In this document: one piece after another, positions 1 through 64,000 of the stretch
Layout of the letters: each line of letters opens with the position of its first letter
Numbering within the stretch: the stretch's first letter is position 1
Notes under the pieces: model-generated
The model's database searches: none
What the model saw: only the letters and a program-made list of their open reading frames with translations
What the model was told of the DNA's origin: nothing
Source of the DNA: Gammaproteobacteria bacterium
GTDB taxonomy: Bacteria > Pseudomonadota > Gammaproteobacteria > Ga0077536
Direction of reading: 5' to 3'
NCBI GenBank assembly: GCA_016209015.1
Contig: JACQWY010000038.1
Location: 62,001 to 126,000, forward strand
DNA length: 64,000 nucleotides
Position numbers and translations under genes: made by a program

Positions 1-71
1 GTCTTCGCCTGCGTACGCAGCGCGGCGTATCGCGACAGGTCGGTGACTACGGTGGCTGGATTGGCGGTCAT
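1..71 (-). CDS. flgJ: FlgJ N-terminus (partial, runs off the window)
   Basis: Only the first 23 codons are inside the window. They read MTANPATVVTDLSRYAALRT and onward, which resembles the FlgJ start, where a short Asp-hydrophobic-Arg/Lys segment precedes the rod-capping domain. FlgJ is the periplasmic rod-cap protein and in gammaproteobacteria usually carries a C-terminal peptidoglycan hydrolase. The position just after flgI in an flgB-I operon supports the call strongly. The ATG at 71 lacks a close ribosome site; an AGGAG lies about 17 bases upstream and in-frame GTG/TTG codons exist further up, so the true start is uncertain. Confidence 0.7.
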   Translation of the reverse strand, partial: MTANPATVVTDLSRYAALRTQAK

Positions 72-102
72 GGTTTCGAACTCGGTGCTCCTGCCTTCGC
101 TA

Positions 103-118
103 TGCACGCCGGGTGCCA
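103..118 (-). promoter_or_regulatory. possible sigma54 promoter before flgJ
   Basis: On the minus strand the sequence TGGCACCCGGCGTGCA has GG, exactly ten bases, then GC, as in -24/-12 promoters (consensus TGGCACG-N4-TTGCA), with about two mismatches. It lies in the 217-bp gap between flgI and flgJ and would give a start site about 20 bases before the flgJ ATG. The unusually wide gap inside an otherwise compact operon is what makes it credible. Confidence 0.4.
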
Positions 119-288
119 AGCGGCCGGTGGATGACCCGGGCGCGAACGGCTTCACATTCGAGAGCTGCCGACGATTCGCCGGCGGCAAAGGCTGCCGCTT
201 CGAGGCAAGATTCGCCGGAAGTGCCGCGCCTCCGGAGGTCGGCGGCGCGGCTGTGAGCCCGATGGAAAGCGCGGGCCCGGCGGGATAT

Positions 289-1389
289 TCAGATGACGAT
301 CAGCTCGGCCTTGAGCGCGCCCGCCTGCTTCAGGGCCTCGAGGATCGCGACGAGGTCGCCCGGCGCGGCGCCGACCTTGTTCACGGCCTTCACGATGTCG
401 TCGAGCGCGACGCCGGGATTGAACAGGAACATGCGGTTCTTCTCCTGTTTGACGTCGATGCTCTGATTCGGGACGACGACGGTCGTGCCGCCGGACAGCG
501 CGCCGGGTTGGCTGACGATCGGATTGTTGGAAATCGTGACCGTGAGACTGCCGTGAGTGACGGCCGCCGCGGTCACTTTCACGCCGCTGCCGATGACGAC
601 GGTTCCGGTACGCGAGTTGACGATGACTTTCGCAGCCGCGTCGCCCGGTGCGACTTCGACATTCTCCAGGATCGACATGAACGCCGTGCGCTGCTCCGGA
701 TTCTGCGGCGCGACGACGCGCACCGAGGAGCCGTCGAGCGCCGTCGCCGAGCCCGCGCCGAGCAGGCGATCGATCGCCTGCGCCATACGCGTCGCGGTCG
801 TGAAATCGGCGGTGTGCAGATTGAGCGTCAGGCTGTCACCGTCACCGAACGGTGTGAGCACCTCGCGTTCCACCGTCGCGCCGTTGGGAATGCGACCGGC
901 GCTCGGGATGTTCACGGAGATGCTCGAGCCGTCCTTCGACTGCGCGCCGAAGCCGCCGACCACGAGATTGCCCTGCGCCATGGCGTAGATCTGCCCGTCC
1001 GCGCCCTTGAGCGGGGTCATGATGAGGCTGCCGCCACGCAGGCTCTTCGCGTTACCCATCGACGACACCGTCACGTCGATCGTGCTGCCCTGCTTCGCGA
1101 ACGGCGGCAGCGTCGAGTGCACCATCACCGCCGCGACGTTCTTCAGCTGCGGGTTGACGGTGTCGGGCACGGTGATGCCGAGCTGCTTGAGCATGTTGCG
1201 GATGGACTGAATGGTGAATGGGGTCTGACTCGTCTGGTCACCCGTGCCGTCGAGGCCGACCACGAGGCCGTAGCCCACGAGCTGGTTGTCGCGCACGCCG
1301 GCGACGCTGGCGAGATCCTTCACGCGATCCGCGCTCGCCAACAACGGCAGGCCGAGGAGCAGGAACGCGAGGCAGTAACGGACTTTCAT
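289..1389 (-). CDS. flgI: Flagellar P-ring protein FlgI
   Basis: FlgI builds the P-ring around the flagellar rod in the peptidoglycan layer. The 366-residue product has a Sec signal peptide with likely cleavage after Ala-Ser-Ala at residue 20, then the family's N-terminal block ([20 protein letters not shown]). Length is typical for FlgI. The ATG at 1389 is chosen over one six codons upstream because GGAGAG sits seven bases before it and the signal peptide begins there. It follows flgH by about 30 bases in the operon. Confidence 0.96.
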
Positions 1390-1419
1390 GACACTCTCCG
1401 ATCGCATTCGGCTGCGGTG

Positions 1420-2145
1420 CTAGAACGGAATCAGCGCGCTGATGAAGAAGCGGGCGATCCAGCCGAGCTTGTTCGAGTCCGCGATGGCGCCGTCGCCGCT
1501 GTAGATGATCGTGGCGTCGGCGACTTTCGTCGACGGCACCGAATTGTTCGACTGGATGTCGATCGGGCGGACGATGCCCGAGATCTTGACGTACTCGTTG
1601 CCCTGATTGAGGTTCAGCCGCTTCTCGCCGCGCACGACCAGGTTGCCGTTCGGCAGCACGTCGGCGACGGTCACCGCGATGTCGCCCGTCAGGCTGTTGT
1701 CCTGAGAGGCGCCGCTCTTGCCGGCGAACGTGCTGTTGGAGGCGAGATTCGTCTCGAGCGTGTTCGTCTTCGTGTTGTCGAGCGGCAGGAAGTCGGGCAC
1801 ACCGAACGTCGGCTTCGCGCCGAGTATCGTCGGATTCGTGACCGAGGAGTCGTTCGACTTCGAGACGTCCGTCTGCGCGTTCTTGGAGGACTTCGTCGCC
1901 TCCGTGAGCTGAATCGTCAGTACGTCGCCGATGCGCCGCGCGCGTGCGTCGTTGTAGAGCGCGACGTCGTAGCCGGTCTGGAAGATCGAGCCGTTGCGCA
2001 CCTGACCGCGCTCGGGCGCGGCGGCCGGCGCCGGGAAGGACGCCGCGAAGTTCGGATCGCGCACCGGCTCGCTGTCGCAGCCGGCGAGCAGCACGGCGGC
2101 GGCGAGGAGCAGCGGGCCGGCGGTGTGTAGCGTATGGGTTTTCAT
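1420..2145 (-). CDS. flgH: Flagellar L-ring lipoprotein FlgH
   Basis: FlgH forms the outer-membrane L-ring. The 241-residue protein starts with a hydrophobic signal ending in the lipobox LAGC (Cys23), so it should be lipidated and anchored in the outer membrane. The GSIFQ and ARRIGDVLTI blocks are characteristic of the family. A GGAG site precedes the ATG. It lies between flgG and flgI in the expected order. Confidence 0.96.
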   Translation of the reverse strand: MKTHTLHTAGPLLLAAAVLLAGCDSEPVRDPNFAASFPAPAAAPERGQVRNGSIFQTGYDVALYNDARARRIGDVLTIQLTEATKSSKNAQTDVSKSNDSSVTNPTILGAKPTFGVPDFLPLDNTKTNTLETNLASNSTFAGKSGASQDNSLTGDIAVTVADVLPNGNLVVRGEKRLNLNQGNEYVKISGIVRPIDIQSNNSVPSTKVADATIIYSGDGAIADSNKLGWIARFFISALIPF

Positions 2146-2178
2146 GGTCGTTCTCCGCGTCGTGCGGACGCTTCAGCC

Positions 2179-2964
2179 TCAGAGCTGCTGCGTCACGAAC
2201 GCGAGCATTTCGTCGACGGTCTTGATCGCCTTGGAATTCATTTCGTAGGAACGCTGGGTCTCGATCATGTTCACGAGCTCTTCCACGACGTTCACGTTCG
2301 AACCCTCGAGGTTGCCCTGCACGAGCTGGCCGAGACCATTCAGTCCCGGCGTGCCGGTCAGCGGCGCGCCGCTCGAGACGGTCTCCTTGAAGAGGTTCTG
2401 GCCGATCGGCTCGAGGCCTTGCGGGTTGATGAAGTCCGCCATCTGGATGGAGCCGATCTGCGTCGGCGTCGTGCTGCCGGCGACGAGCGCCGACACCGTG
2501 CCGTCCTTGCCGATCGTGATACTGAGCGTCTGCGAGGGTATCGTCACGGCCGGGTCGACGGGATTGCCGTCCGCGGTGACGAGCTGACCCTGCGAGTTCA
2601 TCGAGAACGAGCCGTCGCGGGAGTAGGCCGTCGAACCGTCGGGCAGCAGGATCTGGAAGTAGCCGCGGCCCTCGATGGCGACGTCGAGCGAGTTCTCGGT
2701 CCGCTGCAGCGTGCCCTGGGTGAGTATCTTCTCCGTCGCGACGCTGCGCACGCCCGTGCCGAGCATGAGGCCGGAGGGCAGCTCAGTGTTCTGCGAGGAC
2801 GCCGCGCCAGGCTGGCTCAGCGTCTCGTAGAGCAGGTCCTCGAACGCGGGGCGGCTCTTCTTGAAGCCGGTGGTGCTGACGTTCGCGAGATTGTTCGCGA
2901 TGACCGACATGCGCAACTGTTGCGCGTCGAGGCCGGTCTTGGCGATGTGAAGTGCGGAAGGCAT
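2179..2964 (-). CDS. flgG: Flagellar distal rod protein FlgG
   Basis: FlgG makes the distal rod. The 261-residue protein has the N-terminal rod/hook motif [16 protein letters not shown], the central [14 protein letters not shown] block and the C-terminal coiled segment ending in a run around [13 protein letters not shown] that packs against its N-terminus. Length matches the family exactly. It is exported through the flagellar type III apparatus and has no signal peptide. Gene order E-F-G-H is standard. Confidence 0.97.
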
Positions 2965-2989
2965 TGTCGTTCCTCTGCGGTGGGCGGGC

Positions 2990-3730
2990 TCAGCTCAGAC
3001 GGAGCACGCGGTCGCCGATGGAGTCGTTCTCCTGCGCCGTGTGCATGGCCTTCACCGCCATGTCGTAATTGCGTTGGTTCTCGATCATGCTGATCATCTC
3101 GGACACGCTGTTCACGTTGCTCCTCTCGATCGTGCCCGGCGCCAGGCGGACGGAGGCATCCGGTTCCGCCGGCTGGCCGTTGCGCGGATGGAAGAGTCCG
3201 TCCTCGCCCTTGATGAGATCCTTCGCCGCGGGCTTCACGAGCCTGACCCGATCGACCTGCGCGAGCGTGTTCGCTTCCTGCCCGAGCGGACGTATCGACA
3301 GCGTGCCGTCCTGGCCGAACACCACGGACTCGTTCGGCGGCACCGCGATGGGGCCGCCGTTGCCGAGCACCGGCTCGCCGTTCGCGGTGAGGAGCTGACC
3401 GGTCGCCGTGATCTGCAGGTCGCCGGCGCGGGTATAGGCCTCGCTGCCGTCCACTGCCTGCACCGCGATCCAGCCCTCGCCGTTGATCGCGATGTCGAGA
3501 TTGTTGCCGGTCGCTTCGAACGTGCCCGGGCGTAAGTTGATGCCGGGGCGCTCCGTCATGGCGTAGACGCGCGAGGGATAGCCGTCGCCGAATACGGGCA
3601 TGGAACGGAACGCCGCGAAGTCCGACTTGAAGCCCGTCGTGTTCGCGTTCGACAGGTTGTTCGCCGCGATCGCCTGGGCCTGCAAGTTCTGGCTTGCGGC
3701 GGTCATGGCGAGATAGATCATGCGGTCCAT
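2990..3730 (-). CDS. flgF: Flagellar proximal rod protein FlgF
   Basis: FlgF is a proximal rod subunit. The 246-residue product begins [14 protein letters not shown], a typical FlgF opening, followed by the rod-family motif [16 protein letters not shown], a [13 protein letters not shown] block, and the C-terminal [14 protein letters not shown] helix shared with FlgE and FlgG. It sits between flgE and flgG with about 25-36 bp gaps. Confidence 0.96.
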
Positions 3731-3766
3731 GGTCCTGTCTCCGAAGTGCCGGCGGCGCTATCCGTC

Positions 3767-4978
3767 TCAGCGGATGTTGATGACCGACTGGGTCACGGCG
3801 TTCGCGGTCTGGATGACCTGCGTGTTCGCCTGGAAATTACGCTGCGCGATGATGAGCTTCACGAGCTGGTCGGGCAGATCGACGTTCGATTCCTCGAGCG
3901 CGCCGGACTGGATGAGTCCGAGGTTGCTGCTGCCCGGCGTTCCGCGCACCACCTCGCCCGCCGCGAACGTGGCCGCCCAGTTGTTCTTGCCGAGCGGCTG
4001 CAGGGCCTGCGGATTGGCGAAGTTCGCGAGCGCGATCTCGCCCTGCGCGCTGGACTGACCGTTCGTGTAACGCGCGAAGATCACGCCGTCGCGATCGATG
4101 TCGATGCCCGAGACGTGACCCGAAGTGAAACCGTCCTGCGTGATCTTGTTGACGCCGAACGTCGCGCCGAACTGCGTCGCGGAGCCGACATCGAGCGTGA
4201 CGTTCATGGCTGCGCCGCCGCCCGAGGGCGTGAACGCCGGCAGCGTGAACGTGCCGCCCAACGGGGTCGCGAGCGTGCCGGAGGAGCTGAACGTCATCGC
4301 GTTCGCCGCACCGACCGCCGCGCCGTCGACGTAGTTATAGAGGTTCCAGGTGTTCGTGCCCGACTTCAGGAAGTAGATCTGCAGCGTGTGCGAGCCGCCG
4401 AGCGAGTCGTAGACGGTGGTCGCGGTGGTATTCGTGTAGGTCGACGCGTCCGTCGGATCGAAGCTCGCCGGCACCAGCGTCGGCGAGCTCGAGTCGAGAT
4501 TCACGCCGAGATCGACGTTCGTCGTCGCGCTCGGCGCCGTGTCCGCCATCGAGATCTGCAGCGGGCCGAGCGCGCCGGTGGGATTGCCGGAGACGTCGGT
4601 CGCGTAGGCGAGCAGCTTCTGACGGTTCGAGTTCACGATGAAACCATCGCGGTCGAGACCGAAGGAGCCGTCGCGGGCATAGAGCTCGGTGCCGTTGTCG
4701 CTCACCATGAAGAAGCCGGTGCCGTTGATCGCGAGGTCCATGCCGTTGTTCGTGAAGCTCACGTTGCCCTGCGTGAATTCCTGGGCGATGCGCGAGGAAT
4801 TGACGCCGGCGCCGGGCGTGTTGCCCGAACCGCCGATGTTGCTGGCGGCATAGACGTCCTGGAACTCCGCACGCGAGGACTTGAAGCCGGTGGTACTGGC
4901 GTTCGCGATGTTGTTGCCGATGACGTTGAGGTCGGTCTGGGCGGCGCGGACGCCGCTGATGGCGATATTGAAAGGCAT
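3767..4978 (-). CDS. flgE: Flagellar hook protein FlgE
   Basis: FlgE polymerises into the flagellar hook. The 403-residue protein has the N-terminal motif GNNIANASTTGFKSSR, a LAINGTGFFMVS block, a Thr/Ser-rich variable middle domain, and the conserved C-terminal helix with LIIAQRNFQANTQVI. Length is typical of a simple FlgE of the Pseudomonas/Salmonella type. It is preceded by flgD, the hook-cap gene, as expected. Confidence 0.97.
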   Translation of the reverse strand: MPFNIAISGVRAAQTDLNVIGNNIANASTTGFKSSRAEFQDVYAASNIGGSGNTPGAGVNSSRIAQEFTQGNVSFTNNGMDLAINGTGFFMVSDNGTELYARDGSFGLDRDGFIVNSNRQKLLAYATDVSGNPTGALGPLQISMADTAPSATTNVDLGVNLDSSSPTLVPASFDPTDASTYTNTTATTVYDSLGGSHTLQIYFLKSGTNTWNLYNYVDGAAVGAANAMTFSSSGTLATPLGGTFTLPAFTPSGGGAAMNVTLDVGSATQFGATFGVNKITQDGFTSGHVSGIDIDRDGVIFARYTNGQSSAQGEIALANFANPQALQPLGKNNWAATFAAGEVVRGTPGSSNLGLIQSGALEESNVDLPDQLVKLIIAQRNFQANTQVIQTANAVTQSVINIR

Positions 4979-5011
4979 GGTCGGTCTCCTAGGAATTCAG
5001 CGTTGCGGCGA

Positions 5012-5707
5012 TCACAGCACTTGCTTCACGGCGTCGAGCTGCGTCGAGCCGTAGCCGGTGAGATTGAGCGTCAGCGTCTGGCCGTTGCCGGGCAGTGTCA
5101 CGCTCTCCACGGGCGCCTTCACGTAAGTCGCGAGGGCCTGCACCGTGCCGTTCACCAGCGCTTCGCCCTTGATCCGATACTGGCCGGCGGCGACCGCCGT
5201 GCCCTGCGCGTTCTTGCCGTCCCAGGCGATGGTCTGCAGTCCTTGTTCCTGCGGGCCCACCGCGATCTGGCGGACGAGCTGGCCGGCGCCGTCGTAGATC
5301 GAAAGACGCGCCTGGCTCGTCCCGGCCGGCATGTCCATCGTCACCGGCTGCGCCGTGCCATCGGTGACGATGTGCTCGTTCGCAATGAGCACGTGCCGGC
5401 CGACGAGCGTCGAGGCCTGGAGCGCCTGGCTCGACTGCAGGCTCGAGGCGAGCGTCGTGAACGCGGACTGGAGCTGGTTCAGGCTCTGCACCGAGCTGAA
5501 CTGCGCGATCTGGGTCAGGAATTCGCCGCTCTGCATGGGCTGCGTCGGGTCCTGGTTCTTCAACTGCGCGACCATGAGCTCGAGAAACGTGTTCTGGTTG
5601 ACCGAGTTCTGGTCCGTGCCCGCCGCGGACGCCGCCTGCTTGTTCGTGATGCCGAGTGCGGCGAGTGTCGCGGGAAGGTTCGAGTTGTTGTTGACGGAAT
5701 TCGTCAT
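5012..5707 (-). CDS. flgD: Hook-assembly scaffold FlgD
   Basis: FlgD is the hook cap that guides FlgE assembly and is discarded afterwards. The 231-residue product has the hallmark N-terminal block FLELMVAQLKNQDPTQPM followed by FLTQIAQFSSVQSLNQL, then a FlgD Ig-like and tudor-type C-terminal half with a WDGKNAQGTAVAAGQYR signature. It lies between flgC and flgE. Confidence 0.96.
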   Translation of the reverse strand: MTNSVNNNSNLPATLAALGITNKQAASAAGTDQNSVNQNTFLELMVAQLKNQDPTQPMQSGEFLTQIAQFSSVQSLNQLQSAFTTLASSLQSSQALQASTLVGRHVLIANEHIVTDGTAQPVTMDMPAGTSQARLSIYDGAGQLVRQIAVGPQEQGLQTIAWDGKNAQGTAVAAGQYRIKGEALVNGTVQALATYVKAPVESVTLPGNGQTLTLNLTGYGSTQLDAVKQVL

Positions 5708-5723
5708 GGCGGCTCTCCGATGA

Positions 5724-6161
5724 CTACTGCGTCTGACCGAGGCTCAGGGTACGCGTCAGCATCTGCTTCGACGCGTCCATGATCTCGATGTTCGTCTGAT
5801 ACGTGCGCGAGGCGGAAATCATGTTCGCCATCTCCTCGACCGGGTTCACGTTCGGCAGGAACACGTAGCCCTGCTCGTCGGCGAGCGGGTTGCCCGGCTG
5901 GTATTCGCGGCGCAGCGGCGCCTGACTCTCGACGATGCCGTCGACCTGCACGCCCGCGGCGGCCGTGTCGTCGGCGCCGAAGCCGAAGCCGTCCGTCTGG
6001 TCGAGAACCGCGGAGAACACGGGCTCGCGCGCACGGTAGGTCGAGCCGATGCTGCTCGAGGCGCTGTTCGCGTTCGCCATGTTGCTCGCGGTCGTGTTCA
6101 TCCGCACGGTCTGCGCGGTGAGTGCGGTGGCGGCGATGCCGAATACCGAAAACAGGGACAT
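5724..6161 (-). CDS. flgC: Flagellar proximal rod protein FlgC
   Basis: FlgC is a proximal rod protein, here 145 residues. It begins MSLFSVFGIAATALTAQTVR and contains an ASNMANANSAS rod motif and the C-terminal segment with VEEMANMISASRTYQTNIE. The ATG at 6161 is used because GGAG lies nine bases upstream and the longer open frame extends back through flgB in another frame. Only two bases separate it from the flgB stop, so the pair is probably translationally coupled. Confidence 0.96.
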   Translation of the reverse strand: MSLFSVFGIAATALTAQTVRMNTTASNMANANSASSSIGSTYRAREPVFSAVLDQTDGFGFGADDTAAAGVQVDGIVESQAPLRREYQPGNPLADEQGYVFLPNVNPVEEMANMISASRTYQTNIEIMDASKQMLTRTLSLGQTQ

Positions 6162-6163
6162 TG

Positions 6164-6553
6164 CTATTCTCCTCGGAACGCCCGCACGAGGCTCGTCAGG
6201 CGGCTGTCCATGAAGCGCACGCTGGCCTGGTAGCGCAGCGCATTGTCGAGGAACTGCGCGCGTTCCGCCTGCACGTCGACCGTATTCTGATCGAGCGCGC
6301 CCTGGGCCGGCATGCGGTACTGCAGGTCCGTCCCGAAGTACATGTCGTTGCCGTTCGAGAGATGCCGCTCGTCGCTGCGGGCCAGTGTCGTGCCCGACTG
6401 CATGCCGTTCAGCACCGCTTTGAAGTCGAAGTCGCGGGCCTGGTAGTTCGGCGTGTCGGCGTTCGCGATGTTCGCGGCGAGCACCTCGGCACGCTTGGAA
6501 CGGACTTCCATCGCGAGGGCGTGAATTCCAAAGGCCGAATCGAACAGGGACAT
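6164..6553 (-). CDS. flgB: Flagellar proximal rod protein FlgB
   Basis: FlgB is the first gene of the rod/hook operon and makes the innermost rod. The 129-residue product contains ANIANADTPNYQARDFDFK, the family signature, and ends with RYQASVRFMDSRLTSLVRAFRG. The start at 6553 gives the usual FlgB length; the open frame extends far upstream but only as non-coding sequence. A sigma54-like promoter lies about 40-55 bases upstream. Confidence 0.96.
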   Translation of the reverse strand: MSLFDSAFGIHALAMEVRSKRAEVLAANIANADTPNYQARDFDFKAVLNGMQSGTTLARSDERHLSNGNDMYFGTDLQYRMPAQGALDQNTVDVQAERAQFLDNALRYQASVRFMDSRLTSLVRAFRGE

Positions 6554-6591
6554 GGTCGCGGGTCTCGTCTGATTGTCTCTGCCCGGCGATT

Positions 6592-6607
6592 TGCGAATGT
6601 CGTGCCA
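6592..6607 (-). promoter_or_regulatory. sigma54 promoter of flgBCDEFGHI
   Basis: The minus strand reads TGGCACGACATTCGCA, differing from the TGGCACG-N4-TTGCA consensus at one base, with GG and GC exactly ten bases apart. The predicted start site is near 6581, about 28 bases before the flgB ATG. In Pseudomonas-type flagellar cascades flgB operons are RpoN/FleQ-dependent, so the position fits. Confidence 0.8.
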
Positions 6608-6705
6608 AGGCCGCGTTCGTGAGCCAAAGCCCTGATTTGGCAGTGCGGTGGCGCGATTGGGATAGCGGAAGCGGCAAGCGTCTGCCGCCGGGCGGCAAGC
6701 GCCGT

Positions 6706-7647
6706 TCACTCGCCGCGGCGGTAGATCACCCCGTCGGGCAGCTTGACCATCGTGAGCCCGAGCTCGCGCTCCGGGATCGCCTCCGAGGCACCGACCACGA
6801 GGACGCCTTTGGGTTGCATCTGGCGGCGGATGCGGGCGAGGAGCCGCGCACGGGTCTCGACCGAGAAGTAGATGAGCACGTTGCGCAGGAAGACGACGTC
6901 GAACTGGCCGAGGAGCGCCGGATCGCCGAGGAGATTGAACTCGCGGAAGCTCACACGGTTGCGGATCACCGGCTTGAGCTCGTAACCGGCCGGCGTGCGG
7001 TCGAAATAGCGGGTCAGACGCTCCGGCGACAGTCCCCGCACGCCGCCCAGCGCATCGTAGACGCCGGCCCGGGCCTGACGCAGCACCGCTCCCGAGACGT
7101 CGGTCGCCACGATGTCGACCGGCGTCGCGTTGTCGGCCGGCCGCACGGTGCGGTATTCGTGAACGAGCATCGCCATCGAATACGCTTCCTGCCCGGAAGA
7201 ACAGGCGGCCGACCATATGCGGATCGGCCGGCGGCGCGCGAACAGCTCGCCGAACAGCGCTTCGCCGAGATACCGGAAGGGATAGGTGTCGCGGAACCAG
7301 TTCGTCTCGTTCGTCGTCATGGCGTCGACGACAGCCGCGCGCAGTGCCTCGTCCTGACGGCGTTCGAGCGCATCGACCACGGCGGGCAGATCCGGCAGGC
7401 CCCAGGTTGCGAGCACCGGCGCGAGACGGCTGTTGACGAGATAGTCCTTCGTGGCGCCGAGCGTGATCCCGACGTGACGTTCCAGGAAGGCCGTGAAGCG
7501 GGCGTAAGCGGCGTCCCCGGACACCCGCTCCGCCGGGCGGCCACCCTGCTCGCCCCGGCCGGGAGGCGGAGGCGCCGCTGGCGGCGGGCCTGCCGGCGGT
7601 TTCGCGGGCTGTCGATCGCGCTCGTTACTGGGCGGCGACGCCGACAT
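6706..7647 (-). CDS. cheR: Chemotaxis protein methyltransferase CheR
   Basis: CheR methylates glutamates of chemoreceptors using S-adenosylmethionine. The protein shows the CheR N-terminal domain (ITLGATKDYLVNSRL), the MTTNETNWFRD segment, and the methyltransferase core with IWSAACSSGQEAYS and FDVVFLRNVLIYF. The ATG at 7647 overlaps cheV by 23 bases and adds a Pro-rich stretch of about 40 residues. A GTG at 7521 with GGAG just upstream would give about 271 residues, the usual CheR length, and may be the real start. Confidence 0.94.
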   Translation of the reverse strand: MSASPPSNERDRQPAKPPAGPPPAAPPPPGRGEQGGRPAERVSGDAAYARFTAFLERHVGITLGATKDYLVNSRLAPVLATWGLPDLPAVVDALERRQDEALRAAVVDAMTTNETNWFRDTYPFRYLGEALFGELFARRRPIRIWSAACSSGQEAYSMAMLVHEYRTVRPADNATPVDIVATDVSGAVLRQARAGVYDALGGVRGLSPERLTRYFDRTPAGYELKPVIRNRVSFREFNLLGDPALLGQFDVVFLRNVLIYFSVETRARLLARIRRQMQPKGVLVVGASEAIPERELGLTMVKLPDGVIYRRGE

Positions 7648-8572
7648 CCGAGGCTTTATGCGAACCCGAGACGTGCGAGATCACCATCTCGGCGAGGTCA
7701 TCGGGAACGAACTTCGGCACGAGGCGATCGGCACCCACGCTGGCCGCCATGCTCTGGTTGAAATTGCCGCTCAGCGAGGTGTGCAGACAGACGTACAGAT
7801 CCTTCAGCGCGGGATCGGCCTTGAGCATCTTCGTCAGCGTGTAACCGTCCATCTCGGGCATTTCGATGTCCGAAATCAGCATGGAATAACGGCTCGTGAT
7901 CGCGCCATCCGCGGCCGCGGCCTGCAGGCGCTCGAACGCCTCGCGGCCGTTCTCCGCGACGTCATAGGTAATCCCGATCTGATCCATCACGCGCATGATC
8001 TGCTTGCGGGCGACGCTCGAATCGTCCGCGATGAAGACGTGGTGCGGCAGCGTGATCTGCTCGCCCACGGCGTGGCCGCTCGTCACGTCGACGCGATAGC
8101 CGACGATTTCCGCAAGCACCTTCTCGACGTCCAGGATTTCCACGAGTTGCCCGTCGATGGTCGAGACTGCCGTGAGGTAATTCGAATTGCCGATCCCTGC
8201 CGGCGGCGGCTTGACCTCGTCCCAGCGCAAATTCACGATGCGCTCGACGTGCCCGACGAGATAACCCTGCACTTTGCCGCTGTATTCCGTGACGATCACG
8301 AAGCGATCGGGGGTGCCCTCGCTCTCGCCGTGGCCGAGCACGGCCGCGAGGTCGATGATCGTGATGGTCTGGCCGCGCGCATGCATCACGCCGCGCACGT
8401 GCGCGTGCGAATGCGGCACCGAGCGCAGCGGCGGACACTTCAGGACTTCGCGGACCTTGAACACGTTGATGCCGAAAATCTGATGATTGCTCAATCGGAA
8501 CAGGAGCAGTTCGAGTCGATTGCGGCCAGCGATGCGGGTCAGCCGATCGACACCATCCATTACGCTTGGCAT
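7625..8572 (-). CDS. cheV: Chemotaxis coupling protein CheV (CheW-receiver)
   Basis: CheV couples receptors to CheA and carries a receiver that tunes adaptation. Residues 1-160 form a CheW-like domain (VFKVREVLKCPPLR; HVRGVMHARGQTITIIDL). Residues 178-300 form a response-regulator receiver with an acidic pair at 183-184 and phosphoacceptor Asp235 in LISDIEMPEMDG. The length of 315 residues is typical. It is transcribed with cheR, diverging from flgA. GGAG sits eight bases before the ATG. Confidence 0.96.
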   Translation of the reverse strand: MPSVMDGVDRLTRIAGRNRLELLLFRLSNHQIFGINVFKVREVLKCPPLRSVPHSHAHVRGVMHARGQTITIIDLAAVLGHGESEGTPDRFVIVTEYSGKVQGYLVGHVERIVNLRWDEVKPPPAGIGNSNYLTAVSTIDGQLVEILDVEKVLAEIVGYRVDVTSGHAVGEQITLPHHVFIADDSSVARKQIMRVMDQIGITYDVAENGREAFERLQAAAADGAITSRYSMLISDIEMPEMDGYTLTKMLKADPALKDLYVCLHTSLSGNFNQSMAASVGADRLVPKFVPDDLAEMVISHVSGSHKASDVGVAAQ

Positions 8573-8608
8573 AGGGGGCTCCGCGAAGCTCTACATTGAC
8601 TGTACTCG

Positions 8609-8635
8609 ATATCGGTCCGCGGCCCGGGACCTTGA
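8609..8635 (-). promoter_or_regulatory. sigma28 (FliA) promoter of cheV-cheR
   Basis: On the minus strand TCAA, fifteen bases, then ACCGATAT matches the FliA consensus TAAA-N15-GCCGATAA with three mismatches and correct spacing. The predicted start is about 30 bases before the cheV ATG. Late chemotaxis genes are commonly FliA-dependent. Confidence 0.6.
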
Positions 8636-8648
8636 GCAGCCGTGCCGC

Positions 8649-8664
8649 GGGCACGCCATTTGCA
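8649..8664 (+). promoter_or_regulatory. sigma54 promoter of flgA
   Basis: GGGCACGCCATTTGCA matches TGGCACG-N4-TTGCA except for the first base, with GG-N10-GC exact spacing. The start site would be near 8675, 27 bases before the flgA ATG at 8702. The divergent cheV promoter lies just to the left, so early and late flagellar classes meet in this 129-bp gap. Confidence 0.8.
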
Positions 8665-8701
8665 TTCTTCGCGGTATCGAAGCACACGAGTGGAGAAGCA
8701 C

Positions 8702-9412
8702 ATGCGCAGCCTCCTGTTGATCGCCGGCCTGCTCGCGACCCTGCCCGCCGCCGGCGCAGACGCGCCCGGACAGGTCGAGGACCTCGAACGCATCCGGAGC
8801 ACGGTGCAGGAATTCCTGACTCATCAACTCGGCGCCAACCGCTCGACCGTGGTCGAGGTGAGCCGGCTCGATCCGCGTCTGCGCCTCGCGCGCTGCGAAG
8901 TGCCGCTCACGGCTTATTCTTCCGCCGGCTCCCGCACCGTCGGCCACACGTCGATCGGCGTCCGCTGCGACGGCGCGAGCCCCTGGGCCGTGTTCGTGCC
9001 GGCGCGCATGTCCGATCGCCAGATGGTGGTCGTCGCGGCCCGGCCCATCGCCCCGGGGCAGTTGCTGCAGGCCGCGGACGTCCGGCTCGAGTCCCGCACG
9101 CTCGACAATGCCTCGGCCGTGTTCCTCACGAGCCTGGACGCGGCGATCGGCAAGACGGCAATGCGGGCGGCAACAGCCGGCAATCTCGTCACCCAGACGA
9201 TGCTCCGGGCGCCGCGCTCCGTGCGCCGCGGTGACCAGGTGACGATCGCGATGGGTGCGGGCGCAATCTCCGTCCAGATGGGCGGCGTGGCGATGCGCGA
9301 TGGCGGCATCGGCGACCGTATCCCGGTCAAGAACTCGAATTCCTCGCGCATCGTCGAGGGCGTGATCCAGGACGGTGGCATCGTAGAGGTCCAGGCGGCG
9401 CAGACGTTCTGA
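8702..9412 (+). CDS. flgA: P-ring assembly chaperone FlgA
   Basis: FlgA is the periplasmic chaperone for P-ring (FlgI) assembly. The 236-residue product begins with a signal peptide (MRSLLLIAGLLATLPAAGA), has an N-terminal domain with RLDPRLRLARCEVPL, and a C-terminal SAF domain with RGDQVTIAMGAGAISVQMGG. The ATG at 8702 is preferred over an in-frame ATG at 8642 because GGAG lies just upstream and the signal peptide starts there. Confidence 0.95.
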   Translation: MRSLLLIAGLLATLPAAGADAPGQVEDLERIRSTVQEFLTHQLGANRSTVVEVSRLDPRLRLARCEVPLTAYSSAGSRTVGHTSIGVRCDGASPWAVFVPARMSDRQMVVVAARPIAPGQLLQAADVRLESRTLDNASAVFLTSLDAAIGKTAMRAATAGNLVTQTMLRAPRSVRRGDQVTIAMGAGAISVQMGGVAMRDGGIGDRIPVKNSNSSRIVEGVIQDGGIVEVQAAQTF

Positions 9413-9504
9413 AGTGCAGGGGCGACAGCGCGTGTCCCGCCATGGCGCGCTCCCGGCGCATGTAAGGTACACTGCGATCGACGTCACAAGAGCCGCCCGA
9501 GGTC

Positions 9505-9532
9505 TCAAGTGAGGTCAGAGCGATGCCGTTAT
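9505..9532 (+). promoter_or_regulatory. sigma28 (FliA) promoter of flgM-flgN
   Basis: TCAAG is followed after fifteen bases by GCCGTTAT, close to the FliA consensus TAAA-N15-GCCGATAA with one extra base of spacing. It ends about 30 bases before the flgM ATG. FliA control of its own anti-sigma factor gene is a known feedback in flagellar cascades. Confidence 0.6.
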
Positions 9533-9562
9533 CACGCACACACCTGAGTGGAGTGTAGTTCT

Positions 9563-9886
9563 ATGGTTTCAGAGATTAGTGGTTCTTCTCCGACCCTGGT
9601 CACCGCGCTCGACGGACGGTCGAACACCATCAGGGTCGGCACCGGTCGCCCGATGACCGACCCGGATCCGCAGTTGTCGGTTCCTGGTGAAGTCGTCACG
9701 CTCACCGACCTCGCGTCCCGCTTGCAAGAGCTCACGAAGTCGATCGAGAACGTCCCCGTCGTCGATGCACAGCGCGTGGACGGGTATCGGCGGACGGTGT
9801 CCGACGGTTCCTACCAGGTCCAGCCCGAAGTGGTCGCCGACAAGCTGATCAGCTTCGAGAACTCACTGCTGACGGCAGCGGCCTGA
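9563..9886 (+). CDS. flgM: Anti-sigma28 factor FlgM
   Basis: FlgM binds FliA and is exported once the hook is complete, releasing late gene expression. The 107-residue product has a disordered N-terminal half and a C-terminal FliA-binding half with VVDAQRVDGYRRTVSDGSYQ and VADKLISFENSL, matching the family. The ATG at 9563 has GGAG upstream and gives the usual length. It is followed by flgN, its standard partner. Confidence 0.94.
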   Translation: MVSEISGSSPTLVTALDGRSNTIRVGTGRPMTDPDPQLSVPGEVVTLTDLASRLQELTKSIENVPVVDAQRVDGYRRTVSDGSYQVQPEVVADKLISFENSLLTAAA

Positions 9887-9894
9887 GGCAGGAC

Positions 9895-10311
9895 ATGATG
9901 CGAAGCAGCGCTCCCTCGACCGGGAACATCGGACGGCTGCAGGATCTCCTGCAGGACTTCGAATCGGTTCTCGCGGCCGAATACGAAGCGCTGCGCACCC
10001 GCGACACCGGACAACTCGATGCCGCGATCGCCCGCAAGAACGTACTGGCGGCCGAGCTGGATGCGATAGGCCGCCAGCTTCCCCCGCCAGGCCCCGACCT
10101 CGACAGTTCGCACGAATGGGCCGAGCTGCGTGCCCTCATCCTGCGCTGCTCGCAGGCGAACCGCGCGAACGGTGCGGCCATCGAGGCGAACCGCAAATTC
10201 GTGACCTCGCTGCTCGACATCCTGCGCGGCCGCTCGGCGACGGAGCGTACCTACGACGCACGCGGACGGCTCGGTGGCGGTGCGGCGCATTCGGCGTTGG
10301 AGAAGGCCTGA
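9895..10311 (+). CDS. flgN: Flagellar export chaperone FlgN
   Basis: FlgN is the cytoplasmic chaperone for hook-junction proteins FlgK and FlgL. The 138-residue product is largely helical with heptad-like regions (LQDLLQDFESVLAAEYEALR; AAIARKNVLAAELDAIGRQL) and ends with a Ser/Gly-rich tail with TYDARGRL, typical of FlgN. GGCAGG precedes tandem ATG codons at 9895 and 9898. Eight bases separate it from flgM. Confidence 0.9.
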   Translation: MMRSSAPSTGNIGRLQDLLQDFESVLAAEYEALRTRDTGQLDAAIARKNVLAAELDAIGRQLPPPGPDLDSSHEWAELRALILRCSQANRANGAAIEANRKFVTSLLDILRGRSATERTYDARGRLGGGAAHSALEKA

Positions 10312-10340
10312 GCGCAGCCCCGCCTGTCGAGCCGCGTCCG

Positions 10341-11102
10341 ATGGCACCGTTCTTCAAGGACCGAGACTCCGGAAAACGTCCGGGAGGCCTGCAACGGCCG
10401 ACGGCACCGGAGCTCGCGACGATCTCGCTTCAACACCTCGGCCTCTTGCGCCGGGTTTTCGAACAACATCTTCTGCTCAAGGTCCACATCGGCGACAACC
10501 GTCGCGATGCCTATACGAGCACGGTGCTCGAGCTCGTTCCCGATCAGAACTATCTCGTGCTCGACGAGCTGGTGCCGGTAGACGGACATGCGTTGCTGGC
10601 GCCGGGCACGCCTATCGTGGTCCATGCGCTGCTCGACGGCGTCACGGTCGAATTCGCGAGTGAAGTCTCGCGCATCGGGGTCTCGGGCGGCCTGCCCTAC
10701 TACCAGGTGCCGTTGCCCACGCAGCTCGACTATCAACAGCGTCGGCAGGAGCACCGGGTCGCCGTCCCGATGAACCGCGGCATCAAGATGCACTTCCAGT
10801 TTCCACCCGATCTGACGGCGAGCGGCGAGCTCCGGGATCTCTCCGCAGGCGGTTTCTGCGCCCGGCTGCACAGCGCCCAACCGCACGGCGTCACGCTCGG
10901 CGGTCTCGTCGCGAATTGCCGCATCGAGCTCCATCCGGCCGAGGAAATCGCAGCCGACGCGAAGATCCTCCACGTCGATGGTCCGACCACCGGCCGGGTG
11001 CCGCGGCTCGGCGCCTCTTTCGTCGATCTCACACCCGACATCCGCCGCCGAATCGAGCACTACGTCGCCGAGCTCGACCGCCTGCAACGCCGCTCGCGCT
11101 GA
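10341..11102 (+). CDS. YcgR-like PilZ-domain c-di-GMP brake protein
   Basis: This 253-residue protein has an N-terminal YcgR-like domain (about 25-125) and a C-terminal PilZ domain with the two c-di-GMP-binding motifs: RxxxR at Arg135-Arg139 and DxSxxG at Asp166-Gly171. YcgR proteins slow the flagellar motor when c-di-GMP is high; location right after flgMN supports that role here. No clear ribosome site precedes the ATG at 10341, so a start slightly upstream is possible. Confidence 0.9.
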   Translation: MAPFFKDRDSGKRPGGLQRPTAPELATISLQHLGLLRRVFEQHLLLKVHIGDNRRDAYTSTVLELVPDQNYLVLDELVPVDGHALLAPGTPIVVHALLDGVTVEFASEVSRIGVSGGLPYYQVPLPTQLDYQQRRQEHRVAVPMNRGIKMHFQFPPDLTASGELRDLSAGGFCARLHSAQPHGVTLGGLVANCRIELHPAEEIAADAKILHVDGPTTGRVPRLGASFVDLTPDIRRRIEHYVAELDRLQRRSR

Positions 11103-11172
11103 GCACCGCCACCGCGTCCGCGGTGGGAAATCCGCGCCCACAAAATATTGCGTTCCCGGCCCGCCAAAGGAC

Positions 11173-11201
11173 TGGCGCAGCAGGGTTCATGCCGCTAGAA
11201 T
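11173..11201 (+). promoter_or_regulatory. possible tRNA promoter
   Basis: TAGAAT at 11196-11201 resembles a -10 box and lies 12 bases before the tRNA gene. The matching -35 region near 11173 (TGGCGC) is poor. This is called mainly from position. Confidence 0.3.
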
Positions 11202-11213
11202 TTCGCCTCCGTT

Positions 11214-11289
<76 letters not shown>

Positions 11290-11299
11290 ACGAATCATC

Positions 11300-11333
11300 G
11301 ACGCCCGGTCCATCGCGACCGGGCGTCTTCGTT
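11300..11333 (+). terminator. rho-independent terminator after tRNA-Ala
   Basis: GACGCCCGGTC and GACCGGGCGTC form a perfect 11-bp stem with a six-base loop, followed by TTCGTT. It starts ten bases after the tRNA CCA end and separates the tRNA from the convergent aldehyde dehydrogenase gene. Confidence 0.85.
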
Positions 11334-11351
11334 CGAGGCCCGGCTCGCGAA

Positions 11352-12801
11352 TCAGCCGTGCCGGATCGCGATCGTCTTCAAAACCGTGAAGCCGAGCAGC
11401 GCTTCGAAGCCCTTCTCTCGTCCGTAGCCACTCGCCTTGACGCCGCCGAACGGCAGCTCGACACCACCGCCCGCGCCATAGTTGTTCACGAAGACCTGAC
11501 CGCAGCGCAGCTTGCGGGCGAGTCGCATCTGGCGCGCATCGTCGCGCGTCCAGATCCCCGCGACGAGTCCGTAAGGCGTGCCATTTGCGAGACGGATGGC
11601 GTTCGGCCTCGTCCTCGAAAGGCATCGCGGCGAGCACGGGACCAAAAGTCTCCTGCTGGGCGAGACTGTTGTCCGGCGGCACGTCGCGCAACAGGACCGC
11701 TTCCTGGTAGTAACCGGCGGCCGCAGCCTCGGGGTGCAGCGTGCCGCGCGCAGCGACGACGAGTCCATCCGCGTCCGCCTTGGCGAGGACACGCTGCACG
11801 TGCTCGAACTGTTTGCGGTTGACCAGCGGTCCCATGTCGAGTCCGAGCGCAGGCGGCCCGGCGCACAACGTACGGAAGCGCTCCGCGAGCCGTTCGATGA
11901 CGTATTCGTAGACGCTGCGCTGGATGAGCACGCGGCTCCCTGCCGAACACGTCTGCCTGGCGTTCTGGACGATGGCGTTCACGATCACCGGCAGTGCCGC
12001 GTCGAGATCCGCGTCTTCGAACACGAGTTGCGGCGACTTCCCGCCGAGCTCGAGTGTGACGGAACAATGCCGCTTCGCCGCGGCTTCGGCGACGAGACGG
12101 CCCGTGCGCGTCGAGCCGGTGAACGAGATGTGATCGCTGCCTTCGTGAGCCGTCAGGGCCGCACCCGCTTCGTGACCGTAGCCCGTGACCACGTTCAGGG
12201 TGCCGGCCGGGAAGCCGACCTCCGCGGCGAGCTCCGCGAGGCGCAGCGCCGAGAGGCTCGCGTCCTCTGCGGGCTTCACCACACAGGCGTTGCCGGCCGC
12301 CAGCGCCCCGCCGACGGTGCGGCCGAAGATCTGCATCGGATAGTTCCAGGGAATGACATGACCGGTCACGCCGTGCGGCTCGCGCAGCGTCAGTACCGTA
12401 TAGCCCGCGTCGAAAGGCAGCGTCTCGCCGTGCAGCTTGTCACAAGCTCCTGCGTAGTACTCGAGATAGCGGGCCAGCGCCGCCGAATCGTTGCGGGCCG
12501 TCTCGAGCGGCTTGCCGGTATCCAGCGCCTCGAGCTGAGCGAGCTCCTCGGCATGCGCGCTCACCGCGGCCCCGAGACGGTACAGGAGCCGTCCGCGCTG
12601 CATCGCCGGCAATGCTCCCCGAGGGCCCTCCAGCGCCTCGCCGAGCGCAGCGCGCGCGGCACGTACCGCCGCGTCGATTTCCGACGCACCGCCGCGTGCG
12701 ATCTCCCCACAGGCCCCGCCGCTGCTCGGATCGATGACCGCAATCGTGGCGCCGTCGCCGGAATCGACGGCGACATTCGCGATGAAGTGCAGCTTGCGCA
12801 T
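11352..12801 (-). pseudogene. Aldehyde dehydrogenase, frameshifted
   Basis: The product is an NAD(P)-dependent aldehyde dehydrogenase of the betaine-aldehyde type, about 482 residues if repaired. The first frame carries the ALDH cofactor and active-site motifs (VIPWNYPMQIF, FTGSTRTG, LELGGKSP with the general-base Glu, QTCSAGSR with the nucleophile Cys) and ends in ETFGPVLAAMPFEDEAE. The homology then continues in another frame as AIRLANGTPYGLVAGIWTRD to the stop at 11352. The total of 1450 bases is one more than a multiple of three, so a single extra base near 11598-11608 explains the break. It starts 11 bp after the dehydrogenase gene at 12813-13904 and is probably co-transcribed with it. 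Recent inactivation or a sequencing error are both possible. Confidence 0.9.
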
Positions 12802-12812
12802 GTCGGCTCGTG

Positions 12813-13904
12813 TCAGTGCACGCGGGTGGCGGCGACGCAGTCCGCCACCGCGCGTCCGACATCCACCGTAGTGGCGCGCCCGCCCATGTCCGGTGTGCGG
12901 GGCCCGTCGCGCAGCGTGGTCTCGATCGCCGCGACGATGCAGTCGGCCGCGGCCTGATGGGTCGCCGCGCCGGCGCCGAGGTGCTCCAGCATGAGCGCCG
13001 CCGACCAGATCTGGCCGATCGGATTTGCGATGCCCTTGCCCGCGATGTCGGGAGCCGAGCCGTGCACGGGCTCGAACAGCGACGGGCGACGGCGCCCGGG
13101 ATCGATGTTCGCGGACGGAGCGATGCCGATTGTCCCGGTACACGCCGGCCCGAGATCCGAGAGGATGTCACCGAAGAGATTCGAGGCGACGACCACGTCG
13201 AACCAGTCCGGATGCTGGACGAAATGCGCGCACAGGATGTCGATGTGGAACTTGCGCACCGCGACGTCCGGATAGCGTTTCGCCATCGCCGCGAGCCGTT
13301 CGTCCCAGAACGGCATCGTCACCGCGATGCCATTGCTCTTCGTCGCTGCGACGAGCGACTTGCGCGGCCGCTTGCGCGCGAGCTCGAAGGCGTATTCGAG
13401 TATGCGATCGACGCCGGCACGCGTGAAGATCGATTCCTGGATCGCCATTTCGCGTTCCGTGCCTTCGAACATGCGCCCGCCGACCGGAGAATATTCGCCC
13501 TCGGTGTTCTCGCGGACGACGAGGAAGTCGATGTCGCCCGGCCGCCGGTTCGCGAGCGGGGTCGGGATCCCCGGCATGAGCCGCGCCGGCCGCAGATTCA
13601 CGTATTGATCGAACTCGCGGCGGATCCTGATGATCGACTGCCACACCGCTTCGTGATCCGGCACGACGTCCGGAGCGCCCACTGCGCCGAAGAAGATCGC
13701 GTCGTGGCCGCCGATCTGCTCCTGCCAGTCGCGCGGCATCATCGTGCCGTGCTTCAGATAGTGATCGCAGCTCCAGTCGAAATGATCGAACGTCCAGTCG
13801 ATACCGAACTTGCGGCCGATTTCATCGAGGACGCGCAGGCCCTCGGGCATGACCTCGACGCCGATTCCGTCGCCCGGAATCACGGCTATGCGATGGCGGC
13901 TCAC
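12813..13904 (-). CDS. Tartrate/D-malate dehydrogenase (isocitrate/isopropylmalate dehydrogenase family)
   Basis: This 363-residue protein is a decarboxylating beta-hydroxyacid dehydrogenase. It shows IPGDGIG near the N-terminus, RREFDQYVNLRPARL for substrate binding, VVRENTEGEYS, the catalytic Lys in ATKSNG, SNLFGDILSDLGPACTGTIG with the metal-binding aspartates, and EPVHGSAPDIAGKGIANPI for NAD. The pattern is that of tartrate dehydrogenase and E. coli D-malate dehydrogenase (DmlA/YeaU) rather than LeuB. With the adjacent aldehyde dehydrogenase it may serve a hydroxyacid degradation route; the exact substrate cannot be read from sequence. Confidence 0.88.
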   Translation of the reverse strand: MSRHRIAVIPGDGIGVEVMPEGLRVLDEIGRKFGIDWTFDHFDWSCDHYLKHGTMMPRDWQEQIGGHDAIFFGAVGAPDVVPDHEAVWQSIIRIRREFDQYVNLRPARLMPGIPTPLANRRPGDIDFLVVRENTEGEYSPVGGRMFEGTEREMAIQESIFTRAGVDRILEYAFELARKRPRKSLVAATKSNGIAVTMPFWDERLAAMAKRYPDVAVRKFHIDILCAHFVQHPDWFDVVVASNLFGDILSDLGPACTGTIGIAPSANIDPGRRRPSLFEPVHGSAPDIAGKGIANPIGQIWSAALMLEHLGAGAATHQAAADCIVAAIETTLRDGPRTPDMGGRATTVDVGRAVADCVAATRVH

Positions 13905-14045
13905 TACAAATCTCCATGCGCTGAGGGTGGCCTCCGGGAGCCGCGATCAGGGGGACGGCGGCGGCGGAATCACCGCATGCTGCCCACCTCGAGACGGCCT
14001 GACAAGGGACGCGGTTTCGTCGGGAACCCCGACGGCAGGGCCGGC

Positions 14046-14072
14046 GACGCGGGCCGCGAACCGGCCCGCGTC
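14046..14072 (-). terminator. strong hairpin at the end of the SEC-C gene
   Basis: GACGCGGGCCG and CGGCCCGCGTC form a perfect 11-bp stem around a five-base loop, overlapping the stop codon of the gene at 14071-15480. No T-run follows on the minus strand, so it may stabilise the mRNA end or act as an imperfect terminator. Confidence 0.4.
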
Positions 14073-15480
14073 AGTGCAGACAACACTTCTTGTATTTGAG
14101 CCCGCTGCCGCACGGGCAGGGATCGTTGCGCCCGACCTTCGGGCCCTCGCGCACGACGGGCTCTTGAGAGGCGGCCTCGACTTCGAGCGCCTCGAGGACG
14201 ATTTCGCGACGGCGCTGGCGCAGCGCGTCGGCGTCGTAGAACGTCCATGGATCTCCCAGGCTCTCCCATTCCGGCGCATCGCCGCGCGCGAACGCATGCT
14301 CGAGATCGGCCGGCAGGATCTCGTTCGCCACGTCCGGATCGGGTTCCTCGACGAGCTCGATCTCGAGCAGCGCGCGATGCCGCTCGCGCGGGAAGTCGAG
14401 CAGGAAATGCAGACACGAGACGAGGAACGCCTCGTCCTCGTCGGTGATCTCGAAACGCGCCGCCACGGCGTCGATCCACGCGTCGAGCCGAGCCGCGCCG
14501 CCACGCCCTGCCGCGGCGGCGACGAGGCCGAGCGCCTGCGTGCGCATCAGCCAGTCGCGGCCGGTGTCGGCGACGATCTCGGCGCAAGCGCCCAACGCTT
14601 CCGCGCCGGGCGCGGGCCACAAGCGCGGCCACATGCCGTTGAGTCCGTCCCACCACGGCCAGTCGGGAAACGCCTCGATCGCCTCGAGCGCGACGAGCAA
14701 CAACGCATCCGCTTCCGGTGTACGCATCGCGCCGAGTGCGAAGACGAGGTGCAGCGGCAGGATGTCGTCGTCCTCCCACGGCGAATCCGCCATCAGCACC
14801 GCGCCGATCAGCGGCAGTGCCGCCGTACCGCGCCGCGCGAGCTCTTCGACCAGCAGGCGCGGTGCCAGCTCGCCATCGGCACTGATCTTCGCGATCACGT
14901 CCTCGACGTCCCAGGTCGCGACGTCGGCGGGCAGGTATTCCGGCAGCGGCGGTGCGCCGGTGGTCGCCATGATTTTGAGATCGAAGACCTCCTGCGCGAG
15001 CTCGTCGAGCATGAGGTCGAAGCCGGCCACCTTGCCCGGGCCCACGCTGTCGCGAACATCGAATCGCACACCCGTCGCAATCGCCCGCAAGGTTTCGAGC
15101 GCGCTGTGCAGGAAACCGCTCTCCTCGGCCCAGGGCGTCCACACGGCGGGCTCCGCATCGACGACGGCGAGAAAGCCCCGGCACCACGCCGCGAGCGGCT
15201 CGTCGTCGTCCTCGCCGCGCAGCAGCGGCGCGACGCCGTCATCCGCGAATTCGTCGTCCAGCGCCTCGAGACCTGCGCGCACCGTCTGGCGCATGGCCAT
15301 CGTCGGCGCCTCACCGCCCGCGAGCCCGAGGCCGGCGCAGAGCGCCGGCGGCACGGCGTCGAAGTCGTCGCTCGTCAGGCCGGTCGCCACGAGACAGCCG
15401 TGCAGCGCGCTCGCGGTATACATCGCGGGATAGGACGCCGCGAGGCGGCGCAGCTTTTCGACGGCATGATGGCTCGACAT
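14071..15480 (-). CDS. UPF0149-like protein with C-terminal SEC-C zinc motif
   Basis: The 469-residue protein begins with a YecA/UPF0149-like helical region ([25 protein letters not shown] then [17 protein letters not shown]). A central helical part follows, resembling HEAT/DUF1186-type repeats ([32 protein letters not shown]). It ends with the SEC-C motif [18 protein letters not shown], the CxC...CC zinc site also found at the SecA C-terminus. SEC-C proteins often contact ribosomes or SecB. The role of this large version is unknown. Confidence 0.75.
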
Positions 15481-15574
15481 GGCGGACTCCTCCCGTATCC
15501 CGCGATCATAGGCGCGGCACCCGATGCGGCGCCAGACGCGGCGTGCCCGCCACCGGACACGCCGCCGTCGTCAC

Positions 15575-16393
15575 TCAGCGCGGATGATGGAGCGCGCGCT
15601 TGCGTTCCAGCCACGCGACGCGCTGCTCGAAGGGCTGTGCGACGTATTCCTCCATGATCTGCACCGCCTCGTCCGTGATCATGGTGTGGATGAACGCGTC
15701 GCCCTCGATCTCGAGGCCGCCCTGCAGATGGACTTCGACGCCTTCGTAGACCGCGCGCTTCGATTCGGCGATCGCAACCGCCGAGAGACTCAGCATCTCG
15801 GTCGCGATCTCGAGCGCGCGCGCCTTCGCGTCCGTCGCGACTTCGTGGACGATGCCCATGCTGAGCGCCTCTTCGGGCCGGCAGATGCGTCCGCGCAGGA
15901 TGAAATCGATTGCACGGCCCGCGCCGATGAGGCGCGAGAGGCGTTGCGTGCCGCAACCGCCGGGCAGGATGCCGAGCGTGACCTCGGGCAGTCCGTAGCG
16001 GAAATCACCGGCCTGCGCGATGCGGATGTCGCACGACAGCGAGGTCTCGAAACCGCCACCCATCGTGCTGCCGCTCATCGCCGCGATGACGGGCTTCGGC
16101 AGATCGCGCAGATTCGTCAGCGTCGCGTTGTGATGGTGGAGCCACGCACGGCCGATGTTCATCATCAGCGCCTTGTCGCGGGCGCTCGCCACGAGCTCCT
16201 CGACACTGTAGTGCGTGATGAAGCGGTTCGGCACGCCGCCCGTGAGGATGACGACGCGGATCGCGGGATCGCGCCACGACTCTATGAGATCGCGCAGCTC
16301 GTTCATGCCGGCGGCAGTCATGTAATTCATCGGCGGATTGACGTAGCTCGCCACCGCGATGCCGTTCTTGATCTCGACGTTCCACAAACTCAT
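15575..16393 (-). CDS. Enoyl-CoA hydratase/isomerase family protein
   Basis: This 272-residue crotonase-fold protein starts MSLWNVEIKNGIAVASYVNPP. It carries the oxyanion-hole segment around AMSGSTMGGGFETSLSCDIRIA and the PEVTLGILPGGCGTQRLSRLIG block, where the usual hydratase acidic residue of the second position appears as Gly/Cys, so hydratase versus isomerase activity is uncertain. The ATG at 16393 is chosen because GGAGGGGAG lies just upstream. It diverges from the oxidase-like gene at 16547. Confidence 0.88.
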   Translation of the reverse strand: MSLWNVEIKNGIAVASYVNPPMNYMTAAGMNELRDLIESWRDPAIRVVILTGGVPNRFITHYSVEELVASARDKALMMNIGRAWLHHHNATLTNLRDLPKPVIAAMSGSTMGGGFETSLSCDIRIAQAGDFRYGLPEVTLGILPGGCGTQRLSRLIGAGRAIDFILRGRICRPEEALSMGIVHEVATDAKARALEIATEMLSLSAVAIAESKRAVYEGVEVHLQGGLEIEGDAFIHTMITDEAVQIMEEYVAQPFEQRVAWLERKRALHHPR

Positions 16394-16546
16394 GGTCTCC
16401 CCTCCAGTGTTCACGGTGGTATCAACGGACCGTCGAACCTTAGCACAGCGCCGGGCGCCGGCCGAAGTGTTCGCGGGGTGGCAAATCGCCCAGGCGCCGC
16501 CTATATTGCGGCCTGCCAAAACGACCGACCACCACGGAAACCCGCC

Positions 16547-17905
16547 ATGCCGACCCGTTACGTCCTGCCGGTTCCCGCCGGCGCGCCCCGCCGTCTCGCC
16601 GCCGCCTGGCTTGCGCTCGGCATCAGCGCCTTGATCGCCTCCGGCCTGCTCGCGCTACTGCTCGTGCTCTCGCGCACGCCGGCCCTGCAGGACCTCGTGC
16701 CGTGGGTCGCTTCGTTCAAGACCGCGCTCGTCATCCACGTCGATCTCTCGGTGCTGATCTGGTTCCTGGCCTTCGCGGGCGCCATCTGGAGTCTCGCCTC
16801 GAGCGAGCGGTTCGCGATCTGGGGCTGGCTCGCGTTCGTCGCCGCGGCGCTCGGCACGGCCGTGATGGCGCTCTCGCCGTTCACGAGCCGCGAGCCCATG
16901 CCGCTCCTCAACAATTACATCCCGGTATTGCAGCAGCCGGTCTTTCTCGCGGGGCTCGCGCTCGTCGGGGTCGGCTTCGCGCTCGTCATCCTGCGCACAC
17001 TCGTCGTCGGTGTGCCGCGGGCGCTGCCGGAGGGCGATGCGCGCGCCCTCGCCTGCGGCACGTATGGCGCGGCGGTGATCGCCGCGCTGTCGCTCGGGGG
17101 ATTCGTGTGGTCGTGGCTCGTGTTGCCGGGCGAGCGCGCCGGACAGGCGTACTACGAGCTGCTGTTCTGGGGTCCAGGTCACGTCCTGCAATTCACGCAC
17201 GGCCTCCTGGTGTGCGTGGTGTGGTTGTGGCTCGCGGGTGCGGGCGGCGCACGACGCGTGGCCACCGCCCGTCTCGTCGGGACGGCGTTCGTGTTCGCGG
17301 CCCTGCCCGTCGTGCTCGCCGGGCCGCTCCTCTACGCGCTGGCCACGCCGGGCACCGGGCCGTTCCAGCTCGGCATGACGACGCTCATGCGCTTCGGCCA
17401 TCTCGCGATGCTGCCCGTCGCCGCGTGCGCCGTCGCAGCGCTGTTCGGCGTGCGCGGCGCGGATACGCCGCAACGCTCCGTGCATGCCGCGTTGCTGTGG
17501 TCGATCGGTCTCTTCGCGGTGGGGGGGATCCTCGGCTTCCTCATCCAGGGCGTGAACGTCGTGATCCCCGCGCATTACCACGGCGCGATCGTCGGCGTGA
17601 CGCTCGCCTACATGGGACTGACGTATCACCTGCTGCCGCGCCTGGGCTTCGCCGCGCCGTCTGAACGTTTCGCGTACTGGCAGCCCTTCCTCTATGGCGG
17701 CGGTCAGTTCCTGCACGTCCTGGGCCTCGCCTGGTCCGGGGCGCACGGCGTGCAGCGCAAGGTCGCCGGCGCGGCGCAAGCACTTCACACCCCGGCGGAG
17801 ATCTTCGGCATGGCGCTCACGGGTCTCGGCGGCACGCTCGCCGTCGCGGGCGGCGTGTTGTTCCTGGTGTTGACGGTGCACGCGATCGCGAAGCGACCGC
17901 GCTAG
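16547..17905 (+). CDS. Haem-copper oxidase subunit I-like membrane protein lacking CuB ligands
   Basis: This 452-residue protein has about a dozen hydrophobic segments and resembles haem-copper oxidase/NorB subunit I. His64 in a TM2-like helix (ALVIHVDLSVLIWF) and the HxH pair at His343/His345 in a TM10-like helix (IPAHYHGAIVGVTLAYMGL) correspond to haem ligands. The TM6 element is present as GPGHVLQF (His212), but the position of the cross-linked Tyr is Phe216, and no HisHis pair for CuB exists anywhere in the protein. It is therefore unlikely to reduce oxygen. It ends four bases from the convergent SCO gene. Its function is unknown; haem transfer, oxidase assembly or sensing are possibilities. 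Confidence 0.72.
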   Translation: MPTRYVLPVPAGAPRRLAAAWLALGISALIASGLLALLLVLSRTPALQDLVPWVASFKTALVIHVDLSVLIWFLAFAGAIWSLASSERFAIWGWLAFVAAALGTAVMALSPFTSREPMPLLNNYIPVLQQPVFLAGLALVGVGFALVILRTLVVGVPRALPEGDARALACGTYGAAVIAALSLGGFVWSWLVLPGERAGQAYYELLFWGPGHVLQFTHGLLVCVVWLWLAGAGGARRVATARLVGTAFVFAALPVVLAGPLLYALATPGTGPFQLGMTTLMRFGHLAMLPVAACAVAALFGVRGADTPQRSVHAALLWSIGLFAVGGILGFLIQGVNVVIPAHYHGAIVGVTLAYMGLTYHLLPRLGFAAPSERFAYWQPFLYGGGQFLHVLGLAWSGAHGVQRKVAGAAQALHTPAEIFGMALTGLGGTLAVAGGVLFLVLTVHAIAKRPR

Positions 17906-17909
17906 ACCG

Positions 17910-18557
17910 CTAATTGCCGTCGGCGACCCGGAGAAAGTTCGCCGCCATGGTCGCGGAATCGAACGGCGGCGAGAACAGCATGCGCAGACTGCCCTCGGGC
18001 CCGACGGCGAGGACGTTCGAGGAGTGGTCGACGAGATAGGTCGGGCCGTCCGCCTCGTGCCGCTCGTAGTGGATGCCGAGCGGTTTCGTGAGCGCCTGCA
18101 GCGCCGCATCGTCGCCCGTCACGCCGAGGAATCCCCTGCCGAAATAATCCACGTATTTGCCGAGCTTGTCCGGCGTGTCGCGTTTCGGATCGACGGAGAC
18201 GAAGACGATCTGCGCGGCCGCGGCCCGCTCGGGCGGCAGGCGCTTCAGCATCTGGCCGAGCACTTTCAGCGTCGTCGGGCAGACGTCGGGACACGACGTA
18301 TAGCCGAAGTAGAAGAACGTCCAGTGGCCGGCGAGGTTCGCGGCAGTGAAAGGCCTGCCGAACTGATCGGTGAGCGCGAACGGCGCGAGCGGCGGACCTG
18401 CTTCGAGGACGGTGGCGGAATCGAACTGCACGGCCGAGATCGGCGCCTCCGGCCCCGCCCGATAGGCGCGCCACAGCAAAGCGATGCCGAGCCCGAGCAG
18501 CATGAAACCGGCATAAGCGACGATCTGGCGTAGCGGGAGCGAGGGCTTCGCGTTCAT
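17910..18557 (-). CDS. SCO1/SenC copper chaperone
   Basis: SCO proteins deliver copper to the CuA site of cytochrome c oxidase. The 215-residue protein has one N-terminal membrane anchor (about 11-30) and a thioredoxin fold facing the periplasm with the metal site CPDVCP (Cys89, Cys93) and the distal ligand His178 in LVDHSSN. Family blocks FTLTD-like FALTDQFGRPF and FFYFGYTSCPDVCP are clear. It lies downstream of ctaD on the same strand but behind a terminator. Confidence 0.93.
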   Translation of the reverse strand: MNAKPSLPLRQIVAYAGFMLLGLGIALLWRAYRAGPEAPISAVQFDSATVLEAGPPLAPFALTDQFGRPFTAANLAGHWTFFYFGYTSCPDVCPTTLKVLGQMLKRLPPERAAAAQIVFVSVDPKRDTPDKLGKYVDYFGRGFLGVTGDDAALQALTKPLGIHYERHEADGPTYLVDHSSNVLAVGPEGSLRMLFSPPFDSATMAANFLRVADGN

Positions 18558-18607
18558 GGCCGTCGGGTCCTCATGCAGGAGTGCGGAATGTCATTCCCAG
18601 AAAGCAG

Positions 18608-18631
18608 AAAGGCCTTCTCGCGAAGGCCTCC
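18608..18631 (-). terminator. rho-independent terminator of the cox operon
   Basis: AGGCCTTC-TCGC-GAAGGCCT (18610-18629) is a perfect 8-bp stem with a four-base loop; on the minus strand it is followed by a T-rich run TTTCTGCTTT. It lies 28 bases after the ctaD stop codon. Confidence 0.85.
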
Positions 18632-18656
18632 CTGCCATGATGCCGAGGCTTGCGGC

Positions 18657-20243
18657 TCAGGAACGGGCGCCGTAACCGTACGGATGCCAGTCCGCATCGA
18701 CCTTCGGGATCTCCGGCCAGTTGCCGTGCGGCGGCGGGCTGACCGTCGTCCACTCCAGCGACTTCGAACCCCAGGGATTCGGACCGGCTTCCTTGCCATT
18801 GATCGCACCCATGATCCAGTTGACGACTGCGAGTGCGAAGCCGACACCGATGAAGGCGGTGCCGAACGTCATCAGCTCGTGCGAGGCCTGAAACTGCGGG
18901 AAGTGCGAGTAGTCGTAGTAGCGGCGCGGCATGCCCTGCACGCCAATCACCATCATCGTCCAGAACACCATGTTCACGCCGATGAAGGTCAGCCAGAAAC
19001 CGATCTTGCCGACGGTCTCGTTGTACATCCTGCCCGTCATCTTCGGGAAGAAGTAATAGACGCCGCCGAAGATCGCGAACGTACCGGCAACCGCCATCAC
19101 GTAGTGGAAATGACCCACGACGTAGTAAGTCTGCGCGAGATGCACGGTCAGCGAGGTCACGGCGAGCGGAATCCCGGTCAGACCACCGATCAGGAACAGG
19201 AACACCACGCCGAGCGCATAGAGCATCGGTGTCCTGAAGTCGATCGCGCCTTTGTACAGCGTGCCGACGAGTCCGATGATCGTAAGGCCTACGGGTACGC
19301 TGATTGACAGCGTCGTGACCATCGTTCCGATACGCAGCCAGTCCGGCATACCCGTGACGTACAGGTGGTGCACCCAAACCTCACCCGACAACAGCACGAT
19401 GCCGCCGAAACCGCCGAACACGACCATGTTGTAGTTGAATACACGGTTCCGGGCGAATGTCGCGACAATCTCGAAGACCACACCGATGAACGGCATGTAG
19501 ATGATGTACACCGCCGGATGTGAGTAGAACCAGAACAGGTTCTGATACGTCAGGATGTCGCCGCCGGTAGACGGATCGAAGAAATGGGTGCCGAGGTACT
19601 TGTCGAACGTGATCAGCGTCACCGCCGTTCCGAGCACCGGCACGAAGATGAGCTGCAGCGCGAAGGCCGCGAGGATGGACCAGACGAAGATGTTGAGCTT
19701 CGACCAAGTCACGCCCGGTGCGCGCATGAAGGACACCGTCGTAAGAAAGTTGACCCCGCCCAGAATCGAAGCAAACCCGAGCAGCAGCACCGTAAATGTG
19801 TAGAACGCGGTGTTGCCCGTCGTCATGACGGAGTACGGCGGATAGCCGGTCCACATCACATCCGGCGGATCCGGGATGAAGAACCCGAGCAGCACGACCA
19901 CGACGCCGGCGTAGAACAGCCACACGCTCAGTGCGTTCAGGCGTGGGAACGCGACGTCCTTCGCGCCGATCATGAGCGGCACGCAGTAGTTCGCGAAGAA
20001 GCCGGTCAGCGCGGGGATCTGGAAGCCCAGGATCATCACCGCACCGTGGTTGTACAACCAGACGTTGTACTGCGACGGATTGTTCGTGATGGTCGGGCCG
20101 AGATGCGAAAGTTCGAGACGCATCAGGACGGCCATCAGACCCGCGATCGCGAACGCGGCCATGGATCCGATGAGATAGAGAATACCGACCCGCTTGTGGT
20201 CGGTGGTGAAGATCCACTCTTTGGCGGTTTGAGCAAAACTCAT
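18657..20243 (-). CDS. ctaD: Cytochrome c oxidase subunit I, A2-type
   Basis: This is the catalytic subunit of an aa3-like oxidase (528 residues, about twelve membrane helices). Haem and copper ligands are visible: YNHGAVMIL in TM2, the CuB His and cross-linked Tyr in WFYSHPAVYI, the CuB pair in VWVHHLYVTGM, and VGHFHYVMA in TM10. The YSHPAVY form replaces the E of the GHPEVY motif, which marks the A2 subgroup of haem-copper oxidases. It follows ctaC by 11 bases in the operon. Confidence 0.95.
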   Translation of the reverse strand: MSFAQTAKEWIFTTDHKRVGILYLIGSMAAFAIAGLMAVLMRLELSHLGPTITNNPSQYNVWLYNHGAVMILGFQIPALTGFFANYCVPLMIGAKDVAFPRLNALSVWLFYAGVVVVLLGFFIPDPPDVMWTGYPPYSVMTTGNTAFYTFTVLLLGFASILGGVNFLTTVSFMRAPGVTWSKLNIFVWSILAAFALQLIFVPVLGTAVTLITFDKYLGTHFFDPSTGGDILTYQNLFWFYSHPAVYIIYMPFIGVVFEIVATFARNRVFNYNMVVFGGFGGIVLLSGEVWVHHLYVTGMPDWLRIGTMVTTLSISVPVGLTIIGLVGTLYKGAIDFRTPMLYALGVVFLFLIGGLTGIPLAVTSLTVHLAQTYYVVGHFHYVMAVAGTFAIFGGVYYFFPKMTGRMYNETVGKIGFWLTFIGVNMVFWTMMVIGVQGMPRRYYDYSHFPQFQASHELMTFGTAFIGVGFALAVVNWIMGAINGKEAGPNPWGSKSLEWTTVSPPPHGNWPEIPKVDADWHPYGYGARS

Positions 20244-20254
20244 CTACGGTCTCC

Positions 20255-21025
20255 TCAGTTCAGCGCGACGTTCTTTTTGGCGTCGGCCAGCTTCGCAGCT
20301 TCGCCGTCGTACCACTTGGTGAAGTCCTGATCCGGCATGATCACCAGCTTGCCCATCATGTACGAGTGCATGATGCCGCAGTAGGCCGCGCAGGAAATGA
20401 CGTGCTCACCCGGCTCTTTCGGGCTGAACCAGAGATACGTCACGCGTCCGGGCATCGAATCCTCTTTCACGCGGAAGTCGGGGATGAAATGGCTGTGAAT
20501 GGTATCGCGGCTCGTCATGCGCAGCATGATCGGCTTGCCCGCAGGCACGCGCAGCTCGTTCTGGGCGTGCACGCCGTTCGGGTAAACGTAGTCCCAACTG
20601 TACATGCCGCTCTCGAGCTTGATCTCCATGCGCTCGGCCGGCACCTGGCGATACATGTTCCAGAGGTTCCAGCCCTTCGCGGCGACGAACAGGTCGTCGG
20701 ACAGGAAGACGAACACCGGGATGACGGTCCAGCCCACGGCGAGCGCCGCGTTGAACTTCGGCGGCGTCCCCTCCTGGTCGGGCGAACGGCGGCGATATTT
20801 GACGAGCAGGTAAGCGGTCACGAGGGCGAAGATGACGCCCATGATCGTGATGTCGATGATCACTTCCCGCCACAGCTCGTTCCAGCCCTCCGCCGCATCC
20901 TTGATCTTCGCGACGGCGGCTTCGTGCTCTCCGGCGCCAGCGCTGGTCCACGCGACCGGCAGCGAGGCCGCGAGCAGCACCCCGATCCGGAGCGACAGCG
21001 TCTGGGCCAATGATCTAGCTGACAT
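20255..21025 (-). CDS. ctaC: Cytochrome c oxidase subunit II (CuA)
   Basis: The 256-residue subunit carries the CuA centre that accepts electrons from cytochrome c. It has a signal/first hydrophobic segment, a second pair of membrane helices (about 52-70 and 88-108) and a cupredoxin domain. CuA ligands are visible as the first His in TIHSHFIPDF and C212, C216, H220, M223 in CAAYCGIMHSYM. The Glu normally between the two cysteines (CxExC) is Ala214; this residue binds copper through its backbone, so CuA may still form. The start overlaps the preceding SCO gene by 11 bases. Confidence 0.92.
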   Translation of the reverse strand: MSARSLAQTLSLRIGVLLAASLPVAWTSAGAGEHEAAVAKIKDAAEGWNELWREVIIDITIMGVIFALVTAYLLVKYRRRSPDQEGTPPKFNAALAVGWTVIPVFVFLSDDLFVAAKGWNLWNMYRQVPAERMEIKLESGMYSWDYVYPNGVHAQNELRVPAGKPIMLRMTSRDTIHSHFIPDFRVKEDSMPGRVTYLWFSPKEPGEHVISCAAYCGIMHSYMMGKLVIMPDQDFTKWYDGEAAKLADAKKNVALN

Positions 21026-21863
21026 GAGACAACCCCCCTAACTTTTTCCGCTTGAATACGAACGTAGAAAGAATCACCAAGGCGACGCCGAACACCAGCG
21101 AGCACAGGCCCGCGATGGCCGAATAATTCGGGGTGTAACGGCCTTCCTTGAAGTTGTAGCTGAAGCACACCGCGCTCAGGAGGTCCGCGAGCTGCGTGGT
21201 GTTCGCAATCTTGCCCCAGTCGGCATCGATCAAGGCGAGCTTCACCGCATCGCCGTCGACACGCGTGCCGTAGATGTAGCGCGCCACGCGCCCTTCCGGA
21301 GTGAGGAAGACCAGGGCGTTCGGATGCATGAACACCTGGTCCGCACGCGACCAGAAGTAGCGATAGCCGATGGTCGAGCTGAGCGCCTGGATACCGGTCT
21401 CGCCGGCCGCCGTCACCGCCATCTTCCAACCGGCGCGCATGTCCTCGGGGATGCGCGCCTTGCCGACGAACTGCTGCGCGGAGGCCGTCGAGTCGTTCTT
21501 GTCGAACGACACGGTCAGAACCCGGAAATCCTTGCCGATCTGGAAGCGATCCTGCCTGCGCAGGGCTTTCATGAGGCTTTGGTTCATCGTCGGGCACGAA
21601 CCGTCACAGCTGTAGTACGACATCACCAGGATGACCGGTTTGCCGAGCATGTCGCCCATCGTGAAGCGCTGCCCGCCTGCATCCTGGAACGCGAGGTCCT
21701 TCGGCAGACGTTCGCCGAGATGCGCGGCTTCGTCGATCTGCATGATGCCGGGATCGATGGTCGATTCCGGCATCACGCCGCCTTCCGCCGCGAATGCCTG
21801 TGCCGCGAACATGAACGCGCCGCACGTGAGCACGCGGCGCCAGAGTCTCGACGAGCTGATCAT
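21015..21863 (-). CDS. SCO1/SenC-like protein with C-terminal membrane tail
   Basis: This 282-residue protein has a signal peptide (about 1-26), a SCO thioredoxin-fold domain with the metal-site cysteines in YYSCDGSCPTM (Cys86, Cys90, spaced CxxxC) and a candidate His ligand at 180 (FMHPNAL), and an unusual C-terminal transmembrane helix (about 255-275) ending in KRKK. It lies inside the oxidase operon between ctaE and ctaC, so a role in copper insertion into this particular CuA is likely. The ATG at 21863 has only a weak ribosome site. Confidence 0.88.
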   Translation of the reverse strand: MISSSRLWRRVLTCGAFMFAAQAFAAEGGVMPESTIDPGIMQIDEAAHLGERLPKDLAFQDAGGQRFTMGDMLGKPVILVMSYYSCDGSCPTMNQSLMKALRRQDRFQIGKDFRVLTVSFDKNDSTASAQQFVGKARIPEDMRAGWKMAVTAAGETGIQALSSTIGYRYFWSRADQVFMHPNALVFLTPEGRVARYIYGTRVDGDAVKLALIDADWGKIANTTQLADLLSAVCFSYNFKEGRYTPNYSAIAGLCSLVFGVALVILSTFVFKRKKLGGLSHVS

Positions 21864-21916
21864 GACAGCGCGGGTGACCGTGCGATTCCGCTGGACGTCC
21901 TGCGATCCCAGCCGTC

Positions 21917-22675
21917 TTACCAGTAGTAGACCTGCGAGACCACGAACAGCCAGATGATGTCGACGAAGTGCCAGTACAGCGACACCGTCTTCACGAAGCC
22001 GTCGTTGATCTTGCCCATGAGCGCCGGGATCAGTACGGCGACGATGCCGCAGAGACCGAGCAGAACGTGCGCGCCGTGGAAGCCGGTGATCGAATAGAAC
22101 GTCGTGCTGTAGATGTTGCGGCCGTACGTGAAGCCCTCGCTCATCAGGTGATGCCATTCGATCCCTGACATGCTCACGAACGCGAGGCCGAGCAGAATGG
22201 TGACGACCCACCAGCGCAGGAACGTCGAGCGATTGCCGTGCTCGAGGCCGACTTCGGCGGCGTGGGCGGTGAAGCTCGAGGACACGAGGAAGACAGTCAT
22301 GATCGCCGGCATCAACTGCGGAATCGCGGGCGTGCCTTCCGGCGGCCAGGACACCGCGGTCAGACGGTTGAACCAGTAGTTCGCGAAGAAGGACATGAAG
22401 ATCATCGCCTCGGCGAGGATGAACCAGCCCATCGCCGGGCGGCTCAGGCCCTCACCGCCACCGATCGCCTGGCTCGTCCAGCCCGCGGCTCCGCCAATGA
22501 TCATCGGCGCACCGAGGCCGAGCGAGAGGATCGCGAGCATCGGTTTGTGATAGACGAAATTCAGGGTGAACGACAGCGGGAGGAAGAACAGAATCCCGAA
22601 CGCGATGACGAGCGGCCAGACACTGGTGTCCCAATGCGCACCGTGGTGTTCATGTACCGCGACATGATCCGACAT
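21917..22675 (-). CDS. ctaE: Cytochrome c oxidase subunit III
   Basis: The 252-residue protein has seven hydrophobic helices and the subunit III signatures WFILAEAMIFMSFFANYWFNR and TFYSITGFHGAHVLLGL, ending WLFVVSQVYYW. Subunit III stabilises proton pumping and lies in the inner membrane. It is the first gene of the operon ctaE-sco-ctaC-ctaD, an order different from the common ctaCD...E. GGGGGAG precedes the ATG. Confidence 0.94.
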   Translation of the reverse strand: MSDHVAVHEHHGAHWDTSVWPLVIAFGILFFLPLSFTLNFVYHKPMLAILSLGLGAPMIIGGAAGWTSQAIGGGEGLSRPAMGWFILAEAMIFMSFFANYWFNRLTAVSWPPEGTPAIPQLMPAIMTVFLVSSSFTAHAAEVGLEHGNRSTFLRWWVVTILLGLAFVSMSGIEWHHLMSEGFTYGRNIYSTTFYSITGFHGAHVLLGLCGIVAVLIPALMGKINDGFVKTVSLYWHFVDIIWLFVVSQVYYW

Positions 22676-22990
22676 AGTCTCCCCCGATTTTCTATGCTAG
22701 TGACGAGCCAATGATTACGAGTTTTTTTGCGCGGCGAGATGCCGGCAATCGAGCTAACAAGTGGACGCATTTGCGTGCTTGTTATATTCTCCGCTGCGGC
22801 AATTTGACGCGCACCGGAGAATACCTGAAGTGCCGCGGAAATAACAACCAAGGATGCCGTTCGAAAAATTGATCGCGATCAATTCATTCGAGCCGGATGC
22901 GATAAATTCGCATCAGTTCGAAGCAACGCGAAAATCCGACTATCAACCCGCACGCTGATGCAGCGACGCCGAGACATTGGGAGCCTGGTC
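22676..22990. promoter_or_regulatory. divergent control region between ctaE and cytochrome c4
   Basis: This 315-bp gap is visibly more AT-rich than its surroundings and holds no supported gene. It contains one perfect FNR/Anr palindrome (listed separately) and a possible plus-strand -10 box TAAATT at 22903-22908. It should carry promoters for both the cox operon on the minus strand and cytochrome c4 on the plus strand. Confidence 0.6.
22869..22882 (+). promoter_or_regulatory. perfect FNR/Anr box
   Basis: TTGATCGCGATCAA matches the FNR consensus TTGAT-N4-ATCAA at every fixed base. Its centre lies about 40 bases before a start site predicted from TAAATT at 22903-22908, which is the class II activator position for the cytochrome c4 gene. 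Confidence 0.85.
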
Positions 22991-23641
22991 ATGATCAAAA
23001 ATGCGCAGTTAGTTCTGGCCGCTTGCGCACTGAGTTCCGTCTTCGTTCTTCCCGTTCACGCGGCCGGCAATGCCGACGCCGGCAAGACGAAATCCGCAGC
23101 CTGCGGCGCCTGCCACGGCGCGGACGGCAACAGCGTGGCGCCGACGTTCCCGAAGCTCGCGGGACAGGTCCCCGAATACATCATCAAGCAGTTGCACGAC
23201 TTCAAGGCAGGACGCCGCAGCAATCCCGTGATGAGTCCGATGGCGCAACCGTTGAGCGATCAGGACATCGAGGACGTGGCCGCGTATTTCTCCTCTCAGA
23301 AGCTCGCGCCGCCCGCGGCCACCGCCGCTGCGGTGCCGACAGGCGAGAAGATCTACCTGAAGGGCAAAGGCCTGCCGACGCAGGCAGCAGCGTGTCTCGG
23401 CTGTCACGGTCAGGGGGGTGAAGGCAACATCAACTGGAAGAAGAACATGGCCGTCCAGCCCGCGGTGCTCGCACCGGCAATCGGCGGCCAGCACAGCGGT
23501 TACGTCGCGGCACAGCTCCAGGCCTTCCAAGCAGCACAGCGCGCGAACGACGTGGGCTCCATCATGCGCAACGTCGCGCATCCGCTCAACGCCGAGGAAA
23601 TCCAGGCCGTCGCCGATTACGTCGCGACTTTGACGCGCTGA
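22991..23641 (+). CDS. Dihaem cytochrome c4
   Basis: This 216-residue periplasmic protein has a signal peptide (about 1-24) and two CxxCH haem sites, CGACH at 38-42 and CLGCH at 135-139, each domain followed by candidate axial methionines (for example PVMSPMA at 79-85 and SIMRNVAHPL). Two similar domains joined in tandem are diagnostic of cytochrome c4, an electron donor to terminal oxidases. The ATG at 22991 is preceded by GGGAG. It lies behind an FNR box and diverges from the cox operon. Confidence 0.94.
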   Translation: MIKNAQLVLAACALSSVFVLPVHAAGNADAGKTKSAACGACHGADGNSVAPTFPKLAGQVPEYIIKQLHDFKAGRRSNPVMSPMAQPLSDQDIEDVAAYFSSQKLAPPAATAAAVPTGEKIYLKGKGLPTQAAACLGCHGQGGEGNINWKKNMAVQPAVLAPAIGGQHSGYVAAQLQAFQAAQRANDVGSIMRNVAHPLNAEEIQAVADYVATLTR

Positions 23642-23660
23642 TCGCAGCTCTCGAGACGCG

Positions 23661-23691
23661 AAGCCCGGCGGCACGTTGCGCCGGGCTTTTT
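23661..23691 (+). terminator. rho-independent terminator after cytochrome c4
   Basis: AAGCCCGGCG pairs perfectly with CGCCGGGCTT around an eight-base loop and is followed by a T-run. It is 20 bases after the cytochrome c4 stop codon. Confidence 0.9.
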
Positions 23692-23711
23692 CATGTCCGC
23701 GCTCCGGCGCG

Positions 23712-24233
23712 CTAGCGAAGTCCTCGCGCGCGCTGCACGGCGCTCAATATGCCGCGCAGGATCTCGAGCGGCGGCGGCGGGCAACCCGGAACGACGACAT
23801 CGACCGGAATGACGTTCGACACCGCGCCGCGGCTCGCGTAGCTCTCCCCGAATATTCCGCCGCACGCCGCGCAATCTCCGACCGCCACGACGAGCTTCGG
23901 AGCCGGCACGGCCTCGAAAGTCCGCACGAGTGCGATTTCCATGTTCCGCGTAACGGGCCCCGTCACGAGCAGCATGTCGGCATGGCGCGGGCTCGCCACG
24001 AACTTCATGCCCAGGCCTTCGAGGTTGTAGTAGGGATTGTTGAGCGCGTGAATCTCGAGCTCGCAACCATTGCAAGACCCGGCATCGACGGCGCGGATCG
24101 CGAGCGCCTGGCCGAGGATGTCGAGGATTTCGCGCTGGATCGTCTGCGCCTGCTGCTGCGGCTCGTCGCCGGCGTCGGGCGCCGGTTCGGTGACATTGCC
24201 GACTTTCGCGATACGCTGCAGTATGGAAAACAT
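23712..24233 (-). CDS. Ehr/hydrogenase-4-like small subunit (NuoB/HyfI-like)
   Basis: This 173-residue protein belongs to the 20-kDa subunit family of complex I and group 4 hydrogenases. Cysteines able to bind a [4Fe-4S] cluster lie in SCNGCE (54, 57), GDCAACGG (121, with 124 extra) and PGCPPPP (151). Residues 66-98 include the NPYYNLEGLGMKFVASPRHAD block typical of these subunits. It is the last gene of a six-gene operon, its ATG overlapping the stop of the large-subunit gene by one base. The cluster suggests an electron path, but its partner large subunit cannot bind nickel. Confidence 0.88.
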   Translation of the reverse strand: MFSILQRIAKVGNVTEPAPDAGDEPQQQAQTIQREILDILGQALAIRAVDAGSCNGCELEIHALNNPYYNLEGLGMKFVASPRHADMLLVTGPVTRNMEIALVRTFEAVPAPKLVVAVGDCAACGGIFGESYASRGAVSNVIPVDVVVPGCPPPPLEILRGILSAVQRARGLR

Positions 24234-25783
24234 CAGAGGTCCTGCCCCGAGTAGCTCAGGTTGAACGACTTGTTGATGAGCGGAAAGTCCGGAACGATGT
24301 TGCCGATCACCGCGTACTCGAGCAGCGGCCAGTTGTGCCACGAGGGATCGTGACAATGGCATCGCCGGATCGCACCGTCGGCGTCGAGCTCGAGGCCGAC
24401 GAAGATCTGCCCGCGCCAAGCTTCGACCCACCCCGCGCCGCGTGCGGCCGCCGGAACGCGCGTCAACGGTGTCGCGATCGCCCCTTCCGGCAAGCGAGCG
24501 CAGAGCGTCGCGATCAGACGCAGCGACTCGGCGAGCTCGTCGAAACGCACGTTCACGCGCGCCGCGACGTCGCCATTGCGGCGTACGGCACGCTGCACGG
24601 CGAGCGCATCGTAAGGCGGGGTCGGATGATCGCAACGCAGATCGGCGGGTTGACCGCTCGCCCGGCCGGCAAGCCCGCAGAGCCCGAGCCTGGTCGCGAG
24701 CTCGGGCGTCACGCGGCCCGTGGTCAGAAAGCGATCCTGCAGTCCGGCGTGGCCGTCGTAGACCTTCCGCAAACCTTCGACTTCCGCGCCGAGCGCCTTG
24801 CAGTGGTCGATCATCGCCGTGAGCGCGGCAGTATCGACGTCGCACGCGACGCCGCCCGGCACGACGCGGTCCATCATGAAGCGGTGCCCGAAGGCCGCCG
24901 ACGACGCGCGCAGCCAGTCCTCCTTCAGCCGCGAGAACTGCGCGAGACCGAAAGCGAACGCGGCGTCGTTGCCGAGCGCGCCGAGATCGCCGAGATGATT
25001 CGCGACGCGCTCGCGTTCCAGCATCATGGCGCGCAGCGCCGCGGCGCGCTGTGGGATCTGCAAATCAGCCGCACTCTCGAGCGCCATGCAATACGCCCAC
25101 GCATACGCGACGGTGGAATCGCCCGACACGCGGCCGGCGAGCCGGTGCGCTTCCGCCGGCGCGAGGCTCTCGAAGCGCTTCTCGATGCCCTTGTGCACGT
25201 AGCCGAGGCGTTCCTCCAGGCGCAGCACTTTCTCGCCCACTGTCGAGAACCGGAAATGACCGGGCTCGATGATCCCGGCGTGTACCGGGCCGACAGGGAT
25301 CTCGTGCACGCCCTCGCCGTCGACGGGCACGAACGCATAACTCTCACCGCCGAATTCCGGAAAACGCGACGACGGTTCGGCATCGTGGCGGAGCGGGAAG
25401 AAATCCGGTGGCCAGGTGCCGTGACGCAGCCACGGCCGCTGATCGCGCGCGCCGGCCGCATGCAGCCCGAGCAGATCGCGCACCGCGCGCTGCATGCGTC
25501 CTGCGGTCGGGAAATGCGCAGTGAGATCGGGGTAGGCCTCGTCCTCGTCGGCGAGCGGCAGACCGATCCACACCAGCCCCTCGGGGATCGCGTACGCTGC
25601 ATTCACGACGTATGCCTCGCCGAGCGGACGACGGTCCGTGGCCCACAGCGACACCAGGCGTGCCCCGCCCGCGCGCACCGCCTCGGCCGCATTGCGCCAG
25701 CCCTCGGCATCGACGAGACCATGGCGGATCGGCAGCGGCGCGGGCAGTGATTCGAGGCGCGTGTCGAAGCAGGAGAGCAGCAT
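24233..25783 (-). CDS. Ehr/hydrogenase-4-like large subunit without Ni-binding cysteines (HyfG/NuoCD-like)
   Basis: This 516-residue protein fuses a 30-kDa (NuoC-like) N-terminal region, about 1-150, to a 49-kDa/hydrogenase large-subunit region, as HycE and HyfG do. The place of the first Ni-binding CxxC reads RVSGDS (Arg218-Ser223), and the C-terminal CxxC reads HDPSWHN (near 478-484), so all four nickel cysteines are gone. The C-terminal VPDFPLINKSFNLSYSG stretch remains. This rules out [NiFe] catalysis and fits the Ehr group. AGGAGG lies just before the ATG at 25783. Confidence 0.85.
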   Translation of the reverse strand: MLLSCFDTRLESLPAPLPIRHGLVDAEGWRNAAEAVRAGGARLVSLWATDRRPLGEAYVVNAAYAIPEGLVWIGLPLADEDEAYPDLTAHFPTAGRMQRAVRDLLGLHAAGARDQRPWLRHGTWPPDFFPLRHDAEPSSRFPEFGGESYAFVPVDGEGVHEIPVGPVHAGIIEPGHFRFSTVGEKVLRLEERLGYVHKGIEKRFESLAPAEAHRLAGRVSGDSTVAYAWAYCMALESAADLQIPQRAAALRAMMLERERVANHLGDLGALGNDAAFAFGLAQFSRLKEDWLRASSAAFGHRFMMDRVVPGGVACDVDTAALTAMIDHCKALGAEVEGLRKVYDGHAGLQDRFLTTGRVTPELATRLGLCGLAGRASGQPADLRCDHPTPPYDALAVQRAVRRNGDVAARVNVRFDELAESLRLIATLCARLPEGAIATPLTRVPAAARGAGWVEAWRGQIFVGLELDADGAIRRCHCHDPSWHNWPLLEYAVIGNIVPDFPLINKSFNLSYSGQDL

Positions 25784-25785
25784 GC

Positions 25786-27240
25786 TCAACCTCCTATCAT
25801 CTTCGCCGCCTGGCGATACCACTCGGCGAGGTACGGCGGAATGTAGAGCCCGAGCATGAGCCCGAGTCCGAGATGGACGAAGGTCGGCAGCAGCGCCGGC
25901 GGATGCGCGAGCGGTTGCATCGAGCTCTCGCCGAACACCATCGGCTGCACGCGCCGGAACACGGACGCGAACGCGACGCCGAGCGCGAGCAGCAGCAGCG
26001 GCGTCGCCCACGGCTGCACGCGCATCGCGGTCGTGAGGATCAGGAATTCACTCGCGAAGACGCCGAACGGCGGCATGCCGAGGATGGCGAGCGTGCCGAG
26101 CATGAGCCCCCAGCCCACTGTCGGGCTGATGCGCAGCAGGCCGCGGATCTCGCTCATGATCTGCGTGCCGGCATTCTGCGCGGCGTGACCCACGGCGAAG
26201 AAGATCGCCGACTTGATCAGCGAATGCACCGTCATATGCAGGAGGCCGGCGAAATTCGCGACCGGCCCGCCGACGCCGAACGCGAACGCCATGAGGCCGA
26301 CGTGCTCGATCGACGAATAGGCGAACATGCGCTTCACGTCGCGCTGACGGGAGATGAAGAAGGCGGCCGCGACGACGGACAGCAGTCCGAAGCCCATCAT
26401 CAGATTGCCGGCGAGGTGCGTATGCAGCGCGCCGTCAGTCAGCACCTTGCAGCGGAGGATGGCGTAGAGCGCGACGTTGAGCAGCAGGCCCGACAGCACC
26501 GCGGAGATCGGCGTGGGACCTTCGGCATGCGCGTCCGGCAGCCAGTTGTGGACGGGCACGAAGCCCGCCTTCGTGCCGTAGCCGAGGATCATGAACACGA
26601 ACGAGAGCGTCAGGATATTCGGTTCCAGCTGGCCCTTCACCGCGTCGAGATTCGTCCACAGCAACGCTCCGCCCTCCGAGCCGAGCACGCGTTCGGCCGC
26701 CATGTAGAGGAGCACCGTGCCGAACAGTGCCTGCGCGATGCCGACGCCGCAGAGGATGAAATACTTCCACGCCGCCTCGAGGCTCGCCGCCGTGCGATAG
26801 ACGCTCACGAGCAGCACGGTCGCGAGCGTCGCCGCCTCCATCGCGACCCACAGGATGCCCATATTGTTCGTCATGAGCGCGAGCAGCATCGTGAAATTGA
26901 AGAGCTGATACGCGCTGTGATAGAGCCGCATGCGCCGCGGCGTCATCTTGCCGTGGTCCCGCTCGATGCGCATGTAGGGCCGCGAGAAGAGCGCCGTCGT
27001 GAAGCCGACGAACGCCGTCAGCGTCACCAGGAAGACGTTCAGCGGATCGATGAAGAATGCCTTGTTCCAGACCATGAACGGTCCGCTCTCGATGACGTGC
27101 GTCATGAGCACGAGCGCGGCCACGAGCGTCGCGAAACTGAACGCCGCGTTGACGTCGCGCGCCGCGTCGCGATGCCCGACGAAGGCGAGCAGGAGACCGC
27201 CGGCGAGCGGGAGACCGAGGACCGAGGCCAGGGCTTCCAC
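25786..27240 (-). CDS. Ehr antiporter-like membrane subunit (HyfF/NuoN-like)
   Basis: This 484-residue, roughly fourteen-helix protein is of the NuoL/M/N Mrp-antiporter family. It keeps the channel-lysine and loop segments YGTKAGFVPVHNWLPDAHAEGPTPISAVLSGLLLN and the helix-8/12 region KRMFAYSSIEHVGLMAFAFG. Such subunits translocate protons or Na+. The GTG start at 27240 follows AAGGAGGAATGA, a strong ribosome site, and directly abuts the stop of the hyfE-like gene. Confidence 0.9.
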   Translation of the reverse strand: MEALASVLGLPLAGGLLLAFVGHRDAARDVNAAFSFATLVAALVLMTHVIESGPFMVWNKAFFIDPLNVFLVTLTAFVGFTTALFSRPYMRIERDHGKMTPRRMRLYHSAYQLFNFTMLLALMTNNMGILWVAMEAATLATVLLVSVYRTAASLEAAWKYFILCGVGIAQALFGTVLLYMAAERVLGSEGGALLWTNLDAVKGQLEPNILTLSFVFMILGYGTKAGFVPVHNWLPDAHAEGPTPISAVLSGLLLNVALYAILRCKVLTDGALHTHLAGNLMMGFGLLSVVAAAFFISRQRDVKRMFAYSSIEHVGLMAFAFGVGGPVANFAGLLHMTVHSLIKSAIFFAVGHAAQNAGTQIMSEIRGLLRISPTVGWGLMLGTLAILGMPPFGVFASEFLILTTAMRVQPWATPLLLLALGVAFASVFRRVQPMVFGESSMQPLAHPPALLPTFVHLGLGLMLGLYIPPYLAEWYRQAAKMIGG

Positions 27241-27900
27241 TCATTCCTCCTTGAGACGTTCGAGATGGCGGATGTCCAGGCTGTCGAACTGCTCGCGGAT
27301 CTGGAACATGAAGACACCGAGGATGAGGATGCCGACGAGCACGTCGAGTGCGATGCCGAGCTCGACCACCATCGGCATGCCGTAGGTCGCAGCCGTCGCC
27401 GCGAAGAACAGCGCGTTCTCCATCGACAGGAAGCCGATGACCTGCGGGATCGCCTTGGCACGCGTGATCATCATCATGAAGGAGAGCAGCACGCAGGCGA
27501 GGGCGATGCCGAGCGTGCCGCGCGCGACCGTCGCCGAGAGCTTCGCGATCGGCAGCGCCAAGTTGAACGCGAAGATCACGAGCCCGATGCCGACGATCAT
27601 CATGGTCGGGATGTTGATCAGGGTCTCGATGTCCCAGCGCACGTTCAGGCGGTCGATCGCCCGGTGCAGCAGCAGCGGAATGGCCACGACTTTCAGCAGA
27701 AAGGTCAAGCCGGCGGAGAAATAGAGGTGCGGCTGATTCGTGGCGTAACCGACGAGTATCGTGGCCGCGACGAGCGTCGCGCCCTGCAGGGTGAAGAGAT
27801 GGATCAGCGAGAGGATGCGGCGCTGCGAGATCATCGCGAACGACAGCATGAGCAGCGCCGAGGCGAGCAGATTCACGAATTGCGAGAGCAGAGCGTTCAT
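27241..27900 (-). CDS. Ehr membrane subunit (HyfE-like)
   Basis: This 219-residue protein has about seven hydrophobic helices and resembles HyfE of hydrogenase-4, which combines features of NuoK and part of an adjacent small subunit (FSMENALFFAATAATYGMPMVVELGIALDVLVG matches the NuoK-like segment with its membrane Glu residues). It lies one base after the hyfC-like stop codon, indicating tight co-translation. Function is inferred from the family: part of the ion-translocating membrane arm. Confidence 0.86.
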   Translation of the reverse strand: MNALLSQFVNLLASALLMLSFAMISQRRILSLIHLFTLQGATLVAATILVGYATNQPHLYFSAGLTFLLKVVAIPLLLHRAIDRLNVRWDIETLINIPTMMIVGIGLVIFAFNLALPIAKLSATVARGTLGIALACVLLSFMMMITRAKAIPQVIGFLSMENALFFAATAATYGMPMVVELGIALDVLVGILILGVFMFQIREQFDSLDIRHLERLKEE

Positions 27901-27901
27901 C

Positions 27902-28849
27902 TCAGGTTCCGAGCAGGATGTGGACCAGCATGCCGATCACGGCGAGCAGGAACGCCGCGGCGAGGAATTCGGGCACCCGGAAGATGCGCATCTTCGCCGA
28001 CACCGTCTCGAAGACTGCGAGCGCGATACCGCCGATCGCGAGCTTGAGCACGAGCACCGGCAGCGCCAGGATCAGCGCGAGCGGTGCCTGTGCCTCGGCC
28101 ACGCCCCACGGGAAGAAGAGCGCGAGGCCGATGCAGGAATACGCGAAGAGCTTGAGGCTCGCCGCCCATTCGATGAGCGCGAGATGGCGTCCCGAATACT
28201 CGAGGATCATCGCCTCGTGGATCATGGTGAGCTCGAGATGCGTCGTCGGATTGTCGACCGGCACGCGCGCGTTCTCGGCGAGCGACACCATGGTGAAGGC
28301 GACGCTCGCGAACGCGAGGCTCGGATAGATGGCGAGCTCGCGGTGTGCGAGCGTCTCGACGATCGTCGTCAGTGACGTCGACTTCGAGATCAGCGAGGCG
28401 CTGAACAGCACCATCAGCAGCGCCGGCTCGGCGAGGAAACCGATCAGCATCTCGCGGCGCGCGCCGAGCGTGCCGAACGAGGTGCCGATGTCCATCGCGG
28501 CGAGCGAGATGAACACCCGCGCGAGCGCGAACAGGCCGACGAGCGCAATCGCGTCCGCCGCCGGTGCGAGCGGCAGGTCCGTCGAGAGCGTCGGCACGAT
28601 GCCGCAGGCGAGCACCATGCAGCCGAACACGATGTAGGGCGCGGCACGGAAGAGCGGCGAGGCGTGCTCGGCGACGACGGCCTCTTTGATGAAGAGCTTG
28701 TGCAGAGTGCGGAACGGCAGGAAGAGGCTCGGGGCCGTGCGATTCTGCAATCGCGCACGCCACTGGTTCACCCAGCCGGTGAGCAGCGGCCCGAGCAGCA
28801 GGGCGACCAGGATTTCGAGCGCCTGCGAGGCGAAGGCGAGCGCGTTCAC
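27902..28849 (-). CDS. Ehr membrane subunit (HyfC/NuoH-like)
   Basis: This 315-residue protein is of the NuoH/HycD family that anchors the peripheral arm. It shows the conserved charged loops around LQNRTAPSLFLPFRTLHKLF, MDIGTSFGTLGARREMLIGFLAEPAL and VDNPTTHLELTMIHEAMILEYSGR. It starts with GTG at 28849, which overlaps the stop of the hyfB-like gene (GTGA), and the long upstream frame is not coding. About eight membrane helices are predicted. Confidence 0.9.
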   Translation of the reverse strand: MNALAFASQALEILVALLLGPLLTGWVNQWRARLQNRTAPSLFLPFRTLHKLFIKEAVVAEHASPLFRAAPYIVFGCMVLACGIVPTLSTDLPLAPAADAIALVGLFALARVFISLAAMDIGTSFGTLGARREMLIGFLAEPALLMVLFSASLISKSTSLTTIVETLAHRELAIYPSLAFASVAFTMVSLAENARVPVDNPTTHLELTMIHEAMILEYSGRHLALIEWAASLKLFAYSCIGLALFFPWGVAEAQAPLALILALPVLVLKLAIGGIALAVFETVSAKMRIFRVPEFLAAAFLLAVIGMLVHILLGT

Positions 28850-30870
28850 GAGCGCACCAGCACGAGCATCGCGAGCAGCGTGATGAAGCTGTAGAGCAGA
28901 TACACCGCGATCCGGCCCTGCTGCAGCGTGCCGATGAGCCGCGCCGCGCGCTCGACGACCGCGGCGATCGGCAGATACAGCCAGTGCCAGAAGTGGTCGG
29001 CGATCGTCACGTGATAACGCGGCGCCTCGTCGCCGGGATCCGGCAGCTCGCGCGTCATACGGAAGAACGGCTCGAAGATCTGGCGTATCGGCTGGCCGAA
29101 GCCCTCGGCCGTGTCCTGCATGCGCGCGGTCTGCCAGGGATAACCGCAGTCCCAGGGCGCTGCGCGGCGCACGCGTCCGTGGTAGAGGAGGCGCACGACG
29201 AGAAAGGCGAGCAGGAAGCACGCCGCGACGCCGAGCAGGAAGATGATAGGTCCGTAGCTCGCGCGATCGACCGCGACCGGCACGAGCAGCCAGCCGTGAC
29301 CCGCCACGTTGTCACCGAGGCCGGCGTGCACGAGCAGCCGCGTCACGGGATCGATGATCTGGATGAATTGTTCGGGCTGCAGTCCCAGCGCGATGCACCC
29401 CATGACGAGCCAGGCCATGCCGCCGCGCTCCCAGGGGCCGGCATCGCGCGCGCGCTGGAGCTTCTCCTCGCGCGGCTGGCCGAGAAAGATGATGCCGAAG
29501 AACTTCACCATCGTGTAACCGGCGAGCGCCGCGACGAGCGCGATGAGCGCCGCGACGACCGGGATCAGCATGTTGAGGAACGAATCCGGCAAGCCCGGCG
29601 TGAACAGGAAGCTCTGCAGCAGCAGCCATTCGGACACGAATCCCGAGAACGGCGGCAGGCCCGCGCTCGCGAGCACGCCGATCAGTGTCACCCACGCGAT
29701 CCACGGCGTGAAGCGGATGAGCCCGCCGAGGCGCCCGAGATTGCGTTCGCCCGTCGCATGGAGCACGGACCCCGTGCTGAGGAACAGCAGGCTCTTGAAG
29801 AAGGCATGGCTCGCGACGTGATAGAGGCTCGCGGTCAGCGCGAGCGCCGCGAGAGGCTTCATGCCGTAGGACGAGAACACCACGGCAAGCCCGATGCCCG
29901 CGCAGAGCAGCCCGATGTTCTCTATGGACGAGTACGCCAGCAGGCGTTTCATGTCGACCTGCGCCGCGGCGAACACGACGCCGAACAGCGCGCTCGCGAG
30001 CCCGAGCGCGAGCATCAGCACGCCCCACCACCAGCGCTGCGTCTGCAGGAGATCGAAGCTCACGCGGAGGATGCCGTAGATCGCGGTCTTCAGCATCACG
30101 CCGCTCATGAGCGCCGAGACCGGCGAGGGTGCGGCGGGATGCGCTTCCGGCAACCACACGTGCAAGGGCAGCAGGCCCGCCTTCGCGCCGAAACCGAACA
30201 GCGCGAGCAGGAAGGCAGCCGAGCTCCAGAACGAAGTGAGATGCTGGGCGCGCATGTTCGCGAACGTGTAATCGCCGGTGTTCGCCTGCAGCACGCCGAA
30301 GCAGAGCAGGATCGCTATCGCGCCGATGTGCGCGACGAGGAGATAGAGATAGCCGGCCTCGCGGATTTCGGGAATGCGATGGTTCGCGGTGACGAGGAAG
30401 AACGAGGACAGCGCCATCGTCTCCCAGGCGACCATGAACACATACGCATCGTCGGCGAGCACGACGAGCGCCATGGTCGCGAGAAAGGCGTGGTACTCGA
30501 GGCAGATGAGCCCGGGCGGCGTGCCCTCCCCGCGCCCGAAGTAGCCCGCCGCATAGACGCTCACGCCGGCCCCGGTCGCACCGATCACGAGCAGGAAGAA
30601 CGAGGAGAGCCCATCGAGCCGGAGATGGAACGGCAGACCGGGGAGACCGAGCGGCAGCACCGCCGTCGCCGGCTCCTGGAACACCGCCGTCAGGGCGATG
30701 CCGGAGAGCAGGAGACCCAGGAGTCCGCCGAGCGGGAACAGCACCTTCGTCACGAAGCCGAAGCGCCGCAGCGCGAATACGCCGGTCGCGCCGAGCGCGA
30801 GCCAGGCGGTGACGACCGCGAGCACGCCGTCGAGCTGCTGCCAGTGGGCAAAGTCGGGGAGCAGGCTCAT
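28846..30870 (-). CDS. Ehr antiporter-like membrane subunit (HyfB/NuoL-like)
   Basis: The first gene of the operon encodes 674 residues, the size of HyfB. It has about sixteen hydrophobic helices, the antiporter core FGAKAGLLPLHVWLPEAHPAAPSPVSALMSG and VDMKRLLAYSSIENIGLL, and a C-terminal extension with RMTRELPDPGDEAPRYHVTIADHFWHWLY as in HycC/HyfB. It would provide an ion channel of the complex. The ATG at 30870 is chosen from homology; upstream sequence of 261 bp holds the likely promoter. Confidence 0.9.
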   Translation of the reverse strand: MSLLPDFAHWQQLDGVLAVVTAWLALGATGVFALRRFGFVTKVLFPLGGLLGLLLSGIALTAVFQEPATAVLPLGLPGLPFHLRLDGLSSFFLLVIGATGAGVSVYAAGYFGRGEGTPPGLICLEYHAFLATMALVVLADDAYVFMVAWETMALSSFFLVTANHRIPEIREAGYLYLLVAHIGAIAILLCFGVLQANTGDYTFANMRAQHLTSFWSSAAFLLALFGFGAKAGLLPLHVWLPEAHPAAPSPVSALMSGVMLKTAIYGILRVSFDLLQTQRWWWGVLMLALGLASALFGVVFAAAQVDMKRLLAYSSIENIGLLCAGIGLAVVFSSYGMKPLAALALTASLYHVASHAFFKSLLFLSTGSVLHATGERNLGRLGGLIRFTPWIAWVTLIGVLASAGLPPFSGFVSEWLLLQSFLFTPGLPDSFLNMLIPVVAALIALVAALAGYTMVKFFGIIFLGQPREEKLQRARDAGPWERGGMAWLVMGCIALGLQPEQFIQIIDPVTRLLVHAGLGDNVAGHGWLLVPVAVDRASYGPIIFLLGVAACFLLAFLVVRLLYHGRVRRAAPWDCGYPWQTARMQDTAEGFGQPIRQIFEPFFRMTRELPDPGDEAPRYHVTIADHFWHWLYLPIAAVVERAARLIGTLQQGRIAVYLLYSFITLLAMLVLVRS

Positions 30871-31108
30871 CGTTCCGCGAAGCACCGCTCCCGAACGGGC
30901 GCCGCGTGGCCGGTCACCGGTCGGGGACCGGGTCGGCACGCCCGGAAGCGGGCGCCAAACGGCAGGGCCATGATCAAGAAGGACCTCCAGGAGTTTCGCG
31001 GCCGGTTCACCTGCTGCAGGCGACGAGCCCCGGCGCGAACCGGCGGTCACGACGAACGGCCGGTATCACGTGGGTTCGCATTATATGAAACTATGATTCC
31101 ATTTCAAT

Positions 31109-31123
31109 GTTAATTTTATTAAC
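31109..31123. promoter_or_regulatory. palindromic operator for the RHH protein (candidate)
   Basis: GTTAAT-TTT-ATTAAC is a perfect 6-bp inverted repeat in a markedly AT-rich stretch (about 31080-31135) of an otherwise GC-rich region. It ends eight bases before the ATG of a ribbon-helix-helix protein gene, the usual place for an autoregulatory site. Confidence 0.6.
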
Positions 31124-31131
31124 ATAATTGA

Positions 31132-31326
31132 ATGGAGAACCGCACTGCCCGCCTCACCGTGCTCATCGATCCGGAGAAGAAACGGATTTTCGAAGAGACC
31201 TGCGCGCGTTTCGACCTGACGCCGTCGCAGGTCGTGCGCAGATTGATACGGCAGTACATCCTCGACAACGCGGGCGATCGCCCGCTGCCGGAGTGGCTGC
31301 GCACGCGCGAAGCCGCCGACCGGTAG
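31132..31326 (+). CDS. Small ribbon-helix-helix DNA-binding protein
   Basis: This 64-residue protein reads as a single ribbon-helix-helix (CopG/Arc-like) domain: a beta strand ARLTVLIDPEKKRIF, then helix-turn-helix FEETCARFDLTPSQVVRRLIRQYILDN. These proteins bind palindromic AT-rich DNA as dimers, alone or as antitoxins. No toxin gene is adjacent, and it lies between the Ehr operon promoter and a greB-like gene, so a local regulator is likely. It ends nine bases from the convergent greB-like gene. Almost no ribosome site precedes its ATG. Confidence 0.75.
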   Translation: MENRTARLTVLIDPEKKRIFEETCARFDLTPSQVVRRLIRQYILDNAGDRPLPEWLRTREAADR

Positions 31327-31335
31327 CCGCGCCGC

Positions 31336-31848
31336 TCAGGCGCTCGCGTCCGGCTCCGCCTCGTAACGCAAACCGACAATCTCGAGCTCGAGCGCGCCTT
31401 GCGGCCGCGGCCACACCACCGTGTCACCGGGCGCGTGACCGATGAGCGCGCGCGCGAGCGGCGAGATCCAACTGATGCGTCCGCGCTCGGGATCGGTCTC
31501 GTCCTCACCGACGATCGTGAACGTCCAGCGTCTGTCGTCCTCGTCGAGCAGTTCCACCGTCGCGCCGAAGCGCACGTCCGCGAGCGCTGGCGAGCCGACG
31601 TCGACGGGCACCGCCTCCTCGAGGAGCGCCACGAGATCGCGGCGGCGGATCTTGAGGCGGCGGATTTCCGCCTTCTGCGCAAAGTCCTCCCCGGCCCCCG
31701 CGGCGGCGAGCTCGCGCTGCAACTGCTCGAGCTCGCGCTGGCGTGCGACGAGCCCGCCGCGCGTGATGTAACAGGGCTGGACGCGCGGCGCGCGCGGCGG
31801 CAGCTCCTCGTCCTCGCCGTCAGACTCCTTGACGAACGCGCGACTCAT
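31336..31848 (-). CDS. greB: GreA/GreB-family transcription elongation factor
   Basis: Gre factors rescue backtracked RNA polymerase. The 170-residue product shows a coiled-coil N-terminus (GGLVARQRELEQLQRELAAA; FAQKAEIRRLKIRRRDLVALLEEA) and a FKBP-like C-terminal domain with WTFTIVGEDETDPERGRISWISPLARALIG. Length and KAE-like loop resemble GreB. An acidic, Glu-rich N-terminal 20 residues is extra. Four bases separate it from the glycosyltransferase gene at 31852, with which it may share a transcript. Confidence 0.85.
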   Translation of the reverse strand: MSRAFVKESDGEDEELPPRAPRVQPCYITRGGLVARQRELEQLQRELAAAGAGEDFAQKAEIRRLKIRRRDLVALLEEAVPVDVGSPALADVRFGATVELLDEDDRRWTFTIVGEDETDPERGRISWISPLARALIGHAPGDTVVWPRPQGALELEIVGLRYEAEPDASA

Positions 31849-31851
31849 CGT

Positions 31852-33504
31852 TCAGCCGTCCGTCACCGGCCGCAGGATCACGAGCTTGTCCTCGTCGCCG
31901 CCGCGCTTGCGGCTCATGAGCTCGGTCACGCCGAAACGCGCCGCGAAGCTCGCGAGCGCCTTGCCGCGCACCACGAGCACGAGGCGCCGCTCCCGCGATT
32001 TCACGAGCAGCTTCTGCACGTCATCGGGGTCTTTCACGGTATGGACGTGCCGCCCCGTGTAATAGACGAAAGGTGCGGCGGTGATGCCCTGGATCGCGAG
32101 CGGCGTATCGGGCCCGAGCTCGGCAGCGGCGCGCGTCGCGAGCGCGTGGAGATCGTAACGCTCGCTGTCCCAGAGGATGCCCTTCTCCGCCGCCACGGTC
32201 CACACCGCCGCCGCAGCGAGCGCGCAGATCACGAGGCTGCCCGTGCGCGACAGGAGCACGCGCTCGGCGTGCAGCACCGTGTAGGCGACCGCCACCACGC
32301 CGAAGAGCACGAAGCCGTCGATGGACGGCGCCTCGGTGAGTCGCGGCGCGTGCCGGATCGCCCACACGCCCGCCGCGACGACGACGACCGCCTGGACGAC
32401 GAGCATGCCGTCGCGAGCCCAAGACCACGCATCGCGCCGCCCGCGATCGAGTGCGCACGTCACGCCGCGCGCGACGAGCAGACAGAGCAGCGGCAACAGC
32501 GGCAGCATGTAGAAATACCGGTACTGGTGACCGAGGCTGAACGCGATCGCCGCGACCAGCACCGGCACGCCGAGCAGCCGCAGCGCCGCACGCTCCTCGC
32601 GCCGCACGAGGCAGGGCACGGCGAGCAGCGCGAGCGGAACCCACGGCACGAGGAGCTGGAGCGGCCGATAGAAGTAATACGGGCTGCCGAAGTGCTTCGC
32701 GTCGGGCACGAGCAGGCTGCCGCCGAGCTGGCTCGTCTGCACGCCGTGACGCCCGACGCCGTGCGCGACGGCCTGCCACCACGGCAGACAGATCGCGGCG
32801 AGGACGGCCGCGCCGAGCAGCGGCCGCAGCACCGCGGCGAGCTCGCGCCACGAACGACCCTCGCGCTTCAGCACGATCACGCTCGCGACGACGAGCATCG
32901 CCGGCACCTGAGGTCCCTTCGTCATGACGGCCGCGCCGTAGGCGAGCCACATCGCGAGGCTGTAGTACCACGCGCCTGGACGCCGGCGTGCGGCGAGCAC
33001 GAACGCGCAATAGCCCGCGGCATTCCAGCACGCATAGAGCATGTCGGGGCGTGCATCGTGGGTATGGCCCGCGAACCCGGCGCTCGTCGCGAGGAGCAGC
33101 GCGGCGAGCGCCGCGGTCGCGCGGCCGTAGATCGCCGCACCCGCCAGCGCGGTGGCGAGCACGAGCCCCGCGCCCGCGAGTATCGACGGCAGCCGGGCCT
33201 GCAAGGGTCCGACGTCCGGCAGTATGCCGAACGCCCCGGCCGCGGCGCCCGCGGCCCAGTAGCTCAACGGCGGCTTCTGCAGACGCGGCTGGCCGTTGAA
33301 GTGCGGCACGAGCCAGTCGCCGCGCGTGGCCATCTCGCGTGCGGTCTGGGCGACGTAGATTTCGTGGGATTCGAGCGGCACGGTCGTGCTGCCCGGCAGG
33401 GCGACGCCGATGCCGAGCACGACGAGCGCCGCGAGCAGCACGCGCCACACGCGCTCGTTCGCGAGCAGCGCGGCGAGCGGTGACCCGGCGGTGGATTCGA
33501 TCAT
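31852..33504 (-). CDS. GT39/ArnT-like membrane glycosyltransferase
   Basis: This roughly 550-residue protein has about twelve membrane helices and the PMT/ArnT-family N-terminal loop with the catalytic acidic residue (PLESHEIYVAQTAREMATRGDWLVPHFNG followed by QKPPLSYWAAG). Such enzymes use polyprenyl-phosphate sugars in the periplasm, for example to modify lipid A with aminoarabinose. The C-terminal soluble domain matches the family. The start at 33504 is chosen by homology; the open frame continues to 33564. Substrate is not predictable. Confidence 0.85.
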   Translation of the reverse strand: MIESTAGSPLAALLANERVWRVLLAALVVLGIGVALPGSTTVPLESHEIYVAQTAREMATRGDWLVPHFNGQPRLQKPPLSYWAAGAAAGAFGILPDVGPLQARLPSILAGAGLVLATALAGAAIYGRATAALAALLLATSAGFAGHTHDARPDMLYACWNAAGYCAFVLAARRRPGAWYYSLAMWLAYGAAVMTKGPQVPAMLVVASVIVLKREGRSWRELAAVLRPLLGAAVLAAICLPWWQAVAHGVGRHGVQTSQLGGSLLVPDAKHFGSPYYFYRPLQLLVPWVPLALLAVPCLVRREERAALRLLGVPVLVAAIAFSLGHQYRYFYMLPLLPLLCLLVARGVTCALDRGRRDAWSWARDGMLVVQAVVVVAAGVWAIRHAPRLTEAPSIDGFVLFGVVAVAYTVLHAERVLLSRTGSLVICALAAAAVWTVAAEKGILWDSERYDLHALATRAAAELGPDTPLAIQGITAAPFVYYTGRHVHTVKDPDDVQKLLVKSRERRLVLVVRGKALASFAARFGVTELMSRKRGGDEDKLVILRPVTDG

Positions 33505-33617
33505 CGACGCGATCCGTCTCACTTGGAACACAGGCCGCGCAGTATACCCGGCGCGGTTTGACACTGCGGGAGTGCGACTCTATCGTTCCCGGGCCTTCAC
33601 AGCCCAGGGATCTCCGG

Positions 33618-34235
33618 ATGTTCTTCGAAACCGCGCACGGCATGCGGCCCGCGCCGCTCATCCACAATCCGTTCAATGCGCTCGTCTGCCCGCGGCCGAT
33701 CGGCTGGATCAGCACGGTGGATTCCTCGGGCGCGCACAACCTCGCCCCGTTCTCCTATTTCAACGCGGTCTCATCCGACCCGCCCTACGTGGTGTTCGCG
33801 CCGAATTCGCCGAACGCGAACCGGACGAAGGACACGTATCGCAACGTGAACGAGGTGCCGGAGTTCGTCGCGAACTTCGTGAGCGTCGCCGACGCCGAGG
33901 CGATGAACGCGAGCTCGAAGGACTATCCGCACGGCGCCGATGAATTCGCGGCCTGCGGGATCGCGGCCGCGCCGTCGCGGCTCGTACGTCCGCAGCGCGT
34001 CGCGATCGCGAAAGCCGCGCTCGAGTGCCGCGTCTTCCAGATCGTGAATCTGCCGAAGACGCCCGACGGGCGGCAGAACAACGTCGTCATCGGCGAGGTC
34101 GTCGGCATCCACGTCGCGGACGACGTGATCGTCGACGGCCGTGTCGACGAAGCGCTGCTCGCCCCGCTCTCCCGCCTCGGCTACATGAACTACGGCGTGC
34201 TCGGCCGCATCTTCGCGATGGACCGGCCGGCGTGA
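33618..34235 (+). CDS. Flavin reductase-like FMN-binding protein
   Basis: This 205-residue protein is of the flavin reductase-like family with a split-barrel FMN fold: LVCPRPIGWISTVDSSGAHNLAPFSYFNAVSSDPP holds the FMN-binding strand and KDTYRNVNEVPEFVANFVS the dimer segment. Members act as NAD(P)H:flavin reductases for two-component oxygenases or as stand-alone reductases. Gene divergence from the glycosyltransferase leaves 113 bp for promoters. The partner is not visible. Confidence 0.85.
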   Translation: MFFETAHGMRPAPLIHNPFNALVCPRPIGWISTVDSSGAHNLAPFSYFNAVSSDPPYVVFAPNSPNANRTKDTYRNVNEVPEFVANFVSVADAEAMNASSKDYPHGADEFAACGIAAAPSRLVRPQRVAIAKAALECRVFQIVNLPKTPDGRQNNVVIGEVVGIHVADDVIVDGRVDEALLAPLSRLGYMNYGVLGRIFAMDRPA

Positions 34236-34239
34236 TCGA

Positions 34240-34869
34240 TCACGCCGCCGGGCCGCGCGGCATGAGCTCGTAAGGTCCGACCCAGCCGGGCAGCGCCGCG
34301 ATTCGCGCGCGCCAGGCATCGAGGTTCGGGAACGCCGCGAAATCGAGTCCCGTCTCCTCCGGATAGTAGAGATAGCCGGCGAGCGAGAGATCGGCGATCG
34401 TCGGCCGTGCGCCGAGCAGGAAGTCGCGCCCCGCGAGATGCTGGTCGACGATGCCGAACGCGCCGGTCGCGCGCGTGCGCAGGAATTCCGTCACCGCCGT
34501 CTCGCCGGTCTTCTGCAGGCCGACGAGGAAGCGCAGCGTCGCGAAGTAGCTCGTGAATTTGTGGTTGTCGAAGAGGATCCAGCGCCAGATCTCGCGCCGT
34601 TCGCGTTCGTCGCGCGCCGCGAACTGCCCGGTGCGCTCCGCGAGGTAGTCGAGGATGACGCCCGACTGCGTGAGCCGCTCGCCGCCGTGGACGAGCACCG
34701 GCGCTTCGCCGAGCTCGTTCACGTCGCGCCGGTAGGCCTCGCCGCGCGTCTCGCCCTTGAAGAAGTCGACCCAGATCGGCTGCCAATCGGAGCCCGTCAA
34801 CGCGAGCATCGACGCAGCCTTGTAGGAGTTGCCGCTTTCGCCGAAGCAATAGAGCTGATATTCCGCCAT
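34240..34869 (-). CDS. Glutathione S-transferase family protein
   Basis: This 209-residue protein has the N-terminal thioredoxin-like domain (YQLYCFGESGNSYKAASML with a catalytic Ser position; ELGEAPVLVHGGERLTQSGVILDYLAERTG for glutathione binding) and the helical C-terminal domain (RPTIADLSLAGYLYYPEETGLD). The role is probably conjugation or isomerisation of a glutathione adduct. GAGG precedes the ATG at 34869. It converges with the flavin reductase-like gene with four bases between the stops. Confidence 0.88.
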   Translation of the reverse strand: MAEYQLYCFGESGNSYKAASMLALTGSDWQPIWVDFFKGETRGEAYRRDVNELGEAPVLVHGGERLTQSGVILDYLAERTGQFAARDERERREIWRWILFDNHKFTSYFATLRFLVGLQKTGETAVTEFLRTRATGAFGIVDQHLAGRDFLLGARPTIADLSLAGYLYYPEETGLDFAAFPNLDAWRARIAALPGWVGPYELMPRGPAA

Positions 34870-34984
34870 GCCGCACCTCGCTGACCGGTCCGCGCGCGGC
34901 CACTCCGCACGCCTTCCGATCCCGACGTTACGACGCATGACGGGGCGCCGCAAGCAGCGGCTTCCCCGCGGCCACGGCCGGCGC

Positions 34985-36358
34985 TCACGCCGGGAACAAG
35001 GCCTCGAGATCGGCGAGCACGCGCTCGGTGCCGCGCAAGACCTGATCGAGCTCGGCGTCGCTCATGCTGAGCGGCGGCATCAACAATAGCGTCGTGCCGA
35101 CCAGGAACAGCAGCAGCCCCTGTTCGCGACCGAGCCGCGTCACTGCATCGCGAAAGCCCGGCACGCTGCCCATCGGTTCTTTATCCTCACGCGCGCGCAC
35201 GAGCTCCAGCCCCACCATGAAGCCGCGTACGCGGGCATCGCCGACCAGGTGATGGCGTTCGTGCATCTCGCGGGCCCAAGCCGCGCAGCGTTCCGCTTTG
35301 GCTTTGACTTTCGGCAGCAGCGCCTGGTCCGCCATTTCGTCGAGATTCGCGAGCGCCGCAGCACAGGACAGCGGATTGCCGCCGGACGTGAAGCCGTGTT
35401 GGATCACGCGATCCGGCGCGCCCGCGAAGACCTCGGCGATTTCGCTGCGGACGATCACCGCCGACAGCGGAGCATGCCCGCTGGTGAGCCCTTTGGCGAG
35501 CACGATCATGTCGGGGACGATCCCGTGCGCGGGAAAATCGAACCACTCGCCGGTGCGCCCGAGCCCTGTGATCACCTCATCGACGATGAGCAGGATGCCG
35601 TGACGATCGCAGAGCTCGCGGATTCGCTTGAAATAGCCGTCCGGCGCGGGAATCACGCCGCCGCCGCCGATCGTCGGCTCGCCGAGATAGCAGGCGACGC
35701 TCGCGGGATCCTCGAACTCGATGGCGCGCCGGAACTCTTCCGCACACGCGATACCGCATGAGTCCGCTTGGAGACCCCAGGGGCAGCGATAGCAGTACGG
35801 CGGCTCGATGTGGATGAAGCCCGGCGGCAAGGGCTCGAAGGCGCGGCGGCGGTGTGTGTAACCGCTCGCGGCGCCGCTCGCAAACGTGCTGCCATGATAG
35901 CCGCCGCGCCGGACGATGGTTTTGAAGCGCCCCGCTTCGCCCCGGATGCGGTGATACTGGCGCGCGATCTTGATGGCCGTTTCATTTGCGTCGCTGCCGC
36001 TGTTGCCGAAGAACACCTTGCCGAAAGCCGGCGGCAGCGTGTCGATCAAACGCTCGGCAAGGCGGATCGCAGGCACGTTCGCCGGCCAACCCGAGGGATT
36101 CAGCGCAAGCCGTCCGGCCTGCTCCGCGATCGCCTTCACGATGCGCGGATTGGAATAGCCGACCGTGCTCGAGGCCTGTCCGCCGAGGGTATCCAGGACG
36201 GTGAAGCCCCGATCGTCGGTGAGGGAACTGCCTTCGCCCGCGACGATGATTGCGCCCGGCTGATCGAAGTAACTCGCATCCTTCCCGAAATTGAGCCACA
36301 GCGACTTGCGGGCGGCATCCCGCAGCGCCTTGCTGTCGAGCATCTCGTCCATACTCAC
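34985..36358 (-). CDS. Class III (omega) aminotransferase
   Basis: This 457-residue PLP enzyme carries FFGNSGSDANETAIKIARQYH for the phosphate of PLP, GGYHGSTFASGAASG, DEVITGLGRTG (Asp260 pairs with the pyridine N), and the Schiff-base lysine Lys289 in VLAKGLTSGHAPLSAV. The family includes beta-alanine/pyruvate and 4-aminobutyrate aminotransferases. It is downstream of hyuA-hyuB with a 37-bp gap, so it may process the product of ring opening. M1 or M3 could be the start. Confidence 0.9.
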   Translation of the reverse strand: MSMDEMLDSKALRDAARKSLWLNFGKDASYFDQPGAIIVAGEGSSLTDDRGFTVLDTLGGQASSTVGYSNPRIVKAIAEQAGRLALNPSGWPANVPAIRLAERLIDTLPPAFGKVFFGNSGSDANETAIKIARQYHRIRGEAGRFKTIVRRGGYHGSTFASGAASGYTHRRRAFEPLPPGFIHIEPPYCYRCPWGLQADSCGIACAEEFRRAIEFEDPASVACYLGEPTIGGGGVIPAPDGYFKRIRELCDRHGILLIVDEVITGLGRTGEWFDFPAHGIVPDMIVLAKGLTSGHAPLSAVIVRSEIAEVFAGAPDRVIQHGFTSGGNPLSCAAALANLDEMADQALLPKVKAKAERCAAWAREMHERHHLVGDARVRGFMVGLELVRAREDKEPMGSVPGFRDAVTRLGREQGLLLFLVGTTLLLMPPLSMSDAELDQVLRGTERVLADLEALFPA

Positions 36359-36395
36359 TCCTCCCGACGACCATGCATGTCGCGACGCTTCGCGC

Positions 36396-38432
36396 CTAGC
36401 GAGCGGCCGCGAGCTTGCGAAGGATCAAATTGCGTTGCGCGTCCACAGTGACGCGGTAGCCCGGGAACACGACGATGGTCGTATCCATTTGCGTGATCAG
36501 CGCCGGTCCGTCGATCGTTGCGCCCGGCCCGAATGCGACGCGATCATAGACGGGACAGTCCACGAACCCGTTTTCAGCGTCGAAAAAGACGGCCGTCTGC
36601 GATGCCGGCGCAAGCACCGTGTCCGCGGCAGTGTCGACGGGGATCCGCTTTTCGCGCAGTCCGCGCGCCGAGACGCGAAGACTCACGACTTCGACCGGTT
36701 CACCCTCCGCGCTGTGCTTGTAGAGCTCGAGGTGCCGCTGATGGAACGCCGCGGCAAGCCGCGGCGCTGCCGCGGCGTCGAAGAGCTTGGCGACCGGAAT
36801 CGACACCGGCACATAGGCCTGCCCGACGTAGCGCAGATCGCAGGACCGCACGGTTTCGATCGCAGCGGGCTCGACACCGGAAGCCGCCAACCGCTCCCGC
36901 CCTTCGCGTTCCATCGACTGAAACAGGCCTTCGAAGACCTCCGGATCCGCGGCGCCGATTTCGGTGACCACCGAGCGCATGAAATCGTGGCGGAGATCCG
37001 CGACCGTGAGGCCGAGCGAACAGAATGTTCCCGGTTGGTACGGTACCAGGATCTCCGTGATGCCGAGCTCCTCGGCGATCGGGATTGCGTGCATGGCGCC
37101 CGCGCCGCCGAATGCCATCAGGACGAAATCGCGCGGGTCGAAGCCCTTTTCCACCGACACCACGCGTACGGCATTTGCCATGTTCGTGTCCGCGATGCGC
37201 AGGATGCCGAGCGCCGCCTGCTCCACGCTCATCCCGAAGGCGTGTGCGATGGGCTCGATCGCCGTACGGGCTCGCGACGCGTCGATGCGCAAGTGACCGC
37301 CGAGCGGCCGGTCGGCGGACAAGCGCCCCAGCACGGCCTGGGCGTCGGACACCGTCGCGCGCGTGCCGCCGAGACCGTAGCATGCCGGTCCGGGCGTCGA
37401 CCCCGCGCTTTCAGGACCGACGTGCAGGCCGCCGCCGGTATCGATCCAGGCGAGACTGCCGCCGCCCGCGCCGACCGAATAGACGTCGACCATGGGTATC
37501 CGCATCGGCAGGCCTTCGATGTAGAAGGCCGTCGTCAGCGCCGGTTCGCCGTTCAGGATGAGACTGACGTCCGTGCTCGTGCCGCCCATGTCGAACGTGA
37601 TCACGTTCCGATGGCCGGCCTGCCCTGCCACCCAGGCGCCGCCGATGACACCCGCGGCGGGCCCCGACGAGAGCGTCGTCACCGGGTTGCGCTTCGCCTC
37701 GGCGGCGCTCATCACGCCACCGTTGCCCTGCATGAGCAGGAGCTCAGTCGCCGCCTCGTGCGTGCTGAATTCGCGCTCGATGTTCGAGACGTAGCGATCG
37801 ATGACCGGCAGGAGAAACGCGCTGACGAGCGCCGTGGAGAACCGCTCGTACTCATGGATCTCGGGCAACACCTGTGAAGAGGCGATGACTTTGACGGCCG
37901 GCGCGTGCCGCCGCACGATTTCCACCGCGCGCTCTTCGTGCACGGGATTTGCGTAGGAGCTGAGGAAGCACACGGCAATCGCCTCGACCTCCGCCTGCAA
38001 CAGTTGCTCGACCGCCGCCGCGACGTCTTCCTCGTGCAAGGGCTCGAGTATCGAACCGTCGGCACGAATGCGTTCGCGCACCTCGGCGCGCAGCCCGCGC
38101 GCGACGAGCGGCGCGGGCTTGCGGTAGGCGAGATCGTAGAGGCGCAGCAGGTTCGTGCGCTGGATGTCGATGCGATCGCCGTGGCCTGCGGTGGTGATGA
38201 GCCCGAGCCGGGCACCCTTCTTCTCGATCACGGCGTTGGTCCCGACGGTCGACCCGTGCACGAAACTGTGGAGCGCGCTGCGGTCCACGTCTCCCGAGGA
38301 GAGATAATCGACGACGGCACGTGAGGGGTCGGGCGTCGAGAGGACCTTGCGATTGCTGATCCTGCCTTTCGCAAGGTCGATGACGGTGATATCGGTGAAG
38401 GTACCGCCGATGTCGACACCGAGAATGATCAC
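36396..38432 (-). CDS. hyuA: Hydantoinase/oxoprolinase subunit HyuA
   Basis: HyuA with HyuB hydrolyses hydantoins or 5-oxoproline using ATP. The 678-residue protein starts with the actin-like phosphate loop ILGVDIGGTFTDITVID and has LVTTAGHGD-like (LITTAGHGDRIDIQR) and NVITFDMGGTSTDVSLI motifs with the second phosphate-binding glycines, then GPGATIDGPALI near the C-terminus. The GTG start at 38432 overlaps the hyuB stop (GTGA) and follows GGGAGGAAGG. The substrate could be N-methylhydantoin, 5-oxoproline or acetone-type (the acetone carboxylase beta subunit is related). Confidence 0.88.
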   Translation of the reverse strand: MIILGVDIGGTFTDITVIDLAKGRISNRKVLSTPDPSRAVVDYLSSGDVDRSALHSFVHGSTVGTNAVIEKKGARLGLITTAGHGDRIDIQRTNLLRLYDLAYRKPAPLVARGLRAEVRERIRADGSILEPLHEEDVAAAVEQLLQAEVEAIAVCFLSSYANPVHEERAVEIVRRHAPAVKVIASSQVLPEIHEYERFSTALVSAFLLPVIDRYVSNIEREFSTHEAATELLLMQGNGGVMSAAEAKRNPVTTLSSGPAAGVIGGAWVAGQAGHRNVITFDMGGTSTDVSLILNGEPALTTAFYIEGLPMRIPMVDVYSVGAGGGSLAWIDTGGGLHVGPESAGSTPGPACYGLGGTRATVSDAQAVLGRLSADRPLGGHLRIDASRARTAIEPIAHAFGMSVEQAALGILRIADTNMANAVRVVSVEKGFDPRDFVLMAFGGAGAMHAIPIAEELGITEILVPYQPGTFCSLGLTVADLRHDFMRSVVTEIGAADPEVFEGLFQSMEREGRERLAASGVEPAAIETVRSCDLRYVGQAYVPVSIPVAKLFDAAAAPRLAAAFHQRHLELYKHSAEGEPVEVVSLRVSARGLREKRIPVDTAADTVLAPASQTAVFFDAENGFVDCPVYDRVAFGPGATIDGPALITQMDTTIVVFPGYRVTVDAQRNLILRKLAAAR

Positions 38433-40471
38433 GTGCCTTCCTCCCGCAGTTCCGCGCGCATCCATAAGGGATCGCGCATCCACACCTGCATTCCGGTCTC
38501 ACCGCCGAGCATGGCCAGCGCCGTCACGTCGAGCCCGATTTCACCGGCCGTGCAGTCCGGATCGGCTTCGGTCCAGATCCTGAGTGGCGCCGCGCGCCGG
38601 CCGAAAAGCTCGACGAGTTCGCCCTCTGCGAGCCCCAGCCGTTCGAGATCGCGTGCGTGAAGCGACGCCAGACGACGCCTGCCGCGCCGGCGCTCGGGTC
38701 TCAGGTGCGCCAAAACGTGGTAGCGCTCGCCGCGCAGCTTTCCGCGCACGGCGCGCGTCGCGGCTTCGTCGATCGTGTCTCCGGTCGCGAGCACCACGCC
38801 GTAGATGCGCTCGAGCGTGCGCCGCGAGATCAGCCCGGCCTGGTAATCGGCGAGCACCCGTTCGGCTTCGCGATCAAGCGGATCGCCGAAGCCTCCGCCG
38901 CCGCCGGTGCGCATGCTGACGACATCCCCGTAGCCCACGGGCAGCAGCGTGACTTTCGAACCGAGCTCCACCGAGACGACATCGGTCTCGCCATTCGTCC
39001 TCAGCACGGCGAGCCGCTGCGGATAGCCGGCGTGCCCGCCCGTCAAGCCGTACGTCGGAATCTTCGAGCGGTCCCAGATGCTCGACAGTCCGATGGGCCG
39101 AAAGCGTCCGTCGTCGAGAACTTCCATGTCGCGTCGCAAGCCCATGCCACCGCGATACCGGCCCGGGCCGCCCGAGTCGGTGCGCAGCGCATAGCGCCGG
39201 CACAGCAGCGGAAATTCCGCTTCCGCGCGCTCGATCGAGAAGTCCTTGGTGTCGCCTCCGATCATGTTGATCATTGCGTCACAGCCGTCGGCCCCAGCCG
39301 TTGCACCGAGGCCGCCGTCCGGATACTCGTACCAGACGTAACCGCGGCGGGTCTGCGGATGCACACCGCCGATGAAAGTGTGACTGATCGAGCCGTTCGC
39401 CGATCCCGCGGGCCGCGGCACGATGTCGCAAAGCGTGCCCATGACGACATCGACGATCCGCGAGCACACTTCCCAGACCGAGCCCGTCGGGGCCGGCGGC
39501 AGCGGGTTCACGCAGGTGCCGATCGGGCTCGTCACGCGAATCGGCCGGAAGAATCCGGAATTCGTCGGCCATTCTGGATCGAGCATGCACTTGAGTGCGA
39601 TGAAAGCGCCGGATTGCAGTGACGCGAGCGGTGTATTCGTCGGTCCCCGCGCCTGTTCCGAGGTCCCCGTGAAATCGATGTGGATCTGATCGCCGGATTT
39701 TTCCGTGCGGGCATGGATGAGATACGGTTCGGGCGTCTGACCATCGCTGTCGATGTAATCCTCGAACTCGAAGATGCCGTCCGGCAGCTCACGGATGAGG
39801 CTGCGCGTGCGGCGCTCCGTCGTATCGAGGATGTCCCGGACGCTCTGTGCGAGGGTCGACGCCCCGTAGCGCTCGCAGAGGCGGTGCAGGCGATCGGCGG
39901 CGATGTTGCAAGCCGCGATCTGCGCGCGGATGTCGCCGGCGCGCTGCTCCGGCAATCGCACGTTGTTGAGCACGAGCTCGTAGACCGCGGCGTTGAGCCG
40001 CCCGCGGTCGTAGAGCTTGATGGGCGGGATCAGAAGGCCTTCCTGCAGGATGTCGTTCGCGGCGCCGGTGATGCTGCCCGGCGCCATGCCGCCGACGTCG
40101 CTCCAATGGGCGAGCGTGAACGGCAGGAACAGCAGATCGCCGACCCGCACAGGCGTCAGCACCGTCACGTCCGGCGTGTGCGAACCGCCCGCGTAAGGAT
40201 CGTTGAACAGCACCACATCGCCTTCGTGGAGATCGTCTCCGAAGCGCTCGAGCACCTTGCCGACCCGATAGGGGAATGCCGCGAGATGGGCCGCGACACC
40301 TTCCGCCTGCGCCACCATCTCGGGCCCGCAGAACAGTGCGACGGAAAAATCCTGCGCTTCCTGCACCGTCGACGAGTAGGCGGTCTTGACGATGGTCGTC
40401 TTCATTTCCCGCGCAATACTGATGAACGCGTTGCGCAGAACTTCGAGCGTGATGGGATCGAGCGCAGTCAT
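38429..40471 (-). CDS. hyuB: Hydantoinase/oxoprolinase subunit HyuB with extra C-terminal domain
   Basis: The 680-residue protein matches HyuB over about 1-580: TLEVLRNAFISIAREMKTTIVKTAYSST, DFSVALFCG, VGDLLFLPFTLAHWSDVGGMAPGS and TNTPLASLQSGAFIALKCMLD, ending in GGGGGFGDPLDREAERVLADYQAGLIS. It is about 90 residues longer than usual: the tail (about 590-680) reads LHARDLERLGLAEGELVELFGR and later DCTAGEIGLDVTALAMLGG, like a double-psi beta-barrel repeat. It is the first gene of the hyuB-hyuA-aminotransferase unit. Confidence 0.85.
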   Translation of the reverse strand: MTALDPITLEVLRNAFISIAREMKTTIVKTAYSSTVQEAQDFSVALFCGPEMVAQAEGVAAHLAAFPYRVGKVLERFGDDLHEGDVVLFNDPYAGGSHTPDVTVLTPVRVGDLLFLPFTLAHWSDVGGMAPGSITGAANDILQEGLLIPPIKLYDRGRLNAAVYELVLNNVRLPEQRAGDIRAQIAACNIAADRLHRLCERYGASTLAQSVRDILDTTERRTRSLIRELPDGIFEFEDYIDSDGQTPEPYLIHARTEKSGDQIHIDFTGTSEQARGPTNTPLASLQSGAFIALKCMLDPEWPTNSGFFRPIRVTSPIGTCVNPLPPAPTGSVWEVCSRIVDVVMGTLCDIVPRPAGSANGSISHTFIGGVHPQTRRGYVWYEYPDGGLGATAGADGCDAMINMIGGDTKDFSIERAEAEFPLLCRRYALRTDSGGPGRYRGGMGLRRDMEVLDDGRFRPIGLSSIWDRSKIPTYGLTGGHAGYPQRLAVLRTNGETDVVSVELGSKVTLLPVGYGDVVSMRTGGGGGFGDPLDREAERVLADYQAGLISRRTLERIYGVVLATGDTIDEAATRAVRGKLRGERYHVLAHLRPERRRGRRRLASLHARDLERLGLAEGELVELFGRRAAPLRIWTEADPDCTAGEIGLDVTALAMLGGETGMQVWMRDPLWMRAELREEGT

Positions 40472-40771
40472 GACGGCATCACCCTGTCGACGGTTTACAA
40501 ACAGTGATGGAAGCGGATCCGGAGCGCCTCGTGCTCCGGCTCGGCCGGATCGTCGTCGACTGCATGCACCAAGGGAAACGCGTCCGTGCCGATGCACCGC
40601 GACCGAGCTGGCGTCCCGCATTCGCTTCCGGACTCGGCGCTGCGCCGGGTCGCTTGCCGGTGCCCGGTGATGTGCCGTTCGGCTCCATGTCCGATCGAAC
40701 CGGAAAGCGAGCTCGCGACAGAAGCTAGCGAAGCGCACCGGGTACTTCAACGGTGCGCGCCGCGAAATGGT

Positions 40772-40784
40772 TTCACATTGTGGA
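40772..40784. promoter_or_regulatory. IclR-type operator candidate 1
   Basis: TTCACATTGTGGA, the weaker member of a pair: TTCA-N5-TGGA, with the CATTGTG core itself nearly symmetric. It lies about 300 bases before the hyuB start codon. Confidence 0.4.
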
Positions 40785-40865
40785 CTTGCAGGCGCTGCGA
40801 AATACGCAAAACGACGCTTCCGAACCCCATTTTTTTCAGCCGGGCTGAACAGCCGCCATTTCCGT

Positions 40866-40878
40866 TCCATATTCTGGA
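40866..40878. promoter_or_regulatory. IclR-type operator candidate 2
   Basis: TCCATATTCTGGA is a perfect TCCA-N5-TGGA palindrome 94 bases from the first. It shares the pattern with two sites flanking the iclR-ubiX divergent promoter. Confidence 0.5.
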
Positions 40879-41113
40879 CGGTAGCCGAACCGCGGATCCG
40901 CGCGTGGCGCTCCGGGTATGCCGGCATCGTCTTGTCAGCCTGCAGGACGGCTGTTATCGTCCCGGCAAAACGAGAAGTCCTCGCCTCGGGCTCACCGCAT
41001 CGACTCTCCGTCGAGCTCGATCCAAGCGCGGCCGCGACGCCCCGCGAGATGCCGTGCAAGGCGGGAACGCCGGCCGGCCGCGCTCGGCACGCAGATGAAC
41101 GAGAGGGGGAGCG

Positions 41114-41638
41114 ATGGAAGAACAGGTGATCCTGGTCGACGTCAACGATCGCGAGCTCGGCGTCGCCGGCAAATTGCGGGCGCATCGGGAAGGCGCCCTC
41201 CATCGCGCGGTTTCGGTGTTCCTGTTCGACGAGGAAGGCCGCTTCCTGCTGCAGCAGCGCGCGCCGTCGAAGTATCACTCCGGAGGCTTGTGGAGCAACA
41301 CCTGCTGCGGCCATCCGCGACCGCAGGAAGAGGAGTCCGCCGCTGCGAGCCGCCGTCTTTACGAAGAGCTCGGCGTGCGATGTGCGATCGGACCGGCCTT
41401 CCGCTTCGTCTACCGGGCGCTGGTGGCCCCGGATCTTCTCGAATACGAATACGATCACGTCTTCTTCGGGCGATACGGCGGCGAGCCGACACCGAATCCC
41501 GACGAGGTCGCCGACTGGCGGTGGGTCGATTCGGCGCATCTGCGGGCCGAAGTGCGCGACCGCCCCGCCCGCTACTCGCCGTGGTTCGTCACCTGCTTCG
41601 AGCAGGTCGCGAGCCTCGCCCGCGAGCTCGCGTTCTGA
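41114..41638 (+). CDS. idi: Isopentenyl-diphosphate delta-isomerase, type I
   Basis: This enzyme interconverts IPP and DMAPP for isoprenoid synthesis. The 174-residue Nudix-fold protein has the active-site Cys motif SGGLWSNTCCGHP, the metal and Nudix region EESAAASRRLYEELGV, and YEYDHVFFGRYGG with the catalytic Glu, then WRWVDSAHL and YSPWFVTCF as in E. coli Idi. GGGGGAG precedes the ATG. It does not obviously belong to either catabolic unit next to it. Confidence 0.93.
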   Translation: MEEQVILVDVNDRELGVAGKLRAHREGALHRAVSVFLFDEEGRFLLQQRAPSKYHSGGLWSNTCCGHPRPQEEESAAASRRLYEELGVRCAIGPAFRFVYRALVAPDLLEYEYDHVFFGRYGGEPTPNPDEVADWRWVDSAHLRAEVRDRPARYSPWFVTCFEQVASLARELAF

Positions 41639-41648
41639 GCGCGCTGCG

Positions 41649-42116
41649 ATGACCACGGTCTTGGAGGCGAGCGGATCCGCACTCGCTTATCTCGCCGCGC
41701 ACAACGTCGCGACGCTCGCAACCTGCGGCCCCGCAGGCCCGTGGGCGGCGGCGGTGTTCTACGTGAACGAAGACTTCACGCTCTATTTCCTGTCCGCGCC
41801 GACCACCCGACACAGTGCGGACATCGCACACGATGCACGCGTCGCTGCGACTATCCAGGAAGATTACGCACGCTGGCAGGACATCAAGGGTATTCAGCTC
41901 GAAGGTCGCGCAGTGCGGCTCGCGGGAGCAGCGGCCGCCGAAGCCTACGCGCACTATGCGGCGAAGTTTCCGTTCACGATGGCGGGCACGGCAGCCGAAG
42001 TCCTCGCTCGTGCCCTCGCGAAAGTCGCTTGGTACCGCCTCGATCCCGTACACCTCTATTTCATCGACAACGCTCAGGGCTTCGGCCACCGCGAGGAAAT
42101 CCCGCTCGCCCGCTGA
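41649..42116 (+). CDS. Pyridoxamine-phosphate-oxidase-like FMN-binding protein
   Basis: This 155-residue protein has a PNPOx-like split-barrel pattern: ALAYLAAHNVATLATCGPAGPWAAAVFYVNEDFTLYFLSAPTTRHSADIAHDARVAATIQED. The family includes FMN- or F420-binding oxidoreductases and general stress proteins. It starts ten bases after idi and ends three bases from the convergent iclR gene, so it is probably co-transcribed with idi. Exact substrate is unknown. Confidence 0.8.
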   Translation: MTTVLEASGSALAYLAAHNVATLATCGPAGPWAAAVFYVNEDFTLYFLSAPTTRHSADIAHDARVAATIQEDYARWQDIKGIQLEGRAVRLAGAAAAEAYAHYAAKFPFTMAGTAAEVLARALAKVAWYRLDPVHLYFIDNAQGFGHREEIPLAR

Positions 42117-42119
42117 GGT

Positions 42120-42938
42120 TCAAGGCCACGCCGATGCATCGAGCGCGGGCTCGAGCGCCGTGGTTTCCGCCCGGATCAGCGACACCAGCTCGCGCTGCCG
42201 CTCGTCCGTCATTCTGCTCGAGATCGCACCGATGCTGATGGCCAGGAAGGGTTCGCCGTTGCGCACGCGGATCGGCAATCCGAGTGAGCTCGCGCCCGGC
42301 GTGATGTGCGCATCGTTCAGCGCGTAGCCGATCTTCTTGCAGCGCTTCACGAGCTTCAGCACCGCCGGCGCCGTCAAGTGATTGTAGGCCGGCAGCCTGA
42401 GCACATTCGCGGCGACGATGTCCTGCACGGCTTGATCCGGGAGCGCCATCAGCAGCGCCAGCCCGCCGGCGCCGACACCTAGCGGCCGGCGCGTTCCGAC
42501 CTCGAGGGTGAGCGTCTTGATCGGAAACGATCCCTCCATGCGATCGACGCACACGCTGTCGAAACCGCTGCGCACGGTCAGAAAAACGGTATCGCCGGTA
42601 CGCTCGGCAAGGCGCACGAGCACCGGCCGGCACACGTCGCGCACGTTGAATTGAGAGGATGCCGCGAGCCCGAGTTCGAAGACGAGGCGGCCGAGAAACC
42701 AGCGTTTCGAGCTGTCTTCCTGCCGAACGAGCCCTTCCACGGCCAGCCCTTGCAGGATGCGGTGCGCGGTGGGCCGCTCGAGCTTCGCGTGGCGGGCCAG
42801 ATCCACGAGGCGCGTCCCCGTGGAGTTCCGCGCGGCAATCAGCCGGAGCACGTGCGCGGCTCGGGCGATGGTCTGCGTTCCGGCGCCGTGTGCCCGGTGC
42901 GGGTCGTTGCTGCGAGGCATGGTTCTCCGATTCGTCAT
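42120..42938 (-). CDS. IclR-family transcriptional regulator
   Basis: This 272-residue regulator has an N-terminal winged helix-turn-helix (TIARAAHVLRLIAARNSTGTRLVDLARHAKLERPTAHRILQGL) and a C-terminal ligand-binding IclR domain (FDSVCVDRMEGSFPIKTLTLEVGTRRPLGVGAGGLALLMALP; GYALNDAHITPGASSLGLPIR). It diverges from ubiX across a 182-bp gap that holds two palindromes like those before hyuB. M1 at 42938 or M7 at 42920 could be the start. Confidence 0.92.
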   Translation of the reverse strand: MTNRRTMPRSNDPHRAHGAGTQTIARAAHVLRLIAARNSTGTRLVDLARHAKLERPTAHRILQGLAVEGLVRQEDSSKRWFLGRLVFELGLAASSQFNVRDVCRPVLVRLAERTGDTVFLTVRSGFDSVCVDRMEGSFPIKTLTLEVGTRRPLGVGAGGLALLMALPDQAVQDIVAANVLRLPAYNHLTAPAVLKLVKRCKKIGYALNDAHITPGASSLGLPIRVRNGEPFLAISIGAISSRMTDERQRELVSLIRAETTALEPALDASAWP

Positions 42939-42947
42939 CAGGGTAAG

Positions 42948-42960
42948 TCCACTATGTAGA
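42948..42960. promoter_or_regulatory. IclR-type operator candidate 3
   Basis: TCCACTATGTAGA fits TCCA-N5-TGGA with one mismatch. It lies ten bases upstream of the iclR start codon, a typical place for negative autoregulation. Confidence 0.4.
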
Positions 42961-43070
42961 ATAATTTCTGCAAGCCTGCGATTGCCAGCCCCAGCCGCGA
43001 TTGTTAGCTTCTCGACGCCATCCCGGCGCGATGCGGGACCCGTTCACGCCGGTCCTGCGACCCAGGAATG

Positions 43071-43083
43071 TCCACAATATGGA
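43071..43083. promoter_or_regulatory. IclR-type operator candidate 4
   Basis: TCCACAATATGGA is a perfect TCCA-N5-TGGA palindrome, 38 bases before the ubiX start codon. An IclR protein could bind it to control the ubiX-ubiD unit. Confidence 0.5.
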
Positions 43084-43120
43084 CGCGTGCCGGCCGACGC
43101 CGGCGACCCGGAGAGGACTC

Positions 43121-43711
43121 ATGAAGCGGCTGATCGTCGGCGTCACGGGCGCAACCGGCGCCATTCTCGGCATCCGACTGCTCGAGGCCCTGCGCGGCCA
43201 GGAGGTGGAGACCCACCTCGTGCTGAGCAAGTGGGCCATGCAGACCATAGAGCACGAGACGAGCCTCACGGTCAAAGAGGTGCAGGCCTTCGCCTCCGTC
43301 GTGCACGGGGCGGGCGACATGGGGGCCTCGATCTCCTCGGGCTCCTTCCCGACCGACGGCATGGTGATCATTCCCTGCTCCATGCGCACGCTCGGCGCGA
43401 TCGCCCACGGCACCGGCGAGCACCTCATCCATCGCGCGGCCGACGTCATCCTCAAGGAGCGCCGCCGCCTCGTGCTCGTCGTGCGCGAGATGCCGCTCAA
43501 CGACATCCATCTCGAGAACATGCTGAAACTGTCCCGGATGGGCGCGACCGTCATGCCGCCCATGCCCGCCTTCTACAACTTCCCCGAGACGATCGACGAC
43601 ATGGTGAACCACGTCGTGGCGCGCGTGCTCGATCACTGCGGCATCCCGGCGGATTTCGCCCGGCGCTGGGAAGGCCGCATGCGCAACCGCGTGACTTATC
43701 TGCAGCCCTGA
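43121..43711 (+). CDS. UbiX-family flavin prenyltransferase
   Basis: UbiX makes prenylated FMN, the cofactor of UbiD decarboxylases. The 196-residue protein begins MKRLIVGVTGATGAILGIRLLE, the FMN-binding GxTGAxG motif, and contains IIPCSMRTLGAIAHGTGEHLIHRAADV and LVVREMPLNDIHLENMLKLSRMGATVMPPMPAFYN. The ATG at 43121 follows GGAGAGGACTC. It is followed 13 bases later by the ubiD-like gene, which it should serve. Confidence 0.93.
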   Translation: MKRLIVGVTGATGAILGIRLLEALRGQEVETHLVLSKWAMQTIEHETSLTVKEVQAFASVVHGAGDMGASISSGSFPTDGMVIIPCSMRTLGAIAHGTGEHLIHRAADVILKERRRLVLVVREMPLNDIHLENMLKLSRMGATVMPPMPAFYNFPETIDDMVNHVVARVLDHCGIPADFARRWEGRMRNRVTYLQP

Positions 43712-43724
43712 AGGAGATACGACG

Positions 43725-45293
43725 ATGAACGAACGCGCCCCGCAGCCCGCCTCGAAAGACGTCTCGAGCCTGCGCTCGACGGTGGAGTGGTTCCGCTCCA
43801 GGGGTTATCTCGTCGAGACCGATCGCGAAGTCGATCCCGATCTCGAGATCACGGGCCTGCAGAAGATCTTCGACGGCAGCCTGCCGATGCTTTTCAACAA
43901 CGTGAAGGGCAAGCCGCACGTCCGGGCGATCACGAATCTCTTCTCCGACATCCGCATCATCGAGGAGATGTTCGGCTGGAAGGATTCACCGGATCGCGTG
44001 CGCCAGGTGGCCCGCGCGATCGACCGGCCGCTGAAGCCCGTCGTCATCGAGCAGGGCGAAGCGCCGGTGCAGGAGGAAGTGATCACGGGCGAGGTCGACG
44101 TCAACGAGTGGATAACCGCCATCCGGCACACGCATCTCGAAACGGAGCTCACGATCGGCACCGGTATTTCCTGCGTCGTCGGTGAATACTTCGACGGCGG
44201 CACGCACATCGGCTACAACCGCATGAACTTCCGCTGGGGCAATGTCGGCACGTTCATGATTTCGCCCGGCTCCCACATGTGGCAGGTGATGACCGAGCAT
44301 TACAAGGACGATGCGCCGATCCCGCTCACGATGTGCTTCGGCGTGCCGCCGGCCTGCACGTTCGTCGCGGGCGCGGGCTTCGATTACGCCGTGCTGCCGA
44401 AGGGCTGCGACGAGATCGGTATCGCGGGCGCGATCCAGGGCTCGCCGGTCCGGCTCGTGAAGTGCCGGACGATCGACGCCTACACGCTCGCGGACGCCGA
44501 GTACGTGCTCGAGGGCTATCTGCATCCGCGCGACAAGCGCTACGAAACGGCGGAAGCCGAGAAGCACGACAAGCAGGGCAAGTACTTCTTCCATCCCGAG
44601 TGGGCCGGCTACATGGGCAAGGCATACAAAGCGCCGACGTTCCACGTGACGGCACTCACCATGCGCAAGCGCGAAACGAAGCCGCTCATCTTCCCGCTCG
44701 GCGTCCACACCTCGGACGATTCGAACATCGACACCTCGGTGCGCGAGTCGGCGATCTTCGCGCTCTGCGAGCGCCTCCAGCCCGGCATCATCCAGAACGT
44801 GCACATTCCCTACTGCATGACGGACTGGGGCGGCTGCATCATCCAGGTCAGGAAGCGCAATCAGATCGAGGAAGGCTGGCAGCGCAATTTCCTGAGCGCG
44901 ATCCTTTCCTGCTCGCAGGGCATGCGGCTCGCGATCGCGGTCAGCGAGGACGTCGACATCTACTCGATGGACGACATCATGTGGTGCCTCACGACGCGCG
45001 TGAATCCGCGCGCCGACATTCTCAACCCCATTCCCGGCGGACGCGGCCAGACGTTCATGCCGGCCGAGCGCATGACCGCGGGCGAGAAGCAGTGGACGGC
45101 GTCGAACACGCAGTTCGAGGGCGGCATGGGTATCGACGCAACCGTGCCCTACGGCTACGAGCAGGACTTCCATCGGCCGGTCTACCCCGTCGATCGCGTG
45201 AAGGCCGAGGACTTCTTCAGCGCGGGCGACATCGAGAAGATGAAGTCGCGCATGGCGGGCTGGGTGCTGTCGCTCGCGAAGACCGGGCGCTAG
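43725..45293 (+). CDS. UbiD-family prenyl-FMN-dependent (de)carboxylase
   Basis: The 522-residue protein belongs to the UbiD family that reversibly decarboxylates aromatic or alpha,beta-unsaturated acids. Conserved elements: GYNRMNFRWGNVG with the cofactor/metal-binding Asn-Arg, FGVPPACTFVAGAG, DEIGIAGAIQGSPVRLVKC and DAEYVLEGYL (257-265), which carries catalytic glutamates. It differs from housekeeping UbiD by its position in a degradation cluster with a CoA-transferase and IclR regulator. The substrate is not known. Confidence 0.9.
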   Translation: MNERAPQPASKDVSSLRSTVEWFRSRGYLVETDREVDPDLEITGLQKIFDGSLPMLFNNVKGKPHVRAITNLFSDIRIIEEMFGWKDSPDRVRQVARAIDRPLKPVVIEQGEAPVQEEVITGEVDVNEWITAIRHTHLETELTIGTGISCVVGEYFDGGTHIGYNRMNFRWGNVGTFMISPGSHMWQVMTEHYKDDAPIPLTMCFGVPPACTFVAGAGFDYAVLPKGCDEIGIAGAIQGSPVRLVKCRTIDAYTLADAEYVLEGYLHPRDKRYETAEAEKHDKQGKYFFHPEWAGYMGKAYKAPTFHVTALTMRKRETKPLIFPLGVHTSDDSNIDTSVRESAIFALCERLQPGIIQNVHIPYCMTDWGGCIIQVRKRNQIEEGWQRNFLSAILSCSQGMRLAIAVSEDVDIYSMDDIMWCLTTRVNPRADILNPIPGGRGQTFMPAERMTAGEKQWTASNTQFEGGMGIDATVPYGYEQDFHRPVYPVDRVKAEDFFSAGDIEKMKSRMAGWVLSLAKTGR

Positions 45294-45308
45294 CGTCGGC
45301 GACGCGGC

Positions 45309-47675
45309 ATGCTCTCCGGCTACCGCGTCCTCGATTGCAGCAGCCGGCTCGGCTGGCTCGCCGGGCGGCTGCTCGCGGATCTCGGCGCGGACGTCGTGCG
45401 CGTCGAGGCACCGGGCACGGCACGCGACGCTCCCGAGTGGCAGGCCCAGCATGCGAATGCGCGTCTGCTCGAGCTCGACCTCGCCGTCCCCGCGGGACGC
45501 GAGGCGCTCGACGCGCTGCTCCCCGGCACGGACATCCTGTTCGAATCGGGACCCGGCGGGGTCTTCGCGCCGACGCGGCTCGCGACGCTCAATCCCGCCC
45601 TCGTCCACGTCTCGATCACGCCTTTCGGCTGCAGCGGTCCCAAGGCCGGCTGGCGTGCTTCGGATCTCGAGCTCATGGCGGCGGGCGGCGCACTCGCGCT
45701 CGCCGGCGAGCCGGGCGGCACGCCGCTGCGAATCACCGCGCCGCAGGCGCACTGCTGGGCCGGCGCGCAGGCCGCCGTCGGTGCCCTGACCGCGCTCGCC
45801 CACCGCCGGGCGACCGGCCACGGTCAGCACGTCGACGTCTCCGCGCAGGCGGCCGTCGTCATCGCGCTCTCCCACGCGCCGGCGTTCTACGATCTGCTCG
45901 GCCGCGTGCCGACGCGCGGCGGCGCGTTCATCACGGGCCGCTCGATCACCGGCGCGAGATTCCGCGCGTTCTGGCGCTGCGCCGACGGCTGGTTGAACTT
46001 CGCGCTCTACGGCGGGGCGGCCGGACAGCGTTCGAACGGGCAGCTCGTCGCGTGGATGCAGGAGTACGGCGCGCCGCTCGGCGCGCTCGCCGCCTGCGAC
46101 TGGGAGCGCTTCGATCCGAAGCTCGCGACGCAGGACGAGATCGACGCGCTCGAAGTCCCGATCGCGGAGTTCTTCGCGATGCTCTCGAAAGCCGAATTCC
46201 TGCGCGAGACGAATGCGCGCGAGATGCTCGGCTATCCCGTCGCGACGGTCGCCGACATCGCGGCCGATCCCCAGCTCGCGGCGCGGGACTACTGGCAGGA
46301 CGTCGTCGCCGCGGACGGCCGCACGCTGCGGCTCGGCGCGGGCTTCTGCCGAATCGACGGCGCGCGTCCGCGACTGCGTCATGCGCCGGGCCGGCGTGTC
46401 GACCTCCGCGCCCTGCGCGCCGAATTCGCCGCGCCGCGTACGCAGCCGCCTGCGCGGGACGGCGCTCCGGCGCCGGCGCTCGCCGGTCTGAAAGTCGTCG
46501 AGTTCGGCGCCTACGCCGCCGGCCCGCACGTCGGCAAGATGCTCGCGACGTTCGGCGCGACCGTGGTCCACGTCGAGTCGCGCGGCCGTCCCGACGGTTT
46601 CCGCACGGAGTATCCGCCGTTCCTCGACGATCGCCCGGGGCTCGATCGCGCGGGCTGCTTCGCCTGGTTCAACGATTCGAAGTGCGACGTCACGCTCGAG
46701 CTCAAGAACCCGGCGGGACGCGCGATCGCCGAGCGCCTGCTCGGGTGGGCGGACGTCGTCGTCGAGAACATGCGCCCGGGCGTGATGGCGCGCCTCGGTC
46801 TCGGTTACGAGCACGCCGCGTCGCGCAATCCGGGCCTCGTCATGCTCTCGACCTGCAACATGGGGCAGACCGGGCCGCGCGCGCAGACGCCGGGCTTCGG
46901 CTCGCAGCTCTCCGCGCTCGCCGGCTTCTGCGGCCTCACCGGGGCGCCGGAGGGTCCACCCATGCTGCTCTACGGCCCTTACATCGATTTCATCGCCTCC
47001 ACGCTCGGCGCGGTCGCCGTGCTCGCCGCGCTCGACCGCAGCCGCGCGAGCGGTCGCGGGGCGTGGATCGATCTCGCCCAGTACGAAGCGGGGCTCTCGT
47101 TCCTGGCAGGTCCGCTGTGCGCCTGGCACCGCGACGGGCGGATCGCCGAGCGCGCGGGCAACCGCGATCCGCTCGCCGTCCCGCACGACGCCTGGCGCTG
47201 CCGCGGCGGCTGGCTCGCGCTGTCGTGTCACGACGACGCGGAGTTCGAACGGCTCGCCGCGGCGATCGGCAATCCGGCGCTCGCGTCCGACCCGCGCTTC
47301 GCGACCGCGGCGGCGCGGCGTACGCATCTCGCGGCGCTCGACGGCGTCGTCGGCGCCTGGGCGGATGCGCAGGAGGCGGCGACGGCGGCCGCGCACCTCC
47401 AGGCGGCGGGCGTGCACGCGCACGTGGTGAACGACGTCGCGGCGCTGTTCGCGGATCCGCAGCTCGTCCACCGCCGGGTCTGGCGCCGCCGCCGCCACGG
47501 TGCAATGGGACTCGTGACGAGCTACTTCTCGGCTTTCGATCTGGCGCGCTGCCCGGGCGACGTCACCGCCGCGGCACCGCTGCTCGGCGCGGACAACGCC
47601 TATGTGTGCCGCGAGCTGCTCGGGATGAGCGCGGCCGAATTCGCGAGCAGCACCGCCGCCGGCGCCTTCGACTGA
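45309..47675 (+). CDS. Tandem CaiB/BaiF family CoA-transferase (two fused domains)
   Basis: This 788-residue protein contains two CaiB/BaiF class III CoA-transferase domains in one chain (about 4-370 and 394-770). Each keeps the catalytic aspartate that forms the acyl/CoA intermediates: Asp176 in GQHVDVSAQ and Asp588 in GRGAWIDLAQYE. Single-domain relatives are normally interlocked dimers of about 400 residues, so this looks like a fused heterodimer. It starts 15 bases after ubiD, implying that the UbiD product or substrate is handled as a CoA thioester. Confidence 0.88.
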   Translation: MLSGYRVLDCSSRLGWLAGRLLADLGADVVRVEAPGTARDAPEWQAQHANARLLELDLAVPAGREALDALLPGTDILFESGPGGVFAPTRLATLNPALVHVSITPFGCSGPKAGWRASDLELMAAGGALALAGEPGGTPLRITAPQAHCWAGAQAAVGALTALAHRRATGHGQHVDVSAQAAVVIALSHAPAFYDLLGRVPTRGGAFITGRSITGARFRAFWRCADGWLNFALYGGAAGQRSNGQLVAWMQEYGAPLGALAACDWERFDPKLATQDEIDALEVPIAEFFAMLSKAEFLRETNAREMLGYPVATVADIAADPQLAARDYWQDVVAADGRTLRLGAGFCRIDGARPRLRHAPGRRVDLRALRAEFAAPRTQPPARDGAPAPALAGLKVVEFGAYAAGPHVGKMLATFGATVVHVESRGRPDGFRTEYPPFLDDRPGLDRAGCFAWFNDSKCDVTLELKNPAGRAIAERLLGWADVVVENMRPGVMARLGLGYEHAASRNPGLVMLSTCNMGQTGPRAQTPGFGSQLSALAGFCGLTGAPEGPPMLLYGPYIDFIASTLGAVAVLAALDRSRASGRGAWIDLAQYEAGLSFLAGPLCAWHRDGRIAERAGNRDPLAVPHDAWRCRGGWLALSCHDDAEFERLAAAIGNPALASDPRFATAAARRTHLAALDGVVGAWADAQEAATAAAHLQAAGVHAHVVNDVAALFADPQLVHRRVWRRRRHGAMGLVTSYFSAFDLARCPGDVTAAAPLLGADNAYVCRELLGMSAAEFASSTAAGAFD

Positions 47676-47761
47676 GGTGCGGCGTGCGGGCGGCGCGGCC
47701 CCGGGTGCCGCGTCCGGCTGCCATCGACAACAGAGCCCGGGCTCACGCGAGGAGGACGGAC

Positions 47762-48529
47762 ATGCATGCGGGATTCGACGTTTCCGGAAAAGTCGTCGTC
47801 GTCACCGGCGGCGGCCAGGGCATCGGGCGCGTCTACGCGCAGGCGTTCGCGGCAGCCGGCGCGCTGCCGGTGATCGCCGATCGGCACGCGGAAGCGGGCG
47901 CGGCGGTCGCCGCCGCACTGCGCGAGGCCGGTCACGAGGCGACCGCGTTCACGACGGACATCGCGGACCCGGCCTCGGTGGATGCGCTCGTGACTGCCGT
48001 GCTCGCGCGCCACGGCCGCATCGACGTGCTCGTCAACAATGCCTCGATCTTCTCCACGCTGACGCTGCGCGGCTTCACCGAGATCCCGCTGGAGGAATGG
48101 GATCACGTGCTGCGCGTGAACGTAACGGGGAGTTTTCTCATGACGCGGGCGGTCGCCCCGGGCATGAAGTCGCGCGGCTGGGGTCGCGTGATCAACATGG
48201 CCTCGGCGGCGGTGAACATGGGGCGGCCGAACTACCTCCATTACACGACCTCGAAAGCCGCGGTGATCGGCATGACGCGCAGCCTCGCCCGCGAGCTCGG
48301 CGCGCACGGCATCACCGTGAACGCCGTGCTGCCGGGCGCGACGACGACCGAGGTCCCGCGCGAGACCGTCACGCCGCAGCAGAAGGCCGCGATGATCGCG
48401 ATGCGCAGCGTGCCGCGCGAGGAGGTCCCGGAGGATCTCGTCGGTACCGTGCTGTTCCTCGCCTCGGAAGCGAGCGCCTTCGTCACCGGTCAATCGATCA
48501 CCGTGGACGGCGGACTGACGTTCCTCTGA
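47762..48529 (+). CDS. Short-chain dehydrogenase/reductase
   Basis: This 255-residue SDR has the NAD(P)-binding TGGGQGIGR motif (about 15-23), a DTxx-like IADPASVD stretch, NNAS, the catalytic Ser in INMASAAVNMG and YTTSK with the Tyr and Lys. The chain ends GQSITVDGGLTFL, typical of classical SDRs. The ATG at 47762 follows GGAGGACGGAC. It is downstream of the CoA-transferase and could oxidise a hydroxyl intermediate of the same pathway. Confidence 0.88.
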   Translation: MHAGFDVSGKVVVVTGGGQGIGRVYAQAFAAAGALPVIADRHAEAGAAVAAALREAGHEATAFTTDIADPASVDALVTAVLARHGRIDVLVNNASIFSTLTLRGFTEIPLEEWDHVLRVNVTGSFLMTRAVAPGMKSRGWGRVINMASAAVNMGRPNYLHYTTSKAAVIGMTRSLARELGAHGITVNAVLPGATTTEVPRETVTPQQKAAMIAMRSVPREEVPEDLVGTVLFLASEASAFVTGQSITVDGGLTFL

Positions 48530-48611
48530 GCCGTCCCGGGCGGGCTCCGCGGGTTCACCTTTGACCCCCGGCGCCGATACACTGAGCACCTTCGCGACGA
48601 GGAACAATGCA

Positions 48612-48953
48612 ATGCCCAAACCACGTATCGGCTCCTGCCCCATGTTCGGACTCTTGCGGGACGGCAAGATCCAGGAGTTCAACGAACGGAAGGCGAAAGG
48701 CCAGGCCTGCGACCTGCGCGCCACGGACCTCAGCCGCATCGACCTGCGGGAAATGGATGCCACGGGGCTCGACCTCGGCGACTGCTATTTCCGGATGTCC
48801 GATCTGCGCGGCATCGATTTCCGCAAGTCGAACCTCGAAGGCGCGAGCATCGCGCTCGCGAACGTCTCCGGCTGCTTCTTCCCGTCCGAGGTCACCGCCG
48901 ACGAGCTGCTGCTCGCGCTCCAGCACGGCACCCGCATCCGCTATCGCCGCTAG
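48612..48953 (+). CDS. Small pentapeptide-repeat protein
   Basis: This 113-residue protein begins MPKPRIGSCPMFGLLRDGK and contains about ten pentapeptide-like units (DLRATDLSRIDLREMDATGLDLGDCYFRMSDLRGIDF), a right-handed beta-helix that some members use to mimic DNA. The role here is unknown. The ATG at 48612 follows GAGGA; an upstream in-frame start at 48561 would add an unlikely segment. A GGCCGCCGCGGCGGCC palindrome (48965-48980) follows the gene without a T-run. Confidence 0.65.
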   Translation: MPKPRIGSCPMFGLLRDGKIQEFNERKAKGQACDLRATDLSRIDLREMDATGLDLGDCYFRMSDLRGIDFRKSNLEGASIALANVSGCFFPSEVTADELLLALQHGTRIRYRR

Positions 48954-49126
48954 TCCGGAGCGCCGGCCGCCGCGGCGGCCGCCTGCCGTTTCGCGGCGGG
49001 ATCTGGTTACAATGCCGTCGCGGCGCAGGGCCGCTCTCGCATGATCTCGCAACCCCGCCCTCACCCCCGAGGGCACTGGCCGTCCGGAGCGGAGAGTCGG
49101 CAGGCCGAGAACCCGAGGACGGACGC

Positions 49127-49522
49127 ATGTATTCGAAACTGATCCTGAGCCTCGACGACTGCAAGCGCGTCGCCGCCGCGGCGGAAGAGGAAGCGCGGGC
49201 GAACGGCTGGAACGTGGTCATCGCCATCGTCGACGATGCCGGCCATCTCATGTACCTGCAGCGCGAAAAAGTGCAGCTCGGCAGCGTCGAGGTCGCCATC
49301 ACGAAAGCGAAGGTCGCCGTCATGTTTCGCCGCCCCACCCGCTTCTGGGAGGACACGGTGGCGAGCGGCCGTCACGGCTATCTCGCCATGCCCGGCATGC
49401 TGCCCATCGAAGGCGGCGTACCGCTCATCCACGAAGGGGAAATCGTCGGCGCGATCGGCATCAGCGGCGTGAAGTCCGCCGAGGACGGTCAGATCGCCGA
49501 GGCCGGCGCCCGCGCCCTCTGA
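49127..49522 (+). CDS. GlcG/HbpS-like (DUF336) protein
   Basis: This 131-residue protein is of the GlcG/HbpS family: LDDCKRVAAAAEEEARANGWNVVIAIVDDAGHLMYLQRE, then TKAKVAVMFRRPT, PGMLPIEGGVPLIHEGEIVGAIGISG. HbpS binds haem in streptomycetes; other members lie in catabolic operons with unknown roles. It converges on the amidase gene with 49 bp between the stops. GGAC upstream of the ATG is weak. Confidence 0.8.
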   Translation: MYSKLILSLDDCKRVAAAAEEEARANGWNVVIAIVDDAGHLMYLQREKVQLGSVEVAITKAKVAVMFRRPTRFWEDTVASGRHGYLAMPGMLPIEGGVPLIHEGEIVGAIGISGVKSAEDGQIAEAGARAL

Positions 49523-49571
49523 TTCCGCCGGTCCGATGCGGCATGCGCCGCACCGGACCGCATCCGGCCAG

Positions 49572-51092
49572 TCAGCCGCGCTTCCAGTCGAAAGACTTCT
49601 CGAAGGTATGCGAGGCGCGGAGGATCGTCGCCTCGTCGTAGTGCTTGCCGACGAGCATCATGCCGATCGGCAAGCCCTGCGACATCGCGCAGGGCACGTT
49701 CATCGCCGGATGCCCGGTCACGTCGAACGGGGCGGTGTTCGGCACCATCTCGAGTGCGCGCGCCACGTATTCCTCGCGGCTCGCGTCCGCCGCGGGAATC
49801 TTCGTCGCCTTGAGCGGCAGCGTCGGCAGCAGCAGCAGATCGACCTGCTCCAGCGCCTCGTCGTAGACCGCGCGCAGCGCACGGCCGAGGTTCTGCGCTT
49901 TCGCGTAGTAGCGGCCGTGATAACGCGTCTGCATGTACTCGCCGAGCAGCAGCACGAGCTTCGTCGTCTCGGAGAGATCGTTCGGGCGTTCGCGCCAGCC
50001 GCGGCCGTACGCATCGAGCAGGCTCGTCGTGTAGGCGCCCTTCCAGTTCGTGCCCATGGAGTTGCCCTTGAGCATGAGCGCGGTCGCGCCTTCCACGGCG
50101 ATCGCGTTCCAGATGTGGATGCCGTCGCGATGCATGGGCACGGAGACGGTCGAGACGACGGCGCCGAGCTTCTCGAAACGGCGGCCGGCGGCGAGCACCG
50201 CCTCGTCGACATCCGCTTCGGACAGCCCCGCCCATTCGAAACCTTCGGACAGGATGCCGATGCGCAGGCCTTCGATCTCGCCGGTCAGGGCCTTGCGGTA
50301 TTTCTGCGCCTTCGCGCCGCACTGGCGCGGGTCGAGACCGTCCTCGCCCGCGATCACTTCGAGCAGCAGCGCGCAGTCTTCGGTGGAGCGCGTCATGGGC
50401 CCGAGGTGATCGAGCGTCTGCTCGATCGGGAACGCGCCCGTGTACGGCACGAGGCCGTGCGTCGGCTTGAGACCGTAGACGCCGCACCAGCTCGCCGGGA
50501 TGCGGATCGAACCGCCCTGGTCGCCGCCGATCGCCATGTCGACCTCGCCGGTCGCGACGAGCACGCCGCTGCCCGCGGACGAGCCCCCGGCGCTGCGCGC
50601 GTGATCGTGGGGATTGCGCACCGGTCCGTTGTCCGTGGTGTGGCTGCCGCCCGAGAAGCACAGGCTTTCGCATTCCGACTTGCCGGCGATCTCGCCGCCG
50701 GCGTCGAGGATGCGCGTGACGATCGTCGCGTCGACGTCCGGCACGTAGCTCTCGAGCACCGAGGTGCCGTTCATCATCGGCACGCCGGCGACGCAGATGT
50801 TGTCCTTGATGGCGATCGTCCTGCCGCGCAGCGGCCCGGACGCGCTGCCGCGGATCGAGGTCTTGTAGTACCAGGCCTTGTGCGGATTCTCCTCGGGGCC
50901 CGGCCGGTAGCCGGGCGTGCGCGGATACTTCACGCGCGGCTTCGGCTCGACGAGCTCGTGGACGCGCTGATAGGACGCGAGCGTGCCCGCCATCAGGCCC
51001 TGGAACGATTGCAGGTCGTCCACGCTGAGGTCGAGGCCGAAGCTGGCCGCGATCGCTTCGATTTCGGCGAGCGAGGGCGTCTTGACGATCAT
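49572..51092 (-). CDS. Amidase (amidase-signature family)
   Basis: This 506-residue enzyme has the Ser-cisSer-Lys triad of the amidase-signature family: Lys96 in AIKDNICVAG, Ser171 in AGGSSAGSG and Ser195 in GGDQGGSIRIPAS. The fold continues with LGPMTRSTEDCALLLEVIAG. Aliphatic or aryl amide hydrolysis is expected; the closest general look is to nitrile-pathway amidases, but no nitrile hydratase is nearby. It is transcribed away from the DUF3237 gene, 67 bp apart on the same strand. Confidence 0.9.
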   Translation of the reverse strand: MIVKTPSLAEIEAIAASFGLDLSVDDLQSFQGLMAGTLASYQRVHELVEPKPRVKYPRTPGYRPGPEENPHKAWYYKTSIRGSASGPLRGRTIAIKDNICVAGVPMMNGTSVLESYVPDVDATIVTRILDAGGEIAGKSECESLCFSGGSHTTDNGPVRNPHDHARSAGGSSAGSGVLVATGEVDMAIGGDQGGSIRIPASWCGVYGLKPTHGLVPYTGAFPIEQTLDHLGPMTRSTEDCALLLEVIAGEDGLDPRQCGAKAQKYRKALTGEIEGLRIGILSEGFEWAGLSEADVDEAVLAAGRRFEKLGAVVSTVSVPMHRDGIHIWNAIAVEGATALMLKGNSMGTNWKGAYTTSLLDAYGRGWRERPNDLSETTKLVLLLGEYMQTRYHGRYYAKAQNLGRALRAVYDEALEQVDLLLLPTLPLKATKIPAADASREEYVARALEMVPNTAPFDVTGHPAMNVPCAMSQGLPIGMMLVGKHYDEATILRASHTFEKSFDWKRG

Positions 51093-51159
51093 GGTCGGAA
51101 CCTCCCGGGTCGGATCGCGGCCGGCGTCACGGCGCCGGCCATTGTGGTGACGGGCGCGC

Positions 51160-51618
51160 TCAATCCTTCGCGCAGAGGTACACGCGGTACTCGACGCGGT
51201 TCGGCCGGAAGCGACCCTCGGCGACCGCGACGGTGCGGTTCAACCAGGTGTACCGCGGATCCGAGGTCTCGAAGCGCGGCTGGGTGAAGAACGGCGTGTC
51301 GCCGTATTCCGTGCCCGGTCCCTTGCCGACGAGCGCGTCCATCATCGGCTGCGTGATCACGACCTTGCCGTAATACTGCAGGTAGATCAGCGCGCCGTCG
51401 TCGGTCTCGAACGTCGCGCGCACGTCGAGGTGGCCGACACCCTCGGCATCGATCAGCAGCCAGTCGCCGCCGCTCTCGAGGATCTTGCCCTTGAGCTTCG
51501 GACCCTCGAAACCGCCGCCGAGCACGTCGGCGATGATGCGATTCCCGAAAGGCGTGACGCCGAGATCGCGTAAGGGTTTCAGATCCCCGTAGTAGGTCAA
51601 GAGTGGTTCGAGCTTCAT
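51160..51618 (-). CDS. DUF3237 family protein
   Basis: This 152-residue protein has the DUF3237 look: GNRIIADVLGGGFEGPKLKGKILESGGDWLLI, DVRATFETDDGALIYLQYYGKVV and ETSDPRYTWLNRTVAVAEGRF near the end. The family is common in aromatic and terpene degradation clusters and has no established biochemical role. It is upstream of the amidase on the same strand and may share a transcript. Confidence 0.8.
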   Translation of the reverse strand: MKLEPLLTYYGDLKPLRDLGVTPFGNRIIADVLGGGFEGPKLKGKILESGGDWLLIDAEGVGHLDVRATFETDDGALIYLQYYGKVVITQPMMDALVGKGPGTEYGDTPFFTQPRFETSDPRYTWLNRTVAVAEGRFRPNRVEYRVYLCAKD

Positions 51619-51787
51619 ACAGTGCTCCGTCGTGGTTCAGGGTGACGCGCGGGATGGCGCATGTGCGGGCCCATGCGCCGGGTATTTCAGCACGGGGGCT
51701 CTGCGCTGGCTAGGCTGATCCGCGGCCGGGCGATTGGCGTAGGATACCGGCTGGATCCACGACGCACTGCCGCACGAAAACTCCGCC

Positions 51788-53011
51788 TTGAAGAATTCCG
51801 AGCTGCTGAACGCCTTGAAGATCGATCGCGACGCGCCGCCGCGCCGCTCGCGCGTGCCGGTGCTGATCGCGAGCCTCGCGATCGTGGGCGCGGCGGGTTT
51901 CGGCTGGTGGCGCTATGGCGCGGCGCCGGCGATCGAAGTCCAGACCGCACTCGCCGCGGCGCCCGGCGCGACACCCGCGGCGAACCCCGTGCTCGACGCG
52001 ACGGGCTACGTCACCGCGCGGCGGCAGGCGACGGTCTCGGCAAAGGTCACGGGACGCGTTCTCGAGGTCGCGATCGAGGAAGGCCAGCACGTCAAGGAAG
52101 GCGAGGTGCTCGCGCGGCTCGACCCCGTCGACGCGCAAGCCGCGCTCAATCTCGCCAGAGCCCAGCTCGCCGCAGCCGAAGCCCAGCTCGCGGACCTCCG
52201 CGTGCAGCTCGTGCAGGCGGCGCGCGACTCGCGGCGCCAGCAGGATCTCGTCGCCCGGCATCTGACGAGCACGCAGGCGGCGGACGACGCGGTCACGCAC
52301 GTGCAGTCGCTGCAGGCGCGGATCGTCGCGCAGGGGCGGCAGGTCGGCGTCGCGAAGCAGAACGTCGAGGTCGCCGCCGTCGGTCTGGACAATACGATCG
52401 TCCGCGCCCCGTTCGACGGCGTCGTGACCGTCAAGGCCGCGCAGCCGGGCGAAATCGTCTCGCCGATCTCCGCCGGCGGCGGCTTCACGCGCACCGGCAT
52501 CGGCACGGTCGTCGACATGGACTCGCTCGAGATCGAGGTCGACGTCAACGAGGCCTACATCAGCCGCGTCGCGCCGGACCAGTCCGCGACGGCGACGCTG
52601 AATGCCTATCCCGAATGGCACCTTCCGGCACGCGTGATCACGATCATCCCCGCCGCGGATCGCAGCAAGGCGACGGTCAAGGTGCGCATCGCCATCGAGA
52701 CGAAGGACCCGCGCATCGTGCCGGACATGGGCGTGCACGTCGGCTTCCTCGAAGAACCGAAAGCGCCCGCCGCCGCGCCCGCCGGCGTGCTGGTGCCGGC
52801 GCGTGCCGTGGCGATGACGGGCGCGGCCGCGAACGTCTTCGTGGTCGACGGTGACCACGTCGTGGCACGCACCGTGACACTCGGCAGGACGGCCGGCGAT
52901 CTGCGCGAAGTACTGAGCGGCCTCGCGGCCGGCGAGCGCGTCGTCGTCGCCCCGCCCGCCGGCCTGCGCGACGGCGCGCGCATCCGCCGCGACGGCGAGG
53001 CCCGCACGTGA
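51788..53011 (+). CDS. HlyD-type periplasmic adaptor of an ABC exporter
   Basis: This 407-residue protein has one N-terminal membrane anchor (about 22-42) and a HlyD/MFP pattern: a barrel-sandwich start (VTARRQATVSAKVTGRVLEVAIEEGQHVKEGEVLARLD), a coiled hairpin of about 80 residues, then APFDGVVTVKAAQPGEIVSP. The start is TTG at 51788 in LKNSELLNALKIDRDAPP, a segment that looks authentic as the cytoplasmic tail; no strong ribosome site is visible. The next gene starts with a GTGA overlap. Confidence 0.88.
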   Translation: MKNSELLNALKIDRDAPPRRSRVPVLIASLAIVGAAGFGWWRYGAAPAIEVQTALAAAPGATPAANPVLDATGYVTARRQATVSAKVTGRVLEVAIEEGQHVKEGEVLARLDPVDAQAALNLARAQLAAAEAQLADLRVQLVQAARDSRRQQDLVARHLTSTQAADDAVTHVQSLQARIVAQGRQVGVAKQNVEVAAVGLDNTIVRAPFDGVVTVKAAQPGEIVSPISAGGGFTRTGIGTVVDMDSLEIEVDVNEAYISRVAPDQSATATLNAYPEWHLPARVITIIPAADRSKATVKVRIAIETKDPRIVPDMGVHVGFLEEPKAPAAAPAGVLVPARAVAMTGAAANVFVVDGDHVVARTVTLGRTAGDLREVLSGLAAGERVVVAPPAGLRDGARIRRDGEART

Positions 53012-53694
53012 GCGAGGCGATGGTCCGCCTCGCCGGCGTGAAGAAGAACTATCAGCGCGGCCGTCAGACCGTCGAGGTCCTGCACGGCATCGATTTAGAC
53101 ATCGCGTCCGGCGAGTTCGTCGCGTTGATGGGACCCTCGGGCTCCGGCAAGACGACGCTGCTCAATCTCATCGGCGGCCTCGACACGCCGACCGCCGGCA
53201 CGATCGAGGTCGCGGGACGGCGCCTCGAGCGGCTCACGAGCGCGGCGCTGGCGGGCTGGCGCGCCGCAAACATCGGCTTCGTGTTCCAGTTCTACAACCT
53301 GCTGCCCGTGCTGCCGGCCTGGCGCAATGTCGAGCTGCCGCTGCTCCTGACCTCGCTGTCGGCCGCGACCCGCCGCCGCAACGCGCTCATCGCCCTCGAG
53401 CTCGTCGGGCTCGCGGCCCGTGCCGAGCATCGCCCGCGCGAGCTCTCGGGCGGCGAGGAGCAGCGCGTGGCGATCGCGCGCGCGCTCGTCTCGGATCCGA
53501 AGCTCCTGGTCTGCGACGAGCCGACGGGCGATCTCGATCGCCACACGGCGGAGGAGGTGCTCGGTCTCCTGCAGACCTTGAACCGCGAGCACGGCAAGAC
53601 GATCGTCATGGTCACGCACGATCCGAAGGCCGCGGACTACGCCGGCCGGCGCGTGATGCTCGACAAGGGCACGCTCGTCGCGGCGGGCGCCTGA
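53008..53694 (+). CDS. ABC exporter ATP-binding subunit (MacB/LolD-like)
   Basis: This 228-residue ATPase has Walker A GPSGSGKT (about 42-49), the Q-loop [14 protein letters not shown], signature [15 protein letters not shown] and Walker [13 protein letters not shown]. The signature reads GGEEQ where GGQQQ is usual. It starts with GTG overlapping the adaptor stop codon. The set adaptor-ATPase-two permeases resembles MacAB- or DevBCA-type export systems with separated permeases. Confidence 0.92.
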
Positions 53695-53698
53695 GGCC

Positions 53699-54859
53699 GT
53701 GAAATATTTCGCGCTGCTCCGGGCCGGCCTCCTGCGGCGCAAGGGGCGCACGCTGCTGACGCTGCTCTCGATCGTCGCCGCGTTCGTGCTGTTCGGCTTC
53801 CTCGACGGCGTGCGCACGGTGTTCCAGCACGGCGCCGACAACGCGGCCGTCGATCGCCTCGTCATCGGCTCGCGTCTCTCGCTTATCCAGCCGCTGCCGC
53901 TCGCCCACAAGGCGCGCATCGAGCAGGTCGACGGCGTCGTCGAGGTCGCGTATTCGAACTGGTTCGGCGGGATCTACCAGGACCGCAAGAACTTCTTTCC
54001 GAACATCGCGATCTCCCCCGAGTATTTCGATCTCTATCCCGAGCTCGTGATCCCCGAGGATCAGAAGAAGGCCTTCCTCGCGACGCGCACCGCCGCCATC
54101 GCCGGACGCAAGCTCGCGGAACGTTTCGGCTGGAAGACAGGCGACAGGATCCCGCTGCAGGCGACGATCTGGCCGCACAAGACGCTAGGCAACACCTGGA
54201 CGTTCGATCTCGTCGGCATCATGCACGGCACCGACGAAGACGATCAGCGCTTCACGAACGAGCTCGTCTTCCGCTACGACTATTTCGACGAGGGCCGGAC
54301 CACGGGCCAGGGCACGGCGGGCTGGTACGTGGTGAAGATCAGCGACCCGGCGCGCGCCGCGCAGATTGCGTCCGCGATCGATGCGCTGTTCAGGAACTCG
54401 GATGCGGAGACGAAGACCCAGAGCGAGAAGGAGTTCAACCTCTCCTTCGCGAAACAGTTCGGCGACATCGGGCTCATCGTGAGCGCGATCATGGGCGCGG
54501 TGTTCTTCACGCTGCTGCTGCTGACGGGCAACACGATGAGTCAGGGGGTGCGCGAGCGCATTCCCGAGCTCGCGGTGCTGAAGACGCTCGGCTTTCCGGA
54601 CCGGCTCGTCATGGGTCTCGTGCTCGCCGAGGCCCTGTTGCTGCTCACCGGCGGCGGCGTGCTCGGTCTGGCGCTCGCCGCCGCGGGCCTGCCCGCCGCG
54701 AGCCGCCACTTCGGCGGCCAGATCCCGCCGCTCGCCGTGAGCGGCGAATCGTGGATCGTCGGCGTCGCGATCATGCTCCTGCTCGGCCTCTTCGTCGGCC
54801 TGCCGCCGGCCTGGCGCGCGCACCGGCTGTCGATCGTCGACGCGCTCGCGGGGCACTGA
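53699..54859 (+). CDS. ABC exporter permease 1 (FtsX/MacB-type)
   Basis: This 386-residue permease has one helix at the N-terminus (RTLLTLLSIVAAFVLFGFLDGV), a large periplasmic domain (about 50-250), then three helices near the C-terminus, the FtsX/MacB topology (FFTLLLLTGNTMSQGVRERIPELAVLKTLGF). It starts with GTG at 53699, four bases after the ATPase stop. The substrate is unknown. Confidence 0.9.
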   Translation: MKYFALLRAGLLRRKGRTLLTLLSIVAAFVLFGFLDGVRTVFQHGADNAAVDRLVIGSRLSLIQPLPLAHKARIEQVDGVVEVAYSNWFGGIYQDRKNFFPNIAISPEYFDLYPELVIPEDQKKAFLATRTAAIAGRKLAERFGWKTGDRIPLQATIWPHKTLGNTWTFDLVGIMHGTDEDDQRFTNELVFRYDYFDEGRTTGQGTAGWYVVKISDPARAAQIASAIDALFRNSDAETKTQSEKEFNLSFAKQFGDIGLIVSAIMGAVFFTLLLLTGNTMSQGVRERIPELAVLKTLGFPDRLVMGLVLAEALLLLTGGGVLGLALAAAGLPAASRHFGGQIPPLAVSGESWIVGVAIMLLLGLFVGLPPAWRAHRLSIVDALAGH

Positions 54860-56040
54860 TGCCGGCGCTGAACCAGCTCGTGTCCTTGTGCTGGCTCGGC
54901 CTCGGGACGCTCGGCAGCCGGCTCGCCTCCGCGCTCGTCATCGTCGTCGGCATCGCAGGCGTCGTCGGCGTGCTCGTCGCGCTGCTCGCGATGGGCGCGG
55001 GCTTCGAGGCGACGCTCGTCGCGACCGGTGCGCCGGATCAGGCGATCGTGCTGCGCGGCGGCGCGAACGCCGAGCTCTCGAGCAGCATCGATCGCCAGGA
55101 CGTGACCGTGATTTCTGCCGGCCCCGGCATCGCGCGCGACGAACGCGGCCGGCCGATCGTCTCGGCCGAGGTCGTCGTCGTCGTCAACATTCCGAAGAAG
55201 GCGACGGGCACGGACGCGAACGTCGAGATCCGCGGCGTCGGCCCCGAAGTCTATGCGTTGCGTCCGAACGTGCGCATCACGAGCGGGCGGGCCTTCACGC
55301 CGGGCCGGCACGAGCTGCTCGTCGGCCGCGGCGCGGCCGGACAGTTCGCGGGCCTGGCGACGGGCGCGACGCTCACGCTCAACCAGGAGCCGTGGACGGT
55401 CGTCGGCACGTTCGAGTCGGGCGACGCGCACGAATCCGAGATCTGGGCGGACGCCGAGGCGCTGCAGAGCACGTATCGGCGCAACGCGTTCCAGTCCGTC
55501 ACCGTCCGGCTCGAGCGGCCCGAGCTCATCACCCCGCTCGAAGCCGCGCTCACCACGGATCCGCGCCTGCACGTCGACGTGACACCGACGCTCGAGTACT
55601 ACGCGACGCAGTCCGAGCGCCTGCGCAAGCTCATCGATTTCCTCGCCACGACCGTCGCCGTCATCATGGCGATAGGCGCGACGTTCGGCGCACTGAACAC
55701 GATGTACGCCGCCGTCGCGGCGCGGGCCCGCGAAGTCGCGATGCTACGCGCGATCGGTTTCGCGAGCGGCCCCATCGTCGTCTCCGTGATGCTCGAGGCG
55801 ATGCTGCTAGCGCTGCTCGGCGGCGCGATCGGCGCGGGCCTCGCCTGGGCGATATTCGATCGCTACACGGTCTCGACGCTCGGCGCGAATTTCAGCCAGG
55901 TCGTGTTCGCCTTCCAGGTCTCGCCGGGGCTCGTGGCGCGAGCGCTCGGCCTCGCGCTCCTCATCGGACTCGCCGGCGGGCTGCTGCCCGCGCTGCGCGC
56001 GGCGCGCGCCCCGCTGACCGATGCGCTGCGGGCGTCGTAG
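54859..56040 (+). CDS. ABC exporter permease 2 (FtsX/MacB-type)
   Basis: This 393-residue permease has the same topology as the first: helix SALVIVVGIAGVVGVLVALLAMGAGF, a periplasmic domain and three C-terminal helices around AIGATFGALNTMYAAVAARAREVAMLRAIGFA. Its ATG overlaps the stop of the preceding gene by one base. Two different permeases in one operon suggest a heterodimeric export channel. Confidence 0.92.
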   Translation: MPALNQLVSLCWLGLGTLGSRLASALVIVVGIAGVVGVLVALLAMGAGFEATLVATGAPDQAIVLRGGANAELSSSIDRQDVTVISAGPGIARDERGRPIVSAEVVVVVNIPKKATGTDANVEIRGVGPEVYALRPNVRITSGRAFTPGRHELLVGRGAAGQFAGLATGATLTLNQEPWTVVGTFESGDAHESEIWADAEALQSTYRRNAFQSVTVRLERPELITPLEAALTTDPRLHVDVTPTLEYYATQSERLRKLIDFLATTVAVIMAIGATFGALNTMYAAVAARAREVAMLRAIGFASGPIVVSVMLEAMLLALLGGAIGAGLAWAIFDRYTVSTLGANFSQVVFAFQVSPGLVARALGLALLIGLAGGLLPALRAARAPLTDALRAS

Positions 56041-56093
56041 GGCGCGGTGCGCGATACGAAGACGCGATCGATGCGCCTCCTTCGTCGGCCCAA

Positions 56094-56661
56094 CGGTCAT
56101 GAAGACATGCCGTCGCCCGGAGTGATGAAAGAGGCGAGCGCACCGCAGCCTCGTCGTCCCGGCGAAGGGACCCTCCCGGCGGAGGCCGGGACCGGGACCC
56201 AGTCCTCTCACCGCGGCGCCGTGGTGGAACGTCGGGGTGTTGCGACGACCGGACACACTCTCGAAGTCCCCGGGGTTCGCTCTCAGTGACGGGGGTGAGC
56301 GACTGGGTCCCGGCCTTCGCCGGGACGACGGCTCTGTGGATCTCCGGCTCCAGGGGCAGCACCTCTTTCACGGCAACCGTCATGACCACGTGTCGTCGCC
56401 CGGAGTAATGAAAGAGGCGACCGCACCACAGCCTCGTCGTCCCGGCGAAGGGACCCTCCCGGCGGAGGCCGGGACCGGGACCCAGTCCTCTCACCGCGGC
56501 GCCGTGGTGGAACCTCGGGGTGTTGCGACGACCGGACACACTCTCGAAGTCCCCGGGGTTCGCTCTCAGTGACGGGGGTGACCGACTGGGTCCCGGCCTT
56601 CGCCGGGACGACGGCTCTGTGGAATCCGCGGCTCCGGTGGCAGCCCTACTTTCACGGCATT
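56094..56661. repeat. tandem pair of a 283-bp repeat with REP-like inverted repeats
   Basis: Two almost identical direct copies lie end to end, with a period of 283 bases (for example CGTCGCCCGG at 56111 and 56394). Each copy contains an inverted pair CGTCGTCCCGGCGAAGG and CCTTCGCCGGGACGACG, at 56152-56168/56314-56330 and 56435-56451/56597-56613. The inverted sequence resembles the REP-type GTCCCGGCGAAGGCCGGGACCCAG elements common in GC-rich proteobacteria. There is no gene in the 697-bp gap between 56040 and 56738. Confidence 0.9.
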
Positions 56662-56737
56662 CTATGAGGCTCGCGAGGCCACCGGCGCGCTGCGCCGCGG
56701 CTTGCGGGAGACGGTTCATCCTGTACCATGAACCGCC

Positions 56738-58806
<2,069 letters not shown>

Positions 58807-58810
<4 letters not shown>

Positions 58811-58995
58811 AGGCGCTCGCGGTACTGTGCGCGCGCCTCGCGGCAGGCTGGCGCACGGTGCGCGGCGAGGACGCTTATGCGCGCTATCTCAGACATGCGA
58901 CGTGCGCACACGCCGATCGACCGCCCATGAGCCGCAAGGAATTCTTCAAGGCCGAGCAGGCGCGGCGCTGGGACGGCGTGCGTCGCTGCTGCTGA
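58807..58995 (+). CDS. ybdD: YbdD/YjiX family small protein
   Basis: This 62-residue protein starts with GTG overlapping the cstA stop. It matches YbdD: YARYLRHATCAHADRPPMSRKEFFKAEQARRWDGVRRCC, with the conserved di-cysteine C-terminus. YbdD-like proteins are paired with CstA-type transporters and probably modulate transport. Confidence 0.9.
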
Positions 58996-59044
58996 AACGC
59001 CCACACCCGACGCCGGGCGCGACCCGGCGCATGCAGGAGGTTCG

Positions 59045-59791
59045 ATGCGACTGAAAGACAAGATCTGCATCGTGACGGGGGCCGCCCAGGGCTTCGGCGC
59101 GGCGATCGCCCGGCGTTTCGCGGCCGAGGGCGCGAAGGTGCTGGTCTCGGATCTGAACGGCGAAGGCGCGGCCAAGGTCGCGGCGCTGATCGGGCCGGAC
59201 GCCGAACCCTTCGCCGCGGACGTCAGCAAGGGCATGGACTTCTCGGCCATGGCCGCGCGCTGCGTCGCGGTGTTCGGCGGCCTCGACGTCGTCGTCAACA
59301 ACGCCGGCACCACCCACCGCAACCAGCCCATGCTCGACGTCACCGAGGCCGTGTACGACCGCCTCATGGCCGTGAACGTGAAATCGATTTTCCACAGCGC
59401 GCATGCCTGCGTTCCCGTCTTCCGGCGCCAGGGCCACGGCTGCATGCTCAACATCGCCTCGACCGGCGGCATCCGGCCTCGACCCGGCCTCACCTGGTAC
59501 AACGCGAGCAAGGGTGCCGTCATCACCATGACGAAGTCGATGGCGGTCGAGCTTGCGCCGGATCGGATCCGCGTCAATGCGCTGTGCCCGGTCGCCGCGG
59601 AGACCGCGCTGCTCGAGGATTTCATGGGCGAGGACTCGCCCGAGATGCGCGCGAAATTCGTGAGCACGATTCCGCTCGGGCGCTTCTGTACGCCGGACGA
59701 CGTCGCGAAGGCCGCGCTGCACCTGTGCTCGGACGACGCCGACTTCCTCACGGGCGTGTGCCTCGAAGTGGACGGCGGGCGGACGATTTGA
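59045..59791 (+). CDS. Short-chain dehydrogenase/reductase
   Basis: This 248-residue SDR has the TGAAQGFGAAIA cofactor motif, NNAGTTHRN, the catalytic Ser in LNIASTGGI and the Tyr-x3-Lys in WYNASKGAV, and ends VCLEVDGGRTI. The substrate is unknown. GGAGGTTCG precedes the ATG. A TTG start of the following OsmC-like frame overlaps its stop codon by four bases (TTGA), so the two were probably one operon. Confidence 0.88.
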   Translation: MRLKDKICIVTGAAQGFGAAIARRFAAEGAKVLVSDLNGEGAAKVAALIGPDAEPFAADVSKGMDFSAMAARCVAVFGGLDVVVNNAGTTHRNQPMLDVTEAVYDRLMAVNVKSIFHSAHACVPVFRRQGHGCMLNIASTGGIRPRPGLTWYNASKGAVITMTKSMAVELAPDRIRVNALCPVAAETALLEDFMGEDSPEMRAKFVSTIPLGRFCTPDDVAKAALHLCSDDADFLTGVCLEVDGGRTI

Positions 59792-60104
59792 TCATCGCGA
59801 CGGGCGAGGACGCGCGTTGGCTGAAGCGGATCAGCGACGGCGTACACACGCTCGCGGCCGACACCACGGCCGAGCAAGGCGGTGCCGGCGCGGGCTGCGT
59901 CTTCGCGATCTGCCGGAGGCTGCGCTCGCGGCCTGCATGAACATGAGCTTGCGGATGGCCGCAGGGGAGCACGGCCTGCCGCTCACGGCCGTGACGCTCG
60001 ATCGCGCAGCTCCGGCGCGCGCCGTTTCTCGTTACGCAATAGTGCTCGAGAGCGCGCACTATGCTGCAGGCCGCGAACGGTTTCTCGCCGCGGCGGAGCG
60101 CTGA
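59788..60104 (+). pseudogene. OsmC-like protein, frameshifted
   Basis: Two overlapping frames together read as one OsmC/Ohr-type protein of about 105 residues: LIIATGEDARWLKRISDGVHTLAADTTAEQGGAGAG in one frame, then LRLRDLPEAALAACMNMSLRMAAGEHGLPLTAVTLDRA in the next. The 317-base length is one short of a multiple of three, so a single missing base near 59890-59896 (GGCGCGGGC run) explains the break. The ALAAC motif carries the family's reactive cysteine. Either a broken gene or a sequencing error. Confidence 0.75.
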
Positions 60105-60209
60105 CCCGTGCGTCGGACTCGCGCGCGTACCGTCGATTTCGTGAGGGAAGTCTAGCGTTCCGCCGCCACGCGCCCGCTGCGCGCGGCTAAACTTCCCTCG
60201 AAACACCCG

Positions 60210-60228
60210 GTCCACACGGAATGTGGAC
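60210..60228. promoter_or_regulatory. inverted repeat upstream of the CFA synthase gene
   Basis: GTCCACA-CGGAA-TGTGGAC is a perfect 7-bp inverted repeat about 78 bases before the cfa start codon. It could be an operator or a short hairpin. The arm sequence is similar to that of the IclR-type sites but the spacing is longer. Confidence 0.35.
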
Positions 60229-60305
60229 GGCACGTCGCCGCGCGCCTCGTCTCGCGACGGCAGTGCACCGCTTCCCTGCAGCAGCCCTCTGGAGGAGACG
60301 CGTCC

Positions 60306-61493
60306 ATGGACTACCCCAGCCAGCTTCGCGATCGCCGCAACGAAGTGCTCGCCGCGGCCTCCCTGCCCCAGGACCACGCGGGCTTCCTCGAACGCCGCTA
60401 TGCCTGCATGCTCGCGCGCGCCGGGATCCGCATCAACGGTGCGCGGCCCTGGGATCTGCGCGTCCACGACCCGCGCTTCTTCCGCCGTCTGTTGTGGGGC
60501 GGCACGCTCGGACTCGGCGACAGTTATGTCGAGGGCTGGTGGGATGCCGCCCGCCTCGACAGCTTCTTCGAGCGTCTGATCCGCGCGCGCATCGATCACG
60601 GTTTCTTCAACCTGCCCCGCCTGCTCGGCGATGCGGCGGCGGCCCTGCGCAATGCGCAGGACCGCATGCGCGCCCGTCGCGTCGGCGAAGTCCACTACGA
60701 CCTGAGCAACCGCTTCTACGCTGCGATGCTCGATGCGCGCATGGTCTACACCTGCGGCTACTGGCGGGAGGCGAAGACGCTGGACGCGGCGCAGGAAGCG
60801 AAGCTGGAGCTCGTCTGCGAGAAGATCGGGCTCGAGCGCGGCATGCGCGTGCTCGACGTCGGCTGCGGCTGGGGCAGCTTCGCGCGCTACGCCGCCGAGC
60901 ACTACGGCGCCGCGGTGGTGGGGATCACGATCTCGCGCGAGCAGGCCGCCCTGGCGCGCGAGCACTGCCGTGGGCTGCCGGTCGAAATCCGCGAGCAGGA
61001 TTATCGCGACGTCCGCGAGCGCTTCGACCGCGTCGTCTCGCTCGGCATGTTCGAGCACGTCGGGCGCAAGAACTACCGCACATACTTCGAGACCGCGCGC
61101 CGCTGCCTCGCCGACGACGGGCTCTTCCTGCTGCACACGATCGGGCTCAACGAGCACGGCTCCGGCATCGATCCCTGGGTGACCCGTCACATCTTCCCGA
61201 ACAGCGAGGTCCCGACGCTCGCCCGCGTCGTGGCGGCGATCGATCGCCTGTTCGTGGTCGAGGACCTGCACAATTTCGGCAGCGATTACGCACCGACGCT
61301 GCTGTCCTGGCACGCGAACTTCGAGCGCCACTGGCCGGCGTTCGCCGCCGAATTCCCCTCGTCGTTCGAGCGGCTGTGGAAATACTATCTGCTGATGTTC
61401 GCCGGCGTGTTCCGCGGTCGGGGCCTGCACCTCTGGCAGTTCGTGCTCGCGCCGCCGCATCGGCCCGGCGCGTATCGGCGCCCGCTGCGCTGA
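60306..61493 (+). CDS. cfa: Cyclopropane-fatty-acyl-phospholipid synthase
   Basis: This 395-residue SAM-dependent enzyme adds a methylene bridge to membrane lipid double bonds. The N-terminal lipid-binding part (RFFRRLLWGGTLGLGDSYVEGWW) and the C-terminal methyltransferase (VHYDLSNRFYAAMLDARMVYTCGYW; VLDVGCGWGSFARYAAEHYGA; SLGMFEHVGRKNYRTYF) match CFA synthases. The ATG at 60306 follows GGAGGAGACGCGTCC. Expression in E. coli is stationary-phase controlled; nothing here shows that. Confidence 0.94.
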   Translation: MDYPSQLRDRRNEVLAAASLPQDHAGFLERRYACMLARAGIRINGARPWDLRVHDPRFFRRLLWGGTLGLGDSYVEGWWDAARLDSFFERLIRARIDHGFFNLPRLLGDAAAALRNAQDRMRARRVGEVHYDLSNRFYAAMLDARMVYTCGYWREAKTLDAAQEAKLELVCEKIGLERGMRVLDVGCGWGSFARYAAEHYGAAVVGITISREQAALAREHCRGLPVEIREQDYRDVRERFDRVVSLGMFEHVGRKNYRTYFETARRCLADDGLFLLHTIGLNEHGSGIDPWVTRHIFPNSEVPTLARVVAAIDRLFVVEDLHNFGSDYAPTLLSWHANFERHWPAFAAEFPSSFERLWKYYLLMFAGVFRGRGLHLWQFVLAPPHRPGAYRRPLR

Positions 61494-61499
61494 AGCGGG

Positions 61500-61910
61500 T
61501 CAGGGCTGCTGGAGGGTCTCGAGATAATCGATGATGGCGTTGAGCTTCGCTTCCACCTTCTGCTCGCCGTAAGAAAGTGTGCCGCGCTTCAGCTCGCGGC
61601 CCCAGATCGGCATCTCGCGCGTGCCGTGGGCGAGCACGAGATCGCGTCCATCGACGACGAGCAGCACGTCCGGACGCGGGAACGTCCCGCCATGACGATG
61701 CGTGAGCTGCGTGAGATCGCGGGGCGGCTGCTTGAGGCTGGAGGCGACGGGCCCGTCGCCCTTCGCCGCGGTGCCATGACAGGAGGCGCAGTAGTCCAGG
61801 AAGAGCTGGCGTCCTGCCGCGGCGCCGTTCGCCTCGTCTCCGGTTTGCGCCCAGGCTCCGCTCGCGGCGAGCGCGAGTCCGGCGATGCAGGCGATGCGCG
61901 AGACGATCAT
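61500..61910 (-). CDS. Small periplasmic c-type cytochrome
   Basis: This 136-residue protein has a signal peptide (about 1-21) and one CASCH haem site followed by a Met-containing loop (GTREMPIWGRELKRGTLSYGEQ), the pattern of a class I cytochrome c. It ends six bases from the convergent cfa gene. AGGAG precedes the ATG. A direct role in the nearby oxidase is not shown. Confidence 0.9.
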   Translation of the reverse strand: MIVSRIACIAGLALAASGAWAQTGDEANGAAAGRQLFLDYCASCHGTAAKGDGPVASSLKQPPRDLTQLTHRHGGTFPRPDVLLVVDGRDLVLAHGTREMPIWGRELKRGTLSYGEQKVEAKLNAIIDYLETLQQP

Positions 61911-62041
61911 GGCGGCTCCTCTCCCCCCTGTCCCGATGGGTTCCACCGTACGCCCGCGAAAGCCGGCGGATTTGATCGGTGGCAACTGCGCGGCGAAAAT
62001 CGTGACACACGACACGACTCATCGACATCCGAGGAGGAAGC

Positions 62042-62824
62042 ATGGCGGGAAGACTGCACGGCAAGACGGCGCTGATCACCGGCGCGAGCCGCGGCATCGG
62101 CCGCGCGATCGCATTCGCCTACGCGACCGAAGGCGCGAACCTGATCCTCAACGCGCGCGATCCCGCACGGCTCGAAGCCTGCGCTGCGGAGCTGCGCGCG
62201 GCGCACGGCGTCGCAGTGCGCGCCGCGCCCTGCGACGTGACGGATCGCGTAGCGGTCGCGCAGATGGTGGCGGCGGCCGATGCCGGCGGCGGACTCGACA
62301 TCCTCGTCAACAACGCAGGCATCCACCGCGCGGCGCGCTTCGTCGACTACACCGTCGACCAACTTCGCGAGATGTTCGAAACGAACGTGTTCGGCGTGCT
62401 GCACATCACGCAGCTTGCCATTCCCGGCATGATCGCGCGCGGCGGCGGCCGCATCGTCAATCTCGCATCGACGGCCGGCAAGTGGGGCTCGCGTAACCAG
62501 AGCGCGTACAACATGTCGAAGCACGCGGTCGTCGGGTTGACGCGTTGCCTCGGTCTCGAGCTCGCCGATCAGAACATCTACACGAACGCGATCTGCCCGT
62601 GGATCGTCGATACCGACATGCGCGAAAGCTTCGTGAACGGACACGCGGCGGTAGCCGGCGTGCCCGCGGAAACCATCATGACGAACTGGCGCAACTCCGT
62701 GCCAATCAAGCGCTGGATCCGTCCCGAGGAAGTCGCGCAGCTCGCCGTATTCCTCGGCTCGGACGAGGCGAGCTACATCAACGGACAGGCATGGACGATC
62801 GACGGGGGCTACACGATGATCTGA
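62042..62824 (+). CDS. Short-chain dehydrogenase/reductase
   Basis: This 260-residue SDR has TGASRGIGRAIA for the cofactor, NNAGIHRAA, the catalytic Ser in NLASTAGKWG and Tyr-x3-Lys in AYNMSKHAV, and ends GQAWTIDGGYTMI. The pattern resembles 3-oxoacyl-ACP reductase/gluconate dehydrogenase-type SDRs, so the substrate is open. GAGGAGG lies before the ATG. It diverges from the cytochrome gene. Confidence 0.88.
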   Translation: MAGRLHGKTALITGASRGIGRAIAFAYATEGANLILNARDPARLEACAAELRAAHGVAVRAAPCDVTDRVAVAQMVAAADAGGGLDILVNNAGIHRAARFVDYTVDQLREMFETNVFGVLHITQLAIPGMIARGGGRIVNLASTAGKWGSRNQSAYNMSKHAVVGLTRCLGLELADQNIYTNAICPWIVDTDMRESFVNGHAAVAGVPAETIMTNWRNSVPIKRWIRPEEVAQLAVFLGSDEASYINGQAWTIDGGYTMI

Positions 62825-63264
62825 GCGCAGCGAAATGGACCCTCGCGCCTTGCAATGAGGATCCCGTGGACTAGACTTACCAATGCCTCCTCCGATCGTT
62901 CCATCGCGGGAGGTGTCCGCGACGCCGATGGGCGCGTGCTCTGGCAGGCACGCACCCGGACTGGCGAGATGCGAATCTGCGTCGTTGCGGTTTGCCCGGT
63001 TTTGGCAGCCAGGTGACGAACATCGCCGTCGCGACAGGTGTTAGGGAGATACTTCGCGAACCCCGCTCCGGCGGGGTTCTTGTTTTCCGACACTCACGAT
63101 CGAATCGACGCATTCGCCGGGCGCGGCGATCCGCCGCCCCGTTCCGCAGTAGCGCCGCCTCCCGGCCGATCCTAGAATCGCGAAACCCATGCCACGATCC
63201 CGAGCATTCGGAGGAGCCGTTCCATGTCCGAAGCCGCCCGCTGCGCGCGCACTCCGGCGCACTC
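62825..63264. other. 440-bp intergenic region with a hairpin and terminator
   Basis: No gene with family features is visible. A short hairpin GCGTGC/GCACGC lies at 62934-62953 and a terminator at 63059-63086. The terminator has no obvious gene close upstream, so a small RNA ending there is possible. The minus-strand frame at 62809-63093 was considered and is not supported. Confidence 0.4.
63059..63086 (+). terminator. rho-independent terminator
   Basis: AACCCCGC-TCCG-GCGGGGTT forms a perfect 8-bp stem with a four-base loop, followed by CTTGTTTT. It may end readthrough from the SDR gene at 62042-62824 or from a small RNA. Confidence 0.8.
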
Positions 63265-64000
63265 ATGAAAATTGCAGTCGTCGGCTGTGGCGCGATGGGC
63301 AGTGTCTATGCCGCGCTGTTCGCCTCCGTCGGGCACGAGGTGTGGGCGATCGACACGGCCCGCGATCACGTCGCCGCCATGCTTCGCGACGGGCTGCGCC
63401 TCGAGGGCGCGTCCGGCGACCGCACGGTGCGCGTGCAGGCGGCGACCGACAGCACGGCGGCCGGTCCCTGCGATCTCGTCATCCTCGCCACGAAAGCGAT
63501 GCACGTCGCGGCCGCGGCCACGACCATCCCACCCCTGCTCGGACCGGCGACCCCGGTGCTGTCGATTCAGAACGGACTCGGCGGCCCGGAGGCGGCCGCG
63601 GAGGTGCTGGGGCGCGAGCGCATCGTGGTCGGAGTCGTCGGCGGCTTCGGCGCGTCGATGATCGGCCCCGGTCATGCCCATCACAACGGCTGGGAGCTCG
63701 TCCGCCTCGGCGAGTTCGACGGCGTGGTGACGCCCCGCGTCGAAGCCATTGCGTCGCTGTGGGAAGGCGCCGGCTTCCGCGTGAAATGCTTCGACGACGT
63801 CGGACAACTCGTCTGGGAGAAGCTCGTCTGCAACGTCGCGTACTCCGGTCCGTGTGCGCTGCTCGATGTGACCATCGGCGAACTGCTCGCCGATCCGGAT
63901 GCGCGCGCGTGCAGCGCCGCCTGCGCCACCGAAGCACATGCCGTCGCCCGCGCGCTCGGCATCAGGCTCGATATCGAGGATGCCGTGAGCCATGCGCGTG
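63265..64000 (+). CDS. Ketopantoate-reductase-like protein (partial, runs off the end)
   Basis: The first 245 codons are inside the window. They show the NADP-binding GCGAMGSVYAALF motif (about 8-20), LVILATKAMH, LSIQNGLGGPE with the substrate-loop Asn, and the Lys-containing segment LVWEKLVCNVAYSGPCALLD, as in ApbA/PanE. Members reduce 2-ketopantoate in pantothenate synthesis but paralogues with other 2-keto acid substrates are common. The stop is beyond the window. Confidence 0.88.
   Translation, partial: MKIAVVGCGAMGSVYAALFASVGHEVWAIDTARDHVAAMLRDGLRLEGASGDRTVRVQAATDSTAAGPCDLVILATKAMHVAAAATTIPPLLGPATPVLSIQNGLGGPEAAAEVLGRERIVVGVVGGFGASMIGPGHAHHNGWELVRLGEFDGVVTPRVEAIASLWEGAGFRVKCFDDVGQLVWEKLVCNVAYSGPCALLDVTIGELLADPDARACSAACATEAHAVARALGIRLDIEDAVSHAR

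Follow-up and report, generated by a model that had tools for sequence, protein, structure and literature searches.

A conserved haem-copper oxidase-like protein without a CuB site and its possible part in respiratory cofactor biogenesis

Context of the P0001 gene

The window, by which we mean the whole 64,000 nucleotide stretch that was analysed, contains on its plus strand an open reading frame that encodes a 452 aa protein, here called P0001, with 12 transmembrane (TM) helices. The frame starts with the ATG at 16547 and stops at 17905 (16547..17905), the same limits as in the first-pass annotation, and its GC contents at codon positions 1, 2 and 3 (0.72/0.51/0.90) are those expected for a real high-GC gene. 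Downstream, on the minus strand, is the gene for a SCO1/SenC copper-chaperone protein (17910..18557; PF02630, 6.5e-41). The two genes are convergent, with 4 bp between the end of the SCO gene and the P0001 stop, and the enoyl-CoA hydratase-type gene upstream of P0001 is divergent. The P0001 gene is therefore monocistronic in the window.

The SCO gene is followed, also on the minus strand, by genes for an A2-type cytochrome c oxidase. These encode subunit I, CtaD (18657..20243; PF00115, 1.2e-129, and TIGR02891), assigned to the A2 type by the YSHPAVY motif read in its sequence; subunit II (20255..21025; PF00116 and TIGR02866 above cut-off), in which the CuA motif was likewise read; and subunit III (21917..22675), assigned from its sequence and from its homologous position in the operons of loci L125 and L128. 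An ORF at 21015..22211 (minus strand) holds a second SCO-like protein (SYYSCDGSCPTM), homologues of which occupy the same position in L125 and L128, and its true start is probably at about 21.86 kb. Thus, P0001 does lie beside a SCO protein and a full A2 oxidase operon, as previously described, but the SCO gene runs on the other strand and P0001 does not form an operon with it.

The genome that includes the window (G000) has a rich haem-copper oxidase (HCO) set of eight PF00115 proteins, P0001 and seven others. Its single CtaA is encoded on another contig. A plasmid origin was ruled out, as there was no match by DNA or by protein.

P0001 has the fold of an HCO subunit I

PF00115 (COX1) matched over the whole length of P0001 (E 7.3e-13, residues 17-412), and at E values up to 1 the Pfam scan returned nothing further except a sub-threshold PTR2 match. 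No NCBIfam family model matched. When the single P0001 sequence was used to query solved structures, there was no close sequence match, and a profile of P0001 found 7deg, an Aquifex oxidase, at 3.3e-5.

The first-pass annotation had proposed structure prediction and comparison with the NorB, ba3 and cbb3 families. AlphaFold2, run on an alignment of 54 sequences of the P0001 family, returned a model with 12 long helices, a pLDDT of 89.8 and a pTM of 0.92. Foldseek ranked the Thermus ba3 cytochrome c oxidase (1EHK, 3S8F) first (TM-score 0.77, approximately 20% identity), and VIA-align gave a Z of 28 over about 420 residues for the same enzyme. All HCO types, including cbb3 and the NO reductase 4XYD (Z 29.1), aligned with the model at Z 28-31. 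The predicted structure is that of a complete HCO subunit I, and with the PF00115 match it identifies P0001 as a subunit I homologue by descent.

Haem ligands are retained and the CuB site is missing

The histidines that ligate the haems in the superfamily are all present. His64 in TM2 (16736..16738) is at the position of a low-spin haem ligand, and His343-Tyr-His345 in TM10 (17573..17581) supplies the proximal ligand positions of the high-spin (H343) and low-spin (H345) haems. His212 in TM6 (17180..17182) is at the position of the first CuB histidine, opposite GH in both 7deg and the sNOR-like family described below. Arg404-Lys405 (17756..17761) aligns with GVPRR in that family, where HCOs have the Arg pair that contacts the haem propionates. 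H64, H212, Q215, H343, H345, R404 and K405 were unvarying in 54/54 aligned relatives, which places the ligand pattern far beyond chance, and the earlier statement that His64, His212, His343 and His345 are kept is borne out. A wider set of about 80 relatives, some of them incomplete sequences, had the same pattern with few divergent or incomplete members.

The rest of the catalytic site could not be found. There is no HH dipeptide anywhere in P0001, and TM7 (residues 241-265, 17267..17341) has no histidine. Two independent profile alignments, one with the sNOR-like family and the other with 7deg, agreed in placing Leu262-Tyr263 (17330-17335) opposite the CuB HisHis of TM7, H212 at the TM6 CuB histidine and F216 at the active-site tyrosine (His+4). 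Gln215 and Phe216 are encoded at 17189..17194. The helix limits are consistent with this, as the HisHis is near the end of TM7 (257-281) in a model of the Tyr-less sNOR-like family and L262-Y263 is near the end of TM7 in P0001; that model had a pLDDT of 76.5 and served for helix limits only. Across the 54 sequence alignment the HisHis site is Leu/Ile-Tyr, and position 263 is Tyr in 40 relatives, His in eight, Ala in five and Phe in one. Hence, the earlier report that P0001 lacks a HisHis pair was upheld, and an alignment placing CuB histidines and a tyrosine in P0001, which would have spoken against it, was not obtained.

Many relatives have an EHH(R) motif at the equivalent of P0001 positions 272-274, which is possibly a surface metal or interaction site. 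It was ruled out as a hidden HisHis pair because it is 11-12 residues past the CuB position, in the TM7-TM8 loop, and is unconserved and absent from P0001.

Comparison with known oxidases and NO reductases

The family nearest to P0001 is a Tyr-less, sNOR-like (NorY-like) subunit I (hhalign probability 99.8%, E 1.5e-30, 27% identity). The label 'sNOR-like' is based on loss of the tyrosine, retention of HisHis, a CuA subunit and SCO neighbours rather than on a tree with reference NorY. The sNOR has been proposed as a B-type HCO with NorS, NorY and SenC, and its role as an NO reductase is debated (PMC6967387; PMC3772326). P0001 and the sNOR-like subunit I share the fold, the haem ligands, GHxxQ in TM6 and the absence of the active-site tyrosine. 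However, the CuB HisHis (H277-H278) is still present in the sNOR-like protein, which is accompanied by a CuA subunit II, while P0001 has Leu-Tyr in TM7 and no adjoining subunit II of its own. The TM6 motif also differs, GHVLQF in P0001 and GHSSQQ in the sNOR-like protein. Phe216 does occupy the active-site tyrosine position, as had been noted, but the missing tyrosine is not a loss specific to P0001, as the nearest relatives that bear HisHis are also Tyr-less.

Compared with Thermus ba3, P0001 lacks two of the three CuB histidines and the cross-linked tyrosine found at His+4 of TM6 in A and B type O2 reductases. Like the cNOR and qNOR enzymes (NorB, e.g. 4XYD), it has the HCO fold and no active-site tyrosine, but it has neither HisHis nor the glutamate of the FeB site. 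Of the three-His metal-B site of NO reductases, whether FeB with Glu or CuB, only H212 is left. CtaA/COX15 and CcsA/ResB, which are frequent genomic neighbours of the P0001 family and are also haem-handling membrane proteins, belong to other families; P0001 matched neither PF02628, the haem A synthase model, nor PF01578.

Nothing relevant to a CuB-less HCO homologue or a norSY-senC-orfX cluster turned up among the papers searched, and 'subunit I-like' and 'novel assembly' had no match in a review of the assembly proteins of bacterial oxidases (PMC9145763).

P0001 belongs to an old and widespread family

When 84,980 species genomes were scanned, 66 relatives of P0001 were found. The carriers are Burkholderiales, other Beta- and Gammaproteobacteria, Magnetococcales, Mariprofundaceae and Verrucomicrobia. 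In a class-wide sample the family profile matched 46/369 genomes, one of them (G096) weakly. In a tree, the P0001 family was set apart from the Tyr-less subunit I proteins at full support, and P0001 itself branched close to the base of the proteobacterial members (branch length 1.04). Four divergent members (L050, L120, L124 and L127) formed a single clade (SH-aLRT 96), here called the ccs clade.

A recent copy of the neighbouring A2-type CtaD was ruled out as the source of P0001, as the hhalign probability was only 2.9%. As the ligands are invariant over a wide taxonomic range, the family appears to be functional. The suggestion that P0001 is a degenerate oxidase was not sustained, since about 80 relatives in several phyla keep the same pattern, and membership of an old, conserved family without CuB describes P0001 better than recent degeneration does.

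Gene neighbourhoods of the relatives

The commonest setting is an operon that includes a CuA-bearing subunit II, a Tyr-less subunit I (GHSSQQ, HisHis kept), a UbiA/CtaB-type prenyltransferase, SCO, a cytochrome b-2Fe2S-FNR fusion, a protein of approximately 170 aa and a cytochrome b-4Fe4S-FlpD fusion, with the P0001-type gene last. A gene for a CtaA/COX15-like protein sometimes comes after it, directly so in L009, L010 (Quisquiliibacterium transsilvanicum DSM 29781) and L023. The L009 cluster has an A2-type operon where the sNOR-like genes would otherwise be.

In genomes that lack an sNOR-like oxidase (L112, L118, L119, L121, L125 and L126), the P0001-type gene is still found with aa3 operons and assembly genes, the partners being CtaB, CtaA, SCO, COX1-3 and SURF1-like or CtaG-like genes. 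The SURF1-like and CtaG-like labels, and most Ccm labels used below, are from reading of the sequences rather than from family searches. In at least seven genomes the P0001-type gene has CtaA directly next to it, in the same orientation in G191 and G301 and divergent in G043, G265, G351, G370 and G382. Altogether, at least one oxidase or oxidase-biogenesis gene was found within the flanks of 37/43 loci with full flanks; L114, L117 and L123 are among the few carriers without such neighbours.

Members of the ccs clade are in CcsA/ResB cytochrome c biogenesis loci with no oxidase subunits nearby. At L050:7854-9995 the P0001-type domain is fused to TPR repeats and is followed by Ccm genes, and in L124 the P0001-type gene is followed by one for a TPR protein. 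The L050 cluster, with ResB, CcsA and Ccm genes, has both cytochrome c maturation systems side by side.

Several further arrangements were seen. L128 includes a second, very divergent P0001-type copy (161 bits) in a COX2-CtaD operon, and the sNOR-like type is present in that genome as well. One Mariprofundaceae genome has a gene for a CuA-bearing subunit II immediately ahead of a divergent P0001-type gene, without an intervening catalytic subunit I (L056:7364-9395), and a complete sNOR-like operon is elsewhere in the same genome (L138:3879-12866). The operon in which cytochrome b fusions of two kinds (b-2Fe2S-FAD/NAD reductase and b-4Fe4S-FlpD, not both at every locus) accompany the Tyr-less B-type HCO is conserved in L015:1815-7967, L011, L014, L049 and others, and was seen in Betaproteobacteria, Gammaproteobacteria, Magnetococcales and Verrucomicrobia. 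It is a possible NADH- or ferredoxin-fed respiratory module. The protein of approximately 170 aa, which sits between the cytochrome b fusions and the P0001-type gene, represents a family with no Pfam match and the motif FSHAG...C...PNMR...C.R.RSPV (L015:7440-7967, L058:7321-7824 and the C-terminus of L070:12815-15004). In Verrucomicrobia it is apparently fused to the cytochrome b-4Fe4S protein.

Co-occurrence with CtaA

CtaA was present in 40/42 carriers from the main clade and in 197/324 other genomes (Fisher p 1.6e-6, with relatedness ignored). None of the three ccs-clade carriers sampled had CtaA. Family A oxidases were matched in 311/369 genomes of the class, and co-occurrence with them says little because such matches are common in the class anyway.

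A haem-binding helper of cofactor biogenesis?

As the CuB site has been lost from the P0001 family, reduction of O2 or NO at a binuclear centre is not expected. All the proximal haem ligands (H64/H345 and H343) have been kept, as has the Arg/Lys pair for the propionates, and because of this we infer from the sequence that P0001 very probably binds two haems. His212 would face the distal side of the second haem and, with CuB gone, may ligate that haem directly. The former catalytic site would then have become a second bis-His site, used for electron transfer or for holding haem. P0001 could hold haem for, or pass electrons to, a haem-handling step, which would be that of haem A synthase CtaA in the main clade and that of CcsA/ResB in the divergent one, and in this way it may help the oxidase nearby to mature.

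The genomic settings recur around the biogenesis of oxidases and of cytochrome c and have haem handling in common, and they speak for an accessory that supplies haem or electrons while cofactors are made. We infer, at about even odds (a probability of roughly 0.5), that P0001 is a CuB-less, probably dihaem accessory of respiratory cofactor or oxidase biogenesis that handles haem or electrons. More tentatively, loss of CuB may have converted an oxidase subunit I into a dihaem protein with bis-His ligation that acts as a redox partner of CtaA or CcsA/ResB or relays haem to them. Recruitment for haem transfer or assembly had been suggested by the first-pass annotation, and gains support from the gene contexts elsewhere (CtaA, CtaB, SCO, aa3, SURF1-like and CtaG-like genes; CcsA/ResB/Ccm) and from the co-occurrence with CtaA, though not from co-transcription with the oxidase operon here. 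The monocistronic gene in the window and the location of the only CtaA on another contig count against a biogenesis role, and the adjacency to CtaA and CtaB may only reflect their general nearness to oxidases.

The main rival is that P0001 is an electron-transfer subunit, a dihaem wire that forms a membrane complex with the cytochrome b-iron-sulfur fusions and an sNOR-like or aa3 oxidase and conducts electrons between quinol, CuA and haem. Its place as the last gene of the conserved operon, the CuA subunit II directly upstream in L056 and the permanent retention of all ligands would suit this, and 35/54 carrier genomes checked also have the Tyr-less oxidase, in many cases within an operon that includes the cytochrome b fusions and the P0001-type gene as well. 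However, this oxidase is absent from 19/54, including P0001's own genome, where a partner oxidase of this type is ruled out because no Tyr-less sNOR-like subunit I was found and where there was also no close homologue of the cytochrome b-4Fe4S fusion. Where such partners are missing, the P0001-type gene is alone or with assembly genes, and in the ccs clade there are no oxidase subunits nearby. We regard the electron-transfer role as possible but rather doubtful.

A haem-only enzyme, in which an open haem at His343 reacts with NO, O2 or peroxide in the absence of CuB, with help from Gln215 or Tyr263, is unlikely. The high-spin haem ligand is kept, the invariant Q215 and the common Y263 are near the old active site, and there is kinship to Tyr-less NOR-like enzymes, but the metal-B ligand set is gone, Y263 is unconserved (40/54) and the NOR-type Glu is absent at His+4. 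It is highly improbable that P0001 is a sensor of O2/NO or haem that regulates the neighbouring oxidase genes. Haem ligands kept without catalysis and a position adjoining oxidase operons could be so explained, but no signalling domain is present, the one fusion found is to TPR repeats in a cytochrome c biogenesis cluster, and the sensing role once put forward has found no specific support. Least credible of all is that P0001 is a relic without function that this genome has retained by chance. A relic would suit the single gene, its fairly long branch and the lack of the operon partners that its relatives have, but the frame is open with strong coding bias, every invariant residue is intact and the family is conserved across phyla.

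If the biogenesis role is correct, oxidase maturation would gain a new participant, which might be a redox partner of haem A synthase, and P0001 would clearly exemplify how the fold of a respiratory enzyme can be put to new use in a haem protein without catalytic activity. Were it specifically a relay, an oxidase fold would be helping to build oxidases and cytochromes. Broad annotation by PF00115 counts P0001-type proteins, which have no such metal site, as oxidase or NO reductase subunits, and counts of terminal oxidases and NO reductases in metagenomes can therefore be inflated.

A hydrogenase-4/complex I-like cluster in the window

A gene cluster related to hydrogenase-4 and complex I occupies 23712-33500 of the window, on the minus strand. 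The large-subunit ORF of this cluster (24233-26011) seemingly lacks the NiFe cysteine motifs (GRVSGDS is present, with no DPCxxC), and from its sequence it is perhaps a second homologue of a respiratory enzyme without its active-site metal in the window.
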